This document shows, piece after piece, positions 1-64,000 of a stretch of 64,000 nucleotides of DNA. Below the pieces are notes generated by a model, which was given only the letters and a program-made list of their open reading frames with translations, searched no databases and had not been told where the DNA came from. Source of the stretch: Isoptericola sp. AK164. GTDB lineage: Bacteria > Actinomycetota > Actinomycetes > Actinomycetales > Cellulomonadaceae. Every line of letters begins with the position of its first letter. Position 1 is the first letter of the stretch. Location: assembly GCF_029643425.1 (NCBI RefSeq), contig NZ_CP119106.1:2418001-2482000 (forward strand), in the 5' to 3' direction. Both the position numbers and the translations under genes were made by a program.

Positions 1-3000
1 GTGCGGCGTTGAAGTCGCCGTCGATGGTCAGCACGCGTGGCGCCGGGCGGGCGTCGCCGCTGCTGCCGGCGCTCGTCGACCCCTCCTCGGGCTTCGGGTC
101 GAGGACGGCGATCTCCTCGCCGATCCGGGTCGACCGGATGCCGGTGGCGGTGACGAACAGCCCTTCCTCGCTCGCCGCGCGCCAACGGTCGGCCGGTCCG
201 CCGTCCGGACCGGGCAGCGGGAAGTACGGCAGCGCCTTGTCGAACGAGTCCGCCACCTCGTCCGCCGACCCGGACAGGTCGCCGGGCTCCCCGACGACGT
301 CCGTCGCGGGCTTCGCGTCGGGGATCTCGGTGTCCTCGTCGAAGTCGTCGACCCCCTCCGGCTCGAGCTCGAAGTGCTCGCGCTGGAGCAGGGCGTCGCC
401 CCGGGGCTCGTCGGCCTCGTCGCGGGGGACGTCGGGGTGGTCGGCGTCGTAGCCGGCCGCGGTCCACCCGCGGTTGCCGGAGGCGAAGACGGACTGGACG
501 TCCGGGGCCACGAGGCGGGCCGTCAGGTCGTCGGCGCCCTTGTCGTCCTCGTCGTCGTCCGACGTCGCCTGGACGCTCACGCCGCCCTTCTCGAGCACGT
601 GTGCCGCCAGCGGGGCGTCGTGCAGGGACACCTCGACCCAGTAGTCCTGGCCGGTCACGGCGTCGAAGTCCAGGGCGGTGGAGCCCTCGACCTGGTACTC
701 GGCCGGCAGCGTGAACGGTCCGTCGTCGTGGTTGTGCTCGACGGTGAACTCCGCGGACCTCGCGACCACGCCCACGATGCCGTGCTCGTCCTCGCTCTTC
801 ACGGTCACCACGGCCGAGGAGGACGCCCAGGCCTCGTCGTCGGGCTCCACCTCGAGATAGTTCCAGATCTTGTCGGCGACCACGTCGACCTCGAGGGAGA
901 AGGTCCCGTCGGCGTCCGGCGACCACGGCACGTACGGTCCGGCGACCTCGTCGGAGACGGAGAAGACACGGACCGAGGGGATGACCACGGGGCCCGTCGA
1001 GGACGGCAGCACCGCGTCGGCGGGCAGGTCGTCCGGGGTGGCCTCGCCGTTCGGACCCGACTCCGTGGCCGGGTCGGCCACCTCGAGCTGGACGTCGAGG
1101 GCCACCGAGCGCGGGTCGACGGGCGAGTCGGAGACGATGTCGAGCGCGAGCCAGTCGGGGTTGTCCGTGACGGAGTCGCAGTCCTCGGCGTCGCCGTCGT
1201 CGTAGCATCCGAACGGTTCGGCGACCTTGCCGACCTCGGAGACGTCGAAGGTGTAGGTGAGCTCGACCGAGGTGGGGGCGATCTCGATCGGGTCCTCGCC
1301 CTCGGCCGCCACGGGCTCGTCCCCGGGTGCCGGTCCGGCCCCCAGCAGCTCCTCGGTGTCCGCCCCGTCGGGGGTGAGCGTGAGGACCTCGGACGTGCCC
1401 TCGATGAACCCGGCGTTGACCCCGTGGCTCGCGACGACCTTCACGTCGTCGGTGAGCAGCCCGGTGCGCTCCAGGGTGACGGTCAGCGTCGCCTCGCCCG
1501 GGTTCGACAGCGCCGTCCGGCCGCCGTCGCGTCCGAACAGGGTGAAGTCCTCGGCGGCGTCGTAGGAGAAGACGTCGCGGCCCTGGGCGTCCAGCAGGGG
1601 GGCGCTGGTGGACACGCCCGAGGAGACGGAGGTGTACACGATCGCCGGCGCCCAGTCGACGAGGTCGCGCTGGCCGTTGTCGATCACGTGGGTGCGGAAG
1701 AAGATCTCGTCGCCGGCGTCGACGGTCACCGAGACGTCGTGGGCGGCGCTCGTGCTCCCGCCGTCGAGCGTCTCGTCGAACGGCCGCTTCGGGGTGGTGT
1801 CCAGCGTCTCGATCATGACGCGGACGCCGTCACCGTCGTAGCTGCCGGCGGCGAGGGTCGGGGTGCCGGTGACGTCGACCGTGCCGTCGAACGGCGCGAC
1901 CCACCGGCGCACGCTGTCGTAGCGGGGCGCCGAGGCCTCGAGCAGCTCGGCGACCCCTTCCGGTTCGGCGGCGGCGAGCTCGGAGGAGAAGTCGCCCATC
2001 GGCACCGCGGTGCCCGCGGAGGAGGCGACGAACTCGATCGACCCGTCCGAGGGGTCGAGGATGTTGAAGAACACCTGCCACCCGTCGGACCCCTGCTTGA
2101 TGAGGTCGGGCCGCCCGTCCGCGTTGACGTCCGAGAAGTAGCGGTCGGCCCAGTCGAACCCGAAGGAACCGCCGACCTGGATGGAGACCAACGGGTAGAA
2201 CTCGGCGTGCAGGTCGACGCCGAAGTCGGTCCCGGTGCCGAGCTTGGCCTCGTCGATCGTCCGCTCCGACCCGAACCGGGTGTCGTCGACCGACAGGTCG
2301 TCACCGGGCTGGGAGAGGTTGCGGGCGTACTTCACGGCCCCGTTGTCGACCCAGACCCGGTCCGGCAGGCTGTCGCCGTCCATGTCCATGAGGGTCGTCA
2401 CGTCCTCGCTGTTGCCGCCGGAGAGGTTGAAGGACCCTCCGAACGACCCGATCTTGCTGGGCGCCACCGGGTTGAAACCGATGTAGGCACCGCCCTCGGC
2501 CCCACCGCGGAAGGACGTCGACAGCGCGCTCGAGGCGGAGACGTTCGAGCCCGTGCTGTCGTCGCTCGCACCCCACCGCACGGGGTCGCCGAAGAGGTCC
2601 AGACCACCGTTGTCCTTGCGGGGGACGTCGTCGTACCAGCGCAGGGCGTGCGTGGCCGCGACCGCGCCGTCGCCGCCGAACTGGCCGAGGCGCTTCAGCA
2701 GGGACTTGTCGAACGGGTTGGTCTCGTACTCGAGCACGTACCCGCCGAGCAGCTCGCCGAGATTGGTCTGGTCGATCGCGCCGGGCGCGTCGTCCGTGCG
2801 AGCGCCTGCGGGGAAGTGCCGCACCTGGATCTCGCGCAGCAGGTCAGCGGTGACCACCGGTGCGCCGCCGGACGCGTCGACCAGGGCGTCGGGCCGGGCA
2901 CTCACCGAGCCGCCGGAGGCGACCGTCCTGACGCCCACGTCGCTGTCGCGCAGGAAGTACACGCTGTAGGGCGGCTCGTCGACGACGCCGGTCGAGCCGG

Positions 3001-3871
3001 GCTCGACGTCGAACCCGGTGTAGGTGATCTCGCGCAGGTACATCTCGAGGCCCGGGCCGGTCGACGAACCGCCGAACCCGACACCCGTCGCCGTGTCGTA
3101 CTCGTACTCCATGACGTTGCCGGAGATGTCCTCGACGTAGGTCAGCGGCCAGTGGAACGCGTTCCCGCCGACCGTGGAGAGCACCTGGCCCTGGCCGTCC
3201 GGGTCGCCGCCGTACCAGCGGTCGGTACCGTCCTTGTCGGTCACCTGCCACCAGTAGGCGCCGGGGCCGTCGCCGTGCCGGACGACGCGCTCGAACTCGG
3301 TCTCGGTCTGCCGCACGAAGTCGCTGCGGGGGCCGTCCTGGCGCGCGCCGTAGTCACCGCCGGGCACGATCGAGTGCGGGAACAGCCGCGCACCGTCGAG
3401 CGTGTACGTCTCGGTCTCGACGTCGGCCGAGAAACGCGGCGCACCGAAGGTGGGGTCCACCGCGATCGCCCCGGCGTCGAGGTCCCAGCCCAGGCCCAGC
3501 CAGCCGTTGCCGCCCGAGGAGTCGTAGGCGAGGTCGAGATCGGGTTCGATGCCGGCCCGGCCCGGCGGCACGAGCACGGGGATGGAGGTCTGCACGGAGC
3601 CGGCGTTGGTGGGCTCGGGCTCGGTGACCAGCGAGAGCGCCTCGGTGGGGTCGCCGTCGTCGAGGTCGGTCAGGTCGACGCCGCCGAGGTCGTCCGGCGA
3701 GGTGCCGGGGACGTCGTCGAGCGCACCGACGGAGGGGTCCGCGAGCGGTTCGGCGGTACCGGGCGCGGCGCTGAGCGTCACCACGAGCGCGGCCGAGGCC
3801 ATCATCGCCGTCGCCGTCGTCCACCGACGCGCGACCGTGCGCGTCTCCTGCCGGGCGGTGCCTGCGAGCAT
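1..3871 (-). CDS. Secreted SpvB/TcB-like YD-repeat family protein, C-terminus outside window
   Basis: The frame is open from an ATG at 3871 to the window edge, giving 1290 residues with no stop. An AAGGGG ribosome site lies just upstream of the start. Residues 1-45 look like a Sec signal peptide (basic start, hydrophobic Ala/Leu stretch, AEPL after the likely cleavage site). Residues about 95-131 carry the SpvB N-terminal signature, including VPPGRAGIEPDLDLAY and NGWLGLGWDL. Two FG-GAP-like acidic loops follow: DMDGDSLPDR near residue 495 and DVNADGRPDL near 580. This order matches the N-terminal half of TcB/SpvB proteins, which in known members precedes YD/Rhs repeats that form a shell around a C-terminal effector. 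The remaining window sequence is acidic and beta-rich. No repeat or toxin domain is visible because the gene is cut. Function (polymorphic toxin or large surface protein) is inference. Confidence 0.85.
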   Translation of the reverse strand, partial: MLAGTARQETRTVARRWTTATAMMASAALVVTLSAAPGTAEPLADPSVGALDDVPGTSPDDLGGVDLTDLDDGDPTEALSLVTEPEPTNAGSVQTSIPVLVPPGRAGIEPDLDLAYDSSGGNGWLGLGWDLDAGAIAVDPTFGAPRFSADVETETYTLDGARLFPHSIVPGGDYGARQDGPRSDFVRQTETEFERVVRHGDGPGAYWWQVTDKDGTDRWYGGDPDGQGQVLSTVGGNAFHWPLTYVEDISGNVMEYEYDTATGVGFGGSSTGPGLEMYLREITYTGFDVEPGSTGVVDEPPYSVYFLRDSDVGVRTVASGGSVSARPDALVDASGGAPVVTADLLREIQVRHFPAGARTDDAPGAIDQTNLGELLGGYVLEYETNPFDKSLLKRLGQFGGDGAVAATHALRWYDDVPRKDNGGLDLFGDPVRWGASDDSTGSNVSASSALSTSFRGGAEGGAYIGFNPVAPSKIGSFGGSFNLSGGNSEDVTTLMDMDGDSLPDRVWVDNGAVKYARNLSQPGDDLSVDDTRFGSERTIDEAKLGTGTDFGVDLHAEFYPLVSIQVGGSFGFDWADRYFSDVNADGRPDLIKQGSDGWQVFFNILDPSDGSIEFVASSAGTAVPMGDFSSELAAAEPEGVAELLEASAPRYDSVRRWVAPFDGTVDVTGTPTLAAGSYDGDGVRVMIETLDTTPKRPFDETLDGGSTSAAHDVSVTVDAGDEIFFRTHVIDNGQRDLVDWAPAIVYTSVSSGVSTSAPLLDAQGRDVFSYDAAEDFTLFGRDGGRTALSNPGEATLTVTLERTGLLTDDVKVVASHGVNAGFIEGTSEVLTLTPDGADTEELLGAGPAPGDEPVAAEGEDPIEIAPTSVELTYTFDVSEVGKVAEPFGCYDDGDAEDCDSVTDNPDWLALDIVSDSPVDPRSVALDVQLEVADPATESGPNGEATPDDLPADAVLPSSTGPVVIPSVRVFSVSDEVAGPYVPWSPDADGTFSLEVDVVADKIWNYLEVEPDDEAWASSSAVVTVKSEDEHGIVGVVARSAEFTVEHNHDDGPFTLPAEYQVEGSTALDFDAVTGQDYWVEVSLHDAPLAAHVLEKGGVSVQATSDDDEDDKGADDLTARLVAPDVQSVFASGNRGWTAAGYDADHPDVPRDEADEPRGDALLQREHFELEPEGVDDFDEDTEIPDAKPATDVVGEPGDLSGSADEVADSFDKALPYFPLPGPDGGPADRWRAASEEGLFVTATGIRSTRIGEEIAVLDPKPEEGSTSAGSSGDARPAPRVLTIDGDFNAA

Positions 3872-4022
3872 GGGAATCCCCTTCTGCACGGCCGAACGCC
3901 CTGCCCGACCGTCTTTCAACCTAGGGGTGTGATCTGCACCACTGCCAGGCAAGTTGGGGCGGATCCACGGTTCTCACCCGGGTGAAGACCGGCCGTCCGA
4001 CGGTTCTGCCACGATGGAGGAC

Positions 4023-4799
4023 ATGTCCACGACGCTCGCCGACCTGGAGATCGACGTCGACCTGCGCGCCACGCCGTGGCGCTACCCGGGCCCCGTCGCC
4101 CCCACGTCGGGCCTGCTGCACGGCGGCACGTTCGGCGTGCTGCAGCACGACGGCGGCACGTGGGTGTCCGACGACGGCACCACCCTGGACGAGCTGCTGC
4201 ACCGCGCCCGGGTCGCCGGGACGCAGGACCGCCAGGCCGTGGTCGCCATCGGCTCGAACGCCGCGCCGGGCGTCATGCACCGCAAGTTCACCCGGCTGGG
4301 GGTGAGCACCACGGTGCCCATGGTGCACGGCACCCTCACCGACGTGTCGGTCGGCCACATCCCCCGCGTCAACCCCGCCGGGTACGTCGCCGCGGTCCCC
4401 CGGTCCGCGCCCGACGTCCGCAGCGCCGTCGTCGTCTCGCTGCTCACGCCCGACCAGGTCGCCGCGCTCGACGTCACCGAGCACAGCTACGTGCGTCGCA
4501 CCGGCACCGACGGCCTGCACCTGGCGGGGCACGACGGCGCGTGGTCGCTCTACGTCTCGGAGATCGGCGCGATCTCCGGCGACGACGGGTCGGCCCTGCC
4601 GCTCGGCACCCAGTCCGAGCTGTGGGAGCTGCTCCACCTCGATTCCGCGCTGGCGGCGCTGACCGGGCGCGGGGGCCACCGCGAGGTCGCGCGCCGGCTC
4701 GCCGGGGACGAGCGGCTGCGCGACCGCGTCCGGGCCCATCTCATCGAGCGCGACCGGGTCGTCGACACCGGGCTGGAGTGGCTCGACCCCGCCGCCTGA
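4023..4799 (+). CDS. Conserved actinobacterial-type protein of unknown function
   Basis: This 258-residue protein has no signal peptide or membrane segment. The most striking motif is VVAIGSNAAPGVMHRKF near residues 76-92, followed by GHIPRVNPAGYVAAV. The GSN triad and a later aromatic/Gly-rich strand loosely recall gamma-glutamylcyclotransferase-like folds, but the resemblance is weak and I do not assign that activity. The C-terminal 50 residues are helical and charged. I chose the ATG at 4023, which has GGAGG two bases upstream and a CACGAT hexamer 7 nt upstream, so it may be leaderless. An in-frame ATG three codons earlier (4014) is the alternative. It is divergent from the SpvB-like gene and co-directional with the monooxygenase after a 93-bp gap. 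Confidence 0.7.
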   Translation: MSTTLADLEIDVDLRATPWRYPGPVAPTSGLLHGGTFGVLQHDGGTWVSDDGTTLDELLHRARVAGTQDRQAVVAIGSNAAPGVMHRKFTRLGVSTTVPMVHGTLTDVSVGHIPRVNPAGYVAAVPRSAPDVRSAVVVSLLTPDQVAALDVTEHSYVRRTGTDGLHLAGHDGAWSLYVSEIGAISGDDGSALPLGTQSELWELLHLDSALAALTGRGGHREVARRLAGDERLRDRVRAHLIERDRVVDTGLEWLDPAA

Positions 4800-4892
4800 C
4801 CGGATCGTCCCAGGTCAGACCTATCGCCGGGTGTGTCCGCCCCGCTACGATTCAGGCGTTTGAGACCGAATCGATCGACACCAAGGACACAC

Positions 4893-6389
4893 ATGAAGAT
4901 CGCCGTCGTCGGGGCCGGGTTCGCAGGACTGGCCAGCGCGAAGACCCTCCGCGAGTTCGGCCACGAGGTCGCCGTGTTCGAGAAGGCGCCCGACGTCGGC
5001 GGCGTCTGGAGCTCCACGCGGCGGTACCAGGGTCTGTACACCCAGAACAACAAGGACTCGTACTCGTTCACCGACCTGCCGATGCCGAAGCACTTCCCCG
5101 AGTGGCCCAGCGGGGAGCAGGTGCAGGCCTACCTCGAGCAGTACGTCGAGGTGAACGCGCTGGCGGACTCGCTGCGACTGTCCACCGAGGTGGTGCGCGC
5201 CGAGCTCACCGAGGCCGAGGACGGCTGGCTGGTCACCGCACGCCGCTCCGGTGAGGCGGTGCGGGACCCCGAGCGGTTCGACCACCTCGTCGTGGCGAAC
5301 GGCATCTTCTCCGACCCCGTGATCCCCCCGTTCGAGGGCATGGCCACGCTGCTGCGCGCCGGGGGGAAGGTCGTGGCCTCCGGCCAGCTCGGGTCGGTCG
5401 AGGACGCCCGGGGCAAGCACGTCGTCGTGGTCGGCTACGGCAAGTCCGCCTGCGACGTCGCGGCCGAGGTCGCGCCGGTCGCCGCCTCGACGTCCGTCGT
5501 GGCGCGCCAGCTGCTGTGGAAGCTGCCCAAGAAGCTCGGCAAGGCGCTGAACTACAAGTACCTGCTGCTGACGCGCCTCGGCGAGGCCCTGTTCCGGTAC
5601 CAGACGCTCGACAGCTCGGCGGAGCGCTTCCTGCACGGCCCCGGTGACCCGGTCCGCCGCTCGATGGTCTCCAGCGTCGGCGCCGTCTCGCGCAAGCAGC
5701 TCCGGCTCGACGACCTCGGCCTCGTCCCGCGCGGCGAGTTCTCCGACATCGCCCGGTCGACGGTGTCGCTGGCCACCGACGGCTTCTACGAGCAGGTGGC
5801 CGACGGCGCCATCACCGTGCACCGCGACACCGAGATCGAGCGGTTCGCGACCGACGACGACGGCGCCCCGGTCGCCGTGCTCAGCGACGGTGACACCGTG
5901 CGGGCCGACCTGGTCGTGTGCGGCACGGGGTTCCACCAGCGCGTGCCGTTCCTCGACGCCGACCTGACCGCGCGGCTGCTCGACGAGCGCGGCAACTTCC
6001 AGCTCTACCGTCAGGTGCTGCCGCACGACGTGCCGCACCTGACGTTCGCCGGGTACAACTCGTCGCTGTTCAGCCCGCTGTCGGCCGAGATGGCCGCCGT
6101 CTGGACCGCCGCCTACCTGGCTGGAGCGCTGGACCTGCCGCCGGACGAGGTCCGGCGCGAGCACGTCGCCGACCGCGTGGACTGGATGGAGAAGCGCACC
6201 GAGGGCCGGCACGCCCGCGGCACCAACGTCATCCCGTTCTCGCTGCACCAGATCGACGAGATGATGCGCGACCTCGACGTCGCGCTGCCCCGCCGCACGC
6301 AGGTGGCCCAGTGGCTGCTGCCCGTGGACCCGGCCGCCTACCGCCGGGTGTCCACCACGGTGCGCGACCGGGTCGCGGCGACGGTCTGA
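4893..6389 (+). CDS. Flavin-containing monooxygenase-like NAD(P)/FAD oxidoreductase
   Basis: The 498-residue protein starts with an FAD-binding Rossmann motif, AVVGAGFAGLASA (residues 4-16). A second dinucleotide-binding motif, VVVVGYGKSACDVA, lies near 173 and probably binds NADPH. VVCGTGFHQRVPF near 345 resembles the ATG-containing motif of the FMO/Baeyer-Villiger superfamily. The canonical FMO fingerprint with conserved His is not obvious between the two sites, so the subclass is open. The start is fixed by AAGGA 5 nt upstream. A TACGAT hexamer at 4844-4849 could be the -10, giving a leader of about 40 nt. It converges with the P450 gene, separated by 10 bp. Substrate unknown; a role oxidising a small organic molecule with the neighbouring P450 is speculation. 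Confidence 0.85.
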   Translation: MKIAVVGAGFAGLASAKTLREFGHEVAVFEKAPDVGGVWSSTRRYQGLYTQNNKDSYSFTDLPMPKHFPEWPSGEQVQAYLEQYVEVNALADSLRLSTEVVRAELTEAEDGWLVTARRSGEAVRDPERFDHLVVANGIFSDPVIPPFEGMATLLRAGGKVVASGQLGSVEDARGKHVVVVGYGKSACDVAAEVAPVAASTSVVARQLLWKLPKKLGKALNYKYLLLTRLGEALFRYQTLDSSAERFLHGPGDPVRRSMVSSVGAVSRKQLRLDDLGLVPRGEFSDIARSTVSLATDGFYEQVADGAITVHRDTEIERFATDDDGAPVAVLSDGDTVRADLVVCGTGFHQRVPFLDADLTARLLDERGNFQLYRQVLPHDVPHLTFAGYNSSLFSPLSAEMAAVWTAAYLAGALDLPPDEVRREHVADRVDWMEKRTEGRHARGTNVIPFSLHQIDEMMRDLDVALPRRTQVAQWLLPVDPAAYRRVSTTVRDRVAATV

Positions 6390-6399
6390 GGACGTCGGC

Positions 6400-7629
6400 T
6401 CAGCGGAACCGGACCGGGAGCTCGCGCGGGTAGCGGAACCAAGCGGACCGCACCAACGGCACCCGGTCCGGTGCCGCGGCCGTCTCGATGCTGCCGACCC
6501 GTGCCACCACGTGGCCGACGATCAGCCGCGTCATCAGCGGCGCCGTGCGGTGCGCGGGGCAGGAGTGCGCGCCGAGCCCCCACGTCAGGTGGAACCGGGA
6601 GTCGACCTGCTCCCACGGGTCGACGGCCTGCACGGCGCCGTCCGCGTTGGCGGCGGCCACCGCCGGGACCACGGCGTCGCCCGCCGCGATCGGCTGGTTC
6701 CCCAGCACCGTGTCCGTCACGGCGTACCGCGGCAGCAGGTGCGGCATCGGCGGATCGCGGCGGGCGATCTCGTCCAGGGCGTCCTCCAGGGACAGGCGCC
6801 CGCCGTGCAGCCGGGAGCCGAACCCGGGGTCGGTCACGATCCGGTGGATCGCCGTCGCCGAGGCCGCGATCGTGGCGTCGTGCGCGGTGCGGAAGAGCGC
6901 TCCGACGGCACCCATGACCTCCAGGTCGTGCTGGTGCCGTGGGTCGGCAATCAGGCCCGAGGCGAGGTCGTCGCCGGGTTCGGCCCGCCGGGCCGCGACG
7001 AAGGTCGCCAGCAGGTTCTCGGTCTCGTCGGCCGCGTCCGCGGCGTCGTCGCCGCCCGCCCCCAGCACGACGCTGAGCTCGTGCATCCGGCGCGCGTCGG
7101 CGAGGTTCATCCCCAGCAGGTCGGCGAGGACCCGGACGGGGACGTCGACGGCGTAGTCGGCGATCAGGTCCGCCGAGCCGCGCGCCGCCGCCCGGTCGAG
7201 CGCCGAGGTGCACGCTACCGCCACGGTGCGTGTGAGGCGCTTGTCCTCGAGCGTCGCCAGCGCGTCCTGCACCGGTCCGCGCAGGCGGCGGTGCTCGGCG
7301 CCGTCGCGGTCGAGCAGCGCGTCGCGCGCGGCGAGCACGGCGCGGACCGGGGAGCGCCAGGCGATCAGCCGCTCCGCCTCGTACCTCCACCGGCCGAACT
7401 CGCGCGTGAAGTGCACCTCGTCGCGCAGGACGGCGCTGACCTCGTCGTACCCGAGCGCCAGCCAGGCAGGGACGCCGGGTTCCAGGTCGACCGGCGCGAC
7501 GGCGCCCCAGCGCGAGCGCAGCGCGTCGTAGCGGGCGTGCGGGTCGGCGGCCTGGGCGAGGTCGGCCAGGAGCGGCCGGTCGGCGACGTCCTCCAGCCGC
7601 ACGACACGTCCGGCGGCGGTGATGCTCAT
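6400..7629 (-). CDS. Cytochrome P450, last gene of a conservon
   Basis: The 409-residue protein has the P450 heme loop in variant form, LTWGLGAHSCPAHRTAP near residues 342-358: Cys and the preceding His are kept, but the usual Phe is Trp and the Gly two residues after Cys is Ala. The I-helix reads FRTAHDATIAAS where AGxDTT is typical, and the ExxR motif is EIAR. Soluble, with no membrane anchor, as in bacterial class I P450s. Its ATG overlaps the GTPase stop by 4 bp (ATGA), so it is translationally coupled to the conservon. P450s are regular terminal members of Streptomyces cvn operons. Redox partners are not encoded next to it. The diverged heme loop and I-helix suggest either an unusual reaction or a mainly sensory role (inference). 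Confidence 0.93.
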   Translation of the reverse strand: MSITAAGRVVRLEDVADRPLLADLAQAADPHARYDALRSRWGAVAPVDLEPGVPAWLALGYDEVSAVLRDEVHFTREFGRWRYEAERLIAWRSPVRAVLAARDALLDRDGAEHRRLRGPVQDALATLEDKRLTRTVAVACTSALDRAAARGSADLIADYAVDVPVRVLADLLGMNLADARRMHELSVVLGAGGDDAADAADETENLLATFVAARRAEPGDDLASGLIADPRHQHDLEVMGAVGALFRTAHDATIAASATAIHRIVTDPGFGSRLHGGRLSLEDALDEIARRDPPMPHLLPRYAVTDTVLGNQPIAAGDAVVPAVAAANADGAVQAVDPWEQVDSRFHLTWGLGAHSCPAHRTAPLMTRLIVGHVVARVGSIETAAAPDRVPLVRSAWFRYPRELPVRFR

Positions 7630-8255
7630 GCGGCGGCTTCCTCGTCGGCCCGCTCCCGCTGCCGCAGCGCGTGGGCCACGAGAGTGGTCAGGGCCTCGAC
7701 GGCCTGCGGGCGCCCCCGGACGTCCCCGGCGACGACCGGGGTGTCGGCGGGCAGGTCCAGGGCGGTGCGCACCTCGTCGACGCTGTGCCGCGGCGCGTCC
7801 GGGAACTCGTTGACCACGACGGTCAGCGGCAGCTGCGTGTGCTCCTCGAGCTGGTCCAGGACCTCGAAGCTGTCCGCGAGGTGCCGGGTGTCGACGAGCA
7901 CGAGAGCGCCCACCGCGCCGTCGGCCAGACCAGACCAGAGGTCCCAGAACCGGCGCTGGCCGGGGGTGCCGAACAGGTAGAGCGCGGTGTCCCCGCCCAC
8001 CGTGAGCCGGCCGAAGTCCATCGCGACGGTGGTCGTGCGCTTGTCGCCCACGCGCGGGTCGACCCCCACGCTCGCCGTGGTGATGGTCTCCTCCGTGCGG
8101 AGCATCGGGATCTCGCTGACCGCCTCGATCAGCGTCGTCTTGCCCACGCCGAAGGGGCCGACCACCAGCACCTTGACCGACCGGTCGACGGCCGCGGCCA
8201 GGTGCCGCGCGCGGTGGGCGCCGCGGCCCTGGGGCTCAGAGACGGCGGAGTCCAT
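7626..8255 (-). CDS. cvnD: Conservon small GTPase (CvnD-like)
   Basis: This 209-residue Ras-like GTPase of the MglA/CvnD group has a Walker A motif, GPFGVGKTTL, at residues 33-42. The switch II region reads LYLFGTPGQRRF, where DTAGQ is usual in Ras. NEFP is in the place of the NKxD base-recognition motif, so guanine specificity is encoded unusually, as is common in this group. The start with MDSAVSEP has a GAGGAGG ribosome site 6 nt upstream and overlaps the DUF742 gene by 20 bp. In Streptomyces conservons the GTPase works with a roadblock protein, a DUF742 protein and a sensor kinase in a membrane-linked complex resembling eukaryotic G-protein signalling. Confidence 0.93.
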   Translation of the reverse strand: MDSAVSEPQGRGAHRARHLAAAVDRSVKVLVVGPFGVGKTTLIEAVSEIPMLRTEETITTASVGVDPRVGDKRTTTVAMDFGRLTVGGDTALYLFGTPGQRRFWDLWSGLADGAVGALVLVDTRHLADSFEVLDQLEEHTQLPLTVVVNEFPDAPRHSVDEVRTALDLPADTPVVAGDVRGRPQAVEALTTLVAHALRQRERADEEAAA

Positions 8256-8589
8256 CGAGCACCTCCTCGAGCAGCGTGGTGTCCGGCAGGCCGTGCGTCG
8301 GGGTGGACCGCAGGGCCAGGTAGCCGTCGTCCAGCAGGTCGGAGGCGAGCACGGCGGCCAGGCTGACGGGCAGGCGCAGGTAGGCGGCGACCTCGGCCAG
8401 CGCCAGCGTCCCGCGGCAGGTGCGCAGCAGCGCGTGCTGGTGGCGGCCGGCGTGACCGGGCAGCTCACGGCCGTCGTCGACGGTGCACAGCAGCGTCTCG
8501 GGACGCAGCGTGTTGCGGGTGGGGTGCGACCGCCCGCCGGTCAGGACGTACGAGCGCACCGGGTGGTCGTGGTACCCCTCGGCGGTCAT
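8236..8589 (-). CDS. cvnC: DUF742 family protein (CvnC-like)
   Basis: This 117-residue protein has the typical DUF742 pattern: an N-terminal RSYVLTGGRSHP segment (residues 12-23) followed by a winged-helix-like region with LALAEVAAYLRLPVSLAAVL and a short tail containing LLEEVLDGLRRL. Length and order fit the family. CvnC proteins associate with the GTPase and roadblock components; a DNA-binding role is suggested by the fold but not shown. The ATG follows a short GC-rich spacer after the roadblock gene, and the stop lies inside the GTPase start region. Confidence 0.9.
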   Translation of the reverse strand: MTAEGYHDHPVRSYVLTGGRSHPTRNTLRPETLLCTVDDGRELPGHAGRHQHALLRTCRGTLALAEVAAYLRLPVSLAAVLASDLLDDGYLALRSTPTHGLPDTTLLEEVLDGLRRL

Positions 8590-8600
8590 CGCCCCTCCCC

Positions 8601-9023
8601 TCAGTCCTCGACCGGATCCGTGCCGAGCGCCCGCTCGCCGATCATGAGCACCTGGGCCTGCATCTGCTGGGCGACCAGACCGGGGTCGATCCCGGCGTCG
8701 GTCACCACGGCGAGCCGCGACCCGTCGCCGGCGCCGCGCACGAAGAGGAACCCGCCCTCGAACTCGACGACCACCTGGCGCAGCCGGTCGCCCTCTCCGA
8801 ACTCACGGCCCATCGACATCCCGAGCGCGACCAGCCCGGCGCAGGCCGCGGCGACCTTGTCGGCGGTGTCCGGGTCGGTGACGTCGGTGCGGACCTTGAC
8901 CAGGCCGTCCGAGCTGAGCACGACGGCGTGGCGGACGCCGCGGACGCCGGCGACCAGGTCGAGCATCCAGCTGTCCGGGTGGTCCGTGGCGAGCGGTGCG
9001 TCACCGCTGGTCTGCGTCGTCAT
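8601..9023 (-). CDS. cvnB: Roadblock/LC7 domain protein (CvnB/MglB-like)
   Basis: The 140-residue protein is a single roadblock/LC7 domain: DLVAGVRGVRHAVVLSSDGL opens the fold, followed by an Ala-rich helix and QVVVEFEGGFLFVRGAGDGS. Roadblock dimers act as GTPase-activating or scaffold partners of MglA/CvnD GTPases. The start MTTQTSG is preceded by GGAGGACAG and lies inside the last 23 bp of the sensor kinase gene. An upstream in-frame start (9059) would add 12 residues but has no ribosome site. Confidence 0.92.
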   Translation of the reverse strand: MTTQTSGDAPLATDHPDSWMLDLVAGVRGVRHAVVLSSDGLVKVRTDVTDPDTADKVAAACAGLVALGMSMGREFGEGDRLRQVVVEFEGGFLFVRGAGDGSRLAVVTDAGIDPGLVAQQMQAQVLMIGERALGTDPVED

Positions 9024-10398
9024 CTGTCCTCCGAGGTCCCGTCCCGACGGACGGGTCATGGGTGTCCGGGTCGTGCGGCGGTGCGGGGTCGGTAGCGGCG
9101 AAGAACGCGCCGATCCACGCCCCCGCCTCCTCGGCCGTCTGCTCCGGGCGCCGGGGTTCCGACAGTCCTGCGGAGGGCTCGGGCACGCGGGGCGTGCCGT
9201 GGCCGGCCGTGGGGGTGCGGTCCATCGCGGCCCGTCGTGACCGGCGCTGCGGGAGCGCGGGCGGGCCCGACGCCGGGTCGACGGCGGGCGCCGGCACGGG
9301 CGCGGTCAGCGGGTCGCGCGGCTCGGCACCGGTCGGCGCGGGCACCGGCGACGCCTCCTCCACGCCGGCCGCCAGCGTGTCGGGCACGCCGGCGGCGGTC
9401 TCCGTGATCTCCCCGGGGATGCGGACGACCGCCCGCAGCCCGCCGTAGACGGAGTCCGTGAGCTCGACGTGCAGACCGAGGAACCGGGCGTAGGTCCCCA
9501 CCACGGCGAGGCCCGTCTGCGGCACCTCCCCGAGGTCGGAGATCGTCACCGGGTCCTCACCGGCGGCGATGCGTCGCACCCGGGCGAGCTCGCGCGGGTC
9601 CATCCCCACCCCGCAGTCGTCGATCTCGACGACGGCCCCGCGCTGGACCTGCCGGATGACGACCAGCACCTGGGTGTTCGGCGGGGAGCACTGGGTGGCG
9701 TTCGCGAGCAGCTCGGCCACGACGTGCACGAGGGGCTCGACGGCCCGGCCGGTGACGGCCAGGCCGGGGTCACCGGAGACCTCGACGCGTCCGTAGGCGG
9801 TGATGCGTCCGGCGGCGGCCCGCACCACGTCGGGCAGGGCGAGCGGGGCGTCCCAGGTCTGCCCGGGCCGGCGGCCGCACAGGGCGACGAGGCTCTGCGC
9901 CTGCCGCGCGTGCTGGGCGGCCGCGTGGTCGATGCGCATCGAGGTCTCGAGCACGTCATGGTCGGCGGCGTGGCGCTGGGCCATGCGCGTCGCCTCTTCC
10001 TGGACGCGGTGCGCGGACGCCTGCACCTTGCGGCTCAGCGCGACGACGGCCGTCTCGACGGCGGCGCGCTCGTCGGCCCGCTCATCCTGCGTGCGCTGAC
10101 GGTCGGCGTGCGCGTCCTCCAGGGCGCGGGACGCCTCGGCGAGCCCGGCCGCGAGGCCGTCGCGCTCGATCACCAGGGCACGGAACGCCTCCTCCTCGCG
10201 GCGCGCGGCGCGGGAGAGCAGGGCTGCGGCCACGACCGGCAGCACCAGCGCCGCGGCGGCCACGACCCAGACGGACCAGGTGGGTCCGCGCTGTCCGAGC
10301 ACGGGCAGGGCCGCGACGCAGAGCACCATGACGGCGACGCAGATCCAGGGCAGGGCGCGGCCGACCGCGGGCGGTCTGGCTGAGGTCGTCGTGCTCAC
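9001..10398 (-). CDS. cvnA: Conservon sensor histidine kinase-like protein (CvnA)
   Basis: The 465-residue protein has two close hydrophobic segments near residues 14-60, a coiled-coil-rich middle (Glu/Arg/Ala, about 60-150), and a region LETSMRIDHAAAQHARQAQS in which the His corresponds to the H-box of nitrate-sensor-like CvnA kinases. The HATPase part has the N-box ELLANATQCSPP and the G-box VEIDDCGVGM. The C-terminal 150 residues are Pro/Ala-rich and disordered. There is no large extracellular sensor domain, which is common in Streptomyces CvnA. The GTG start is chosen from the onset of homologous sequence; GGGGG just upstream is a weak ribosome site. No response regulator is adjacent, as expected for conservons. 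Confidence 0.88.
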   Translation of the reverse strand: MSTTTSARPPAVGRALPWICVAVMVLCVAALPVLGQRGPTWSVWVVAAAALVLPVVAAALLSRAARREEEAFRALVIERDGLAAGLAEASRALEDAHADRQRTQDERADERAAVETAVVALSRKVQASAHRVQEEATRMAQRHAADHDVLETSMRIDHAAAQHARQAQSLVALCGRRPGQTWDAPLALPDVVRAAAGRITAYGRVEVSGDPGLAVTGRAVEPLVHVVAELLANATQCSPPNTQVLVVIRQVQRGAVVEIDDCGVGMDPRELARVRRIAAGEDPVTISDLGEVPQTGLAVVGTYARFLGLHVELTDSVYGGLRAVVRIPGEITETAAGVPDTLAAGVEEASPVPAPTGAEPRDPLTAPVPAPAVDPASGPPALPQRRSRRAAMDRTPTAGHGTPRVPEPSAGLSEPRRPEQTAEEAGAWIGAFFAATDPAPPHDPDTHDPSVGTGPRRTDDDADQR

Positions 10399-10551
10399 CG
10401 CACCCCCGTCGGCAGGCTCTGGTGGGTCCTGCGGACCCTCGGACAGCGTGACGCGGGCATCGTGGCCCTGACCAGGAGTTTCTACCACAGCGCACCCCGT
10501 GGCGAAAGGGCGGGCCACCGGCGTGGACGGGGGCCGGGATAGGGTCCCGGC

Positions 10552-12723
10552 ATGAGTGCCGACCCGCTCCTGCCCCCGTCCGACGCCGACCTGCCGACCC
10601 AGGGCGCGGACCCGTTCGGCTGGCTCGAGGAGGTCTCGGGCGACGAGCCGCTGGACTGGGTCCGGCAGCGCAACGAGCACGCCCAGGAGACCCTCGGCGG
10701 GGACGACCTCGTCACGACGCGGGCGGCGATCAGGGAGGTGCTGGACTCGGACGACCGCATCCCGGCGGTCTCGAGGATCGGCGACCACCTGTACAACTTC
10801 TGGCGGGACGCCGACCACGAGCGCGGGCTCTGGCGACGGACCACCCCGGACTCGTACCGCCGTGCCGAGCCGGCGTGGGAGACCGTGCTCGACCTGGACG
10901 CCCTGGCGGCGGACGAGGACGAGTCCTGGGTCTGGCACGGCGCGTCCGTGCTGCGTCCCACGCCGGAGCAGCTCGCGGCCGGCGAGCCCTGGCGCCGGGC
11001 GCTGGTCGACCTCTCCCCCGGCGGCTCGGACGCGGACGTCACGCGGGAGTTCGACCTCGTCGAGAAGCGGTTCGTGCCGCCCGCCGAGGGCGGCTTCCAC
11101 CGTCCGCTGGCCAAGGGCGGGCTCGCCTGGGCCGACGAGGACACCGTGTACGCGTTCACGGACCTCGGCGAGGGGACCACGACGTCGTCCGGCTACCCCC
11201 GGACCGTCGTGCTCTGGCGGCGCGGGACGCCGCTGGCGTCGGCCCCGGTCGTGTACGAGGGCTCGGTCGACGACATGTACATCATGGGCAGCCGCTCCCG
11301 GACGCCGGGCTTCGAGCGCGACCTCGTGCGGCGCTCGATCGCCTTCTACCGCTCCGAGGTGTTCCTCGTCGACGACGTCGGCATCCCCGAGCAGCGCCTG
11401 GTCCGGCTCGAGGTGCCCGAGAGCGCCGAGGTCGGCCTGCACCGCGAGTGGCTGACCGTCGAGCTGCGCGAGGACTGGCACACCGGCGGACGCACCTATC
11501 CGGGCGGCTCCCTGCTCGGCGTGGTGCTCGACGACTTCCTCGCCGGCTCGCGCGACCTCACGGTGCTCTTCGAGCCCACGCCGTCGACCTCGCTGGTCGG
11601 CGCGACGTGGACGCGGCACCACCTCGTCGTCACGGTGCTCGAGGACGTCGCGCACGCCGCGCACGTCCTGACCCCGCCGGACCTGACCGACGGCGCCGAC
11701 GCCCGCGCGCCCTGGGCCCGCGGCGAACTGCCCGTGGGCGGCGAGCTGCTGACGATCGGCGTCGGCGCGGTCTCCGCCGTCGACAGCGACGACGTGTGGG
11801 TGACCCGCAGCGGCTACCTGGAGCCGTCGACGCTCGCCGTGACGACCGTCGTCGGCCCCGGTGACGCGCCCCGTGAGCCCGAGGTGCTCAAGACCGCTCC
11901 CGCCTTCTTCGACGCCGCGGGCATGGTCGCCGCCCAGCACTTCGCGACGTCCGACGACGGCACGCGCGTGCCGTACTTCGTCGTCGGCCGCGCCGACCTC
12001 GTGCGACCGGCGGACGACTCCGCACCGGGCGCCGCGCCCACCCTGCTGTACGGCTACGGAGGGTTCGAGATCCCGCTGCTGCCGGGGTACTCCGGCACGG
12101 TGGGCAGCGCGTGGCTCGCCCGCGGCGGGGTGTACGTCGTGGCCAACATCCGCGGCGGGGGCGAGTACGGACCGCGGTGGCACCAGGCCGCGCTGCGCGA
12201 GAAGCGGCACCGCGCCTACGAGGACTTCGCCGCCGTGGCACGCGACCTCGTCGCGCGGGGGATCACCACCCCGGAGCACCTCGGCGTCCAGGGCGGGTCC
12301 AACGGCGGCCTGCTCGCCGGCAACATGCTCACGCAGTACCCCGAGCTGTTCGGCGCCGTGGTGATCCAGGTCCCGCTGCTGGACATGCGGCGGTACTCGC
12401 GTCTGCTGGCCGGCGCCTCGTGGGTGGCCGAGTACGGCGACCCGGACGTGGCCGAGGACTGGGACTTCCTGCGGACGTTCTCCCCGTACCACCTGCACGA
12501 CCCGGAGCGCCGGTACCCGCCGGTGCTGCTGACGACGTCGACCAAGGACGACCGCGTGCACCCGGGCCACGCGCGCAAGATGGCGGCGAAGATGCTCGCC
12601 GCCGGTCAGGACGTCACGTACTACGAGAACGTCGAGGGCGGCCACGGCGGCGCGGCGAACAACGCCCAGGCCGCGCACATGGCCGCCCTCGCCTGGACGT
12701 TCCTGCGCGGCCGGATCACCTGA
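10552..12723 (+). CDS. Prolyl oligopeptidase family serine peptidase (S9A)
   Basis: This 723-residue cytosolic enzyme has the two-part S9 architecture: an N-terminal beta-propeller (about 60-440) and a C-terminal alpha/beta hydrolase domain. The nucleophile lies in GGSNGGLLAGNML (Ser583). The acid is in TSTKDDRVHPGHA (residues 666-667), and the His is in VEGGHGGAANN (His698). NIRGGGEYGPRWH before the nucleophile is a family hallmark. It should cleave short peptides after Pro. No signal peptide. TAGGGT lies 6 nt before the ATG, with no ribosome site, so the mRNA is probably leaderless. It is divergent from the conservon. Confidence 0.93.
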   Translation: MSADPLLPPSDADLPTQGADPFGWLEEVSGDEPLDWVRQRNEHAQETLGGDDLVTTRAAIREVLDSDDRIPAVSRIGDHLYNFWRDADHERGLWRRTTPDSYRRAEPAWETVLDLDALAADEDESWVWHGASVLRPTPEQLAAGEPWRRALVDLSPGGSDADVTREFDLVEKRFVPPAEGGFHRPLAKGGLAWADEDTVYAFTDLGEGTTTSSGYPRTVVLWRRGTPLASAPVVYEGSVDDMYIMGSRSRTPGFERDLVRRSIAFYRSEVFLVDDVGIPEQRLVRLEVPESAEVGLHREWLTVELREDWHTGGRTYPGGSLLGVVLDDFLAGSRDLTVLFEPTPSTSLVGATWTRHHLVVTVLEDVAHAAHVLTPPDLTDGADARAPWARGELPVGGELLTIGVGAVSAVDSDDVWVTRSGYLEPSTLAVTTVVGPGDAPREPEVLKTAPAFFDAAGMVAAQHFATSDDGTRVPYFVVGRADLVRPADDSAPGAAPTLLYGYGGFEIPLLPGYSGTVGSAWLARGGVYVVANIRGGGEYGPRWHQAALREKRHRAYEDFAAVARDLVARGITTPEHLGVQGGSNGGLLAGNMLTQYPELFGAVVIQVPLLDMRRYSRLLAGASWVAEYGDPDVAEDWDFLRTFSPYHLHDPERRYPPVLLTTSTKDDRVHPGHARKMAAKMLAAGQDVTYYENVEGGHGGAANNAQAAHMAALAWTFLRGRIT

Positions 12724-12741
12724 CGCCCGGCGGGTTCGGGG

Positions 12742-15219
12742 TCAGGGGTGCGGGACGATCGCCGTGATGAGGGTGCCGTCCTCGCGGCGGTTGCCCGACA
12801 GGGCCCGGAGGCCCGGTCGCCCTGCGCGGACGGGGCCCTGACCGTCGAGCAGGACCGTCACGGGCTCGCCGGACCGGACCGTGACCCGCTCGCCCCGGAC
12901 ACCGACGGTCGCCCCCTCGCCCGTCTCCGCCACGAGCTCGAGCGACGAGGGCAGGACGGTGACCCGCAGCCGGGACCCCTTCCACGTGATGCGGAACGTC
13001 AGGGAGTCCCAGCCCGACGGGAGTCTCGGGTCGAACGTGAGATCGCCGTCGTGGTCCCGCGTGCCGCCGAAACCGAAGGCGACCGCTCCCCACGACCCGC
13101 CGGCCGAGGCGACGTGCACGCCGTCGGCAGCGTTGCCGTGCAGGTTCGCGAGGTCGACGTACACCGACGACCGGAAGTACTCGAGCGCCAGCTCCTGGTA
13201 GCCGACCTCGGCGGCGACGATCGACTGCACGACGCCGGACAACGTCGAGTCCCCGGTCGTCAGCGGGTCGTAGTACTCGAAGTCGGCGAGCTTCTGCTCC
13301 GGCGTGAAGTGGTTGCCCTGCAGGACCAGGGCGGCGACGACGTCAGCCTGCTTGAGCACCTGGAAGCGGTAGATCACCAGCGGGTGGTAGTGCAGGAGCA
13401 GCGGCCGCCGGTCCGGAGGGGTGCGTCCGACATCCCAGATCTCTCGCTCGAGGAAGTGCGAGTCCTGGGGGTGGATCCCGATCTCGTCCGCGAAGGGCAC
13501 GGCCATCCGCTCGGCGGCCCGGGCCCAGGCGACCGGCTCGGAGGGCTCGAGCCCGAGCTGCTCGACGAGGCGGGCGTGGTCCTCGGGGAACCGGTCGCGC
13601 AGGGCGTCCACCACGCGCGCCGCGGCCCGCAGGTTGAACCGTGCCATGACGTTCGTGAACAGGTTGTCGTTGACGACCGTCGTGTACTCGTCGGGCCCCG
13701 TGACGCCGTGGATGTGGAAGGAGTGGTCGCCGTTGGCGCGCCAGAAACCCAGGTCCACCCACAGCCGGGCGGTCTCCACGAGGACGTCCACCCCCTCACG
13801 GCGCAGGAAGTCCGTGTCGTCGGTCGCCACGACGTACTGCATCAGCGCGTAGCTGATGTCGGCGTCGATGTGGTACTGCGCCGTGCCGGCCGCGTAGTAG
13901 GCGGACGCCTCCTCGCCGTTGATCGTCCGCCACGGGAAGAGCGCCCCGCGCTGGGACAGCTCGGTGGCCCGCCGTCGCGCCGCGTCGAGCATGTGGTAGC
14001 GCACGCGCAGCGCGTTCCGGGCGAACCGCGGGCTCGTGTAGGTCAGGAACGGCAGGACGTAGATCTCCGTGTCCCAGAAGTAGTGCCCGCCGTAGCCCGA
14101 CCCGGTCAGTCCCTTGGCCGGCACTCCGCTGCCCTCGGCCCGCGCTGTCGCCTGGGCGAGCTGGAAGAGGTTCCAGCGCACCGCCTGCTGGATCTCCTGC
14201 TGGCCGCCGACCTCGACGTCCGACCGCTCCCAGAAGGCGTCCAGCCAGGCCCGCTGGTCGGCGTACGGCTCCTCGAGCTCGCCGTCCGCCACCCGGTCCA
14301 GCGTCCGTCGGCACCGGTCGACCAGCTCGCGCGGGGGCACGCCGCGCGACGTGTGGTACGCGACGGTCTTCGTCAGGCGCACCGGACGTCCCGGCTCCGC
14401 CCGGATGCGGAACACGTGCTTCGCGAGGTCCTCCTCGACCTGGGTGCGCACGTCCCACGCGTTCTCGGTCTCCAGCCGGTCGTCCGCCGCCACCGCGAGC
14501 GTCATCCCGGAGTCGGTGCAGCGGTAGGACAGGACCAGGCGCTCGTCGTCGCCCCAGTGTCCGCGGGGCTGGAGGACACGCCCGGTGAAGTCCTCGGCCT
14601 TGCGCGGGTCGAAGCCCTCGCCGAGCGCGGCGGAGGGGACGTGGTACTCGTCCTCACCGTCCTGCCGGTTGAGGATCTGCGAGGAGATCGCGACCGGTGC
14701 CGCCGCGTCGAGGAGCGTGACCTCGAAGGACATCACGGCGAGGTGCCGTTCGACGAACGAGACCATGCGGTCCGAGCGGACCCGCACCCGCTTGCCCGAC
14801 GGCGTGCGCCACAGCAGCTCACGGCGCAGGATCCCGTCGCGCAGGTCGAGCGACCGTTCGTACTCGAGCAGGTCGGCGACGGGCAGCAGGAGCGGCTCGT
14901 CGTCGACGTACAGCCGGATCACCTTGGTGTCGGGCACGTTGACGATCGTCTGGCCGACCTTCGCGAAACCGTAGGCGTCCTCGGCGTGACGGATCGGCCA
15001 GGTCTCGTGGAAACCGTTGACGAACGTGCCGTGCGCGTGGGACTCGCGCCCTTCCTCGACGTTCCCCCGCATGCCGAGGTAGCCGTTGGCGACCGAGAAC
15101 ATCGTCTCCGTGACGCCGAGGTCCTCGCTCGAGTACCGCGTCTCGACGAGCCGCCACGGGTCCGCGGGGAATCGCCGCCGGTCGACGGTGCTCTGCTCGT
15201 CGGGGGTCTTCGGGCTCAC
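12742..15219 (-). CDS. Glycoside hydrolase family 65 disaccharide phosphorylase
   Basis: The 825-residue protein matches GH65 inverting phosphorylases in length and order: N-terminal beta-sandwich (from NGYLGMRGN, residue about 45), (alpha/alpha)6 barrel, and a small C-terminal beta domain. The general acid is Glu511 in GVTGPDEYTTVVNDN. FWDTEIYVLPF near 405 and LLHYHPLVIYR near 610 are family motifs, the latter in the phosphate-binding region. GH65 enzymes split trehalose, maltose, kojibiose or nigerose with phosphate, releasing beta-glucose 1-phosphate. The GTG start overlaps the stop of the preceding beta-phosphoglucomutase by 4 bp, so the two products are made together and the pair would send a disaccharide to glucose 6-phosphate. 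Which disaccharide cannot be read from sequence; trehalose or maltose would fit the glgE/treS cluster later in the window. Confidence 0.9.
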   Translation of the reverse strand: MSPKTPDEQSTVDRRRFPADPWRLVETRYSSEDLGVTETMFSVANGYLGMRGNVEEGRESHAHGTFVNGFHETWPIRHAEDAYGFAKVGQTIVNVPDTKVIRLYVDDEPLLLPVADLLEYERSLDLRDGILRRELLWRTPSGKRVRVRSDRMVSFVERHLAVMSFEVTLLDAAAPVAISSQILNRQDGEDEYHVPSAALGEGFDPRKAEDFTGRVLQPRGHWGDDERLVLSYRCTDSGMTLAVAADDRLETENAWDVRTQVEEDLAKHVFRIRAEPGRPVRLTKTVAYHTSRGVPPRELVDRCRRTLDRVADGELEEPYADQRAWLDAFWERSDVEVGGQQEIQQAVRWNLFQLAQATARAEGSGVPAKGLTGSGYGGHYFWDTEIYVLPFLTYTSPRFARNALRVRYHMLDAARRRATELSQRGALFPWRTINGEEASAYYAAGTAQYHIDADISYALMQYVVATDDTDFLRREGVDVLVETARLWVDLGFWRANGDHSFHIHGVTGPDEYTTVVNDNLFTNVMARFNLRAAARVVDALRDRFPEDHARLVEQLGLEPSEPVAWARAAERMAVPFADEIGIHPQDSHFLEREIWDVGRTPPDRRPLLLHYHPLVIYRFQVLKQADVVAALVLQGNHFTPEQKLADFEYYDPLTTGDSTLSGVVQSIVAAEVGYQELALEYFRSSVYVDLANLHGNAADGVHVASAGGSWGAVAFGFGGTRDHDGDLTFDPRLPSGWDSLTFRITWKGSRLRVTVLPSSLELVAETGEGATVGVRGERVTVRSGEPVTVLLDGQGPVRAGRPGLRALSGNRREDGTLITAIVPHP

Positions 15220-15956
15220 GCGGCGCCCCCGGCCCGCGGCGCGTCGAGCACCGACGCGTCGAGCTCGTCCAGGTCGGCCACGACCAGGTGGGCACCGTGC
15301 GCGCGCAGCACGTCGGCCCCCACCCCGCGATCGATGCCCAGGACGAGACCGAAGGCGCCGGCCGCACCGGCCCGGACGCCGGAGATCGCGTCCTCCACGA
15401 CCACCGACTCCCCCACGGGCACACCGAGCAGCTCGGCGGCGCGCACGTACGTGTCGGGAGCCGGCTTGCCCGCGATGCCCTCCCGGGTCGCGACGTTGCC
15501 GTCCACGACGACGTCGAACCGGTCGGCCAGGCCCGCGGCGGCGAGCACGGCCGCCGCGTTGCGCGACGACGAGACGACGGCGACCTGCGCGCCCGCGCCG
15601 GTCACGGCGTCGAGGAACCGCACCGACCCGGGGTACGGCTCGATGCCCTCCTCGACGAACATCCGGTTGACGATCTCGTCCTTGCGGTTGCCGAGCGCGC
15701 ACACCGTGCCCTCGCCCGGAGCGTCGCCGTCCGCGCCCCACGGGAGCCTGACGTCGCGGGACCCGACGAACGCCGCCACGCCGTCGTAGCGCGGCTTGCC
15801 GTCGATGTGGGCGAAGTAGTCGGCCGCCGTGTAGGGCTCCAGGCCGTGCTGCGCGGTCCACGGGGCGAAGAGCCGCTCCCAGGCCCGCATGTGCACCTCG
15901 GCGGTCGGGGTGAGGACCCCGTCGAGGTCGAACAGGACGGCACGCAGGGCAGGCAT
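15216..15956 (-). CDS. pgmB: Beta-phosphoglucomutase-like HAD hydrolase
   Basis: This 246-residue HAD-IA protein has motif I LFDLDGVLTP (nucleophile Asp10, acid Asp12), an alpha-helical cap, motif II VVSSSRN, motif III Lys in GKPAPDTYVRA and motif IV VVEDAISGVRAG. The set fits beta-phosphoglucomutase, which interconverts beta-glucose 1-phosphate and glucose 6-phosphate. The downstream, translationally coupled GH65 phosphorylase makes exactly that substrate. AAGGAG 5 nt before the ATG at 15956 decides the start over an in-frame GTG two codons earlier. Confidence 0.9.
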   Translation of the reverse strand: MPALRAVLFDLDGVLTPTAEVHMRAWERLFAPWTAQHGLEPYTAADYFAHIDGKPRYDGVAAFVGSRDVRLPWGADGDAPGEGTVCALGNRKDEIVNRMFVEEGIEPYPGSVRFLDAVTGAGAQVAVVSSSRNAAAVLAAAGLADRFDVVVDGNVATREGIAGKPAPDTYVRAAELLGVPVGESVVVEDAISGVRAGAAGAFGLVLGIDRGVGADVLRAHGAHLVVADLDELDASVLDAPRAGGAA

Positions 15957-16045
15957 CCGCACTCCTTCAGGTCGGCACCGGGGCCGCTCGGCCCTCGCAC
16001 CAGGCTATGCACCGGCGGTCGCACCGGCGAGCGAAGCCGCCCGGA

Positions 16046-16094
16046 CGCCCTCGTGGCGGGGACCGGCACGGGGCCGGTCCCCGCCACGAGGGCG
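16046..16094 (-). terminator. Strong hairpin terminator after adhE
   Basis: A perfect 22-bp inverted repeat (16046-16067 with 16073-16094) with a 5-nt loop begins 11 bp beyond the adhE stop. There is no T-run, which is usual for actinobacterial terminators. It also lies 90 bp upstream of pgmB, which reads the same way, so it should insulate the GH65 operon from adhE readthrough. Confidence 0.8.
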
Positions 16095-16104
16095 GCGGAC
16101 CCGG

Positions 16105-18834
16105 TCAGCGACCGAGCGAGGTGTACCCGCCGTCGGACTTCCGCGCCTCGGCGGCCGCCTGCTGGGTGGTGCCGTAGTACGCCGCGACCATGATGTCCTT
16201 CATGTCCTGCAGCATCGGCAGGCGCGGGTTGGCCGGGGCGCACTGGTCCTCGTAGGCCCGCATCGCCAGGGTGTCGAGGCCTCCGACGAACGCCTGCTCG
16301 GACACGCCCTGCGCCTGGAAGGACGGTTCGATGCCGATGCTCCGGGTCAGCTCCTCGACGGCCCGGGCGTACGACTCGACGCCCTCGGCCGGGGTCGCGG
16401 CCGGCAGGCCCAGGTGCTGCGCGATCTGCTGGTACCGCTCCGGGGCGACGTACTTCTCCGCCTTCGGCCAGCCGGTGACCTTGCCCGGCATGAGGCCGTT
16501 GTAGCGGATCGCGTGCGGCAGGAAGATCGCGTTGGTGCGGCCGTGGACCAGCTTGAAGGTGGCCCCGACCGTGTGCGACATCGCGTGCACGATGCCGAGG
16601 AACGCGTTGCCGAAGGCCATGCCGGCCATCGTCGCGGCGTTGTGCATCTTCTCCCGCGCCTCGGGCGCCTCGCCGCCCTCGTTGACGGAGGCGGCGATGT
16701 TCTCGAACACCAGCTTGATGGCGTGCAGCGCCAGGCCGTCGGTGAAGTCGTTCGCGTAGACCGACACGAACGCCTCGGTGGCGTGGGTCAGGGCGTCCAT
16801 GCCGGAGTCCGCGGCGAGCCTCGCGGGCATCGTGGCGGTGAGCACCGGGTCGACGATCGCCACCGACGGGGTCAGCGCGTAGTCGGCCAGCGGGTACTTG
16901 AACCCGGTCGAGTTGTCGGTGATGACGGCGAACGGCGTCACCTCGGCCCCGGTGCCCGACGAGGTCGGGATGCAGACCAGCTGGGCCTTCTCCCCGAGCT
17001 GCGGGTAGCGGAAGGCCCGCTTGCGCACGTCGAAGAACTTCTCGCGCAGGTCGCTGAACGCGACCTCGGGGTGCTCGTACTTGAGCCACATCACCTTGGC
17101 GGCGTCCATCGGCGAGCCGCCGCCGATCGCGATGATCGTGTCCGGGCGGTGGTCCCGCATGAGGAGCGCGCCGCGCTCGACGCACTCGACGCTCGGCTCG
17201 GCCTCGACGGTGTCGATGATCTGCACGGCGACCTTGGTGGCGCGGCGCTGGAGCACGTCGAGCACCTTGTCGACGATGCCGAGCTGGGACATGACCCGGT
17301 CGGTGACGACGGTGACGCGCTCGACCTCGGGCATGTCGACCAGGTACTGGATCGCGTTCGGCTCGAAGTAGGTCTTGGGCGGCACCTTGAACCACTGCAT
17401 GTTGTTGTTCCTCCGCGCGACCCGCTTGATGTTCACCAGGTTGACGGCGCTGACGTTGTTGGACACCGAGTTCCGGCCGTAGGAGCCGCAGCCGAGCGTC
17501 AGCGAGGGCACCAGCGCGTTGTAGATGTCGCCGATGCCGCCCAGGGCGCTCGGCTGGTTCCACAGCACGCGGACCGCCTTGACGGCGTGCCCGAACCGCT
17601 CGGCGAGCGCGGCGTCGGTGGTGTGGATCGCCGCGGAGTGCCCGAGGCCGTCGAACTCCACCATCTGCTCGGCCAGGCGGACGCCCTCGTCGGTGCTGCG
17701 CGAGCGCAGCACGGCGAGCACGGGCGACAGCTTCTCCCGGCTCAGCGGCTCCTGGGGGCCGACGCCGGAGATCTCCGCCAGCAGCACCGAGGTGTCCTCG
17801 GGGACCGAGAAGCCGGCCTGCTCGGCGATCCAGTACGCCGACTTCCCCACCGCGGCGGCGTTGAGCTTCGCCCCGCTGCACGCCGCCGAGTCCGCGCACG
17901 CGCCGAAGAGGTACTCCTCGAGCAGGGCCTTCTCCGCGGGCGTGGCCACGTAGGCGTGCATCCGCTGGAACTCGGTCATCACCTCGTCGTAGATCTCGTC
18001 GTCGACGATCGCGGCCTGCTCCGAGGCGCAGACCACGCCGTTGTCGAAGCCCTTGGAGAGCACGACGTCGTTGACCGCGCGGCCGATCTTCGCGGTGGAC
18101 TCGATGTAGGCGGGCACGTTGCCGGCGCCGACGCCGAGAGCGGGCTTGCCGGCCGAGTAGGCGGCGCGGACCATGGCGTTGCCGCCGGTGGCCAGGATGA
18201 GCGAGACGCCGTCGTGGTGCATGAGCGCACTGGTCGCCGCGAGGCTGGGCTCGGTGACCCACTGGATGCAGTCCTCGGGGGCGCCGGCCTCGATCGCCGC
18301 GTCACGGACGATGCGCGCTGCCTCCGACGAGGAGTGCTGGGCGTTCGGGTGGAACGCGAAGATGATGGGGTTGCGGGTCTTGAGCGCGATGAGGCTCTTG
18401 AAGATCGCGGTCGAGGTCGGGTTCGTCACCGGGGTGACGCCGGCGACCACGCCGACCGGCTCGGCGATCTCGACGATGCCGCGCAGCTCGTCGCGTCCGA
18501 CGACGCCGACGGTCTTGAGGTCGGCCATCGAGTGGGTGACGTGCTCGCAGGCGAAGATGTTCTTGGTGGCCTTGTCCTCGAAGACGCCTCGCCCGGTCTC
18601 GGTGACGGCGAGCTGGGCGAGGTTGCCGTGCTCGTGCAGCGCCGCGACGGAGGCCTTCTTGACGATCCGGTCGACGTCCTCCTGGGTCAGTGCCGCGTAG
18701 GCGGCCAGTGCCTTCAGTCCGCGCTGGACCATCGCGTCGACGGCGACCTCCGGTGCGGGGGCGTCGCTCTCAGGTGCCGGGACGTCGGTCGGCGCGACCT
18801 CTGCGACGGTGCTCGTAGTGGTGTCGGTGCTCAT
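16105..18834 (-). CDS. adhE: Bifunctional acetaldehyde-CoA/alcohol dehydrogenase
   Basis: The 909-residue fusion reduces acetyl-CoA to acetaldehyde and then ethanol with NADH. The N-terminal aldehyde dehydrogenase half (about 35-470) has the catalytic Cys in NGVVCASEQA and the EPVGVVAGVTPVTNP segment. The C-terminal iron alcohol dehydrogenase half (about 490-900) has GTGAEVTPFAVI and the metal-binding His set in GIVHAMSHTVGATFKLVHG. The first 35 residues are an acidic, Ala/Pro-rich extension. GGGAGGGCG precedes the ATG. Operators resembling Rex and FadR sites lie 50-90 bp upstream and a strong terminator follows, so it is a monocistronic redox-controlled gene. It implies ethanol fermentation or NADH disposal when oxygen is limiting. 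Confidence 0.96.
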   Translation of the reverse strand: MSTDTTTSTVAEVAPTDVPAPESDAPAPEVAVDAMVQRGLKALAAYAALTQEDVDRIVKKASVAALHEHGNLAQLAVTETGRGVFEDKATKNIFACEHVTHSMADLKTVGVVGRDELRGIVEIAEPVGVVAGVTPVTNPTSTAIFKSLIALKTRNPIIFAFHPNAQHSSSEAARIVRDAAIEAGAPEDCIQWVTEPSLAATSALMHHDGVSLILATGGNAMVRAAYSAGKPALGVGAGNVPAYIESTAKIGRAVNDVVLSKGFDNGVVCASEQAAIVDDEIYDEVMTEFQRMHAYVATPAEKALLEEYLFGACADSAACSGAKLNAAAVGKSAYWIAEQAGFSVPEDTSVLLAEISGVGPQEPLSREKLSPVLAVLRSRSTDEGVRLAEQMVEFDGLGHSAAIHTTDAALAERFGHAVKAVRVLWNQPSALGGIGDIYNALVPSLTLGCGSYGRNSVSNNVSAVNLVNIKRVARRNNNMQWFKVPPKTYFEPNAIQYLVDMPEVERVTVVTDRVMSQLGIVDKVLDVLQRRATKVAVQIIDTVEAEPSVECVERGALLMRDHRPDTIIAIGGGSPMDAAKVMWLKYEHPEVAFSDLREKFFDVRKRAFRYPQLGEKAQLVCIPTSSGTGAEVTPFAVITDNSTGFKYPLADYALTPSVAIVDPVLTATMPARLAADSGMDALTHATEAFVSVYANDFTDGLALHAIKLVFENIAASVNEGGEAPEAREKMHNAATMAGMAFGNAFLGIVHAMSHTVGATFKLVHGRTNAIFLPHAIRYNGLMPGKVTGWPKAEKYVAPERYQQIAQHLGLPAATPAEGVESYARAVEELTRSIGIEPSFQAQGVSEQAFVGGLDTLAMRAYEDQCAPANPRLPMLQDMKDIMVAAYYGTTQQAAAEARKSDGGYTSLGR

Positions 18835-18885
18835 GTCGCCCTCCCCTGAGGGGCTGTGGCCGTTCTCCCGGCCTCCTGTGCTGAC

Positions 18886-18903
18886 AAGTGAAGGTTTTCA
18901 CAA
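18886..18903 (-). promoter_or_regulatory. Rex-like operator upstream of adhE
   Basis: On the minus strand the 18 bases match the Rex consensus TTGTGAANNNNTTCACAA except for the last two (TT instead of AA). It lies 52 bp upstream of the adhE ATG. Rex is the NADH/NAD+-sensing repressor that commonly controls adhE in Gram-positive bacteria, so placement and sequence agree. Confidence 0.65.
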
Positions 18904-18904
18904 G

Positions 18905-18919
18905 TGTGGTCAGACCACA
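18905..18919. promoter_or_regulatory. FadR/GntR-type palindrome upstream of adhE
   Basis: TGTGGTCAGACCACA is a perfect 7-1-7 palindrome directly beside the Rex-like site. Its core TGGTCNGACCA is the classic operator of FadR-subfamily GntR regulators (FadR, PdhR, LldR types), which sense acyl-CoA, pyruvate or lactate. No such regulator is encoded in the window. The identity of the binding protein is inference. Confidence 0.5.
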
Positions 18920-19028
18920 AGGGGAGAGGGTGAGACGCAGAACACATTGCCTGTTTCCGGGCTGGTCAGGGCGTTGCGAACGACGAGGATCCGGAACCGT
19001 CACCCGTGGGTTCGGTCAGCACCCCCGG

Positions 19029-20066
19029 TCAGGACTCGGCGCGCTCCGCCAGCGTCTCGGCCACCCGGCCGAGGTTCGCCAGGCCGGCCCGGTGGTCGTC
19101 CACGGAGGCGAGCGTGCGGCGGGGTGCGGCCAGCACGGTGACCCCGTCGAGGCCCGCGGCGGGCAGCCCGATGCGGCGCCACGGCTCGGCGACGAGCCGC
19201 ACGAGCCCGCCCAGCTCCGGCCCCGCGCACTGCGACACAGTGGCCGGCGGCAGCCCGGCCCAGAGCCCGACCTCCCGCTCGGTCGCCCGGGCGACCAGCT
19301 CCCAGGCCCGTTCGTTCCAGCCCTCGGGGCCCATCTCGGCCAGGTCCAGCCCGACGGCGTCGGCACCGGCGAGCACCACCGGCGGGATCCCCACCCACGT
19401 GCCGCCGAGGTGCACGACGACCCGGGCACCGGCGTCGTGCACCGCCTGGACCACCGGGCGCAGACCCTCGACGATCTCCGGACCCGGCACCTCGCGGAGG
19501 CGCGAGTAGCCCGAGAACGTCGGCAGCACCCCGGCGTGCACCTGTCCCAGCAGCGGCTCGGCGAGCTGCACGACGACGTCCGCGCCGGGCACCTGGTCGC
19601 GGACCTGGGCGACGTGGTCGGCCAGGCCCACGGCCAGCGCCTCCGCCAGCGCCGCCCGACCGCCGACGTCGGCCAGCACGCGGTCGCCCCGCGCGGACCA
19701 CAGCTCGGCAGCCAGGGTCCACGGGCCGGTCACCTCGACGGTGAACGGTCCGGTGTACCCGTGGGCGGCGATCGCCAGGGTGGCGAGGTCCTCGGCCAGC
19801 AGCGAGCGGGCACGCCGGGCGTCGACGCCCTCGTGGTCGGCGAGCTTCCAGCCGTGCGGACCGAGCTCGACGGCGTGCTCGGCGAGCAGCAGCGCGGTGC
19901 GGGCGGTCGCCCCCGTGCCCGGACCGCGGCCGGTGAGCTGGACGAGGAACGGGACCGCCTGGACGCCGGTGGGCAGCTCGGACAGGTCGCCCAGCACGGT
20001 CTGCTGGGCCTCCAGCACGTCGCACTCTCCCCCGGGCCACGGCCCGTGCCCGCTGACCGCCGTCAT
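19029..20066 (-). CDS. Cobalamin-independent methionine synthase-like (URO-D/MetE fold) protein
   Basis: The 345-residue protein resembles the C-terminal barrel of Met[18 protein letters not shown] near residue 98, [10 protein letters not shown] near 170, and VVVHLGGTW near 218. In true MetE the zinc is held by an HxC pair plus a distant Cys. Here the His is followed by Leu-Gly, and only a lone Cys in [12 protein letters not shown] is evident, so the metal site looks incomplete and methionine synthase activity is doubtful. The ATG overlaps the mnmA stop by 4 bp. Such MetE-like genes sit beside iscS and mnmA in many actinobacteria, which suggests a link to tRNA or sulfur metabolism, but the role is not known to me. 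Confidence 0.75.
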
Positions 20067-21211
20067 GCGCGCGCCGCGGCGGCCGTGGGCTCCGCGGACG
20101 ACGTGGCAGCGGCTGACGCACGCTCGCGGCGGGCACCGGCGACGGTGCCCTGTCCGAGCACCTGCGTGCCGCGGTAGACGACGATCGACTGCCCCGACGC
20201 GATCCCCCGCAGCGGCTCGCCGAGGCGGACCTCCAGGGCCGGGTCGCCGTCGTCGGACGTGGCCCGGACCTGGGCGGGGACGGCGCGGCCGTGCGCGCGC
20301 ACCTGGACGGTGACGTCGGTCCACTCGCTCGGGGCCGGGACGAGCCAGGTCGCCCGGGCCGCGTCGATGCGGTCGACGGTGAGCAGCTCGGACGGGCCCA
20401 CGACCACCGTGTTGGACGTGGTGTCGACGTCGACGACGTAGCGGGGCTTGCCGTCGGCGGCGGGGCGGCCCAGTCCGAGGCCCTTGCGCTGGCCGATCGT
20501 GTAGGCGTAGGCGCCGCGGTGCTCCCCGACGACCGTGCCGTCGGTGTCGACCACGTCGCCGGGCTGCTCGCCGAGCCGGTCGCGCAGGAACCCGCTGGTG
20601 TCGCCGTCGGCCACGAAGCAGATGTCGTACGAGTCCGGCTTGGCGCTGACGGACAGCCCGCGACGCTCGGCCTCGGCGCGCACCTCGTCCTTGGAGGCGA
20701 AGTGGCCCAGCGGGAACACCGAGCGGGCGAGACGGTCCGGCCCCATGACGGCCAGCACGTAGGACTGGTCCTTGGCGTCGTTGGGCGAGCGGTGCAGCTC
20801 GGGGCCGTCCGGGCCGTGCTCGATGCGCGCGTAGTGGCCGGTGGCGACGGCGTCGAAGCCCAGTGCGGTGGCCTTGTCCAGCAGGGCGGTGAACTTGATG
20901 TGCTCGTTGCAGCGCACGCACGGGTTGGGCGTGCGGCCGGCCGAGTACTCGGACAGGAAGTCCGCGACGACGGTCTCCTCGAAGGTCTCGGACAGGTCCC
21001 ACACGTAGTACGGGATGCCGAGCACGTCGGCGGCGCGGCGGGCGTCCCCGGCGTCCTCGATCGAACAGCAGCCCCGTGAGCCGGTGCGGAACTGGTCGCG
21101 GTTGCGACTCAGGGCCATGTGCACCCCGACGACCTCGTGCCCGGCCTCCACGGCGAGCGCTGCGGCGACGGCGGAGTCCACTCCCCCGGACATGGCGGCC
21201 AGAACCCTCAT
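20063..21211 (-). CDS. mnmA: tRNA-specific 2-thiouridylase
   Basis: This 382-residue enzyme makes the 2-thio group of wobble uridine 34 in tRNAs for Lys, Glu and Gln. The PP-loop that adenylates the tRNA is [11 protein letters not shown] at residues 8-18. Catalytic Cys candidates are in [12 protein letters not shown] and in [11 protein letters not shown]. The C-terminal beta-barrel holds [19 protein letters not shown]. It starts inside the iscS stop (ATGA), so the cysteine desulfurase supplying persulfide sulfur is made with it. Length is typical. Confidence 0.95.
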
Positions 21212-22455
21212 GCGGTACCTCCGGTCAGCGGGCGGGTCGAGACGAGCCCGGCGGCGCGAGCACGGTCCGCGACTCCGGGCAGTGCCTCGCAGAGCCGGTC
21301 GACATCGGCGCGCGTGGAGGTGTCACCCAGGGAGAACCGCAGCGCGCCGCGGGCGTCGGCCTCGTCGACACCCATGGCGAGCAGCACGTGGCTGGGCTGC
21401 GGCACCCCCGCCTGACAGGCCGACCCGGTGGAGGCGTGCACCCCGGCGGAGTCGAGCAGGTACAGCAGCGAGTCGCCCTCCGCGCCGGGGAACGTGAAGT
21501 GGGCGTTGGCGGGCAGCCGCGCCGGGGCGCCCGACGGCGTGACCGCGGCCGGGTCGGGGCCGCGCAGGACGGCGTCGGGCACGGCTGCGCGGACACCCTC
21601 GACCAGCGCGTCGCGGAGCCCGGCGAACCGGGCGGCACGCTCGGCGCGGCGGGTGACGGCGTCGTGCAGCGCGACGGCGAAGGAGCGGATGGCGGCACCG
21701 TCGAGCGTGCCGGAGCGGACGCCGCGCTCCTGGCCGCCACCGTGGGAGACGGCCTCCAGCGGCAGGTCGCGGCGGGCCAGCAGCGCGCCGACGCCGACCG
21801 GACCGCCGAGCTTGTGCCCCGTGACGGTCAGCGCGTCCACGCCCGAGGCGGCGAAGCCGACCTCGACCTGCCCGACGGCCTGGATGGCGTCGGTGTGCAC
21901 CGGGATGCCCTGGGCGTGGGCGAGACGGACGACGTCGCGGATCGGCTGGACGGTGCCGACCTCGTTGTTCGCCCACATGACCGAGACGAGCGCGATCTCC
22001 TCGGGGCCGACGGCGAGCTCCGCCTTGAGCGCGTCGAGGTCGATGCGGCCGGTGTCGTCGACGTCGAGCAGGGTGATCTCGGCGCCGGCGTGCCCGGCCA
22101 GCCAGAAGGCCGGGTCCAGGACGGCGTGGTGCTCGACGGCGGAGATCAGCACGCGGCGTCGGCGGGAGTCCTGCGAGCGCCGCCCCCAGAAGATGCCCTT
22201 GACGGCGAGGTTGTCGGACTCGGTGCCGCCGCCGGTGAAGATCACCTCGCTGGGGCGCGCGTCGAGGGCGGCGGCGACCGTCTCGCGCGACTCCTCGACG
22301 GTGCGGCGGGCGGCACGGCCGGCCGAGTGCAGGGACGAGGCGTTCCCGGTGCGGGAGGCCTCGGCGACGTAGGCCTCGAGCGCCGCCGACGACATGGGTG
22401 TCGTGGCGGCGTGGTCGAGGTAGGCGCCGGGCGCCTGGGGGACTGTCACGGTCAT
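21208..22455 (-). CDS. iscS: Cysteine desulfurase (IscS/NifS family)
   Basis: The 415-residue PLP enzyme removes sulfur from cysteine. The N-terminal motif is [13 protein letters not shown], the PLP stacking His lies in SAVEHHAVL, the Schiff-base Lys in [13 protein letters not shown], and the catalytic Cys in [11 protein letters not shown]. Coupling to mnmA indicates service of tRNA thiolation. The ATG at 22455 has no ribosome site. A TAGACT hexamer ends 2 nt upstream of it, so leaderless initiation at the in-frame GTG two codons later (22449) is also possible. Reading the frame further upstream runs into the 20-bp repeat array and adds no family-like sequence. Confidence 0.95.
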
Positions 22456-22490
22456 CAAGTCTACGAACCGCGCGGACCCCGCCCCGCATT

Positions 22491-22765
22491 CCGCGAGGTA
22501 GGCACCTCCTGGCCGAGGTAGGCAACTCCCCGGCCAGGTAGGCAACCTCGGGCCGAGGTAGGCAACTTCGGGCCCAGATAGGCGAGTTCCGGCCGAGGTA
22601 GGCAAGACCCGGCCGAGGTAGGCAAGTTCCCCGCGAGGTAGCACTCGGGGCGTGCTACCTCGCGGGGAACTTGCCTACCTCGCCGCAGAGTTGCCTACCT
22701 CGGCGGAAGGTTGCCTACCTCGGCGGAAGGTTGCCTACCTCGGCGAGAACTTGCCTACCTCGCGG
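22491..22765. repeat. Palindromic array of 14 units of a 20-bp repeat (array 1)
   Basis: This fills the gap between the phoX stop and the iscS promoter. Eight units run forward (first bases at 22495, 22515, and so on to 22635), then six run inverted to the phoX stop. Spacing is exactly 20 bp within each half. The unit consensus is GAGGTAGGCAASTYCCSGCC; the first ten bases are nearly invariant and the last ten vary. The halves meet in a perfect 30-bp inverted repeat (22614-22643 with 22653-22682) around a 9-nt loop, so a hairpin with arms over 100 nt could form. No spacers, cas genes or transposase are present. A related array lies at 44169-44373. Confidence 0.9.
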
Positions 22766-25009
22766 TCAGCCGCGGAACTGCTCGCCGGTCTCGGCGAACG
22801 TCGGGCGGTTCTGCGAGCCACGGCCCTGGCCCCCGCGGGAGGACGGGAACGGCCCGGGACCCTGGTGCTCGGAGTCCTTCCCGCGACCAGGGTGCTCGCC
22901 GGCACCGGCCGGGAAGACCTGGATCGTCGACGGTCTCGGCCCGCGCCAGGCACCGGCCGGGACCGTCTCGCCCTCGGCCAGGTAGTCCGGGAAGTAGGAC
23001 GTCTGCGCGCCCCAGCTGCCGTCGTCGCCCGGGTGCTGGACGTTGACGTACGCCATCGAGTCGCGCACGTCGACGACCGGTCCGCAGGTCTCGGCACGTC
23101 GCGGCAGAGCGAGGAACTGCTCGACCCGCCCCCGCTCGGCGCCGTCGAGCGTCACCTTGAACAGCCCGTCGCTCTTCTGGATCGACGACGGCTGGCCGTC
23201 CGTGGAGATCCACAGGTTGCCGTCAGCGTCGAAGGCGACGTTGTCCGGGCAGGAGATCGGCGACACCTTGTCGGCCGGGAAGCCGGAGAAGTAGGTCGAG
23301 TCGTTGACCTCGGGGTCGCCCGCCACGATGAGCAGGTTCCAGGTGAACGTGGTCGCCGTCTGGTCGCCGCCGTCCTCGATGATCTCCACGACGTGGCCGT
23401 CGCGGTTGGAGCCGCGCGGGTTGGCCTCATCGACGCCCGGGTAGCCGTCGCGGGCGCGGTTGGAGTTGTTGGTGCAGGCGACGTAGATGCGGCCCGTGAA
23501 CGGGTTCGGCTCGACGTCCTCGGGGCGGTCCATCTTGGTGGCACCGACGGTGTCGGCCGCCACGCGGGTGAAGACCAGCACCTCGGCCAGCGACATGCCG
23601 TCCACCTGCGACGCGCCGTCGAGCACCAGCGGCAGCCACTGGCCGGTGCCGTCGAAGGCGCCGTCGGAGGGCACCGCGCCCGAGCCGTCGATCTCCGAGG
23701 CCGGGGAGTCGCCGTCGAACCGCGCGACGTACAGGTCGCCCGAGGAGAGCAGCGTGGTGTTGTGCGCGCGGGCGGCGTCGCTGTTGCCGTGGCGCATGCG
23801 GTCGGTCGAGACGAACTTGTAGACGTAGTCGAAGCGCTCGTCGTCGCCCATGTAGACGACGGCGCGGTCGTCGTCGGCCATGATGACGTTCGCGCCCTCG
23901 TGCTTGAACCGGCCGAGCGCGGTGTGCTTCACGGGCGCGGCGGTCGGGTCGTACGGGTCCATCTCGACGACCCAGCCGAAGCGGCGGTTCTCGTTCTCGT
24001 AGCCGGGATTGTTGCCGTCGAAGCGCGGGTCGTCCAGCTCCCAGCCGTAGCGGGTGGCCGCGTCGCGCAGCCCGTAGCGGGCGTCGCGGGGGTCCTGGCC
24101 GTTCACGCGCAGGTACCCGTGGAAGTTCTCCTCGCCGGAGACGACGGTGCCCCACGGGGTCGTGCCGCCGGCGCAGTTGTTCAGCGTCCCGAAGACCTTC
24201 GTGCCCGTCGGGTCGTCGACGGTCTTGAGCAGGTCGTCGCCGGCGGCGGGGCCGTCGATCGTGAACTCGGTGCCCAGGTGGATGCGGCGGTTCAGCGGCG
24301 CGATGCGGGAGTACTCCCACGGCATGCCGGTCTTCTCGCGGGTCACCTCGACCACGGACATGCCGTGCGCGGCCCGCTCGATCGCCCGCCGCGTGACGTC
24401 GTCGTACGAGGCGTCGAACATGATGTGCGGGTTGGTGTACTCGTGGTTGGACACGAGCACACCCTTCGTGCCACGGCGGGTCTCCACCATGGACCGGATG
24501 TGCTTCGGGTCCTCGGGCAGGATGTCCAGGTAGTCGCAGTTGTAGCCGAACTGCTTGGCCTGCTGCTCGGGGGTCTGGTGCGCGGGGTCGAAGGCGCGTC
24601 CGCCCGGCAGGATCGGGTCGCCCCACCGGATGATCGGCGACCACTCGTAGCCCTCGGGCACGATGACGTCGTCCTGCTCCATGGGCTGCGCGGCGATGGC
24701 GCCGAACGCGAGGCCCTTGACCGGCTTCTTGCCGGCGACGGGGGCGGCCGCGGCGGACTGGGCACCGATGACCTGGGCGCCGACGACGACGGCGGCGGCC
24801 GCGGCGGCGGCACCGCCCAGCATCACGCGGCGGCTCAGGGCCTGCGAGGCCACGTCACGGAAGTACTCGTTGGCGCTGAGGTTCGGCGCGGGGTGCGCGC
24901 AGGCGTCGGCGCACTTGAAGTGGCAGGTCGCCGCGGCACGCTTGCCCCGGGCGTAGTGGGGCGTGGCCACCACGGGAAGCTGCGGGCGAGACTCGGGCGT
25001 GATCGTCAT
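22766..25009 (-). CDS. phoX: PhoX-family (DUF839) alkaline phosphatase, Tat-exported
   Basis: The 747-residue protein carries SRRVMLGGAAAAAAA at residues 59-73, a twin-arginine-type signal placed after a 58-residue extension that contains three Cys (CHFKCADAC). This long N-terminus is typical of actinobacterial PhoX-like proteins. The body has the DUF839 features NNCAGGTTPWGTVVSGEEN near 265, MDPYDPTAAPVKHTALGRF near 345, and a C-terminal SCPDNVAFDADGNLWISTDG beta-propeller strand. PhoX enzymes are Ca/Fe-dependent phosphomonoesterases working outside the membrane. The last 40 residues are low-complexity Gly/Pro/Gln. Two Pho-box units upstream agree with phosphate-starvation control. Confidence 0.9.
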   Translation of the reverse strand: MTITPESRPQLPVVATPHYARGKRAAATCHFKCADACAHPAPNLSANEYFRDVASQALSRRVMLGGAAAAAAAVVVGAQVIGAQSAAAAPVAGKKPVKGLAFGAIAAQPMEQDDVIVPEGYEWSPIIRWGDPILPGGRAFDPAHQTPEQQAKQFGYNCDYLDILPEDPKHIRSMVETRRGTKGVLVSNHEYTNPHIMFDASYDDVTRRAIERAAHGMSVVEVTREKTGMPWEYSRIAPLNRRIHLGTEFTIDGPAAGDDLLKTVDDPTGTKVFGTLNNCAGGTTPWGTVVSGEENFHGYLRVNGQDPRDARYGLRDAATRYGWELDDPRFDGNNPGYENENRRFGWVVEMDPYDPTAAPVKHTALGRFKHEGANVIMADDDRAVVYMGDDERFDYVYKFVSTDRMRHGNSDAARAHNTTLLSSGDLYVARFDGDSPASEIDGSGAVPSDGAFDGTGQWLPLVLDGASQVDGMSLAEVLVFTRVAADTVGATKMDRPEDVEPNPFTGRIYVACTNNSNRARDGYPGVDEANPRGSNRDGHVVEIIEDGGDQTATTFTWNLLIVAGDPEVNDSTYFSGFPADKVSPISCPDNVAFDADGNLWISTDGQPSSIQKSDGLFKVTLDGAERGRVEQFLALPRRAETCGPVVDVRDSMAYVNVQHPGDDGSWGAQTSYFPDYLAEGETVPAGAWRGPRPSTIQVFPAGAGEHPGRGKDSEHQGPGPFPSSRGGQGRGSQNRPTFAETGEQFRG

Positions 25010-25092
25010 CGAAGCTCTCCTGAGGCAGAGGGGGCATGACCAGCCCCGACGCTAGGAACGCTCCGTGGCGGCACGGCGTCGCCCACCTGTCA

Positions 25093-25126
25093 CCCGGGTG
25101 AACAGCAGATGAGTGCCCGGGTGACC
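25093..25126 (-). promoter_or_regulatory. Two Pho-box units upstream of phoX
   Basis: On the minus strand GGTCACCCGGG (25116-25126) is followed by GTTCACCCGGG (25093-25103). Both match the actinobacterial PhoP repeat unit (GKTCAYYYRSG) at every position. They are direct repeats whose starts are 23 bp apart, close to two 11-bp unit lengths. They sit 84-117 bp upstream of the phoX ATG. PhoP binding is inferred from the match and the gene served. Confidence 0.6.
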
Positions 25127-25133
25127 TGTCGGG

Positions 25134-26186
25134 TCAGCCGAGCGACGCCACCCACTCGCTGGAGCCGTCGGTGAACCCCTGCTCCTTCCAGATGGGCACC
25201 TCGGCCTTCAACTCCTCGACCAGGTCGCTCGCGCACGTGAACGCGGCCTGGCGGTGCCCGGAGGCGACGGCGGCCACGACGGCCACGTCGCCGACCTGGA
25301 GGTCGCCGATGCGGTGCACGACGGCGGTGCGCACGGTGTCGCCGGTGACCGTGGCCGTGCGGGTGGTCACCCGTTCGGCGACCTCGCGGAGGACCTCGGC
25401 GGCCAGCGGGTGCGCCTCGTAGTGCAGCGCGGTCACGCCGCGCCCCTCGTCGTGGTCGCGGACGTGCCCGACGAACGTGGCGACGGCGCCGCACGTGTCG
25501 TCGCGGACCAGGTCGCTCAGCTCGACGAGCAGGCCGTCCAGCGGGGTGTCGAGCACGTCGGCGCGCAGGACGGTCGCGTTGCTCGTCGACGTCTCGGCGG
25601 GCTGATGCTCCGGGTGCGCGACCTCTTCGTCGTGCGGGTCGTGCCCGTGCCGCTCATGGTGCCCGTGGTGCCCGTCGTGCCCGGGGCGCTCGTGGTCGCG
25701 CCCCGCGAGCTGCTCGACGGCGTGCGGCAGCACGTCGGCCAGGGCGTCGAGCCCGTCGACCACACCCCCGACCGACCCCGGCAGGTTGACGATCAGCGTG
25801 CGGTCGGCGACCCCGGCGATCCCCCGCGAGAGCGCGGCACCGGGGACGACCTTCTTCGCCGGGTCCGTGGGCGCCAGCGACCGGGCGCGCACGAGCTCGG
25901 CGATGCCGGGCACCTCGCGGTCCAGCACGGCGCGGGTGGCCTCGGGGGTGGCGTCCGTCGGCGAGATCCCCGTCCCACCGGACGTGATGATGACGTCCGG
26001 GGCGGCGTCGTCCCCCTCGACCAGCTCGAGCAGGGCGTCCCGGACGGGTTCGCCGTCACGCACGACGACGACGGGCAGCACGTCCCAGCCCCGAGCGGTG
26101 AACCACTCGGTGGCGGCCGGTCCGGAACGGTCCTCGTAGACGCCGGCGGCGGCGCGCTGCGAGGCGACGACGATCGCGACCCTCAT
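25134..26186 (-). CDS. moaB-moaE: Fused MoaB/Mog-like molybdopterin protein and MoaE molybdopterin synthase large subunit
   Basis: The 350-residue protein joins two cofactor enzymes. Residues 1-162 are a MoaB/MogA domain with DVIITSGGTGISPTDATPEA, for adenylylating molybdopterin. Residues about 205-350 are MoaE, with GAVATFVGHVRDHDEGRG, YEAHPLAAE and the active-site Lys region EELKAEVPIWKEQGF; MoaE adds dithiolene sulfur with MoaD. Residues 163-196 form a linker with 11 His among Asp, Glu and Gly, which looks metal-binding. MoaB-MoaE fusions occur in actinobacteria; the His-rich linker is the unusual part. It is coupled to moaC by ATGA. MoaD, its partner, is encoded 27 kb away at the end of the second cofactor operon. 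Confidence 0.92.
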   Translation of the reverse strand: MRVAIVVASQRAAAGVYEDRSGPAATEWFTARGWDVLPVVVVRDGEPVRDALLELVEGDDAAPDVIITSGGTGISPTDATPEATRAVLDREVPGIAELVRARSLAPTDPAKKVVPGAALSRGIAGVADRTLIVNLPGSVGGVVDGLDALADVLPHAVEQLAGRDHERPGHDGHHGHHERHGHDPHDEEVAHPEHQPAETSTSNATVLRADVLDTPLDGLLVELSDLVRDDTCGAVATFVGHVRDHDEGRGVTALHYEAHPLAAEVLREVAERVTTRTATVTGDTVRTAVVHRIGDLQVGDVAVVAAVASGHRQAAFTCASDLVEELKAEVPIWKEQGFTDGSSEWVASLG

Positions 26187-26662
26187 GCCTGCTCCTCCCG
26201 GGTCCAGTCGCCCGACTTCCCGCCGGACTTGGCCACCACCTCGATGTCGGTCAGCACGGCGGCCTTGTCGACGGCCTTGATCATGTCGTAGAGCGTGAGC
26301 CCGGCGACGGTGACGGCGGTCAGCGCCTCCATCTCGACGCCGGTGCGGCCGGTGGTCTTCACGGTCGCGGTGATCTCGACGTGGTCGCCGATGGGCGTGA
26401 GGTCGAGGTCGACACCGGAGAGCGGCAGCGGGTGACACAGCGGCACGAGGTCCGGGGTGCGCTTGGCGCCCATGATCCCGGCGATCCGGGCGGTGGCGAT
26501 CGCCTCCCCCTTGGGGAGATCGCCGGACGCGATCCGGTCGACGACGTCGGCCCGGGTGCGCAGCACGCCCCGGGCGGTCGCGCGGCGCTTGGTCACGTCC
26601 TTGGCGGTGACGTCGACCATGTGGGCGGCACCGTCGTCGCGGTAGTGGGACAGGTCGCTCAT
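26183..26662 (-). CDS. moaC: Cyclic pyranopterin monophosphate synthase
   Basis: The 159-residue enzyme converts the MoaA product to cyclic pyranopterin monophosphate. Family motifs are MVDVTAKDVTKRRATARG at residues 15-32, AGIMGAKRTPDLVPLCHP (active site) around 62-79, GVEMEALTAV, and DMIKAVDKAAVLTD. Full length. The GGGAG ribosome site is contained in the duplicated moeA 3' end just upstream, and the ATG overlaps the TGA of that remnant. Confidence 0.96.
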   Translation of the reverse strand: MSDLSHYRDDGAAHMVDVTAKDVTKRRATARGVLRTRADVVDRIASGDLPKGEAIATARIAGIMGAKRTPDLVPLCHPLPLSGVDLDLTPIGDHVEITATVKTTGRTGVEMEALTAVTVAGLTLYDMIKAVDKAAVLTDIEVVAKSGGKSGDWTREEQA

Positions 26663-26733
26663 CGGATCTCCCAGTAGTCGACGTCGTCCCCCGCGCCGAG
26701 GTGCCCGACGTCGGGTGGCACGTGCGCAACGCC
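26659..26733 (-). pseudogene. Remnant of a moeA 3' end (left copy of a 61-bp direct repeat)
   Basis: Read on the minus strand, these bases encode GVAHVPPDVGHLGAGDDVDY then WEIR and a TGA that overlaps the moaC ATG by 4 bp. The intact moeA1 1.2 kb away ends HVPPGVAHVDAGDDVDH then WEIR. Bases 26664-26724 align with 27850-27910 over 61 bp with 6 differences. The homology stops abruptly at a CACGTG on the upstream side, next to the PIN gene stop. This is the original moeA-moaC junction, separated from the rest of moeA by the toxin-antitoxin insertion. Confidence 0.85.
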
Positions 26734-26736
26734 AGC

Positions 26737-27333
26737 CTACGGTTCTCGACGCCCCAGCTCCTCGACGTCCGCAGAATGACGTTGCTGCTCGATAGACCGC
26801 GCAGCACGAGCGAACAGGGGAACGGTCCCGGAGAGCATCTCGTAGAACTGATGGACGTCCATCGCAGGGTCCCGGTAGGCCGCTCGCTGCTCGCGGAGGC
26901 AGGTCAAGACACCCGAATGATCGAGCTCGAGCTGGTCGAGCAGGAAGTCGTCCGGATGGACGACGTCGATGTCGTACGGGTCGACGGAGGCCGGCGGGAA
27001 GTCCTTGACGTTCGCTGTCACCAGCAGTGCCGCATCTGCTCGAACTGCCGCCGCCAAGACATGCCGGTCCTTCGGGTCGTTGGTCATCGCGGCGATGAGG
27101 CTCTCGTGGTTCTCGACGAGGGCATCCGGGAAGGCCCGACGCATCGCGTCGACGCGCCGCCGAGCGCGATCGTCACCCAGACCGAGCTTGTTGGCGAGCG
27201 TGCGACGCACTTCCTCGAGGATCTCGTCCGACCATAGCGGCCGGTACAGCCCGGTCTCTGCGAGACGCAGCAGCGAGTCGCAGAGACCGAGCGGAACGAG
27301 GACACAGGCGTCCAGGACGACGGCGAACGGCAC
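26737..27333 (-). CDS. PIN-domain toxin (VapC-like, PIN_3 type)
   Basis: The 198-residue protein has the PIN nuclease layout: first Asp in AVVLDACVLVP (residue 8), WSDEILEEVRRTL with conserved acids, MTNDPKDRHVLAAAV around 85, and LLVTANVKDFPP. A C-terminal helical extension of about 70 residues is longer than in classic VapC. PIN toxins cut RNA. It lies 3 bp after the antitoxin stop. Base composition is visibly lower in GC than the neighbours, and the module is bounded by moeA 3'-end repeats, so it was acquired. Confidence 0.85.
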   Translation of the reverse strand: MPFAVVLDACVLVPLGLCDSLLRLAETGLYRPLWSDEILEEVRRTLANKLGLGDDRARRRVDAMRRAFPDALVENHESLIAAMTNDPKDRHVLAAAVRADAALLVTANVKDFPPASVDPYDIDVVHPDDFLLDQLELDHSGVLTCLREQRAAYRDPAMDVHQFYEMLSGTVPLFARAARSIEQQRHSADVEELGRREP

Positions 27334-27336
27334 GGG

Positions 27337-27789
27337 CTATCGCGTTGAGACGAACCCGCTACCGAGGTTCGCGTCGCCGGCCGACTCCCGGGTCATCTCG
27401 TCCAGCAGCTCACGCCGGTCTCGGCGAGTCCGCTCCTGATACTCCACGAGGTCGGCAAGCAAGACACGACGGTGGCGGCTGGGCTGGGTGTAGGGGATCT
27501 GCCCCTCCTCGAGCATCCGCACCAACGTGGGTCGCGAGACTCCCAGAAAATCCGCTGCTGCCTGCGTCGTCATCACGGTGTGGTGCGGCGCGACGGTGAT
27601 CGCCTGACCCCTCACCATGGCGCGCACGACGTCCTGGAGGACTTCGTAGACCTCGCCGGGCAAGGAGACCTGCGTGCCGTCGGGCGCGACCAACGCTCCC
27701 TGATCGGTCGACTCAAGCACCTCCAGGAGGCCGACGAGCTCACTCTCCTGCCGCGGCGGGAGGACGGTGTGCTCAACCACTGCAGTCAT
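27337..27789 (-). CDS. DNA-binding antitoxin (excisionase-type HTH) for the PIN toxin
   Basis: The 150-residue protein has an excisionase-like helix-turn-helix in TTQAAADFLGVSRPTLVRML (about 74-93), followed by PYTQPSRHRRVLLADLVEYQ. The N-terminal half (QVSLPGEVYEVLQDVVRAM) is a small helical domain seen in antitoxins of this type. The C-terminal 40 residues are charged and probably wrap the toxin. A TAGACT hexamer lies 6 nt before the ATG, giving a leaderless start, and is overlaid by a CGAGT-CTA-ACTCG palindrome. Toxin and antitoxin are co-transcribed. Confidence 0.85.
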   Translation of the reverse strand: MTAVVEHTVLPPRQESELVGLLEVLESTDQGALVAPDGTQVSLPGEVYEVLQDVVRAMVRGQAITVAPHHTVMTTQAAADFLGVSRPTLVRMLEEGQIPYTQPSRHRRVLLADLVEYQERTRRDRRELLDEMTRESAGDANLGSGFVSTR

Positions 27790-27806
27790 GACACGAGTCT
27801 AACTCG
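27790..27806 (-). promoter_or_regulatory. Leaderless promoter and operator of the PIN toxin-antitoxin pair
   Basis: The minus strand has TAGACT 6 nt before the antitoxin ATG. The palindrome CGAGTCTAACTCG (27794-27806) covers the hexamer, a natural site for autorepression by the helix-turn-helix antitoxin. Confidence 0.55.
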
Positions 27807-27844
27807 AACAAAACGAAACCAGTAGTCCTGTGGAGCGGTCGGTA

Positions 27845-29134
27845 TCAGCGAATCTCCCAGTGGTCGACGTCGTCCCCCGCGTCGACGTGCGCGACGCCGG
27901 GTGGCACGTGTACCAGCAGCGTAGCCATCGCGAGGTGGGCCAGGAGGTGGGATCCCGGCCCGCCGACCATCTCGACACGGCCGTCGGCGTCGAGGCGGCC
28001 CCGGCGGACCTGGTGCAGATGCTCGGGTGAGTCGACCGCCTCGGCGAGCGGCGCCCGGCCGGGGGGCCGGTGCGCGGGCACCGCGCCGGTGGCCTCGGCG
28101 AGGACAGGGCGCAGGAACAGCTCGAAGGAGACCAGGGCGCTGACCGGGTTGCCGGGGAACGCGACCAGCGGCACGTCGCGCGGCGCGGTCGGATCACCCA
28201 ACGCGATCGTGCCGAGGCCCTGCGGCCCGCCGGGCTGGACGGCGACGTGCCCGAACCAGGCGTCCGTGAGGGTCTGGCGCACCACCTCGTACGCACCGGC
28301 GGAGACGCCGCCGCTGGTGACGACGAGCGCGACGTCGTCCGGCGCCTCGGCCAGGACGGTGCGCAGGGCGGCCGGGTCGTCCGGGACCACGCGGTGCGTG
28401 ACACGGCACCCCACCTCGGCCAGGGCGGCGGTCAGAGCGGCGCCGTTGGCGTCGTAGAGCTGTGCCGGGCCGAGCGGCTCACCGGCCGCGACGAGCTCGG
28501 AGCCGGTGGAGATCAGCAGCACGTGGGGCGGCTCGGCGACCTCGACCTCGGAGACACCCGCGGCGACGAGGACGCCGAGCTGTGCCGGACCGAGCCGGGT
28601 GCCCGCGAGGACGACGACGTCACCGGCGGCGACGTCGGATCCCGCGCGGCGGACGAAGGTGCCCAGCGCCACCGGTGCGGTGAACCGGACCGTCGCAGCG
28701 GTTCCGGGCTCCGGGAAGGCTGGCGGGTCCACCTCTTCGATCTTGATGACGGCGTCGGCGCCGTCGGGGATCGGGGCGCCGGTCATCACGGGGGCCGCGG
28801 TGCCGGGCGCGAGCGGCGGCGGCTGGGTGCCCGCCGGGACCGGCGCCCCGACCGGCAGCTCGACCGGGTCCGACGGCGCCGCTCCGGTCAGGTCGGCTGC
28901 GCGGACGGCGTACCCGTCCATCTGCGAGTTGTCGAAGCCGGGCAGGTCGACGACGGCGGCGACGTCGGCCGCTGCGACACGGGCACCGGCCGCGGAACCG
29001 CGACCGGCCGCGGCAAGCTCCTCGGCCAGATCGCACGCCTCGGCGCGCCGCGCAACGGCGAGCGCCGGCCCGATCAGCGCCCGGACGGCCTCGCGGTGGT
29101 CGTCGACGGGCCGACGTCTCGACTCTGCGTGCAC
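27845..29134 (-). CDS. moeA: Molybdopterin molybdenumtransferase MoeA (copy 1)
   Basis: The 429-residue enzyme inserts molybdate into adenylated molybdopterin. Domain markers are FDNSQMDGYAVRAADL near 68, MTGAPIPDGADAVIKIEEV near 120, LISTGSELVAAGEPL near 210, LVVTSGGVSAGAYEVV near 275, and FPGNPVSALVSFELFL near 330. The GTG start has no ribosome site; TAGGCT lies exactly 7 nt upstream, indicating a leaderless mRNA. It was originally coupled to moaC through an ATGA overlap, and its last 20 codons are duplicated on the far side of the PIN module. It is the functional-length copy and lacks the insertion seen in copy 2. Confidence 0.95.
   Translation of the reverse strand: MHAESRRRPVDDHREAVRALIGPALAVARRAEACDLAEELAAAGRGSAAGARVAAADVAAVVDLPGFDNSQMDGYAVRAADLTGAAPSDPVELPVGAPVPAGTQPPPLAPGTAAPVMTGAPIPDGADAVIKIEEVDPPAFPEPGTAATVRFTAPVALGTFVRRAGSDVAAGDVVVLAGTRLGPAQLGVLVAAGVSEVEVAEPPHVLLISTGSELVAAGEPLGPAQLYDANGAALTAALAEVGCRVTHRVVPDDPAALRTVLAEAPDDVALVVTSGGVSAGAYEVVRQTLTDAWFGHVAVQPGGPQGLGTIALGDPTAPRDVPLVAFPGNPVSALVSFELFLRPVLAEATGAVPAHRPPGRAPLAEAVDSPEHLHQVRRGRLDADGRVEMVGGPGSHLLAHLAMATLLVHVPPGVAHVDAGDDVDHWEIR
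27850..27910 (-). repeat. Right copy of 61-bp direct repeat (moeA1 3' end)
   Basis: This is the in-gene counterpart of 26664-26724, about 90% identical. The two copies lie in the same orientation and enclose the PIN toxin-antitoxin module, like attL/attR of an element integrated in a gene end, or the footprints of homologous recombination. Confidence 0.8.
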
Positions 29135-29147
29135 ATCAGTCAGCCTA
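29135..29147 (-). promoter_or_regulatory. Leaderless promoter of moeA1
   Basis: TAGGCT at 29142-29147 (minus strand), then 7 nt, then the GTG start. No ribosome site is present. The gap to the divergent regulator gene is only 97 bp. Confidence 0.5.
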
Positions 29148-29231
29148 CGTCGCGCCCCGATCGGATCGGTCCACGATGATCGGGCGCAGCCGCACACCGC
29201 CACCGCAGGCTGGGTCGTGAAGGGAGTCGCC

Positions 29232-30098
29232 GTGATCACCGAGCTCAACCGACTGGTCGACCTCGTCGAGAGCCATCTCTGCGACGACATCGACGTCGAG
29301 CACCTGTCCACCGACCTCGGCACGACCGAGTACCACCTGCGCCGGATGTTCTCGTCGCTGGCCGGCATGCCGCTGTCCGACTACGTGCGACGTCGACGCA
29401 TGACCGTCGCCGCGACCGACATCGTCGCCGGGGACCCCGTCCTCGACGTCGCGGTCCGCTACGGGTACGGCTCCGCCGAGGCGTTCGGCCGGGCGTTCCG
29501 CGCGGTGCACGGGACCCGGCCCGCCGATGTCAGGACGCACGGTGGCCCCCTTCGATCACAACCACAGCTCAGGTTCCGCCTGACCGTCGAAGGGAGCTCC
29601 TCCATGGACACCCGCCTCACCGATCGCCCTGCCTTCCGGCTCGTCGGCCACGCCGCCCGTGTGCCGCTGATCCACGAGGGCGTGAACCCGCACATCCAGG
29701 CGCACGTCGCGTCACTGCCCGCCGCCGAGCATGCGCGCCTCCGGGCGCTCGCGGACACCGAACCCGCCGGTCTGCTCCAGGTGAGCGCCGACGTCGACCC
29801 GGACTACACGGAGGGCAGCGAGCTCACGTACCTGCACGGGGTCGCCGTCGACGTCGGCACGCACGCCCCGGCGGACCTCGACGTGATCGAGGTCCCCGCG
29901 GGGACCTGGGTCGTCTTTCGCAGCTCGGGCGCGTATCCGACCGTGTTGCAGGAGACGTACGCGGCCTCGGCGACGCAGTGGTTCCCGTCGAACCCGTGGC
30001 GGCTGCGTCCCGGACCTTCGATCGTGGCGGTCCTGGAGCGGGCCGACGACTTCAGCACCGCCACCACCGAGCTCTGGCTGCCCGTCGAGCGTGCCTGA
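29232..30098 (+). CDS. AraC-family regulator with GyrI-like effector domain
   Basis: The 288-residue protein has an N-terminal AraC DNA-binding domain (residues 1-100) with two helix-turn-helix units: DDIDVEHLSTDLGTTEYHLR and VLDVAVRYGYGSAEAFGRAF. A GyrI-like small-molecule-binding domain follows (about 125-288) with FRLVGHAARVPLIHEG and VIEVPAGTWVVFRSSG. This order (HTH first) is the Rob/SoxS-with-GyrI pattern. The GTG at 29232 has GGGAG 6 nt upstream. It is divergent from moeA1. Ligand and targets are unknown; its position does not by itself prove control of molybdenum genes. Confidence 0.88.
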   Translation: MITELNRLVDLVESHLCDDIDVEHLSTDLGTTEYHLRRMFSSLAGMPLSDYVRRRRMTVAATDIVAGDPVLDVAVRYGYGSAEAFGRAFRAVHGTRPADVRTHGGPLRSQPQLRFRLTVEGSSSMDTRLTDRPAFRLVGHAARVPLIHEGVNPHIQAHVASLPAAEHARLRALADTEPAGLLQVSADVDPDYTEGSELTYLHGVAVDVGTHAPADLDVIEVPAGTWVVFRSSGAYPTVLQETYAASATQWFPSNPWRLRPGPSIVAVLERADDFSTATTELWLPVERA

Positions 30099-30161
30099 GC
30101 CTGCACGAGCCGGTGGTGGGCCGCGAGCGCCCATCACCGGCCCGTCACGCATCCACGGGTC

Positions 30162-30174
30162 TAGAGTGGATCTC
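30162..30174 (+). promoter_or_regulatory. Leaderless promoter of the mod operon
   Basis: TAGAGT then 7 nt then the ATG, with no ribosome site. The same hexamer and spacing occur before moeA2 at 50148. Confidence 0.55.
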
Positions 30175-30582
30175 ATGCCGCAGATGAGGATCAGCGAGGC
30201 CGCCGTCTACCTCGGCGTCAGCGACGACACCGTGCGCCGCTGGGTCGACCGGGGACTGCTCACGGCAGACCGCGACGACTCCGGCCGCAAGGTGGTCGAC
30301 GGCTACGAGGTGGCGATGGTCGCCCGCGAGCACGCCACCCCACCCGGGCTGCCCCACGGCATGAAGAGCTCGGCCCGCAACCGGTTCGTCGGGCTGGTCA
30401 CCGACCTGAAGGTCGACACCGTGATGGCGCAGGTCGAGCTGCAGTGCGGGCCGTTCCGCGTGGTGTCGCTGATGAGCAGCGAGGCCGTCCGCGACCTCGG
30501 CCTGGAACGCGGATCGGTCGCCGTGGCCACCATCAAGTCGACGAACGTCGTCATCGAGGCCCCCGACCGAGGCAACCCATGA
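30175..30582 (+). CDS. MerR-type HTH plus TOBE (Mop) molybdate-binding protein
   Basis: The 135-residue protein begins with an excisionase/MerR-like helix-turn-helix (RISEAAVYLGVSDDTVRRWV, residues 5-24). After a short linker it has one TOBE/Mop domain (ARNRFVGLVTDLKVDTVMAQ, then an ATIKSTNVVIEAP ending) that in relatives binds molybdate. It overlaps modA by 4 bp (ATGA), so it is the first gene of the transporter operon. A role as molybdate-responsive regulator or storage protein is inferred from domains and context. Confidence 0.85.
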   Translation: MPQMRISEAAVYLGVSDDTVRRWVDRGLLTADRDDSGRKVVDGYEVAMVAREHATPPGLPHGMKSSARNRFVGLVTDLKVDTVMAQVELQCGPFRVVSLMSSEAVRDLGLERGSVAVATIKSTNVVIEAPDRGNP

Positions 30583-31385
30583 CAGCGGCACTCCCCCGCC
30601 GCACGACGCGCGCCACCGCAGCGCTGGCCGTCGCCGCGAGCGCCGCCGTCGCGCTCACCGCCTGCAGCACAGGCTCGGCGGCCACCTCGGACGGTGAGGT
30701 GGACACCACGCTGACCGTCTTCGCCGCCGCCTCCCTCACCGCGGCGTTCGACGAGACCGCTGCGGACTTCGAGGCCGACCATCCCGGCGTCGACGTCCGG
30801 CTCAGCCTCGCCGGGTCTTCCAGCCTGGTCGCGCAGATCCAGCAGGGCGCCCCGGCCGATGTCGTCGCCACCGCCGACACCGCGACCATGAACACGCTCG
30901 TCGCGGACGACCTCGTCGACGCCCCGGAGCCCTTCGCCACCAACACGCTGGAGATCGTCGTCCCGCCCGGCAACCCGACCGGCATCGCCAACCTCCAGGA
31001 CCTGACCGACCCGGGCCTCAACCTCGTGGTCTGCGCCCCGGAAGTGCCGTGCGGCGCCGCCACGACCGCCGTCGTCGACCACGCCGGCCTCACGCTGCAG
31101 CCGGTCAGCGAGGAGCAGAGCGTCACGGACGTGCTCGGCAAGGTGACCGCGGGCGAGGCCGACGCCGGACTCGTCTACGTCACCGACGTCGCCCGGGCCG
31201 GCGACCGGGTCGAGGGCGTCGCGTTCGACGAGTCCGCCGCCGCGGTGAACACCTACCCGATCGCCATGGTCGACCGGAGCGGCCAGACCCCCGACCAGGC
31301 CGACCTCGCCCAGCAGTTCGTCGACGCCGTCCTCTCCCCCGACGGCCAGGCAGTGCTCGCCGACCTCGGGTTCGCCGCACCATGA
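30579..31385 (+). CDS. modA: Molybdate ABC transporter substrate-binding lipoprotein
   Basis: The 268-residue protein has a lipoprotein signal peptide with lipobox ALTAC (Cys29). The mature part starts with [15 protein letters not shown], the ModA N-terminal motif that binds the oxyanion through Ser. [20 protein letters not shown] and [10 protein letters not shown] are further family marks. It delivers molybdate (or tungstate) to ModB. The start lies in an ATGA overlap with the regulator gene. Confidence 0.95.
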
Positions 31386-32230
31386 GCGCCCCGGCCACCA
31401 GCGAGCGCGCCGCGACCACCCGCACGCGGCTCGACCCGGCCGAGGTCCCCGCCGGCCTCCCCCGCTGGGCCTACCTGCCCGCCGTCGGCGGCGGCCTGTT
31501 CGTCGTCCTGCCTCTGGTCGCGATGGGCACCCGCGTCGACTGGTCGAACTACGGGGGGCTGGTCACCAGCGAGTCGGCCCGCTCCGCCCTGGCGCTCAGC
31601 CTCCAGACGGCGACGGCGAGCACGCTGCTGTGCCTGGTGCTCGGCATCCCGATGGCGCTCGTGCTGGCCCGCGGCCGGTTCCCCGGCCAGCACCTGCTGC
31701 GCTCCCTCGTGCTGGTCCCGCTGGTGCTGCCACCCGTGGTCGGTGGCGTCGCGCTGCTGTCCACGTTCGGCCGCCGCGGGCTGCTCGGGGAGTCGATGGA
31801 GGTGCTCGGCCTGCAGATCGCCTTCTCGACGACGGCGGTGGTGCTCGCCCAGAGCTTCGTCGCCCTGCCGTTCCTCGTCGTCAGCCTGGAGGGCTCGCTG
31901 CGCACGGCCGGCGAGCGGTACGACGTCGTCGCCGCGTCGCTGGGCGCGAGCCCGGCGACGGTGCTGCGCCGCGTCACCCTGCCGCTGGTGTGGCCGGGGC
32001 TGGTCTCCGGCACGGTGCTGGCGTTCGCGCGGGCGCTCGGCGAGTTCGGCGCCACCATCACCTTCGCCGGCAGCCTGCAGGGTGTCACCCGCACCCTCCC
32101 GCTGGAGGTCTACCTGCAGCGCGAGACCGACCCGGATGCCGCCGTCGCGCTGTCGCTGCTGCTGGTGGCCGTCGCCGTCGTCGTCATCGCCGCCACCCAC
32201 CACCGGGGCGCTGGAGGTGCCGCGCGATGA
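31382..32230 (+). CDS. modB: Molybdate ABC transporter permease
   Basis: The 282-residue membrane protein has about six hydrophobic segments. The cytoplasmic EAA loop is seen in [20 protein letters not shown] (about 180-199), followed by [21 protein letters not shown], the conserved ModB segment. The N-terminal 40 residues are a cytosolic, charged extension. It is coupled to modA and modC by ATGA overlaps. Confidence 0.94.
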
Positions 32231-33279
32231 CGTTCGAGCTCACCGCCACCGTGCCGTCGCGCGGCCTCGACGTCCGTCTCGACGTCGCCGCGGGCCGCAC
32301 GCTCGCGCTGCTCGGACCCAACGGGGCCGGCAAGTCCACGGCCCTCGGCCTCGCCGCCGGGACGCTGCGCCCGCACGACGGCGCGATCACCCTGGACGGG
32401 CGCACGCTCGCCGGCGCGCGCGACGGTCGCCGCACCGCGTGGATTGCCCCGCACCGTCGTCGGGTCGCGCTGCTCGCCCAGGACCCGATGCTTTTCCCGC
32501 ACCTGAGCGTGCGCGAGAACATCGCCTTCGGGCCGCGCGCCCAGGGCACGACCCGCCGCGAGGCCGCCGCCCGGGCCGACCGGTGGCTGGACGCGATCGA
32601 CCTCGCGGACCTGGCCGACCGCCGTCCGGCCGCGCTGTCCGGCGGGCAGGCGCAGCGCGTGGCGATCGCCCGGTCGCTGGCCGCCGCGCCCCGGCTGCTG
32701 CTCCTCGACGAGCCGATGGCGGCCCTCGACGTCGACGTCACCCCCGCGCTGCGCCAGACGCTCCAGCACCTGCTCGCCGAGCAGACGACGATCCTGGCGA
32801 CCCACGACGTCCTGGACGCGCTGCTGCTCGCGGACGAGGTCGCCGTCGTCGACGGTGGGCGCGTCGTCGAGCGCGGCCCGACGGCGGAGGTGCTGTCCCG
32901 CCCGCGCAGCGCCTTCGCGGCGTCGATCGCCGGCCTCAACCTGCTGTCCGGGACCTGGACGTCCGACGGCGTCGCAACCGCGGGCGGGGAGGTGGTGCAC
33001 GGTCACGGCGCCCCCGACGTCGCCCTCGGCGTCGCGATGACGGCGGTGTGCCGCCCGGCGGCCGTCGCCGTCCACCTCGACGCCCCGCACGGGTCCCCGC
33101 GCAACACCTTCCGCGCCACGGTGCGGTCCCTCGCGCCCCACGGCGACCTCGTCCGGGTGCGCACCGACCGGCTCGCCGCCGACGTCACGCCCGGATCCGT
33201 GGCCGAGCTCGGGCTGGCCCCCGGCCGGGAGGTCTGGCTGGCGGTCAAGGCCGCCGAGGTCGACGTCTACCCGGTGTGA
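32227..33279 (+). CDS. modC: Molybdate ABC transporter ATP-binding protein
   Basis: The 350-residue protein has Walker A GPNGAGKS near residue 35, Q-loop [13 protein letters not shown], signature LSGGQAQR near 138, Walker [13 protein letters not shown] and switch His in ATHD. The C-terminal TOBE domain (about 285-350, [20 protein letters not shown]) binds the oxyanion in regulatory ModC proteins and can trans-inhibit uptake. It is the last gene of the operon; the MNT gene starts 20 bp later from its own hexamer. Confidence 0.95.
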
Positions 33280-33285
33280 CGTGGG

Positions 33286-33298
33286 TATCCTCAACATC
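33286..33298 (+). promoter_or_regulatory. Leaderless promoter of the MNT antitoxin gene
   Basis: TATCCT, 7 nt, then ATG, directly after the modC stop; no ribosome site is seen. Confidence 0.5.
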
Positions 33299-33628
33299 AT
33301 GCCGAGGTCCACGGTGACGCCCGAGACGCTCGCACTGCGCGAGCTCATCGCGTCGCGCCGCGAAGAGTTCCGGCAGCTCCTCGCCGCGTACGGCGCGACG
33401 AACCCGAGGCTGTTCGGATCGGTCGCCCGGGGAACGGCAGGGAAAGGCAGCGACATCGACATCCTCGTCGAGATGGACCCTGCGGACGGCAACCTGCTGA
33501 TGCGGGCATCCGGGCTCATGGAGGAAACCAGAGCCCTGTTCGGCCGCGAGGACGTCGACGTGTTCCCGGTCCAGCTGCTCAAGCAGCCTATCTCGCAGAC
33601 CGCGCTCCAGGACGCGGTCACGCTGTGA
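33299..33628 (+). CDS. MNT-domain nucleotidyltransferase antitoxin (MntA-like)
   Basis: The 109-residue protein has the minimal nucleotidyltransferase motif LFGSVARGTAGKGSDIDILV (about 41-60), with GSxxRG and the DxD pair. A third acid is in EDVDVFPV. MntA antitoxins silence HEPN toxins by adding AMP groups. The stop overlaps the start of the HEPN reading frame, as in intact MNT/HEPN pairs. An in-frame GTG at 33281 would add six residues. Composition is less GC-rich than modC. Confidence 0.85.
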   Translation: MPRSTVTPETLALRELIASRREEFRQLLAAYGATNPRLFGSVARGTAGKGSDIDILVEMDPADGNLLMRASGLMEETRALFGREDVDVFPVQLLKQPISQTALQDAVTL

Positions 33629-33884
33629 GCCGCGGGACGACCAGCGCATCACCGACATCCTGCGCGCGATCGAGCGGAATCTCCAGATCATCGGCGAGGC
33701 GGCAAAGCACCTGCCCGCGGAGGTGACCGATGCTCACCCGGAGATCCCATGGCCGCAGATCCGTGGCTTCCGGAACATCCTCGTCCATCACTACTTCGGT
33801 GTGGACCTCGACGTCGTCCGCGATGTGATCGAGTCCCACCTGCCGCCGCTCGCCGACGCGCTGGGCGGACCGGACGACGGCTGA
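33625..33884 (+). pseudogene. Decayed HEPN (DUF86) toxin gene
   Basis: A GTG start overlaps the MNT stop (GTGA) and reads V-S-R, but the family reading continues in another frame as DDQRITDILRAI, meaning a 2-nt gain or 1-nt loss near codon 4. After that helix the sequence jumps directly to RNLQIIGEAAKHLPAE, losing about 30 codons found in DUF86 relatives. The C-terminal half is intact, including the catalytic RNxxxxH in FRNILVHHYF, and ends at a TGA at 33882. No alternative start gives a complete HEPN domain. The toxin is therefore probably dead, unless the frameshift is a sequencing error. Confidence 0.75.
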
Positions 33885-33901
33885 AACCGGCGTTGTCCGT
33901 G

Positions 33902-34768
33902 TCAGGACGACACGTCCGCCGTCGTGAACCGGCTCCAGGCCAGCGCCCCGAAGATCGCGACCCAGGCCGCCTGCACGGCCAGCCCGGCCAGCAGCGTCGA
34001 GGCGTCGATCTCGAGGCGGAGGAACTCCCCGAAGTCGAGCCAGTGGTGCGTGAGCAGCCCCGGGTGGATCGCGGAGAGCTGCGGCAGCGCGTCCAGCACG
34101 CCGCTGACGATGGCCACGACCACCGTCGAGGCCATCGCGGCCACCGGCACCTCGGTCAGCGTCGACAGGAACAGGCCGACAGCGACCAGCCCGGTGAGCG
34201 AGGCGATGACGTAGGCGACCACGCCGAGCGTGCGCACCATGCCCTCGGCCAGCGGGATCGTGTCCCCCGAGAGCAGCACGACGTCGCCCACCCCGAAGAA
34301 GGCGGCGCCGGCGACCAGACCGACGACGGCGATCGCGGCGACGGCCGCTCCCGCGTACGCCAGGGCGGCGAACGCCTTGACCAGCAACAGGCGGGTGCGC
34401 GGGACGGGCACCACCAGCAGGTACCGCAGCGTGCCGGCGCCCGCCTCCCCCGCGATCGCGTCGCCGGACACGATCGACACGCACAGCGGCAGCAGGAACG
34501 GCAGGCAACTCACCAGCGCCGCGAACACGAGGAACACGCCGTTGCCGGTCACGCGGTCCAGGAACGGCGGCCCCTGCCCGGCCACGGGCGTGTCCTGGGT
34601 GATGAACAGGACCGTGCCGATGAGCAGCGGGACGGCCGCCAGTCCCGCCAGCAGCACGATGTTGCGCACGCGGCCGAACACCAGGCGCAGCTCGCTGCGC
34701 AGCAGGCGGGCCGTCGCGCGGGCCGGTGCCGCGGGCGTCTCCGCCACGGGAGCCTCAGCGAGCGACAT
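33902..34768 (-). CDS. ABC-2 type transporter permease
   Basis: The 288-residue protein has six hydrophobic segments (near residues 38-55, 80-98, 125-150, 165-195, 200-225 and 255-275), with a cytosolic N-terminus and the ABC-2 marker SGDAIAGEAGAGTLRYLLVVPVPR... pattern between segments 2 and 3. The start overlaps the ATPase gene by 14 bp. With the upstream ATPase and LolA-like gene it forms a three-gene export operon next to a divergent two-component system, an arrangement often tied to cell-envelope stress. Substrate unknown. Confidence 0.88.
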   Translation of the reverse strand: MSLAEAPVAETPAAPARATARLLRSELRLVFGRVRNIVLLAGLAAVPLLIGTVLFITQDTPVAGQGPPFLDRVTGNGVFLVFAALVSCLPFLLPLCVSIVSGDAIAGEAGAGTLRYLLVVPVPRTRLLLVKAFAALAYAGAAVAAIAVVGLVAGAAFFGVGDVVLLSGDTIPLAEGMVRTLGVVAYVIASLTGLVAVGLFLSTLTEVPVAAMASTVVVAIVSGVLDALPQLSAIHPGLLTHHWLDFGEFLRLEIDASTLLAGLAVQAAWVAIFGALAWSRFTTADVSS

Positions 34769-35714
34769 CGAACCCCTCCCCCGTCAGCCGCACGAACACG
34801 TCCTCCAGCGTGGGCCGCCGGACCTCGAGGCCGAGCAGGTCGACGCCGTCGCCGACCACCGCCTGGGCGACCTTCTCGACCGCGACGCTGCCCAGGGACG
34901 CGGCCACGACCTCGCCGTCGACCCGCACGTCCGTCATCCCGAGCCCGGTCAGGACCCGTGCCAGGTGCCCGCGCTGGTCGGACCGCGTCGCCACGTGCAC
35001 CTCGGGTGCGCCGTCGTCGGCGATCTCGGCGCGACGACCCTGGGCCAGCAGCCGCCCCTGCGACATGATCCCGACGTGGGAGCACACCTGCTCGATCTCG
35101 CTGAGCAGGTGCGACGAGACGAGCACGGTGGCACCGCCGTCGGCCAGCTCGCGCACCAGCGCCCGCACCTCGCGCGTGCCCTGCGGGTCGAGCCCGTTGG
35201 TGGGCTCGTCGAGCAGCAGCAGGTCCCGCGGACGCAGCAGCGCCGCCGCGAGCCCGAGGCGCTGCTTCATACCGAGCGAGTACTGCCGGTACTTCTTGCC
35301 GGCGGCCGCCGTCAGCCCGACGCGTTCCAGCGCCGCGCCGACCCGGCGTGCGCGGGTCGCCGGCGACGCCGTCGCGTCCGCGGCGTCCAGCCGGCGCAGG
35401 TTCGCCTCCCCGGACAGGTACGGGTGGAAGGCGGGGCCTTCGACGAGCGCCCCGACGCGCGGCAGCACCGCCGGGCCCGCCTGCGGCATCGGCGCACCCA
35501 GGAGCTCCACGGACCCCGCCGTGGGCGACACCAGCCCGAGGAGCATCCGGATCGTCGTCGTCTTGCCCGACCCGTTCGGCCCGAGGAACCCGTAGACGGC
35601 GCCGCGCGGCACGTGCAGGTCGATCGCGTCGACGCCGACCTGCCCCGACCGGAACCGTTTCGTCAGACCGCGGGTGCGCACCGCGGGTTCCGCGGCGGGC
35701 ACGTCTGCGGTCAT
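34755..35714 (-). CDS. ABC transporter ATP-binding protein
   Basis: The 319-residue ATPase has Walker A GPNGSGKTTT near residue 45, signature YSLGMKQRLGLA near 142, Walker B LLLLDEPTNGLDP and switch His VSSHLLSEIEQV. The C-terminal 90 residues are the DrrA/CcmA-type extension ending in LEDVFVRLTGE, typical of drug or lantibiotic exporters. It starts in an ATGA overlap with the LolA-like gene. Confidence 0.92.
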   Translation of the reverse strand: MTADVPAAEPAVRTRGLTKRFRSGQVGVDAIDLHVPRGAVYGFLGPNGSGKTTTIRMLLGLVSPTAGSVELLGAPMPQAGPAVLPRVGALVEGPAFHPYLSGEANLRRLDAADATASPATRARRVGAALERVGLTAAAGKKYRQYSLGMKQRLGLAAALLRPRDLLLLDEPTNGLDPQGTREVRALVRELADGGATVLVSSHLLSEIEQVCSHVGIMSQGRLLAQGRRAEIADDGAPEVHVATRSDQRGHLARVLTGLGMTDVRVDGEVVAASLGSVAVEKVAQAVVGDGVDLLGLEVRRPTLEDVFVRLTGEGFDVAR

Positions 35715-36931
35715 CCGGCGAGCTCCTCGAGCGTCGCGGGCGGCACCGCCCCGGCCAGGACGCGGCCGTCGTCGGTCACCAGGACGGTCAGCAGGGCCGA
35801 GGTCAGCAGGCGACCGCCGTCGACCGGCGTCGCGAGCTGCTCGTACAGCGCCTGCGTGTCCAGCTCGGGGACGCCCGGCAGCTCGCCCTCCTCGGCGTCG
35901 GTGAACTCCTCGAACAGGTCGTCGGCGCCGCTGGACCCGGTGCTGCCCTCGGGCAGCCGGCCCTCGGCCGTCGCGCCGAGGATCGCCTCGACGTCCACCT
36001 CGGAGACCTCGACGACGGTCTCCCAGCCGGTGCCGGAGACCGCGACGTCCGCGTCCTCGCCCAGCGCGGAGCTGCTCGGCTTCTCCATGGTGCCCGGCTC
36101 GGGCAGCGGGACCACGACCTCGCGCACCTCGGCGCCGGCCGGGGCGGAGAACTCGAAGACGCTGGCCTCGGGGACGTCGAAGGAGACGTCGGTGAAGCCC
36201 ACCTCGAGCGCCGGTGCCTCGGCGTCCTGGACGCTCCAGACCTGCGTGCGCAGGGGCAGCCAGGTCTCGGCGTCGACGGCGACGCGGATCCGGTCGACCA
36301 GGGTGGCGTCGGTCTGCGGCGTCAGCTCGACCTGGTACGCGGCACGCCCGGCGACCTCGACGGGGTCGGTGGTCTCGACGTCGGTGGAGATGCGCGCCTG
36401 GGCGAGGGCCACGTCCGCCAGCTCCGACGGCGTCGGCACGTCGCCCTCGACGTCCGGCTCGAGCGCCTGCTGCGCGAGCTCGTCGTACCGCTCCTGGTCC
36501 GCCGGGTCGAGGACGTAGTGCACGGCCTCGTCGTCGGCGCTGGAGTAGGTCCACGCCTCCGCACCGGAGCGCACCACCGAGTACTCGGAGACGTCGCCGA
36601 GCAGCGCGGCGCGCGAGGAGTCCTCGCCGTCGGACCACACGCGCATCGTCGTGCTGCCGCCGAGCAGGTCCAGCGGGCCGGCGCCCTGCAGCTCGGAGAC
36701 GGTCACGTCCGGCAGGCCGAGGCGCGCGGTGTAGACGACGGTCCCGGAGACGGGGACCGGCTCGGCGTTCGCGACGCGGTCGACCAGCTCGTCGGCGGTG
36801 ACGGCCGGCAGGTCGTCGCTCGCGACGGCGCCGACGGTGGCGGGGACGGCGAAGGCGGCGGCGACGGCGCCGGCCACGACGGCCGGGACCGCCCACCGCG
36901 CCCGGGGCGAGAGGCTGCGCGTGGTGTTCAT
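35711..36931 (-). CDS. LolA/RseB-like secreted or membrane-anchored protein
   Basis: The 406-residue protein has an N-terminal hydrophobic segment after basic residues (RARWAVPAVVAGAVAAAFAV), serving as signal peptide or anchor. The rest is exported and beta-rich, with GRAAYQVELTPQTDATLVDR and AVDAETWLPLRTQVWSV, the hallmark of the LolA/RseB/DUF2092 fold. The C-terminus has an acidic linker followed by LLTSALLTVLVTDDGRVLAGAV. In Gram-positive bacteria these proteins accompany ABC exporters or envelope regulators. It is the first gene of the exporter operon and divergent from the response regulator by 134 bp. Confidence 0.8.
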   Translation of the reverse strand: MNTTRSLSPRARWAVPAVVAGAVAAAFAVPATVGAVASDDLPAVTADELVDRVANAEPVPVSGTVVYTARLGLPDVTVSELQGAGPLDLLGGSTTMRVWSDGEDSSRAALLGDVSEYSVVRSGAEAWTYSSADDEAVHYVLDPADQERYDELAQQALEPDVEGDVPTPSELADVALAQARISTDVETTDPVEVAGRAAYQVELTPQTDATLVDRIRVAVDAETWLPLRTQVWSVQDAEAPALEVGFTDVSFDVPEASVFEFSAPAGAEVREVVVPLPEPGTMEKPSSSALGEDADVAVSGTGWETVVEVSEVDVEAILGATAEGRLPEGSTGSSGADDLFEEFTDAEEGELPGVPELDTQALYEQLATPVDGGRLLTSALLTVLVTDDGRVLAGAVPPATLEELAG

Positions 36932-37065
36932 GGCACCACTGTGGCCGACGCCTCCTGAGACGAGGCTGAGAACGACGGCTCCTGCCCGGACAGCGCGGAC
37001 GGGGCGGGCGCAGCTCACGCGGGGCTGAGCACGCGGACGGTCCCCGCCGGTGCCATGCTGCGGGG

Positions 37066-37722
37066 GTGCGCATCCTGGTGGTGGAGGACGAGGCGGTGCT
37101 GTCGCGGGCCCTGCGCCGGGGCCTGCAGGCGGAGGGATTCGCGGTCGACGTGGCCGCCGACGGCGAGACCGGCCTGGAGGCCGCGCTCGAGGGCGACCAC
37201 GACGTCGTCGTCCTGGACCTCATGCTTCCCGGGCGGTCCGGCCTGGAGGTCCTGCGCGAGATGAGGCGCGCGGAGATCTGGACGCCGGTCCTCGTGCTCA
37301 GCGCCAAGGACTCCGACGACGACGTCACCCGCGGCCTGGACGTCGGCGCCGACGACTACCTGGCCAAGCCGTTCGCGTTCTCCGTCCTGGTCGCCCGGCT
37401 GCGGGCGCTGCTGCGCCGCGGCGCCCCGCCGCGCCCGGCCGTGCTGGAGGCCGGGCGCCTGACCCTCGACCCGGCCACCCGCGAGGTGCGCCAGGACGGC
37501 GCGCTCGTCGAGCTCACCACCCGCGAGACGGCGCTGCTCGAGCACCTCATGCGCCGACCCGGCGAGGTGCTGACCAAGGTCGAGCTGCGCGACCACGTGT
37601 GGGACGCCGCCGGCGACGACCTCAACGTCGTCGAGGTCTACGTCGGGTACCTGCGCCGCAAGCTCGGCAAGGGCGTGATCGAGACGGTGCGCGGCGCCGG
37701 CTACCGGGTGGTCGGGCGGTGA
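37066..37722 (+). CDS. OmpR-type response regulator
   Basis: The 218-residue regulator has a receiver domain with phosphoacceptor Asp51 in VVVLDLMLPG, acidic pair VVEDEA and Lys in LAKPFAF. The C-terminal winged helix spans about 130-218, with LTTRETALLEHLMRRPGEVL and VRGAGYRVV. The GTG start has CATGCT 6 nt upstream and no ribosome site. It is coupled by GTGA to the kinase, and divergent from the exporter operon it probably controls. Confidence 0.94.
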   Translation: MRILVVEDEAVLSRALRRGLQAEGFAVDVAADGETGLEAALEGDHDVVVLDLMLPGRSGLEVLREMRRAEIWTPVLVLSAKDSDDDVTRGLDVGADDYLAKPFAFSVLVARLRALLRRGAPPRPAVLEAGRLTLDPATREVRQDGALVELTTRETALLEHLMRRPGEVLTKVELRDHVWDAAGDDLNVVEVYVGYLRRKLGKGVIETVRGAGYRVVGR

Positions 37723-39068
37723 CCGACGACCGGACCGCGCCCCGGGGCCTGTCTCTGCGCCTGCGGCTCACCCTGGTCGCGGCCGGGCTGACCGGCGCCG
37801 CCCTCGTCCTCGGTGCGTTCGCGCTGACCTCGGTGGTCTCGCAGAGCAGGATCGCCGCCACCGACGACGTGCTGCGCGGCACGGCCGAGCAGGTGACCGC
37901 GCTCGTCGCCGAGGACCGCCTGCCCCGGGTGCTCGCCGCCGACGAGCCCGGGCAGATCGTGCAGCTCGTCGACCCCTCGGGCCGCGTCGTGGCGTCCTCG
38001 CCCAACGCGAGCCGGACCCTGCCCGTGCTGGCCCCCGCGAACCTCGTCTCGACGACCGACGGCGCCGCGACCCGCCAGGACTCGGCCTACGGGTCCGGGC
38101 CGGCCCGCGTGCTGGTCGACACCCTGCCCACCGGCGAACGCGTCGTCACCGCGCTCCCCCTGGCCACCGTCGAGGGGGTGCTCACGGCACTGCGGCTGTC
38201 CCTCGGCGTCGTCGTCCCGCTGCTGACCCTCGCGCTGGGGCTGGTGACGTGGGTGCTGCTCGGGCGCGCGCTGCGGCCCGTCGAGGAGCTCCGCGCCGCC
38301 GCGGACCGGGTCAGCGGCGTCGGCGGCCCCGGGACGCTGCCGGTGCCCCGCGCCCGTGAGCTGGCCGCGCTGGCGCAGACCCTCAACGCGATGCTCGACC
38401 GGCTGGACACCGCGGCGCGGCGCCAGACCGACTTCGTGGCCGACGCCGCCCACGAACTGCGCTCCCCCGTCGCCGCGCTGCGCACCAGCATCGAGGTCGC
38501 CGCCGCGCACCCCGAGGCCTACGAGACGGGCGAGCTGATGCCCGACCTCCAGCACGAGGTGGTCCGCCTGCAGGCGCTCGCCGACGACCTCCTCGTCCTG
38601 GCCCGGGTCGGCGCCTCCCCGCCGGAGGTGCGCGACGTCGACCTGCGCGACATCGTCCGCCACGCCGCGGGCGACGTCGACCTGCACGGCCAGGGGCGCG
38701 CCGTCGTCGACCCGTCCGCCGTCGAGCGGGTCGTGCGCAACCTCGTCGAGAACGCCCGCCGTTTCGCCCGCGACCGGGTCGAGGTCGAGGTGCGCGACGG
38801 CGTCGTGACGGTCGACGACGACGGGCCCGGCATCCCGGCGGCGGACCGCGAGCGCGTGTTCGACCGGTTCACGCGGCTCGGGTCCGCGCGGGAGCGGGAC
38901 GGCGGCGGGACCGGGCTGGGCCTGGCCATCGCGCGGGAGATCGCGCGCGAGCACGGCGGCGAGGTGACGCTGGACGACGGTCCGCTCGGCGGCCTGCGGG
39001 CCACGGTGACGCTGCCGATCAGCGGTGCGCCAGCTCCAGCCGGTAGCCGCGCTTCACGACCGTCTTGA
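37719..39068 (+). CDS. Membrane sensor histidine kinase
   Basis: The 449-residue kinase has transmembrane segments near residues 18-40 and 155-180 flanking a small extracytoplasmic domain, a HAMP linker (GRALRPVEELRAAADRVSG), the H-box FVADAAHELRSPVAAL, N-box LVENARRFA and G-boxes DDDGPGIP and GGGTGLGLA. The HATPase is compact. Its last 50 bp overlap tail-to-tail with the nnaR-like gene on the other strand. Cognate to the response regulator just upstream. Confidence 0.93.
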   Translation: MTDDRTAPRGLSLRLRLTLVAAGLTGAALVLGAFALTSVVSQSRIAATDDVLRGTAEQVTALVAEDRLPRVLAADEPGQIVQLVDPSGRVVASSPNASRTLPVLAPANLVSTTDGAATRQDSAYGSGPARVLVDTLPTGERVVTALPLATVEGVLTALRLSLGVVVPLLTLALGLVTWVLLGRALRPVEELRAAADRVSGVGGPGTLPVPRARELAALAQTLNAMLDRLDTAARRQTDFVADAAHELRSPVAALRTSIEVAAAHPEAYETGELMPDLQHEVVRLQALADDLLVLARVGASPPEVRDVDLRDIVRHAAGDVDLHGQGRAVVDPSAVERVVRNLVENARRFARDRVEVEVRDGVVTVDDDGPGIPAADRERVFDRFTRLGSARERDGGGTGLGLAIAREIAREHGGEVTLDDGPLGGLRATVTLPISGAPAPAGSRASRPS

Positions 39069-40155
39069 TCAGGTCCTTGCGTCCGGTGGCCTCGCGCAGC
39101 CGGGCGATCGCGACCTCCACCGCGTGCCCGTCGCGGGACACCCCCGGCAGCACCTCGAGTACCTGGTCGCGGGTGATCACGTGCCCGCCGGCCGCGGCGA
39201 GCAGCCGGAGCACCTCGACGCCGGTCGGCGACAGCGGCAGCACCTGGCCGTCCAGGACCGCGACACGGGCCCGGATGACCAGCGGGCCGGCGACCGTGCC
39301 CAGCGCGACGGAGTCGATGTGCTCGTAGTGCCCGACGAGCGTGCGCACCAGCGCCCCGAGGCGGCCGCGCTCGGGCTCCAGCGACGTCACGCCGCGTGCC
39401 GCCAGCGGGCGGGACGTCACCGGGCCGACGGAGGCGGCGACCATCTCACCGGTGGTGAAGCGGGAGACCACCTCGTCCAGCACGCCGGCGTTCTCCACGG
39501 ACTCCATCCACGCCTCGGCGCCGGGGGCGGAGGTGAAGACGACGGCGTCGATCTCTCCCTCGGCGGCGGCCTGCACCGAGGACTCGACGGCCTCCGGGTC
39601 GGGAGCCGGGCCCCAGCGGTACACGACCAGCGGGGAGACACGCGCGCCGGACTTGGCGAACACCTCGTCCAGGCCGTCCGCCCCGGCGCCGTGGTGCTGG
39701 ATCGCGACGTGCTGGCCGGTGACGCCCTCGCTGAGCAGCACCTCGGCCACCTCGGCCGACGTCTCGGACTCCGCCACCCAGTCGGTGGCCAGCCCGGCGG
39801 CCTGCACGGCGCCGCGCGCCTTGGGACCGCGGGCCACGATGCGGGCCTCGCCCAGGACTCGCAGCAGGTCGTCGGCCAGCCCGTGGGCGTCGGCCGCCTC
39901 GATCCACGCCCGGAAGCCGACCCCGGTGGTGGCCACGACGACGTCGGGCGGGTCGTCCACGAGGGCCGCGGTCGCCGCGATGAGCGCGTCGTCGTCCACG
40001 TGCGGGACCATGCTCAGCGCGGGGGCGTGGCGGATCGTCGCGCCCCGGCGTTCCAGGGCGGCGGCCAGCTCGCCGGAGCGGCGGTCGGCGGTGACGAGCA
40101 CGGTGCACCCGGCCATGACCTGGCCGAGGGCGGGTCGGGTCGCGGTCTCAGCCAC
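39019..40155 (-). CDS. nnaR: HemD-like/winged-helix regulator of nitrate assimilation (NnaR-like)
   Basis: The 378-residue protein has a uroporphyrinogen-III synthase-fold N-terminus (about 15-265: VLVTADRRSGELAAALERRG, VVATTGVGFRAWIEA, VVFTSAPGAEAWMESV). A winged-helix DNA-binding C-terminus follows (about 290-378: LSPTGVEVLRLLAAAGGHVI, VVKRGYRLEL). This is the architecture of Streptomyces NnaR, which acts with GlnR on nitrate/nitrite assimilation genes. The GTG start has GGGGGA 6 nt upstream and overlaps the cobA stop by 8 bp, making it the last gene of the nirBD-cobA operon. Whether it also retains HemD activity is open. Its 3' end overlaps the sensor kinase gene. Confidence 0.88.
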   Translation of the reverse strand: MAETATRPALGQVMAGCTVLVTADRRSGELAAALERRGATIRHAPALSMVPHVDDDALIAATAALVDDPPDVVVATTGVGFRAWIEAADAHGLADDLLRVLGEARIVARGPKARGAVQAAGLATDWVAESETSAEVAEVLLSEGVTGQHVAIQHHGAGADGLDEVFAKSGARVSPLVVYRWGPAPDPEAVESSVQAAAEGEIDAVVFTSAPGAEAWMESVENAGVLDEVVSRFTTGEMVAASVGPVTSRPLAARGVTSLEPERGRLGALVRTLVGHYEHIDSVALGTVAGPLVIRARVAVLDGQVLPLSPTGVEVLRLLAAAGGHVITRDQVLEVLPGVSRDGHAVEVAIARLREATGRKDLIKTVVKRGYRLELAHR

Positions 40156-40942
40156 GCGCGTCCCCCACGACGGGGTCTCCGGGCTCGCCACTGGTCGTCC
40201 CCTCCAACAGTCCTCGTGCCGCCACGTCACCGATCACGATCACGGCGGGCGCTCGGACCCCGACCTCCTCGGCCCGCTTGGCCGCCAGGTCCAGCCCCGT
40301 CCGGGTGACCCGCTGGTCAGGTGTCGAGCCTCGCTCCACGATCGCCACGGGGATGTCCGGGTCCGCCCCGGCGTCGAGCAACCTGGTCACGATCGCCGGC
40401 AGCGAGGACACTCCCATGAGTACCACCAGCGTAGCCGTCCGGTCCGTGACGCAGGACACGGCGGTGTCGTCGAGCTGCTGCTCGCCCGTGCGGGTGTGCG
40501 CGGTGACGACGTGGAAGGCCGTCGTCGTCCCCCGGTGGGTCAACGGGATCCCGGCCAGGGCCGGGACGGCCAGGGCCGAGGACACCCCCGGGACGACGTC
40601 GACGTCGACCCCGGCCGCACGGCAGGCCGCGTACTCCTCGCCGCCGCGGCCGAACACGAACGGGTCGCCGCCCTTGAGGCGCACCACGCGGCGCCCCCGG
40701 CGGGCGTGCTCGACCAGCAGGTCGTTGATCCCGGGCTGCGGCACCTTGTGTTTGCCCGGGGCCTTGCCGACGTCGATCACCTCGACGTCGGGGCCCAGGT
40801 CCTCGAGGACCTCCAGGGGGACCAGGCGGTCGTGGACGACGACGTCGGCCCGGGCGATCGCCCGCCAGGCCCGGTAGGTGAGCAGGTCGGCCGCGCCGGG
40901 GCCGGCCCCGACGAGCGTGACGTGTCCGGGGTGCGCGGCCAT
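40148..40942 (-). CDS. cobA: Uroporphyrinogen-III C-methyltransferase
   Basis: The 264-residue SUMT uses SAM to methylate uroporphyrinogen III to precorrin-2, the first step to siroheme. Motifs: TLVGAGPGAADLLT (residues 9-22), RLKGGDPFVFGRGGEE near 95, and GIPLTHRGTTTAFHVVTAH. Its stand-alone SUMT length lacks the CysG oxidase/chelatase part. Location directly after nirD, with the stop and start 1 nt apart, indicates siroheme supply for the nitrite reductase. Confidence 0.95.
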   Translation of the reverse strand: MAAHPGHVTLVGAGPGAADLLTYRAWRAIARADVVVHDRLVPLEVLEDLGPDVEVIDVGKAPGKHKVPQPGINDLLVEHARRGRRVVRLKGGDPFVFGRGGEEYAACRAAGVDVDVVPGVSSALAVPALAGIPLTHRGTTTAFHVVTAHTRTGEQQLDDTAVSCVTDRTATLVVLMGVSSLPAIVTRLLDAGADPDIPVAIVERGSTPDQRVTRTGLDLAAKRAEEVGVRAPAVIVIGDVAARGLLEGTTSGEPGDPVVGDARG

Positions 40943-40943
40943 C

Positions 40944-41330
40944 TCAGGTCGCCCGCACGTGCACGACGCCGTCGCGCACCTCGGTCGGGAAGGACTCCAG
41001 GTGCTCGCCGAGCCCGGCCTTCGGCTCCTTGCCGCCGGTGTCGAGGCACTCGCCGGTACGCAGCGCGAAGACCTGCTTGTAGACCGGCGAGGCCACGGTC
41101 GGCTCGCCGCCGCGCGTGCCGACGATGCCGCGGGACATGACGTTCGCGGCGGCGTACGGGTCGAGCTGCTGGACGGCGTGGACGGAGTCGTCCAGCAGCC
41201 GGAACACGGCGACCTGCACCGGCGAGCCGTCGGCACGCTCCAGCAGGGCGGCGGCACCCCGCTCGGGCGCCAGGTCGGTGAGCCGGCACACGGCCGTCCA
41301 GGTCGGCGCGGCGGTGTCGATCGCGGTCAT
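40944..41330 (-). CDS. nirD: Nitrite reductase small subunit
   Basis: The 128-residue protein has the Rieske-like fold of NirD: TAVCRLTDLAPERGAAALLE, VFRLLDDSVHAVQQLDPY, SRGIVGTRGGEPTVASPVYK, then FALRTGECLD. The Cys/His pairs of real Rieske proteins are missing, as is usual for NirD. GGAGG lies 5 nt before the ATG. It works with NirB in NADH-dependent nitrite reduction to ammonium. Confidence 0.95.
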   Translation of the reverse strand: MTAIDTAAPTWTAVCRLTDLAPERGAAALLERADGSPVQVAVFRLLDDSVHAVQQLDPYAAANVMSRGIVGTRGGEPTVASPVYKQVFALRTGECLDTGGKEPKAGLGEHLESFPTEVRDGVVHVRAT

Positions 41331-41386
41331 GGTGGCCTCCGTGGGAGTGACGAGGTCGGTCGGGGTGTCGGCGACGGCGAAGGGGG

Positions 41387-44056
41387 TCACGCACGGACCT
41401 CCAGCGTGGGACCGGTCACCAGGACCGGACCGGAGAGCGCGGGGTCGACGGCACCGGCGGCGATCTCCTCGGGCGTGGCCGGGCGCTTCTGGCCCCGCTC
41501 GGCGACGTAGGCCAGGTCCGGGTCCGGCGTCGTCGGCGCGTTGACGAAGGAGCCGAAGCGGGCCAGCTTGTCCGGGTCCTCCAGGACGGCCTTCCACTCG
41601 TCCTCGTAGGCGCCGACGTGCTGCGCCATCGCGGCGTCGAGGTCGTCGGTGATGCCGAGGGAGTCCTCCAGGACGACCTCGCGGATCGCCTCGAGCCCGC
41701 CCTCGTACTCCTCCACCCACGGGGCCGTGCGCTGCAGGCGGTCCGCGGTGCGGATGTAGAGCATGAGGAACCGGTCGATGGTGCGCAGCAGCGTCGCGGA
41801 GTCCAGGTCCTCGGCCAGGAGCTGGGCGTGCTTCGGCGTCTGGCCGCCGTTGCCGGCGACGTAGAGGTTCCAGCCCTTGTCGGTGGCGATGACGCCGACG
41901 TCCTTGCCGCGGGCCTCCGCGCACTCGCGGGCGCAGCCGGAGACACCGAACTTGAGCTTGTGCGGGCTGCGCAGACCGCGGTAGCGCAGCTCGAGCTCGA
42001 CGGCCATGCCGACCGAGTCCTGCACGCCGTACCGGCACCACGTCGACCCGACGCACGACTTCACCGTGCGCAGCGACTTGCCGTAGGCGTGGCCGGACTC
42101 GAAGCCGGCGTCCACCAGCCGCTTCCAGATCTCCGGGAGCTGCTCGACGCGGGCCCCGAACATGTCGATGCGCTGGCCGCCGGTGATCTTCGTGTACAGG
42201 CCGAAGTCCTGGGCGACCTGACCGATGACGATGAGCCCCTCGGGGGTGATCTCGCCGCCCGGCACGCGGGGCACCACGGAGTAGGTGCCGTCCTTCTGCA
42301 TGTTGGCGAGCATGTGGTCGTTGGTGTCCTGCAGGGCGCTCTGCTCGCCGGACAGGATGTGCCCGTTGCCCTGGCTGGCCAGGATCGAGGCGACCACCGG
42401 CTTGCAGATGTCGCAGCCGCGGCCCGCGCTGCTCGCGCCCTCGGGGACGGTGCCGAAGCGCTCGATGATGTCGCTGAAGGAGTGCAGGTCGGCCACGCGC
42501 ACGGCGTCGAAGAGCTGGGCGCGCGTCATCGCGAAGTGCTCGCACAGCGCGGTCGACACCTCGATGCCGGCGCGCTCCATCTCGGTCTCGGTGATCTTCT
42601 TGACCAGCGGCAGGCAGGCGCCGCAGGTGGTGCCGGCCTTGGTGCAGCTCTTGACGTCGCCGACCGAGGTGCAGTCGTGGTCGGTCACCGCCCCGCGGAT
42701 CGTGCCGGCCGAGACGTTGTTGCACGAGCAGACGTTCGCGTCGTCGGGCAGCTCGATGTCCGGGGCGGCGCCGGCACCCTCGGGCAGCAGGAACGCCGCC
42801 GGGTCCCCGGGCAGCTGCGCACCGAGCATCGGGCGCAGCGAGGCGTACGGCGTGGCGTCGCCGACGAACACGCCGCCGAGCAGCGTCGTGGCGTCGTCCG
42901 AGAGCACGAGCTTCTTGTAGACGCCGGCGGTCGGGTCGGCCCAGACCACCTCGACGCAGTTCTCGGTGCGGCCGTGGGCGTCGCCGAAGGAGGCGACGTC
43001 GACGCCGGAGAGCTTGAGCTTGGTGGCGGTGTCGGCGCCGGGGAACTCGGCCCCGCCGCCGAGCAGGCGGTCCACGACGACCTCCGCCATCGTGTTGCCG
43101 GGCGCGACCAGCCCGAGGCACCGGCCCTCGATGCAGGCGACCTCGCCGATGGCCCAGACGTTCGGGTCCTCGGTGCGGCAGGTCAGGTCGACCACGGCGC
43201 CGCCGCGCTCGCCGACCGGCAGCCCCGCGGCCCGTGCGAGCTCGTCCCGGGGACGCACGCCGGTGGCCACCACGACGACGTCGACGTCGAGGCGCCCGCC
43301 GTCGTTGAAGTCCAGGTGCCCGACGTCGCCGGTGCGGTGGTGGGGAGCCATCTGCTTCGTGGCCGTCTCGGGACGGACCGCGATGCCCTTGTCGTTGATG
43401 AGGCGCTTGAGCGCCTGCCCGCCGCCGAGGTCGCACTGCACGCCCATGAGGTGGGTGCCGAACTCGATGACGGTGGCCTGGGCGCCGAGCGCCTTGAGCG
43501 CGCCGGCGGCCTCCAGCCCGAGCAGGCCGCCGCCGATGACGGCGCCGCGCACCGGCTTCTCGACGACGCCGCCGCGCGTCTCGACGCGGCCCGCCTCGCG
43601 CTTGGACTCGACCCAGCCGCGCAGGGCGGCCACGTCGTCGATGGTGCGGTAGACGAAGACGCCGGGCAGGTCGTTGCCGGGGATCGGCGGCATCGCCGCG
43701 TTCGACCCGGTGGCCAGCACGAGCTCGTCGTAGGGGTGCACGCGGCCGAACTGGTCGGTGACCGTCCGGTTCTCCCGGTCGATCGACGCGACGAGGCAGC
43801 CGCTGTGCAGCTCCACCCGAGGGTCGTCCCACAGCGCCGGGTCGCCCAGGGTGAGCTCCTCGGGGTCGCTGACCTCGAAGTAGCGGGTCAGCCCGACGCG
43901 GTCGTAGGGCTTGCGCGGCTCGTCGGCGAAGACGCTGATGCGCCACGCGCCGTCGGTGTCGCGCGAACGCAGCGCCTCGACGAAGCGCTGTGCGACGGGG
44001 CCGCCGCCGACGACGACGACGTGCCGGGTGCTGCGGGGAGTGGGCTCGCTGCTCAT
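41387..44056 (-). CDS. nirB: NAD(P)H-dependent assimilatory nitrite reductase large subunit
   Basis: The 889-residue enzyme has three parts. N-terminal FAD/NAD domains (VVVVGGGPVAQRFVEAL, VIGGGLLGLEAAGALKALG) are followed by a BFD-like [2Fe-2S] region (ANVCSCNNVSAG, CTKAGTTCGACLPL). The C-terminal nitrite/sulfite reductase domain holds the siroheme-[4Fe-4S] Cys in SCVGSTWCRYG and GVSGCARECAEARG. It reduces nitrite to ammonium. No ribosome site precedes the ATG; TACTGT 7 nt upstream suggests a leaderless transcript, and a GlnR-like box covers the -35 region. Confidence 0.96.
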   Translation of the reverse strand: MSSEPTPRSTRHVVVVGGGPVAQRFVEALRSRDTDGAWRISVFADEPRKPYDRVGLTRYFEVSDPEELTLGDPALWDDPRVELHSGCLVASIDRENRTVTDQFGRVHPYDELVLATGSNAAMPPIPGNDLPGVFVYRTIDDVAALRGWVESKREAGRVETRGGVVEKPVRGAVIGGGLLGLEAAGALKALGAQATVIEFGTHLMGVQCDLGGGQALKRLINDKGIAVRPETATKQMAPHHRTGDVGHLDFNDGGRLDVDVVVVATGVRPRDELARAAGLPVGERGGAVVDLTCRTEDPNVWAIGEVACIEGRCLGLVAPGNTMAEVVVDRLLGGGAEFPGADTATKLKLSGVDVASFGDAHGRTENCVEVVWADPTAGVYKKLVLSDDATTLLGGVFVGDATPYASLRPMLGAQLPGDPAAFLLPEGAGAAPDIELPDDANVCSCNNVSAGTIRGAVTDHDCTSVGDVKSCTKAGTTCGACLPLVKKITETEMERAGIEVSTALCEHFAMTRAQLFDAVRVADLHSFSDIIERFGTVPEGASSAGRGCDICKPVVASILASQGNGHILSGEQSALQDTNDHMLANMQKDGTYSVVPRVPGGEITPEGLIVIGQVAQDFGLYTKITGGQRIDMFGARVEQLPEIWKRLVDAGFESGHAYGKSLRTVKSCVGSTWCRYGVQDSVGMAVELELRYRGLRSPHKLKFGVSGCARECAEARGKDVGVIATDKGWNLYVAGNGGQTPKHAQLLAEDLDSATLLRTIDRFLMLYIRTADRLQRTAPWVEEYEGGLEAIREVVLEDSLGITDDLDAAMAQHVGAYEDEWKAVLEDPDKLARFGSFVNAPTTPDPDLAYVAERGQKRPATPEEIAAGAVDPALSGPVLVTGPTLEVRA

Positions 44057-44106
44057 GTCGTCGACAGTAGGGAGCCACCGTGACCGGACCGTCAGGGAGG
44101 GGTTAC
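44057..44106 (-). promoter_or_regulatory. nirB promoter with GlnR/NnaR-like box
   Basis: On the minus strand TACTGT (44064-44069) stands 7 nt before the nirB ATG. Upstream, GTAAC, CTGAC and GTCAC occur at exact 11-bp steps (44080-44106), the spacing of actinobacterial GlnR sites (gTnAc-n6-GaAAc repeats). The middle element is a poor match. It covers about -24 to -50. Confidence 0.5.
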
Positions 44107-44168
44107 CTGATGCGAACATCTTGCTCACGCCGTCCCGGGCCCGCGTGAGAGAAGCCGGACGCATCCTG

Positions 44169-44373
44169 CCGAGGTAGGCAACCCTCCGCCGAGGTAGGCA
44201 ACCTCGGGACGAGGTAGGCAACGCTCCCGCCGAACGGCTGCCCATCTGACGTGCAGCTCGCCTACCTCGGCTCAGAGCTGCCTACCTGACGGGGAATTTG
44301 CCTACTTCGGCAGAACCTTGCCTACCTTACGGGGAACTCGCCTACCTCGGTCCACGGTCGCCTACCTCGGCGG
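44169..44373. repeat. Palindromic array of 20-bp repeats (array 2)
   Basis: Three forward units (GAGGTAGGCA at 44171, 44191 and 44211) face six inverted units (CCTACC at 44261, 44281, 44301, 44321, 44341, 44361) across a central 40-bp stretch without clear units. Spacing is exactly 20 bp in each half. The unit matches array 1 at 22491-22765, with more variation. It lies between the nasB terminator and the nirB promoter. The rest of this 390-bp gap holds the nirB promoter and about 60 bp with nothing evident. Confidence 0.88.
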
Positions 44374-44391
44374 GCACCGGCGGGCAGACGT

Positions 44392-44431
44392 CCGGGGCGC
44401 CCGACGGCGAGGGGTCCGTCGGGCGCCCCGG
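44392..44431 (-). terminator. Hairpin terminator after nasB
   Basis: A 14-bp perfect stem (44394-44407 with 44416-44429), extended by two more pairs, closes an 8-nt loop 16 bp after the nasB stop. No T-run. It separates narK-nasC-nasB from nirBD. Confidence 0.75.
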
Positions 44432-44446
44432 GGCTCAGGGGCAGGC

Positions 44447-46126
44447 TCACACCGTGGCGAGCCCGGCCGGTTCGGGCTCCGCGTCGGCCTCCGAGGCCGG
44501 CTCAGCCCCGGACGGGTCGCCGCCGCGGGTCGACCCGAGCCAGTCCGCGAGGCCGCACACCGCCTCGGTGCAGCTGCCGCACCCGGTGGTCGCGCGGGTG
44601 GCGGCGGCGATGTCGTCCGCGCTCCGGGCGCCGTCGTCCCAGCACGCCGTGATGTCGTGCTTGGAGACGCCGTTGCAGCGGCACACCATCGCATCGTCGG
44701 GCATGTGCTCCGGCGAGGTGGCGGGCTCCGCGCTCGGCATCACCGGTGTCAGGAGCAGGAACGCCGGGTCCACGGGAACCGGGGTGCGACGCGTGTAGGC
44801 CGCGGTCAGGTCGGCCGCGACCCGGGCGTCACCCACGCAGGTCGCGCCCACCAGCAGCCCTTCGGCCACGACGGCCTCGACGAACCGCCCGCCGGCGGGG
44901 TCCGCGAGCCGGACGGCCCGCTCCCCGGGGCGCGTCGCGCGGCCCGTGCCAGCCGCGCCCATCGAGACCACGCTCAGCGGGCCGGCCTTGACCTTCACGA
45001 CGTCGGTGCCCCGGGTGTCGACGCCCTCGTCGGTGGCCGCCCGCGTGGCGAGCAGCGTGCCGAGCCGCACCGCCATCGAGGGCCGCTCCCCCTCGTGGGG
45101 GAAGCGCAGGTGCTCGCGCGGCCGGTCCACCGCCCGCCGGGAGGCGTCCTCGCGGGCCGCCACGAGGGAGGCCAGGTGGTCGGCGAGACGACGCGCGTGG
45201 TCCCAGCCCTCAGCGACCAGACCCCGCGACCCCTGCGGCGGCTGGGCGCAGTCGCCGATCGCGAAGACGCGCCGGTCGGCCGGGCTGGCCAGGTCGTGCC
45301 CGACGACGACACCCCGGTCGGTGGGCAGACCGGCGTCGGCCGCGATCCCGGTCTCCGGCACGGTGCCGGTGGTCAGCACGACGAGCCCGGCGGCCAGCAC
45401 CTCCCCGTCACCCCCGTCGCCGGTGTCGACGCGCACGCCGACCGCGCGGCCGCCGGCGACCAGTACCTCGCTGGGCCGCACCCCGGAGCGGACCGTCACG
45501 CCGTGCGACTCGAGTCCCGCGGCCAGCACCGCGCCGGCCTCGGTGTCGAGCTGGCGGTTCATCGGCGCCGTCCCGGTGTCCACCAACGTGACCGCGAGCC
45601 CGCGGGCGGCCAGCCCGTAGGCGGACTCCACCCCGAGCACGCCGCCGCCGACGACGACCGCGCGCGAGCTGTTGACGCTGCCCGCCACGATGTCCCGGGC
45701 GTCGTCGAGGGTGCGCAGGGCGTGCACCCCGCCCGGCAGGTACGGGGCGCCGTCGTCGTCCCGCAGACCCGGCAGCGGCAGGATGCGGGCTCGCGACCCG
45801 GTGGCCAGCACGAGGTGGTCGTACGGGTGCACGGCGCCCGCGTCGTCGGTGACGGTCCGACGGACGCGGTCGACCGACGACGCCACGACGCCGCGCAGCA
45901 CCGTGACGTGGTCGCCGCCGACCTCGGGCATGGAGATCGCCGCGACGTCGGTGCGGCCCGCGACGACGTCGCTGAGCAGCACCCGGTTGTACGGCTCGTA
46001 CGGCTCGGCGCCGAGCACCGTGATGTCGAAGGCGCCCGCGCTGCGGCGCACCAGCTCGTCGACCAACCGGGAACCGACCATGCCGTTCCCGACGACGACG
46101 ATCTTCGTCGGCACGTGGAGCGTCAT
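44447..46126 (-). CDS. nasB: FAD/NAD(P)-dependent electron-transfer subunit of assimilatory nitrate reductase
   Basis: The 559-residue protein resembles the N-terminal half of NirB: FAD motif KIVVVGNGMVGSRLVDEL (residues 8-25), NAD motif VVVGGGVLGVESAYGLAARG near 150, and a C-terminal BFD-like [2Fe-2S] domain with MVCRCNGVSKHDI and TGCGSCTEAVC. It lacks the siroheme domain, so it should pass electrons from NAD(P)H to the nitrate reductase encoded just upstream. AGGAGGTG lies 5 nt before the ATG, and the start overlaps the nasC stop by ATGA. The last 30 residues are acidic and disordered. Confidence 0.88.
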   Translation of the reverse strand: MTLHVPTKIVVVGNGMVGSRLVDELVRRSAGAFDITVLGAEPYEPYNRVLLSDVVAGRTDVAAISMPEVGGDHVTVLRGVVASSVDRVRRTVTDDAGAVHPYDHLVLATGSRARILPLPGLRDDDGAPYLPGGVHALRTLDDARDIVAGSVNSSRAVVVGGGVLGVESAYGLAARGLAVTLVDTGTAPMNRQLDTEAGAVLAAGLESHGVTVRSGVRPSEVLVAGGRAVGVRVDTGDGGDGEVLAAGLVVLTTGTVPETGIAADAGLPTDRGVVVGHDLASPADRRVFAIGDCAQPPQGSRGLVAEGWDHARRLADHLASLVAAREDASRRAVDRPREHLRFPHEGERPSMAVRLGTLLATRAATDEGVDTRGTDVVKVKAGPLSVVSMGAAGTGRATRPGERAVRLADPAGGRFVEAVVAEGLLVGATCVGDARVAADLTAAYTRRTPVPVDPAFLLLTPVMPSAEPATSPEHMPDDAMVCRCNGVSKHDITACWDDGARSADDIAAATRATTGCGSCTEAVCGLADWLGSTRGGDPSGAEPASEADAEPEPAGLATV

Positions 46127-48420
46127 ACCGGCACCTCCTGGGTGTCGTGGTCGTCCTGCGTGGACGCGGTGGTGGGCCCGGAAGGGCTCACCTGGACCGC
46201 GCACACCTTGAACTCGGGCATGGAGCTGATCGGGTCGACGGCGTCGCTGGTGATCCGGTTGACGCCGCCGAGGCCGCCCCAGTGGAACGGCATGAACACG
46301 ACCTCGGGCCGCACGGCGTCGGTCCAGCGGGCGACCGCCTCGACCACGCCGCGGGTCGAGGTCAGCCGGACCCGGTCGCCGTCGGCGACACCGACGCGCA
46401 GGCCGAGCTGCGGGTGCAGCTCGACGTACGGCTCGGGGACCAGCCGGTCGAGGTCGGGCACCCGGCGCGTCTGGGCGCCGGACTGGTAGTGCTGCAGGAC
46501 GCGGCCGGTGACCAGGTAGGTCGGGGCGTCGCCGCGCACGTCGTCGGCCGGGCCGCCGTGGTCGACCGGCACCATGCGGGCCCGACCGTCCGGGGTGCCG
46601 AAGGAGTCCAGGAACATCCGGGGCGTCCCGGGGTGCTCGCCGCCGGCCGGTGATCCGTCACGCCCGTCGCCCGAGGCGTCGGCGGGCGCGTCGGCCGGGG
46701 CCGGGGCCGGGGCCGGGCACGGCCAGTACAGCCCGGCGCCGCCGCCGTCCTCGTGAGCGTCCAGCCGGGCGTGCGAGAGCCCGGAGTAGTCGGCCGGTCC
46801 CCCGGCGGAGGCCCGCGCGAGCTCGTCGAAGACCTCGGCCGGGTCCGTACCGAAGTGCACGTCCGAGCCGAGCCGTCGGGCCAGCTCGGCCAGCAGCCAC
46901 AGCTCCGAGCGCGCCTGGCCCGGCGCGTCCACGGCCTGCCGTCGCCGGATGACGCGCCCCTCCAGGGACGTCATCGTGCCCTCCTCCTCGGCCCACTGCG
47001 TCACCGGGAGGACGACGTCGGCGATCCGGGCGGTCTCGGAGGGGACGAAGTCGCACACCACCAGCAGGTCCAACGCCTCCAGGCGCTCGCGGACGCGGTC
47101 GGCGTTCGGCGCCGAGACCAGCACGTTCGAGCCGTGCACGAACAGCGCCTGCGGCCCGCCCGGCGTGGCCAGGGAGTTCAGCAGCGCCACGGCCGGTTTG
47201 CCCGGCCCGGGGATGGTCTCCGGGTCTACGCCCCACACGGAGGCGACGTGGGCGCGCGCTGCCGGGTCGTCGATCTTGCGGTAGCCGGGCAGCTGGTCCG
47301 ACTTCTGCCCGTGCTCGCGTCCGCCCTGGCCGTTGCCCTGGCCCGTCAGGCAGCCGTAGCCGGAGCCCTCGCGGCCGACCAGGCCGAGCGCGAGAGCCAG
47401 GTTGATCGCCGCGGTCACCGTCGCGGTGCCCTGGGCGGACTGCTCCACCCCGCGGCCCGTCAGGACGTAGGCGCCGCGCCCGCCGCGCGCCGGGGAGGCG
47501 GCCGCGAGCCGCCGCGCCAGCCGACGCAGCTCCTCGGCGGGGACGCCGCAGACGGTCTCGGCGCGCTCCGGCCACCAGGCGGAGACGGACCGCACGACGT
47601 CGTCGTACCCGCTGGTCCGGTCGGCGAGGTAGCCGCTGTCGACGAGCTTCTCGGCGACGACGACGTGCAGCAGGGCCAGCAGCACCACCAGGTCGGTGCC
47701 CGGGACCGGCTGGACGTGCTCGCCCTGGCCGTCCTCGGCCAGCCGGGCCGTGGCGGACCGCCGCGGGTCGACGACGACGAGGCCGCCGGCGCCGCGGGCG
47801 CCGGCCAGGTGCTGCACGAACGGCGGCATGGTCTCGGCCGGGTTCGAGCCGAGCAGCAGGATCGCCTCGGCACCGCCGAGGTCCGTGAGCGGGAACGGCA
47901 GGCCGCGGTCGACGCCGAAGGCGCGGTTGCCCGCGGCCGCCGCGGACGACATGCAGAACCGGCCGTTGTAGTCGATGTTCGGCGTGCGCAGCACCGTGCG
48001 CGCGAACTTGCCGAGCGCGTAGGCCTTCTCGTTGGTGAGCCCGCCGCCGCCGAAGATCGCGACGCCCTCGGGTCCGTGCTCGGCCTGGATCGCGCGGACC
48101 CGGGCGGTGATCAGCTCGAGCGCCTCGTCCCAGGTCGCCGGGGCGAGCTCGCCGTCGGCGCCGCGCACGAGCGGGGTCGTGATCCGGTCCGGGACGTCCA
48201 GCACCGCGGCGGCGGTCCAGCCCTTCTGGCACAGCCGCCCCGCGTTGGTGGGGAAGTCGCGCGGGTTCACGGTCACGGGCAGGGGCTCACGCCCGCCGGG
48301 GGCCGGCGTCGACGACGCCGTTCCCTCGACGGGCGTGAGCTCCATGCCGCACTGCAGGGCGCAGTAGGGGCAGTGCGTCTTGTGCGGGCCCGTGGACGCC
48401 GGCACGATCGAGCTGCTCAT
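46123..48420 (-). CDS. nasC: Assimilatory nitrate reductase catalytic subunit (molybdopterin oxidoreductase)
   Basis: The 765-residue enzyme reduces nitrate to nitrite in the cytosol. The N-terminal [4Fe-4S] Cys set is C17, C20, C24 and C64 (HCPYCALQCG ... GRLCQKG). Mo-bis-MGD-binding segments include YNGRFCMSSAAAAGNRAFG, LLGSNPAETMPPFVQH and GQGNGQGGREHGQKSDQLPG. The C-terminal domain (about 640-745) has VTGRVLQHYQSGAQTRRVPD. No Tat signal, as expected for an assimilatory enzyme. A Pro/Ala-rich, Asp-rich linker near 590-620 is a local expansion. It overlaps narK and nasB by ATGA on both sides. Confidence 0.94.
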   Translation of the reverse strand: MSSSIVPASTGPHKTHCPYCALQCGMELTPVEGTASSTPAPGGREPLPVTVNPRDFPTNAGRLCQKGWTAAAVLDVPDRITTPLVRGADGELAPATWDEALELITARVRAIQAEHGPEGVAIFGGGGLTNEKAYALGKFARTVLRTPNIDYNGRFCMSSAAAAGNRAFGVDRGLPFPLTDLGGAEAILLLGSNPAETMPPFVQHLAGARGAGGLVVVDPRRSATARLAEDGQGEHVQPVPGTDLVVLLALLHVVVAEKLVDSGYLADRTSGYDDVVRSVSAWWPERAETVCGVPAEELRRLARRLAAASPARGGRGAYVLTGRGVEQSAQGTATVTAAINLALALGLVGREGSGYGCLTGQGNGQGGREHGQKSDQLPGYRKIDDPAARAHVASVWGVDPETIPGPGKPAVALLNSLATPGGPQALFVHGSNVLVSAPNADRVRERLEALDLLVVCDFVPSETARIADVVLPVTQWAEEEGTMTSLEGRVIRRRQAVDAPGQARSELWLLAELARRLGSDVHFGTDPAEVFDELARASAGGPADYSGLSHARLDAHEDGGGAGLYWPCPAPAPAPADAPADASGDGRDGSPAGGEHPGTPRMFLDSFGTPDGRARMVPVDHGGPADDVRGDAPTYLVTGRVLQHYQSGAQTRRVPDLDRLVPEPYVELHPQLGLRVGVADGDRVRLTSTRGVVEAVARWTDAVRPEVVFMPFHWGGLGGVNRITSDAVDPISSMPEFKVCAVQVSPSGPTTASTQDDHDTQEVPV

Positions 48421-49802
48421 ACCCGAGCAGCCCCCATCTCGCTGTTGCGGCGACCGTAGACGGCCCAGGTGAGCAGAGCCATGACCACGTAGACCCCGAT
48501 GATCGCCCACAGGGCCGGGACCAGCGAGCCGGTGGCGGTGTCGGACATCGCGAACCCGCGCGGGATGAGGAAGCCGCCGAAGGCACCGACGGCACCGGCG
48601 ATGCCGATGCAGCCTGCCGCGGCCTTCGCCGTCGCCGCACCGCCGCCGGCGACGTTCGCGATCCGGAAGGTGGCCGGGATCATGCGGTAGACCGATCCGT
48701 TGCCGACGCCGGTGGCGACGAACAGCAGCATGAACGATCCGAAGAACAGCCCGAAGGAGCCGGTGCCGAGCGCCTGGATGGCTCCGAAGGCGCCGACGAC
48801 CATCACCACGAAGCTCAGCACCGTGACCACGGCACCGCCGACGCGGTCGGCGATCCAGCCGCCGAGCGGACGGGTGACCGAACCGACCAGGGCGCCCATG
48901 AACGCCAGGGACAGGGTGACCTCGGGGAACTCCCTGTTCAGGAGCGTCGGGAAGGCCCCGGCGAACCCGACGAAGCTGCCGAACGTGCCGATGTAGATGA
49001 AGGAGATCAGCCAGGTGTGCTTCTCCCGCGCCGCGACGCCGAAGGACCGCGGGTCCGCCTTGGCCGTGGACAGGTTGTCCATGAAGCGCCAGGCCAGCAG
49101 CACGGCCAGCAGGATGAAGGGGATGAACACCCATCCGGCGCGGGGCAGCGAGACCCCGGCGGCGGTGACGATCACCAGCGGGACGACGAACTGCACGGCG
49201 GCGGTGCCGATGTTGCCGCCGGCGGCGTTCCAGCCGAGCGCGGCACCCTTCTCCTTCTCGGGGAAGAAGAACGAGATGTTCGCCATCGACGAGGCGAAGT
49301 TGCCGCCGCCGAAGCCTGCGAGCGCCGCGATGGCCAGCAGCACGCCGAACGAGGTCTCGGGCCGCTGGACGACCCACACCAGCGACAAGGTGGGGATCAG
49401 CAGCAGGGCCGCGGAGATCATCGTCCAGTTGCGCCCGCCGAAGACCGGCACGGCCAGCGTGTAGGGCACACGCAGCGAGGCGCCGACGAGGGCCGGCAGG
49501 CCCACGAGCCAGAACATCTGGTCGGTGGTCAGGGCGAACCCGGCGTCGGGGAGCTGCGGGACGACGATGGACCAGATCGCCCAGACGCAGAACCCGAGGA
49601 ACTCCGCGAAGATCGAGATCCACAGGTTGCGACGGGCGATGGTCCGGCCGCCGTTACGCCAGAAGACCGGGTCCTCGGGGTCCCAGTGGTCGATCCACCG
49701 TCCGGAGCGGTGGACCGGGCGCGCGGGCGCCTCGGCAGTGTCGGTGCCCGGGCCGGTGGGCACCGGCTCGGTCTCGGTGGTGCCACTCGTCGGAGCAACC
49801 AT
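48417..49802 (-). CDS. narK: Nitrate/nitrite MFS transporter
   Basis: The 461-residue transporter has about twelve membrane segments after a 60-residue cytosolic N-terminus. The nitrate signature GFGGGNFASSMANISFFFPE lies at residues 163-182, with GWNAAGGNIGTAA following. The second signature half is VGAFGGFLIPRGF. GGGAG 7 nt before the ATG at 49802 sets the start; a GTG nine codons earlier lacks a ribosome site. It is the first gene of the nitrate operon. Confidence 0.94.
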   Translation of the reverse strand: MVAPTSGTTETEPVPTGPGTDTAEAPARPVHRSGRWIDHWDPEDPVFWRNGGRTIARRNLWISIFAEFLGFCVWAIWSIVVPQLPDAGFALTTDQMFWLVGLPALVGASLRVPYTLAVPVFGGRNWTMISAALLLIPTLSLVWVVQRPETSFGVLLAIAALAGFGGGNFASSMANISFFFPEKEKGAALGWNAAGGNIGTAAVQFVVPLVIVTAAGVSLPRAGWVFIPFILLAVLLAWRFMDNLSTAKADPRSFGVAAREKHTWLISFIYIGTFGSFVGFAGAFPTLLNREFPEVTLSLAFMGALVGSVTRPLGGWIADRVGGAVVTVLSFVVMVVGAFGAIQALGTGSFGLFFGSFMLLFVATGVGNGSVYRMIPATFRIANVAGGGAATAKAAAGCIGIAGAVGAFGGFLIPRGFAMSDTATGSLVPALWAIIGVYVVMALLTWAVYGRRNSEMGAARV

Positions 49803-50160
49803 CGACGTTCTCCCATCCGTGGTCGTCACCCGGCGTCGCCGGGCGGGGGTCTCGATCCCCGGCGGGTGCCGGGTACCGGACCGGCTCAGCGTCGGGCCGG
49901 TACGACGACAGTAGGAAGCGGGTGTTTCACGTCACGGTCACGAGCCGTGAACTTCCCATGAGCCAAAACTCTCACCCGGATCATGGGGGCTGTGAGAAGT
50001 TCATCCAGCATCCGGACGACCGGCCGACGGCGGGTCGTCGCGAGTCACGAGGCACGGAGGGCCCGGGCGGACGAACCGTCCGAGCATCTCACACCCGACG
50101 GCGTCGTGCTGTGAGAACGGTGCTGCATCGCCGACACACGCCGTCCCTAGAGTGATCGGT
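49803..50160. other. Intergenic region between narK and moeA2 (divergent promoters)
   Basis: 358 bp without a credible gene. The narK side has a cluster of TCAC/GTGA words (49927-49950) that could hold nitrogen-regulator sites but does not match GlnR spacing cleanly. TGTGAGAA occurs at 49991 and 50110, and TCTCACA (50087-50093) faces TGTGAGA (50110-50116) across 16 bp. The last 13 bp hold the moeA2 promoter. Confidence 0.5.
50148..50160 (+). promoter_or_regulatory. Leaderless promoter of the moeA2-mobA-moaA-moaD operon
   Basis: TAGAGT, 7 nt, ATG; no ribosome site. Identical hexamer and spacing to the mod operon promoter at 30162, so the two molybdenum operons may share promoter type. Confidence 0.55.
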
Positions 50161-51474
50161 ATGACCAGCGGACCGCGCACCATCGCCGAGCACACCGCGG
50201 CGGCGCTCGCGCGCGTGCGGCCGGTGGCCGCCGCGTCCGTGCGGGTCGACGACCCCGCCGTGGTGGGCCTGGTCCTCGCCGCGGACGTCGTCGCCGCGGC
50301 GCCCGTACCGGCCTTCGACCATGCGGCGATGGACGGGTACGCGGTGCGGTCCGCCGACCTGCCCGACGACGGCTCGTCGGTGACGCTGGAGGTCCGGGGC
50401 GACCGGCGACCCGGTGTCCCCTCCCCCGCATCCGCCGCAGATGCTGTGGGCAGCGGCGGAGCAGCCGACGGCGGAGCGGTCCGGATCATGACCGGGGCGC
50501 CGTTACCGGCGGGGTGCGACGCCGTCGTCCCGGTCGAGCGGACCTCCACGAGCCGGTTCGTGGCCGGTGAGCCGACGACGGAGCGCACCGTGACCCTGTC
50601 CCGGCAGGCCCGCGACCACGTCCGTCGCGCGGGCACGGACCTGCGCCGTGGCGACCCGATCGCCCGCGCCGGGGACGTCGTCGGCCCGGGTCTGGTCGCC
50701 ACCGCGGCCGCCGCCGGGCTCGTCGAGCTGCCGGTGCGCCGTCGTCCCCGGGTCGCCGTGCTGTCCACGGGCTCCGAGCTCGCCCCGCTCGGGACCACCG
50801 AGGCCGGCACGATCGCCGACTCCAACTCCCTCATGCTCGCCGCGCTCGTGCGCGCCGCCGGCGCCGACGTCGTGCGCATCGGCGCGGTCCCGGACGACGC
50901 GGACGCCCTGCGCGCCGCCCTGGACCACGTTGTGGGCGTGAAATCTGCAGGTCCGGACCGCCACGATCCTGCAGATTTCATGCCCACAACGGGAGGGGTG
51001 GACCTGGTCGTCACCTCCGGCGGGGTGTCCGCCGGGGCGAGCGACGTCGTGCGCGAGCTGCTCGCCTCCGGATCGGCGGCCGACGTCGACGTCACCACCG
51101 TCGCCATGCGTCCCGGCAAGCCGCAGGCCCTGGCCTCCTGGCGCGGGGCTCCCTGGGTCGCCGTCCCCGGCAACCCCGTCAGCGCCTTCGTCTCGACCGC
51201 GCTGTACGCCCTGCCCGCGGTGCGACGCCTCGCCGGCCGTCCGGACCGACCCGCCACGGCCGTCCGCGCCGCCACCGGATGGTCCAGCCCGCCCGACAAG
51301 GAGCAGGTGGTCCCCGTGGTCACCCGGCCCGACGGCGTCACGCCGGCCGGTCGCGGCGGCCACCAGCTCTCCGCCCTCGCCCACGCCGACGCGCTCGTCG
51401 TCGTGCCCGCCGAGGTCGCCCACGTCGCCCCCGGCGACCGACTCCCCCACGTCCCGCTCCCGGAGGCTCGATGA
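50161..51474 (+). CDS. moeA: Molybdopterin molybdenumtransferase MoeA (copy 2) with palindrome-encoded insertion
   Basis: The 437-residue MoeA has DHAAMDGYAVRSADLP near 55, IMTGAPLPAGCDAVVPVE near 109, VLSTGSELAPLG near 200, LVVTSGGVSAGASDVV near 280 and VPGNPVSAFVSTALY near 337. Between DALRAALDH and VDLVVTSGG, about 21 residues (VVGVKSAGPDRHDPADFMP and flanking) are absent from MoeA copy 1 in this window and correspond exactly to an inverted-repeat DNA element. The frame is kept. The insert is at the edge of the MogA-like fold, before a core strand, where a loop could be tolerated. First gene of the second cofactor operon, coupled to mobA by ATGA. Confidence 0.93.
   Translation: MTSGPRTIAEHTAAALARVRPVAAASVRVDDPAVVGLVLAADVVAAAPVPAFDHAAMDGYAVRSADLPDDGSSVTLEVRGDRRPGVPSPASAADAVGSGGAADGGAVRIMTGAPLPAGCDAVVPVERTSTSRFVAGEPTTERTVTLSRQARDHVRRAGTDLRRGDPIARAGDVVGPGLVATAAAAGLVELPVRRRPRVAVLSTGSELAPLGTTEAGTIADSNSLMLAALVRAAGADVVRIGAVPDDADALRAALDHVVGVKSAGPDRHDPADFMPTTGGVDLVVTSGGVSAGASDVVRELLASGSAADVDVTTVAMRPGKPQALASWRGAPWVAVPGNPVSAFVSTALYALPAVRRLAGRPDRPATAVRAATGWSSPPDKEQVVPVVTRPDGVTPAGRGGHQLSALAHADALVVVPAEVAHVAPGDRLPHVPLPEAR
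50928..50991. repeat. Palindromic element inside moeA2 (copy A)
   Basis: The arms 50928-50951 and 50968-50991 are 24 nt each and complementary except for one position; the loop is 16 nt. The arms share their sequence (core GTGGGCGTGAAATCTGCAGG) with the intergenic copy at 53751-53808. In moeA2 it is read in frame without stops. Confidence 0.88.
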
Positions 51475-52352
51475 GGTACGACGCCGTCGTCCTCGCCGGC
51501 GGCCGCGCCACCCGGCTGGGCGGTGCCGCCAAGCCGGAGGTCGTCGTCGGCGGCACCCGCCTGCTCGACCACGTGCTGTCCGCGACGACCGGCGCCGACC
51601 GCACCGCCGTCGTCGGCCCGGCCGACCTGCGCTCGCTCACCGAGCGGGACGACGTCGTCGTGACCCTCGAGGACCCGCCCTTCGGCGGCCCGGTCGCCGG
51701 GCTGGCCGCCGGGCTGACGGCCCTGCAGCGGCCCGCCGCGCCCGAGTGGATCCTCCTGCTCGCCGTGGACGTGCCGGGGGCGGCGGCCGCCGTCGGCCCG
51801 CTGGTCGAGACCGCCGACGGGTTCACGAGCCTCGACGGCGTGCACCTGGAACACGCCGGGCGTGCCCAGTGGCTGACCGGCCTGTACCGCCGCGCGGCGC
51901 TGACCCGCGCGCTCGACGGACTCGACCCGCACGGGGCGTCCGTGCGCCGACTCGTGGCTCGTCTCGACCTCCTTCCGCTGCCCGACGAGACAGGGATGAG
52001 CGACGACGTCGATACCTGGGACGATGTGAACAGGCTCTCGGCGCGCCCGGCCCGGAGCCGCATCGAGGAGGAGACCCCCATGACCGACGACGTCCCCACC
52101 GTGCTCGCCAGCTGGGTGTCCGCCGTCGAGCGGGACCTGCAGCTGCCCGCCGACAGCATCGACGTCACGGAGGTGCTCGACCTCGCCCGCGACGCCGCCC
52201 ACCACGTCGCGCGGCCCGCCGCGCCGGTGACGACCTACCTCGTCGGCTACGCCCGCGGGCTCGCCGCCGCGGCGGGCAATGCCGCACCCGACGACGACAC
52301 CGCCGAACGCACCGCCCGCCTGGCCCTGGGCTGGCGGCCCGAGACGACCTGA
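51471..52352 (+). CDS. mobA: Molybdenum cofactor guanylyltransferase MobA fused to a DUF6457-like domain
   Basis: The 293-residue protein has an N-terminal MobA domain (1-190): AVVLAGGRATRLGGAAKPEV, the nucleotide loop, then LEDPPFGGPVAGLAAGL, LAVDVPGAAAAVGPLV and the DDVDTWDDVNRL end. MobA adds GMP to make MGD for nitrate reductase. Residues 204-293 (VLASWVSAVERDLQLPADSI and VTTYLVGYARGLAAAAGN) are a small helical domain common in actinobacteria, alone or fused to MobA. The second domain has its own ATG (52080) with a GAGGAGGAG ribosome site 6 nt upstream, in frame, so it may also be made separately. Confidence 0.9.
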   Translation: MRYDAVVLAGGRATRLGGAAKPEVVVGGTRLLDHVLSATTGADRTAVVGPADLRSLTERDDVVVTLEDPPFGGPVAGLAAGLTALQRPAAPEWILLLAVDVPGAAAAVGPLVETADGFTSLDGVHLEHAGRAQWLTGLYRRAALTRALDGLDPHGASVRRLVARLDLLPLPDETGMSDDVDTWDDVNRLSARPARSRIEEETPMTDDVPTVLASWVSAVERDLQLPADSIDVTEVLDLARDAAHHVARPAAPVTTYLVGYARGLAAAAGNAAPDDDTAERTARLALGWRPETT

Positions 52353-52360
52353 GGACTCCC

Positions 52361-53443
52361 ATGACGCTCGTCGACCTGGGCATCCCCCGCCTGCCGACCT
52401 CGTGGCGCGACGCGACGCTGCCCGCCGACCGGCCGGACACCCCGGGTCTGGTGGACACCTTCGGCCGGGTCGCCACCGACCTGCGCGTCTCGCTCACCGA
52501 CCGGTGCAACCTGCGCTGCACGTACTGCATGCCGGCCGAGGGACTGCCCTCCCTGGCGCGCGAGAAGGTGATGTCCCGCGACGAGATCGCCCGGCTGGTC
52601 GGCGTCGCCGTCCGGGACCTCGGCGTGCGCCAGGTCCGGTTCACCGGCGGCGAGCCGCTGCTGCGGGGCGACCTCGCCGAGATCGTCGCCGACGTCGCAG
52701 CCCTCGACCCGCGCCCGGAGATCAGCCTGACCACCAACGCGATCGGGCTCGACTCCCGCGCCGAAGGGCTGCGCGCCGCGGGAGTGGACCGCATCAACGT
52801 CTCCCTGGACACGCTCGACCCGGACACGTTCGCCCGCCTGGCCCGCCGCCCCTACCTGGAGCGCACGCTGGCCGGCATCGAAGCGGCGGCCCGCGTGTTC
52901 GACCTGGTCAAGATCAACGCGGTGCTGGTGCGCGGGGTGAACCTGGACCACGCCGCCGACCTGCTGTCCTGGTGCCTGGAGCGCGGCTTCGAGCTGCGGT
53001 TCATCGAGCAGATGCCCCTGGACGCCGACCATGCCTGGGACCGCACGGCGATGGTGACGGCCGCCGAGGTGCGCGGCCTGCTGGGCGAGCGCTTCGACCT
53101 CGGCCCCGACGCCGAGCCGCGCGACGGCGCCCCGGCCGAACGGTTCGTCGTCCGCTCCCGCGACACGGGCGAGCGGCTCGGACGGGTCGGCATCATCGCC
53201 TCGGTGACCGAGCCGTTCTGCGGCGACTGCCGCCGCACGCGCCTGACCGCCGAGGGCGGCATCCGCGACTGCCTGTTCGCGCACACCGAGACCGACCTGC
53301 TCGGTCCGCTGCGCGAGGGCGCCTCCGACGCGGTGCTGGCCGACCGGTGGCGGACCGCGATGTGGGGCAAGCGGGCCGGGCACGGGATGGACGACCCGTC
53401 GTTCGTCCAGCCGGACCGCACGATGAGCGCGATCGGGGGCTGA
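52361..53443 (+). CDS. moaA: GTP 3',8-cyclase (radical SAM)
   Basis: The 360-residue enzyme starts molybdopterin synthesis from GTP. The radical SAM cluster is in DRCNLRCTYCMPAEG (about 46-60), RFTGGEPLLRGDL follows, and the C-terminal GTP-binding cluster is in PFCGDCRRTRLTAEGGIRDC. The protein ends in Gly-Gly, as MoaA needs. The start is 8 bp after mobA. Confidence 0.96.
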   Translation: MTLVDLGIPRLPTSWRDATLPADRPDTPGLVDTFGRVATDLRVSLTDRCNLRCTYCMPAEGLPSLAREKVMSRDEIARLVGVAVRDLGVRQVRFTGGEPLLRGDLAEIVADVAALDPRPEISLTTNAIGLDSRAEGLRAAGVDRINVSLDTLDPDTFARLARRPYLERTLAGIEAAARVFDLVKINAVLVRGVNLDHAADLLSWCLERGFELRFIEQMPLDADHAWDRTAMVTAAEVRGLLGERFDLGPDAEPRDGAPAERFVVRSRDTGERLGRVGIIASVTEPFCGDCRRTRLTAEGGIRDCLFAHTETDLLGPLREGASDAVLADRWRTAMWGKRAGHGMDDPSFVQPDRTMSAIGG

Positions 53444-53444
53444 G

Positions 53445-53687
53445 GTGCTGGAGCTGCGCTACTTCGCGGCGGCCCGGGCGGCGTTGGGCCGTGCCGGGGA
53501 GACGACGACGGTGGACGACGGCGCGACGGTCGCCGACGTCGTCGGCCGGCTGAGCGCGGGGGCGCCCGAGGCGGCGCCGGTGCTGTCCCGCTGCTCGGTG
53601 CTGCTGGACGGCCGGAGGGCCGCGCCGGACGACGTCGTGCCCGACGGCGCCACGCTCGACGTGCTGCCGCCGTTCGCCGGCGGCTGA
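53445..53687 (+). CDS. moaD: Molybdopterin synthase sulfur carrier subunit
   Basis: The 80-residue beta-grasp protein begins LELRYFAAARAALGRA and ends with PPFAGG; the terminal Gly-Gly is thiocarboxylated to carry sulfur to MoaE. The GTG start is 1 nt after the moaA stop. Its MoaE partner is in the other cofactor operon, and no MoeB/MoeZ activating enzyme is in the window. Confidence 0.93.
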   Translation: MLELRYFAAARAALGRAGETTTVDDGATVADVVGRLSAGAPEAAPVLSRCSVLLDGRRAAPDDVVPDGATLDVLPPFAGG

Positions 53688-53750
53688 CTCCTGCGGCGCG
53701 CTGTCGCTCGCCTCACCACGCGAGCGAGCACCCCGAGCTCCGACCCCCGC

Positions 53751-53808
53751 TGTGGGCGTGAAATCTGCAGGTCTCAGGTGCCTGAGACCTGCAGATTTCA
53801 CGCCCACA
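53751..53808. repeat. Palindromic element between moaD and etfA (copy B)
   Basis: A perfect 28-bp inverted repeat (53751-53778 with 53781-53808) with a 2-nt loop lies between two convergent genes. The outer 22 bp of each arm match copy A inside moeA2. It could serve as a bidirectional terminator, but its second home in a coding region shows it is a dispersed element. The remaining 100 bp of this gap show nothing else. Confidence 0.88.
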
Positions 53809-53846
53809 ACGCCAGCACGACGTCGGGGCGGTGACGGAAGCGGCCG

Positions 53847-54824
53847 TCAGGCCTGCTGCTTGTGGGCGCGGATGACCTCGGCCGCCTGGCCGAGCACGTC
53901 GGACAGGTCGCCGACCACGGCGAAGTCGCAGATCTCGAAGATCGGCGCCTCGGGATCGTTGTTCACCGCGACGATGACCTGCGAGGCCTGCATGCCGCCG
54001 CGGTGGTGCGGAGCGCCGGAGACACCCGCGCCGACGTACAGGCGCGGGGCGATCGTCACGCCCGTCTGCCCGATGTAGCGGTCGAACCAGCCCTCGAACA
54101 CGGCGTCGCGCGTCGCGCCGACGGCCCCGCCGACGGCGTCGGCGAACGCCTCGACCGGCCCGAAGTCGCCCTCGGTGCCACGCCCGCCGGCCACCACGAC
54201 CGCGGCCTCCTCGAGCGTCGGGCGGTCGGAGTCGCGGGCCTTCTCGGTCCGGGCGGTGACGGCCGGCAGCACGGCGTCGACCGCGACGGCGAAGCCCTCG
54301 ACCTCGGTGGCCACCGCGGCCTCGGCCGGCTGCGGGACGACGGCGTTGGCCCGGACGGTCAGCGCGGCCACGTCGGTGGTGACCCGGCTGACGGTGTCCC
54401 AGGAGCCGGCGAAGACCCGCTTGGTGCCCACGACGTGCCCGGCGTCGTCCTCGGCCACGCCGGCGGCGTCGATGATGACACCGGCGCCCAGCGCGTGCCC
54501 GGCCAGGGCCACGGCCTCCTTGGCACCGAAGGTCGAGGGCGCCAGCACGACGTCGGCGTCGGTGAGCCGCACGGCGGCGGTCAGCACGGCGGCGACGACG
54601 GCGGACAGGTGCCGGGCGTCCCCGCGCAGGTCGGCGGGAAGCTCGGCCTGGTGGACGGTCTCGACGCCGTAGGCGCCGAGCTGGGCGAGCGCCTCGACGC
54701 TCGGTGCCTCCAGCGTGACGGCCTCGACGCGACCGAGCGTGCGGCCGATCGTCAGCAGCTCCAGGACGCTGGGACGGACCTCGCCCGCGGGGTCGAGGAG
54801 GACAAGGACGGTGCGGTTCGTCAT
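53847..54824 (-). CDS. etfA: Electron transfer flavoprotein alpha subunit
   Basis: The 325-residue protein has the FAD-binding C-terminus PRLYVGAGVSGAPHHRGGMQ (about 255-274) and NNDPEAPIFEICDFAVVGDL (about 282-301), with TLEEAAVVVAGGRG and the N-terminal EtfA half AYGVETVHQAELPAD. It carries electrons from acyl-CoA or other flavin dehydrogenases to the quinone pool. The start is 14 bp after etfB. Confidence 0.95.
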   Translation of the reverse strand: MTNRTVLVLLDPAGEVRPSVLELLTIGRTLGRVEAVTLEAPSVEALAQLGAYGVETVHQAELPADLRGDARHLSAVVAAVLTAAVRLTDADVVLAPSTFGAKEAVALAGHALGAGVIIDAAGVAEDDAGHVVGTKRVFAGSWDTVSRVTTDVAALTVRANAVVPQPAEAAVATEVEGFAVAVDAVLPAVTARTEKARDSDRPTLEEAAVVVAGGRGTEGDFGPVEAFADAVGGAVGATRDAVFEGWFDRYIGQTGVTIAPRLYVGAGVSGAPHHRGGMQASQVIVAVNNDPEAPIFEICDFAVVGDLSDVLGQAAEVIRAHKQQA

Positions 54825-54838
54825 CGGTGGGCTCCTTC

Positions 54839-55642
54839 TCAGACCAGCTCGTGGCGGATGAGGTACTCGGCGAGGGCCTTGCCGCCCTCGCCCTTGTCCT
54901 GGACGAGCTCGACCGGCGGCTTCTCCGGGCGCGGCGCAGCCAGCGTGGTCTCGGTCCGGGCGCCGGCCGTGCCGACGGCCCCGGGCTCCAGGCCCAGGTC
55001 GGCCGCCGTCCACTGCTCGATCTCCTTGGAACGAGCCGCCATGATGAGCTTGAAGTTCGGGAACCGCGGCCGGTTGGCGGTGTCGGCCACGGACAGCACG
55101 GCCGGCAGCGGCGCGGTGAGCGACTCGGTCGCCTCGTCGGTCTCGCGGGTGGCCTGCAGCGTTCCGTCGGCCACGGCGACCGTCTTGGCGAACGTCACGG
55201 ACGGCCGGCCCAGCGTCGCGGCCAGCAGCGCCGGCACCACCGAGCCCAGACCGTCCAGGGCCGCCATCCCGGTGATCACCAGGTCGACGGGCCCCTCGGT
55301 CTCCAGCCGTCGCACCGCGGCCGCGAGCGCCGCCGTCGTGCCGGAGTAGTCGGACCCGGCGAGCGCGTCGTCCGAGACCCGCACGCCGCGGTCGACCCCC
55401 ATCTGGAACGCCTTGCGCAACGCCACGTCGCCCTCGGGCGGGGCGACGGTCAGCGCGACGATCTCGCTCGTCTCCTGCTCGGCCTCGTCGAGGGCCTCGA
55501 CGATCCGCAGCGCGGCTTCCAGGGCGTTCTCGTCGAGCTCGTTGAGGGTCCCCACGGCCGGGTCGCGGTCCACCCGACAGTCCACGAACTTCCGTTCGGC
55601 GTTGATGTCCGGCACGTACTTGACGGGAACGACGATGCGCAC
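54839..55642 (-). CDS. etfB: Electron transfer flavoprotein beta subunit
   Basis: The 267-residue protein starts MRIVVPVKYVPDINAERKF, with the AMP-binding DLVITGMAALDGLGSVVPAL near 130 and the EtfB signature PRFPNFKLIMAARSKEIEQW near 200. It forms the heterodimer with EtfA. It is first in its operon and divergent from glgX. Confidence 0.95.
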   Translation of the reverse strand: MRIVVPVKYVPDINAERKFVDCRVDRDPAVGTLNELDENALEAALRIVEALDEAEQETSEIVALTVAPPEGDVALRKAFQMGVDRGVRVSDDALAGSDYSGTTAALAAAVRRLETEGPVDLVITGMAALDGLGSVVPALLAATLGRPSVTFAKTVAVADGTLQATRETDEATESLTAPLPAVLSVADTANRPRFPNFKLIMAARSKEIEQWTAADLGLEPGAVGTAGARTETTLAAPRPEKPPVELVQDKGEGGKALAEYLIRHELV

Positions 55643-55795
55643 GAGGAACCCTTCCGACAGTCTCGAGGATCAGGGTCGGGGCGGTGTGGACCGCCCTCGG
55701 GCCGAGCCTACTCGTCGCCGTGCACCGCCCCGGCACGTGTCCGCATGGCGCGACGCCGAGGTGACCTTCGGCGCCGCACAGTCCACCATGGGTCC

Positions 55796-58036
55796 ATGGA
55801 GGCCGCCCGACCGAAGGTCACCCCGCTGACCCGACCCACCCGCACCCGCAGCCACGTCCCGCCGCTGGGGGTGCGCACCACGCCCGACGGCGGCATCGAC
55901 GTCGCGGTGCTCGCCTCGCACGCGCACGGGGTGGAGCTGTGCCTGATCGACGTCGTCGCCCCCGAGAAGGACCAGCACGACCCGGAGCGCTACGCCGAGC
56001 GGCGCATCGAGCTGGACGGCCCGACCTACGGCGTCTGGCACGGGCACGTGCCCGACGTCGCCCCGGGACAGCGCTACGGGTTCCGCGTGCACGGTCCGTG
56101 GGACCCGGACTCCGGCATGCGCCACAACCCGGCCAAGCTGATCCTCGACCCGTACGCCCGCGGCATCGAGGGCGACCTCGCCTACGTCCCGGCGACGCTG
56201 CGCGGGGGCGCGGACGACGACGGCGGCCCCGACCCGGAGGACTCGCTGCCGTTCGTCCCGCACGCCGTGGTCACCGCCGAGCTGCCCGCGCTGCCGCGGA
56301 TGTCCCGGCCACGGGTCCCCTGGGCCGACACGGTGGTCTACGAGGCCCACGTGCGCGGGCTGACGCTGCAGCACCCGGGCGTGCCCGAGGAGCTGCGCGG
56401 CACCTACGCCGGGCTGGCGCACCCCGCGGTCATCGAGCACCTGCAGGCGCTCGGCGTGACCACGCTGGAGCTGCTGCCCATCCACGCCTCGACGGCGGAG
56501 CCCTGGCTGGCCGGCCGCGGGCTGACGAACTACTGGGGCTACTCCACGATGGGCTTCTTCGCCCCGCACGCCGCCTACGCCACTGCGGCCGCCCGCGAGG
56601 CGGGCCCGGCGGCGGTCGTGGACGAGGTGCGCGGCATGGTGCAGCTGCTACACGAGGCCGGGATCGAGGTGCTGCTGGACGTCGTCTACAACCACACGTG
56701 CGAGGGCGGCGACGACGCGCTGCACCTGTCGTGGCGCGGCCTGGACAACACGCTGTACTACCTGCACGACGGCGGCACCCCGGCCCGGCTGGCCGACGTC
56801 ACCGGCACGGGCAACACCCTGGACTTCCGCCGCACCCGCGTGGTGCAGATGGCCCTGGACTCCCTGCGGTACTGGGCCGAGGTGATCGGCGTGGACGGCT
56901 ACCGGTTCGACCTCGCCGTCACCCTCGGGCGCGACCACGACGGCTACACCCCCGACCACCCGTTCCTGTCCGCGCTGCGCACCGACCCCGTGCTGTCCGG
57001 TCTCAAGCTGGTGGCCGAGCCCTGGGACGTCGGCCCGGGCGGGTGGCAGACCGGGCGGTTCCCCGCCCCGATGGCGGAGTGGAACGACCGCTTCCGCAAC
57101 GCCACGCGCTCGTTCTGGCTGGAGTCCGCCCGGGCCGGGTCGCACGGCGCGCCGATGCACGGTCTGCGTGAGCTCACCACCCGGCTGGCCGGGTCGGCGG
57201 ACCTGTTCGGGCACTCGGACCCGCCGCTGATGCGCGGGCCGGTCGCGTCGGTCAACTACGTCACCGCCCACGACGGCTTCACCCTCGCCGACCTGGTCTC
57301 GTTCGACCACAAGCACAACCAGGCCAACGGCGAGGACAACCGCGACGGCACCGACGACAACCGGTCGTGGAACCACGGGATCGAGGGTCACGCCCCCGAG
57401 GGCGACGACGCCACCACCGAGCCGTGGTCTGCCGTCGTGCCGCTGCGCCGCCGCTCGCAGCGCAACCTGCTGGCGACGCTGCTGCTGGCCGCGGGCACCC
57501 CGATGATCACCGCCGGGGACGAGATGGGCCGCACCCAGGGCGGGAACAACAACGCCTACGCCCAGGACACCGAAATCTCCTGGGTCGACTGGGACCTGGA
57601 CACGGCGAACTCCGAGCTGCTGGCCACGGCGCGCTACCTGGTCGGCCTGCGCGCCGAGCACGCGGCCCTGCGGGCGGAGTCGTTCTTCCTCGGCTCGCCC
57701 CGACCGGGCGAGGAGCACCCCGACCTGCTCTGGTACGACGCCGACGGCGCACCCATGGACGGCGAGGCGTGGTCCCACGAGGGACGGCGCATCATCCAGA
57801 TGCTGCGCCCCGGCCCGGGCGACGACGAGGCCGACGTGCTGTGCGTGCTGCACGGCGGGCTGGAGGACGCCGAGCTCACGCTGCCCGAGACCCTCGACGG
57901 GGCAGGACCGTGGCAGCGGGTATGGAGCTCGACGTGGGACGCGCCCGAGGGGCCCGAGCAGGCGGACGAGGAGGAGGCCCCGGGCACGGCGCTGGTGGAG
58001 TCGTTGAGCGTGGAGGTGTTCGTGGCACGGCGCTGA
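55796..58036 (+). CDS. glgX: Glycogen debranching enzyme (isoamylase type, GH13)
   Basis: The 746-residue enzyme has an N-terminal CBM48 domain (about 20-140: GQRYGFRVHGPWDPDSGMRH) and a GH13 barrel. Conserved regions: DVVYNHTCEGG (region I), GVDGYRFDLAVTLGRD (nucleophile Asp), KLVAEPWDV (acid Glu) and VTAHDGFTLADLVS (region IV). It removes alpha-1,6 branches from glycogen left by phosphorylase. The ATG follows a CACCAT hexamer by 6 nt with no ribosome site. Confidence 0.95.
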   Translation: MEAARPKVTPLTRPTRTRSHVPPLGVRTTPDGGIDVAVLASHAHGVELCLIDVVAPEKDQHDPERYAERRIELDGPTYGVWHGHVPDVAPGQRYGFRVHGPWDPDSGMRHNPAKLILDPYARGIEGDLAYVPATLRGGADDDGGPDPEDSLPFVPHAVVTAELPALPRMSRPRVPWADTVVYEAHVRGLTLQHPGVPEELRGTYAGLAHPAVIEHLQALGVTTLELLPIHASTAEPWLAGRGLTNYWGYSTMGFFAPHAAYATAAAREAGPAAVVDEVRGMVQLLHEAGIEVLLDVVYNHTCEGGDDALHLSWRGLDNTLYYLHDGGTPARLADVTGTGNTLDFRRTRVVQMALDSLRYWAEVIGVDGYRFDLAVTLGRDHDGYTPDHPFLSALRTDPVLSGLKLVAEPWDVGPGGWQTGRFPAPMAEWNDRFRNATRSFWLESARAGSHGAPMHGLRELTTRLAGSADLFGHSDPPLMRGPVASVNYVTAHDGFTLADLVSFDHKHNQANGEDNRDGTDDNRSWNHGIEGHAPEGDDATTEPWSAVVPLRRRSQRNLLATLLLAAGTPMITAGDEMGRTQGGNNNAYAQDTEISWVDWDLDTANSELLATARYLVGLRAEHAALRAESFFLGSPRPGEEHPDLLWYDADGAPMDGEAWSHEGRRIIQMLRPGPGDDEADVLCVLHGGLEDAELTLPETLDGAGPWQRVWSSTWDAPEGPEQADEEEAPGTALVESLSVEVFVARR

Positions 58037-58057
58037 CGGGTCTGCCAGACTGCCCGC

Positions 58058-59755
58058 ATGACAGACGCCGACGTCATCGTCATCGGAGCGGGCCTGTCGG
58101 GCCTGGTCACCGCGACCGAGATCACCGCGGCCGGGCGCCGCGTGATCCTGCTGGACCAGGAGCCGGAGGCCTCCCTCGGCGGGCAGGCCTGGTGGTCCTT
58201 CGGCGGGCTGTTCCTCGTGGACTCCCCCGAGCAGCGTCGGCTCGGCGTGCACGACTCCGCCGAGCTCGCCTGGTCCGACTGGCTCGGGTCCGCGCGGTTC
58301 GCCCCCGGCGCCGAGGACGGCGAGGGTCCCGACCGGCACGGGTACGCCTGGGCCAAGCACTTCGTCGAGGCCGCCGCCGGTGACCTGCGCTCGTGGCTGC
58401 ACGCCAAGGGGGTGCGCTGGTTCCCGCTCGTGCAGTGGGCCGAGCGCGGCGGGTATCCCTTCGGACCCGGGCACGGGACCGCTCACGGGAACTCCGTCCC
58501 GCGGTTCCACGTCACCTGGGGCACCGGCCCGGCCGTCCTCGCACCGTTCGTCGCCGCGGCGCTGGAGGCGCGGTCGGCCGGACTGCTCGACCTGCGCTTC
58601 CGCCGGCGGGCCACCGGGCTGGTGGTCACCGACGGCCGCGTCACGGGCGTGCGCACCGAGATCCTGGCCGACGACGGCGCCCTGCGGGGCGAGCCGTCCT
58701 CGCGCGAGGTGGTCGGCGGCGAGGAGCTCACCGCCGGGGCGGTGGTGGTGGCCTCCGGCGGCATCGGTGCCAACCACGACCTGGCGCGCGAGCACTGGGA
58801 CCCCGGGCACGGCGCGCTGCCGGCCCGGATGCTCTCCGGCGTGCCCGACTCGACCGACGGCCTGATGCTCGGCCACGCCGCCCACGCGGGGGCGGCGCTG
58901 GTGCACCAGGACCGCATGTGGCACTACCCGGAGGGCATCGCCAACCACTCGCCCGTGTGGACGAACCACGGCATCCGCATCCTGCCCGGGCCGTCCTCGC
59001 TGTGGCTGGACGCCGACGGCGGTCGGCTGCCGGCGCCGCTGTTCCCCGGGTTCGACGCCCTCGGAGCGCTGCAGCACGTCACGGGGCGCGGGGACGACCA
59101 CTCCTGGTTCGTGCTGAACCGGGCGATCATGGAGACCGAGTTCGCGCTGTCCGGCTCCGAGCAGAACCCGGACCTGACCGGCAAGGACGTCCGCCTGCTC
59201 GCCCAGCGCGTGCTGCCCGGCGCCGTCGGACCCGTGGCCCGGTTCGCCGAGTCCTCCCCCGAGTTCCTGTGGGCGGACTCCCCCGAGGAGCTCGCGGGCC
59301 GGATGAACGCGCTGACCGCGGCGACCCCGGGCTCGGGCGGGCACGTCGACCCGGCGCGGCTCGCCGCCGTCGTCCGCGCCCGCGACGCCCAGGTCGCCTC
59401 CGGCCTGGGCAAGGACCCGCAGGTGGTGGCCACGCGCGCCGCCCGCGACTTCCGCGTGGACAGGATGATGCGCGTCAGCCCGCCGCGGCCGCTGACGACC
59501 CCGAAGGACGGCCCGCTGCTCGCCGTGCGGCTGTCCGTGCTGACCCGCAAGACCCTCGGCGGGCTGTGGTGCGACCCGTCCGGCCGGGTGCTGCGCGAGG
59601 ACGGTTCCGTGCTGGACGGGCTCTGGGCGGTCGGGGAGGCCGCCGGGTTCGGGGGTGGCGGCATGCACGGCCACCGGACCCTCGAGGGCACGTTCCTGGG
59701 CGGGTGCCTGCACACCGGCCGCGTCACCGGTCGGGCGCTGGCCGCGGACCGGTGA
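58058..59755 (+). CDS. FAD-binding dehydrogenase (fumarate reductase/3-ketosteroid dehydrogenase-like)
   Basis: The 565-residue flavoprotein has the N-terminal FAD motif VIVIGAGLSGLVTA (residues 6-19), then GGQAWWSFGGLFLVDSPEQR, which marks a bacterial family usually annotated only as FAD-binding dehydrogenase. AVVVASGGIGANHDLAREHW and the C-terminal LWAVGEAAGFGGGGMHGHR complete the FAD fold. Such enzymes introduce or remove C=C bonds; the substrate is unknown. The ATG follows CAGACT by 6 nt. It may use the neighbouring ETF as electron acceptor (speculation). Confidence 0.85.
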   Translation: MTDADVIVIGAGLSGLVTATEITAAGRRVILLDQEPEASLGGQAWWSFGGLFLVDSPEQRRLGVHDSAELAWSDWLGSARFAPGAEDGEGPDRHGYAWAKHFVEAAAGDLRSWLHAKGVRWFPLVQWAERGGYPFGPGHGTAHGNSVPRFHVTWGTGPAVLAPFVAAALEARSAGLLDLRFRRRATGLVVTDGRVTGVRTEILADDGALRGEPSSREVVGGEELTAGAVVVASGGIGANHDLAREHWDPGHGALPARMLSGVPDSTDGLMLGHAAHAGAALVHQDRMWHYPEGIANHSPVWTNHGIRILPGPSSLWLDADGGRLPAPLFPGFDALGALQHVTGRGDDHSWFVLNRAIMETEFALSGSEQNPDLTGKDVRLLAQRVLPGAVGPVARFAESSPEFLWADSPEELAGRMNALTAATPGSGGHVDPARLAAVVRARDAQVASGLGKDPQVVATRAARDFRVDRMMRVSPPRPLTTPKDGPLLAVRLSVLTRKTLGGLWCDPSGRVLREDGSVLDGLWAVGEAAGFGGGGMHGHRTLEGTFLGGCLHTGRVTGRALAADR

Positions 59756-59810
59756 CGACGGACCACCGGGTGTCCGGGCATGTTGGCGCGCACTCCCCGG
59801 CCCGTCTGAC

Positions 59811-59823
59811 TAGCGTGGGGGGC
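59811..59823 (+). promoter_or_regulatory. Leaderless promoter of the glgE-treS-mak operon
   Basis: TAGCGT, 7 nt, GTG start. A TTGGCG at 59783 is too far (22 bp) to be a normal -35. Confidence 0.5.
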
Positions 59824-61874
59824 GTGACGTCGCCCAAGCCCGCCCCGCCCCATCCCATCGGTCGCATCCCCGTCATCGAGGTCTCCCCCGTCGTCGAGGG
59901 CGGACGCTGGCCCGCGAAGGCGACTCCCGGCGAGGTCGTCCCGGTCGAGGCCACCGTCTTCCGCGAGGGTCACGACGCCGTCAGCGCCACCGCCGTGCTG
60001 TTCACCCCCGACCGGCGTCTGCACTCGTGGGCCCCCATGCGGGACGTCGCCCCCGGGCTCGACCGGTTCCAGGGGTTCCTGCAGCCCGACGCCCCGGGCG
60101 ACTGGTCGTTCCGCGTCGAGGCCTGGTCGGACCCGTACGCCACCTGGGCCCACGACGCCACGATCAAGGTCGCGGCCGGGCAGGACGTCGACCTCATGCT
60201 CGCCGAGGGCGCGCTGCTGTTCGAGCAGATCGTCGCCCCGCGCCTGCAGCAGCGCCGCAACGCCGAGGACGCGGAACTCCTGGACCGCGTGGCCCGGGAG
60301 CTGGCCGACACCACGCGCCCCGCCGAGGCCCGCCTCGCCATGGCCACCCAGCACACCGTGCGCGACGCCCAGCAGCACATCCCGCTGCGCCGCCTGGTCT
60401 CGGCGAGCGCCACCTACCCGCTGCAGGTGGACCGCCGGCTGGCCCAGACCGGCGCCTGGTACGAGATCTTCCCCCGGTCCGAGGGGGCCACCCGCGACGC
60501 CGACGGCACCTGGCGGTCCGGCACCTTCGCCACCGCCGCGGAGCGCCTGCCCGCCATCGCCGCGATGGGGTTCGACGTCGTCTACCTCACCCCGGTCCAC
60601 CCCATCGGCACGACGTTCCGCAAGGGCCGCAACAACACCCTCGAGGCCGAGCCCGGGGACCCCGGCAGCCCCTACGCGATCGGCTCGCCCGACGGCGGGC
60701 ACGACGCGATCCACCCGGACCTGGGCACCGCCGAGGACTTCACCGCCTTCGTGGACGCCGCGCGCGGCCAGGGTCTCGAGGTCGCCCTGGACCTGGCGCT
60801 GCAGTGCTCGCCCGACCACCCGTGGGTCGCCGAGCACCCGGAGTGGTTCACCGTCCGCGCGGACGGGTCCATCGCCTACGCGGAGAACCCGCCGAAGAAG
60901 TACCAGGACATCTACCCGCTGAACTTCGACACCGACCCGGTCGGGCTCTCCCACGAGGTCCTGCGCATCGTGCGGCTGTGGATCGACCGCGGGGTCACGC
61001 TGTTCCGGGTGGACAACCCGCACACGAAGCCGTTGGACTTCTGGGAGTGGCTGCTGGCGGAGGTCCGCGCCACGAACCCGGAGGTGATCTTCCTGTCCGA
61101 GGCGTTCACCAAGCCCGCCATGATGCAGACGCTCGGGCGGATCGGGTTCCACCAGTCGTACACCTACTTCACCTGGCGCAACACCGGCGAGGAGATCACG
61201 GAGTACCTGGCCGAGGTGTCCGGGGAGCAGGGCGCCGTCATGCGGCCCGCGTTCTGGCCCACGACGCACGACATCCTGCCGCCGTACCTCCAGCACGGCG
61301 GCGTCGCCGGGTTCGCCGTGCGGGCCGTGCTCGCGGCGACCGGCAGCCCCACGTGGGGCATCTACTCGGGCTACGAGCTCGTGGAGAACGTGCCCCGCCC
61401 GGGCGTCGAGGAGCAGATCGACAACGAGAAGTACGAGTACCGGCCGCGCGACTGGTCGGCCGCCGACGACATCGGCATCTCGACGCTGCTGCGGCGGCTG
61501 AACGAGATCCGTCGCGACCACCCGGCCCTGCAGCAGCTGCGCAACCTGACCGTCCATCCCACGACCAACCCCCAGGTGATCGCCTACTCGCGGCGTGTCC
61601 GCGCCGAGCACCTGCCCGCGGCCGGCCGTCCCGGGTCCGGCCACGACGACGTCGTGCTCGTGGTGATCAACCTCGACCCCCACCACCCCCAGGAGTCGAC
61701 CGTGCTGCTCGATCACGATGCCCTCGGCCTGGACGCTCCCGACGACGTCGAGGACCAGCCCTTCTTCACCGTCCACGACGAGCTGTCCGGTGTCAGCTAT
61801 CCCTGGGGGCGCCATCCCTACGTCCGTCTCGAACCGCAGGTGCAGGTCGGTCACGTGCTGAAGGTGGTGCCCGC

Positions 61875-61878
<4 letters not shown>
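59824..61878 (+). CDS. glgE: Alpha-1,4-glucan:maltose-1-phosphate maltosyltransferase
   Basis: The 684-residue GH13_3 enzyme extends alpha-glucan from maltose 1-phosphate. An N-terminal beta domain holds [20 protein letters not shown]; the barrel shows [49 protein letters not shown] (nucleophile Asp), [14 protein letters not shown] (acid Glu) and [14 protein letters not shown]. Length is typical of GlgE. It is coupled by ATGA to treS and followed by the maltokinase gene, which gives the whole route trehalose to maltose to maltose 1-phosphate to glucan. Confidence 0.96.
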
Positions 61879-63659
<1,781 letters not shown>

Positions 63660-63664
63660 GCCCG

Positions 63665-64000
63665 ATGATCGACGTCTCCGTCCAGCACGCAGCCCCCGAC
63701 CCGAGCGTCGGTGAGCTGCTCGCGGCCTGGCTGCCGACGCAGCGCTGGTTCCCCGGCGGCACGTCCGTGCGCGCCGAGCCCTGGTTGGCGGTGACGTTCG
63801 ACCAGGAAGGGGCCGACGTCGCCGGGGCCGACGGCGCGCACGGCGACGTCGTGCTGCTGCTCACGCGCCTCGTGGGGCCCGAGCTGCCCGGCGGCGAGCT
63901 CCTCGCCCAGGTGCCGCTGGTGCTCAGCGACCCCGAGCACGTCAGCCTGGGGCACATCGGCACGGTGGAGACCGCCTCAGGCGAGATCGCCGTGCACGAC
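63665..64000 (+). CDS. mak: Maltokinase, N-terminal part (cut by window end)
   Basis: 112 codons are visible. The start MIDVSVQHAAPDPSVGELLA is followed by WLPTQRWFPGG, the N-terminal cap motif of Mak/Pep2 maltokinases, and by beta-strand-rich sequence with VVLLLTRLV. The kinase core lies outside the window. The product should phosphorylate maltose from TreS to maltose 1-phosphate for GlgE. Confidence 0.88.
   Translation, partial: MIDVSVQHAAPDPSVGELLAAWLPTQRWFPGGTSVRAEPWLAVTFDQEGADVAGADGAHGDVVLLLTRLVGPELPGGELLAQVPLVLSDPEHVSLGHIGTVETASGEIAVHD

Follow-up and report, generated by a model that had tools for sequence, protein, structure and literature searches.

Dispersed palindromes in Isoptericola, one of them read in frame in moeA2, and the DUF559-domain gene that they bracket

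Results

Two copies of one palindrome in the molybdopterin gene region

The window analysed here is a stretch of 64,000 nucleotides from the 3.58-Mb genome of Isoptericola sp. AK164 (G000; other G-numbers are comparison genomes, and L-numbers are loci). Its gene names are our own reading of the translations. The gene moeA2 (50161–51474, + strand) encodes a molybdopterin molybdotransferase with MoeA_N, MoCF_biosynth and MoeA_C domains and hosts copy 1 of a 64-bp palindrome (50928–50991, strandless). This copy lies in frame in loop 2 of the protein, at about residues 257–277, and contains the core TGTGGGC...GCCCACA (50931–50988). Its arms of 24 bp are 96% complementary with 16 nt between them, and in the frame of moeA2 it is read as VVGVKSAGPDRHDPADFMPTT. 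Copy 2, of the same length and also strandless, occupies 53748–53811 in the gap between two convergent genes, moaD (+ strand, ending at 53687) and an etfA-like gene (− strand, starting at 53847). An earlier note on this DNA had described a 64-bp inverted repeat in frame in moeA2 and the same arms as a non-coding palindrome 2.8 kb downstream; repeat and arm searches, together with the translation, bear out both descriptions.

With up to three mismatches, the arm matches the window four times, two matches per palindrome, against 0.00 expected from 100 shuffles. The second MoeA gene of the window, moeA1 (27857–28996, − strand), carries no copy, as the earlier note had stated, since this window-wide search matches only copies 1 and 2. 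Both copies are predicted to fold stably as RNA, with −48.8 kcal/mol for copy 1 (z −11.0 versus its own shuffles) and −56.3 kcal/mol for copy 2 (z −11.8).

A palindrome family across the genome

The genome-wide arm search proposed by the earlier note uncovers further copies. With up to two mismatches, the arm matches G000 54 times forward and 55 times in reverse, whereas the reversed arm pattern, used as a control, has no match genome-wide. A strict whole-palindrome pattern matches 52 times. Within 51 fetched stretches of the genome we count 59 paired copies, and at least one more lies outside them (C1:799525), giving a total of at least 60. Unpaired arms in the fetched stretches number only four and are weak, with five mismatches each.

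The copies in G000 have the outer arm CGYTGTGGGCRTGAAATCTGCA in common. The inner 18–20 bp vary between copies, yet tend toward self-pairing: among 46 copies, inner pairing is 0.70 within a copy versus 0.46 for halves taken from different copies. Across the 46 aligned 64-mers, two-sided pair changes number 146 versus 60.7 in shuffles, and in the arms, symmetric changes number 47 versus 15.4 expected, alongside 61 that affect one side only. A new copy may start out symmetric, or its symmetry may be restored or maintained by selection; template-switch correction or selection for pairing could alternatively produce the symmetric changes. The core measures 57–58 bp, and 63–64 bp when the outer pairs are included. 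Boundaries at 58, 60, 62 and 64 bp are all possible, because the loops of moeA2 and nnr are too variable for filled and empty sites to be aligned. Two of the three reading frames through the arm are open.

According to our own simple gene caller, the 59 copies fall into 34 convergent, 20 tandem and 2 divergent gaps, with 3 in coding sequence, so that 56 of them are intergenic, many near gene ends. In the fetched stretches, copies occupy 34 of the 78 convergent gaps, 20 of the 211 tandem gaps and 2 of the 70 divergent ones (Fisher p 5e-10, convergent versus tandem), all three shares being raised because the stretches were chosen around copies. The left flank is C-rich (0.53–0.63) and the right flank G-rich (0.50–0.58) across four context classes, compared with C 0.40 in the left half and G 0.40 in the right half of 30 convergent control gaps that lack a copy. 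T does not exceed 0.14 at any of the 16 flank positions counted, and no T-run of an intrinsic terminator follows the stem in the listed G000 flanks.

We found little sign of a target-site duplication. Direct repeats of at least 3 bp occur in at most 3 of the 59 copies at any boundary tested (lengths 3, 4, 5, 6, 8 and 9 at six boundaries), and this maximum, compared with 0.7 expected, is one of 36 cells. A 2-bp CG duplication would be indistinguishable from the palindrome itself. The element ends start with TGTGGGC, as those of Tn7 do; a tie to Tn7 was rejected, as a 5-bp duplication is absent from all copies at the boundaries examined. We also rejected a target hairpin completed by the flanks, where complementarity past the third outer base pair is about at the level of composition. 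No match to an Rfam family reaches the gathering score, and the lower-scoring hits (six microRNA hairpins that fall on the palindromes and one sRNA elsewhere) are ascribed to chance.

At L066:4000–4563 of G000, a DUF3054 gene has a palindrome on each side, the two being 0.5 kb from each other. This could be chance, or the gene could have been carried along.

In-frame copies in MoeA2 and Nnr

The three coding copies of G000 share one reading phase. The copy in moeA2 reads VVGVKSAG..PADFMPTT, that in the bifunctional nnr gene AVGVRSAG..PADSTPTA, and that at the C-terminus of a glycosyltransferase VVGVKSAV..PADFMPTT.

A close MoeA2 match is present in 16 of the 18 genomes of the genus, of which 15 were compared after one cut by a contig end was dropped. 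Taking an inverted-repeat score of at least 13 as a palindrome, which leaves loop 2 of G003 and G009 (11 and 11.5) uncounted, 8 of these 15 carry one in loop 1, loop 2 or both. Loop 1, which precedes VRIMTG, is palindrome-free in the window (50389–50478, + strand) and is the palindrome site in five other species (G001, G007, G009, G011 and G017). Loop 2 is the site in G000, G005, G016 and G017. The MoeA2 loops of G006 and G012 resemble decayed copies by eye. Neither loop contains such a palindrome in the four family-free genomes G002, G003, G004 and G008, where G004 is counted as family-free with one arm match, no more than its control. G014 also has palindrome-free MoeA2 loops although its genome has the family. 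Thus neither a uniform set of orthologues with non-palindromic loops nor a genome devoid of further copies was found, and the claim of the earlier note that a palindrome has entered moeA2 stands on both counts.

The arms in MoeA2 vary between species, while the ends YTGTGRGC are common to all. G005, G016 and G017 share their loop 2 arms, so this insertion may be ancestral to all three; the other insertions look separate. The alternative is one old insertion whose arm sequence changed later. Among the listed matches, the nearest named MoeA2 proteins are those of Paraoerskovia, Cellulosimicrobium and Promicromonospora (50–54% identity).

In the linker of Nnr, compared by eye in 15 of 16 matching genomes, clear palindromes are present in G000 and G013 at the same linker and decayed ones in G009 and G011, with none in the other 11.

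We notice that loop 1 of MoeA2 reads CGCTGTGGGCGTGATCTCACAGCG in G005 (L111) and GATGCTGTGGGTGCACAACATCC in G006 (L106), each resembling a palindrome with a deleted middle, which suggests in-frame decay. In the window, positions 50440–50451 of the same loop read GATGCTGTGGGC. This resembles the start of the family arm and is perhaps half of an old copy.

A DUF559-domain gene between two palindromes

One G000 gene that encodes a DUF559 domain is flanked by a palindrome on either side. The domain (PF04480) was found in 13 of 14 palindrome-bearing genomes of the genus versus none of the four palindrome-free ones. Among 20 DUF559 places counted in the genus, 13 lie between matching palindromes, which are of the TGTGRGC type at 11 of them, and 7 do not. 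G007 and G012 each have two paralogues with different palindromes, the second copies being bracketed by another family, TGTGGGTGCACGACACGCCG.

The bracketed gene of about 300 codons occurs in 11 genomes of the genus and is broken in G000. There its coding sequence runs over two frames and contains an internal TGA, so that the gene is probably inactive in this genome. Nine measured units span 1.06–1.17 kb, and one palindrome lies within 13 bp of the stop codon. At L243, L250 and L251 the stop codon falls inside the palindrome (YTG TGG GCR TGA), which gives the protein the tail LWA.

From 12 bracketed proteins we built a profile, A2, and took a match at E < 1e-90 as a close orthologue. Such an orthologue is found in 11 genomes, all palindrome-bearing, and is absent from seven others, four without the family palindromes and three with them (G009, G010 and G015). 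The assemblies of G010 and G015 are in hundreds of contigs; that of G009 is not. The co-occurrence has p 0.011, a value inflated, like all those at genus level, by shared ancestry. More distant DUF559-type relatives occur in all orthologue-lacking genomes but G008, including three of the four palindrome-free ones. Across 12 units the distances between proteins covary with those between arms (Mantel r 0.66, p 1e-4).

Domains of the bracketed protein

At the C-terminus, DUF559 and MTES_1575 (PF18741) are matched in 12 of 12 members with E up to 0.1, the MTES_1575 match of the first member being below its cut-off. Residues E198, D231, E242, D244 and H248 are invariant in A2; the four acidic ones are the putative catalytic residues of a PD-(D/E)XK fold. 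By sequence, the C-terminal domain is a DUF559/Vsr-like PD-(D/E)XK nuclease, and it is predicted to cut DNA. The only solved relative that a sequence search returns is 3hrl, an endonuclease-like protein, with a weak match (E 0.06).

At the N-terminus, the AbiEi model of PADLOC is matched by 11 of the 12 members (best E 1.5e-10), and AbiEi_4 of Pfam by only one, weakly. PADLOC also gives restriction-enzyme matches. AbiEi binds inverted repeats.

Bracketing beyond the genus

The A2 profile matches 126 of the 149 genomes searched in the order, in 55 of 62 genera. We sampled the 26 best-scoring homologue loci outside the genus. Palindromes that share at least 12 consecutive bases, a cut-off set after this result was known, bracket the gene at 15 of them (16 at a cut-off of nine), whereas none of 77 control loci around moeA passes either cut-off (Fisher p 1.9e-11). 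These controls are mostly actinobacterial; 80 were fetched and 3 were too short. At a stricter repeat score of 16, an inverted repeat stands on both sides at 10 of 26 loci versus 0 of 77. The remaining 11 best-scoring loci have no sequence-sharing pair of palindromes. Even in the palindrome-rich stretches of G000, where 17 of 147 other genes (600–1500 bp) have some inverted repeat on both sides, only one of the 147 passes the bracketing test.

The bracketing sequences differ between outside-genus loci, and two of them were followed as dispersed families in two other genera, with about 5–13 copies per genome. The arm from G104 has 13 forward and 13 reverse matches there and none in nine genomes of its family. 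A second arm has 11 and 12 matches in G021, 5 and 4 in G038, and none in eight others; the counts of all three genomes include the bracketing copies. The 24 dispersed places in G104 and G021 comprise 9 convergent, 14 tandem and 1 divergent. None of these 24 copies lies inside a gene; the overlap of one copy with the end of a gene is 11 bp. The C/G skew of the flanks is weaker in G104, and none is seen in G021.

Three dispersed copies in G021 (L385, L386 and L387) have a nearly identical asymmetric interior. A palindrome that was already lopsided thus seems to have been copied, which speaks against perfect symmetry at every birth.

Matches of the profile are also found on plasmids. That of Arthrobacter sp. 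ERGS1:01 (WP_054009319.1, annotated as a hypothetical protein) is bracketed, and of two plasmid matches of Arthrobacter sp. StoSoilB13 one is weakly bracketed and the other unbracketed. A phage origin was rejected, as a tblastn search of IMG/VR returned no relative.

Discussion

A candidate mobilising protein for the palindromes

Bracketing, co-occurrence and covariation tie one protein to one palindrome. The explanation that we consider probable is a system resembling REP/RAYT but built on an unrelated protein, with non-autonomous palindromes, a full unit of palindrome, gene and palindrome, and occasional insertion in frame. The palindrome-bracketed protein may thus spread the palindromes.

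Under this explanation, the full form would be the unit of about 1.1 kb. The AbiEi-like N-terminal region would recognise the palindrome arm of its own genome, and the nuclease domain would cut the palindrome, which at that stage would probably be a hairpin, either extruded or single-stranded. The piece would then be re-copied from one arm, which would restore its symmetry. Cutting of a hairpin and copying from one arm would account for the symmetric changes as well as for the lack of a target duplication. Insertion would take place without target duplication, in G000 at sites that are C-rich on the left and G-rich on the right, mostly downstream of stop codons. In a tolerant loop, as in MoeA2 or Nnr, it would add about 20 residues, and the gene would not be stopped, because the arm can be read through in two of its three frames.

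A wider proposal is that a new and widespread class of mobile palindromes exists in actinobacteria, with DUF559/Vsr-like proteins as its mobilising enzymes. Each lineage would have its own pair of nuclease and palindrome, which would move through cutting of hairpins and re-copying from one arm, would leave no target duplication, and would now and then add peptides to proteins. We put this forward tentatively, at slightly under even chances.

Comparison with known elements

The architecture, a gene bracketed by palindromes, is REP/RAYT-like. Such systems, the REPtrons (PMC2817692, PMC8266576), likewise have numerous short palindromes in each genome, close to the ends of genes, a cognate gene between two palindromes, co-evolution of protein and palindrome, and possibly more than one system per genome; a RAYT gene is described as having a REP on each side in every case and as co-evolving with these REPs (PMC2817692). 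In contrast to the Y1 HuH transposase of REPtrons, the protein here combines AbiEi-like and DUF559/Vsr-like PD-(D/E)XK regions. The elements here are of about 46–75 bp and symmetric, with a conserved outer arm, a variable self-complementary centre and no unpaired GTAG head. The looser head GT(A/G)G is also not present in unpaired form, as the GTGG of the TGTGGGC arms is paired on both sides and TGTGAGC families have GTGA at this place. A RAYT/Y1 transposase as the driver was rejected: PF01797 matches none of the 18 genomes of the genus, and the same search is positive in 5 of 14 control genomes. With the defining transposase not found and the head motif absent, we regard the system as one that works like a REPtron and do not class it as one.

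The earlier note had likened the element to Rickettsia palindromic elements. The likeness holds insofar as both enter unrelated housekeeping genes in frame and are translated (PMC10969869), here in three genes of G000 and in the same phase. Membership does not follow: of Rickettsia elements a large share of in-frame coding insertions would be expected, and their length is given as about 150 bp (PMC10969869), whereas only 3 of 59 copies here are coding, the length is 58–64 bp and a candidate enzyme is bracketed by the palindromes. The palindromes also share with prokaryotic MITEs, as outlined in the same paper (PMC10969869), small size, inverted repeats, many copies and probable non-autonomy, and differ from them in that no clear target duplication of at least 3 bp is seen and that the bracketed gene is no known transposase. 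For its C-terminal domain, the bracketed protein is like the DUF559/MTES_1575 Vsr-like nucleases (PMC12907096, PMC3710099); the main texts of these two papers, in which the string 'palindrom' occurs 0 times, draw no link between DUF559 and dispersed palindromes. Searches of the open-access literature in PMC yielded no description of such a system and no work linking DUF559 to palindromes.

Alternative explanations

The palindromes might instead be host sites, acting as bidirectional terminators or stabilisers of mRNA 3' ends, with the AbiEi/DUF559 protein binding to them in a regulatory or maintenance role and nothing mobile at present. The crowding of copies in convergent gaps, the very stable predicted hairpins and the AbiEi-like N-terminus are consistent with this. 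However, some copies lie in frame inside coding genes, where a terminator would do harm, and the listed hairpins are not followed by a T-run. Moreover, the arms vary between species and even between two systems of one genome, and a terminator needs no nuclease domain with invariant acidic residues. We therefore consider host sites unlikely. Still fewer chances are given to a MITE of an ordinary DDE transposon, in which the arms would be terminal inverted repeats, a classical transposase would reside elsewhere and the DUF559 gene would be passenger cargo. Conserved ends, a variable interior and the genome-wide spread would suit it, yet direct repeats of at least 3 bp show no excess worth naming, unpaired arms in the fetched stretches are limited to the four weak ones, and the bracketed gene is one protein family across genera with which the arms covary.

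Two further readings seem highly improbable to us. In one, the elements would spread by host routes as in Rickettsia, with no dedicated protein, and the association with DUF559 would arise because palindromes collect at gene ends. In-frame insertion into unrelated genes and the two open frames agree with it, but bracketing is specific to the homologue loci, in view of the moeA controls and the other G000 genes, and the palindrome-free genomes have no close orthologue of the gene. In the other, a DUF559-based defence system would have the palindromes as its targets or self-markers and not as its mobile products. The AbiEi and restriction-enzyme matches of PADLOC and the Vsr-like nuclease family point that way; against it, the unit has room for one gene only, the palindromes are scattered over gene ends and loops, and no relative was found in IMG/VR.

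REP elements are not known to have any partner protein outside the class of Y1 transposases. On the explanation favoured here, a REP/RAYT-like system with an unrelated protein, a second protein family would be bracketed by its own palindromes, which would give a group of 'domains of unknown function' a testable role. Such a family across many actinobacterial genera would explain the origin of many palindromes in high-GC genomes, and would show new protein segments being built from palindromes in a group other than Rickettsia. Since each protein is paired with its own arm sequence, binding and cutting are directly testable.

Other palindromes near DUF559-type genes

At L353 (G001:C7, about 89873–90592), we observed a second, more distant DUF559-type gene between palindromes at 1122–1196 and 2265–2343 of the locus, which have 75 identical bp in common; their sequence, CGCCGAGATCGACGTACCCG..., is unrelated. 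Pairs that share sequence in a similar way are present at L346 (G015), L347 (G002), L355 (G014) and L360 (G005), so that even G002, without the TGTGRGC family, has another pair. DUF559 genes of another subfamily (L255, L257, L258, L259 and L342) lie near GC-rich hairpins, CGACGGC...GCCGTCG. These are perhaps ordinary terminators of the genus, because their two sides share little. G001 also has a second palindrome family, TGTGGGCGCACTTCCTGGCCCG, with a core of about 69 bp. Of its roughly 26 listed places, 12 are in one stretch of 133 kb (G001:C1:416191–549696), which also contains the DUF559 gene of G001.
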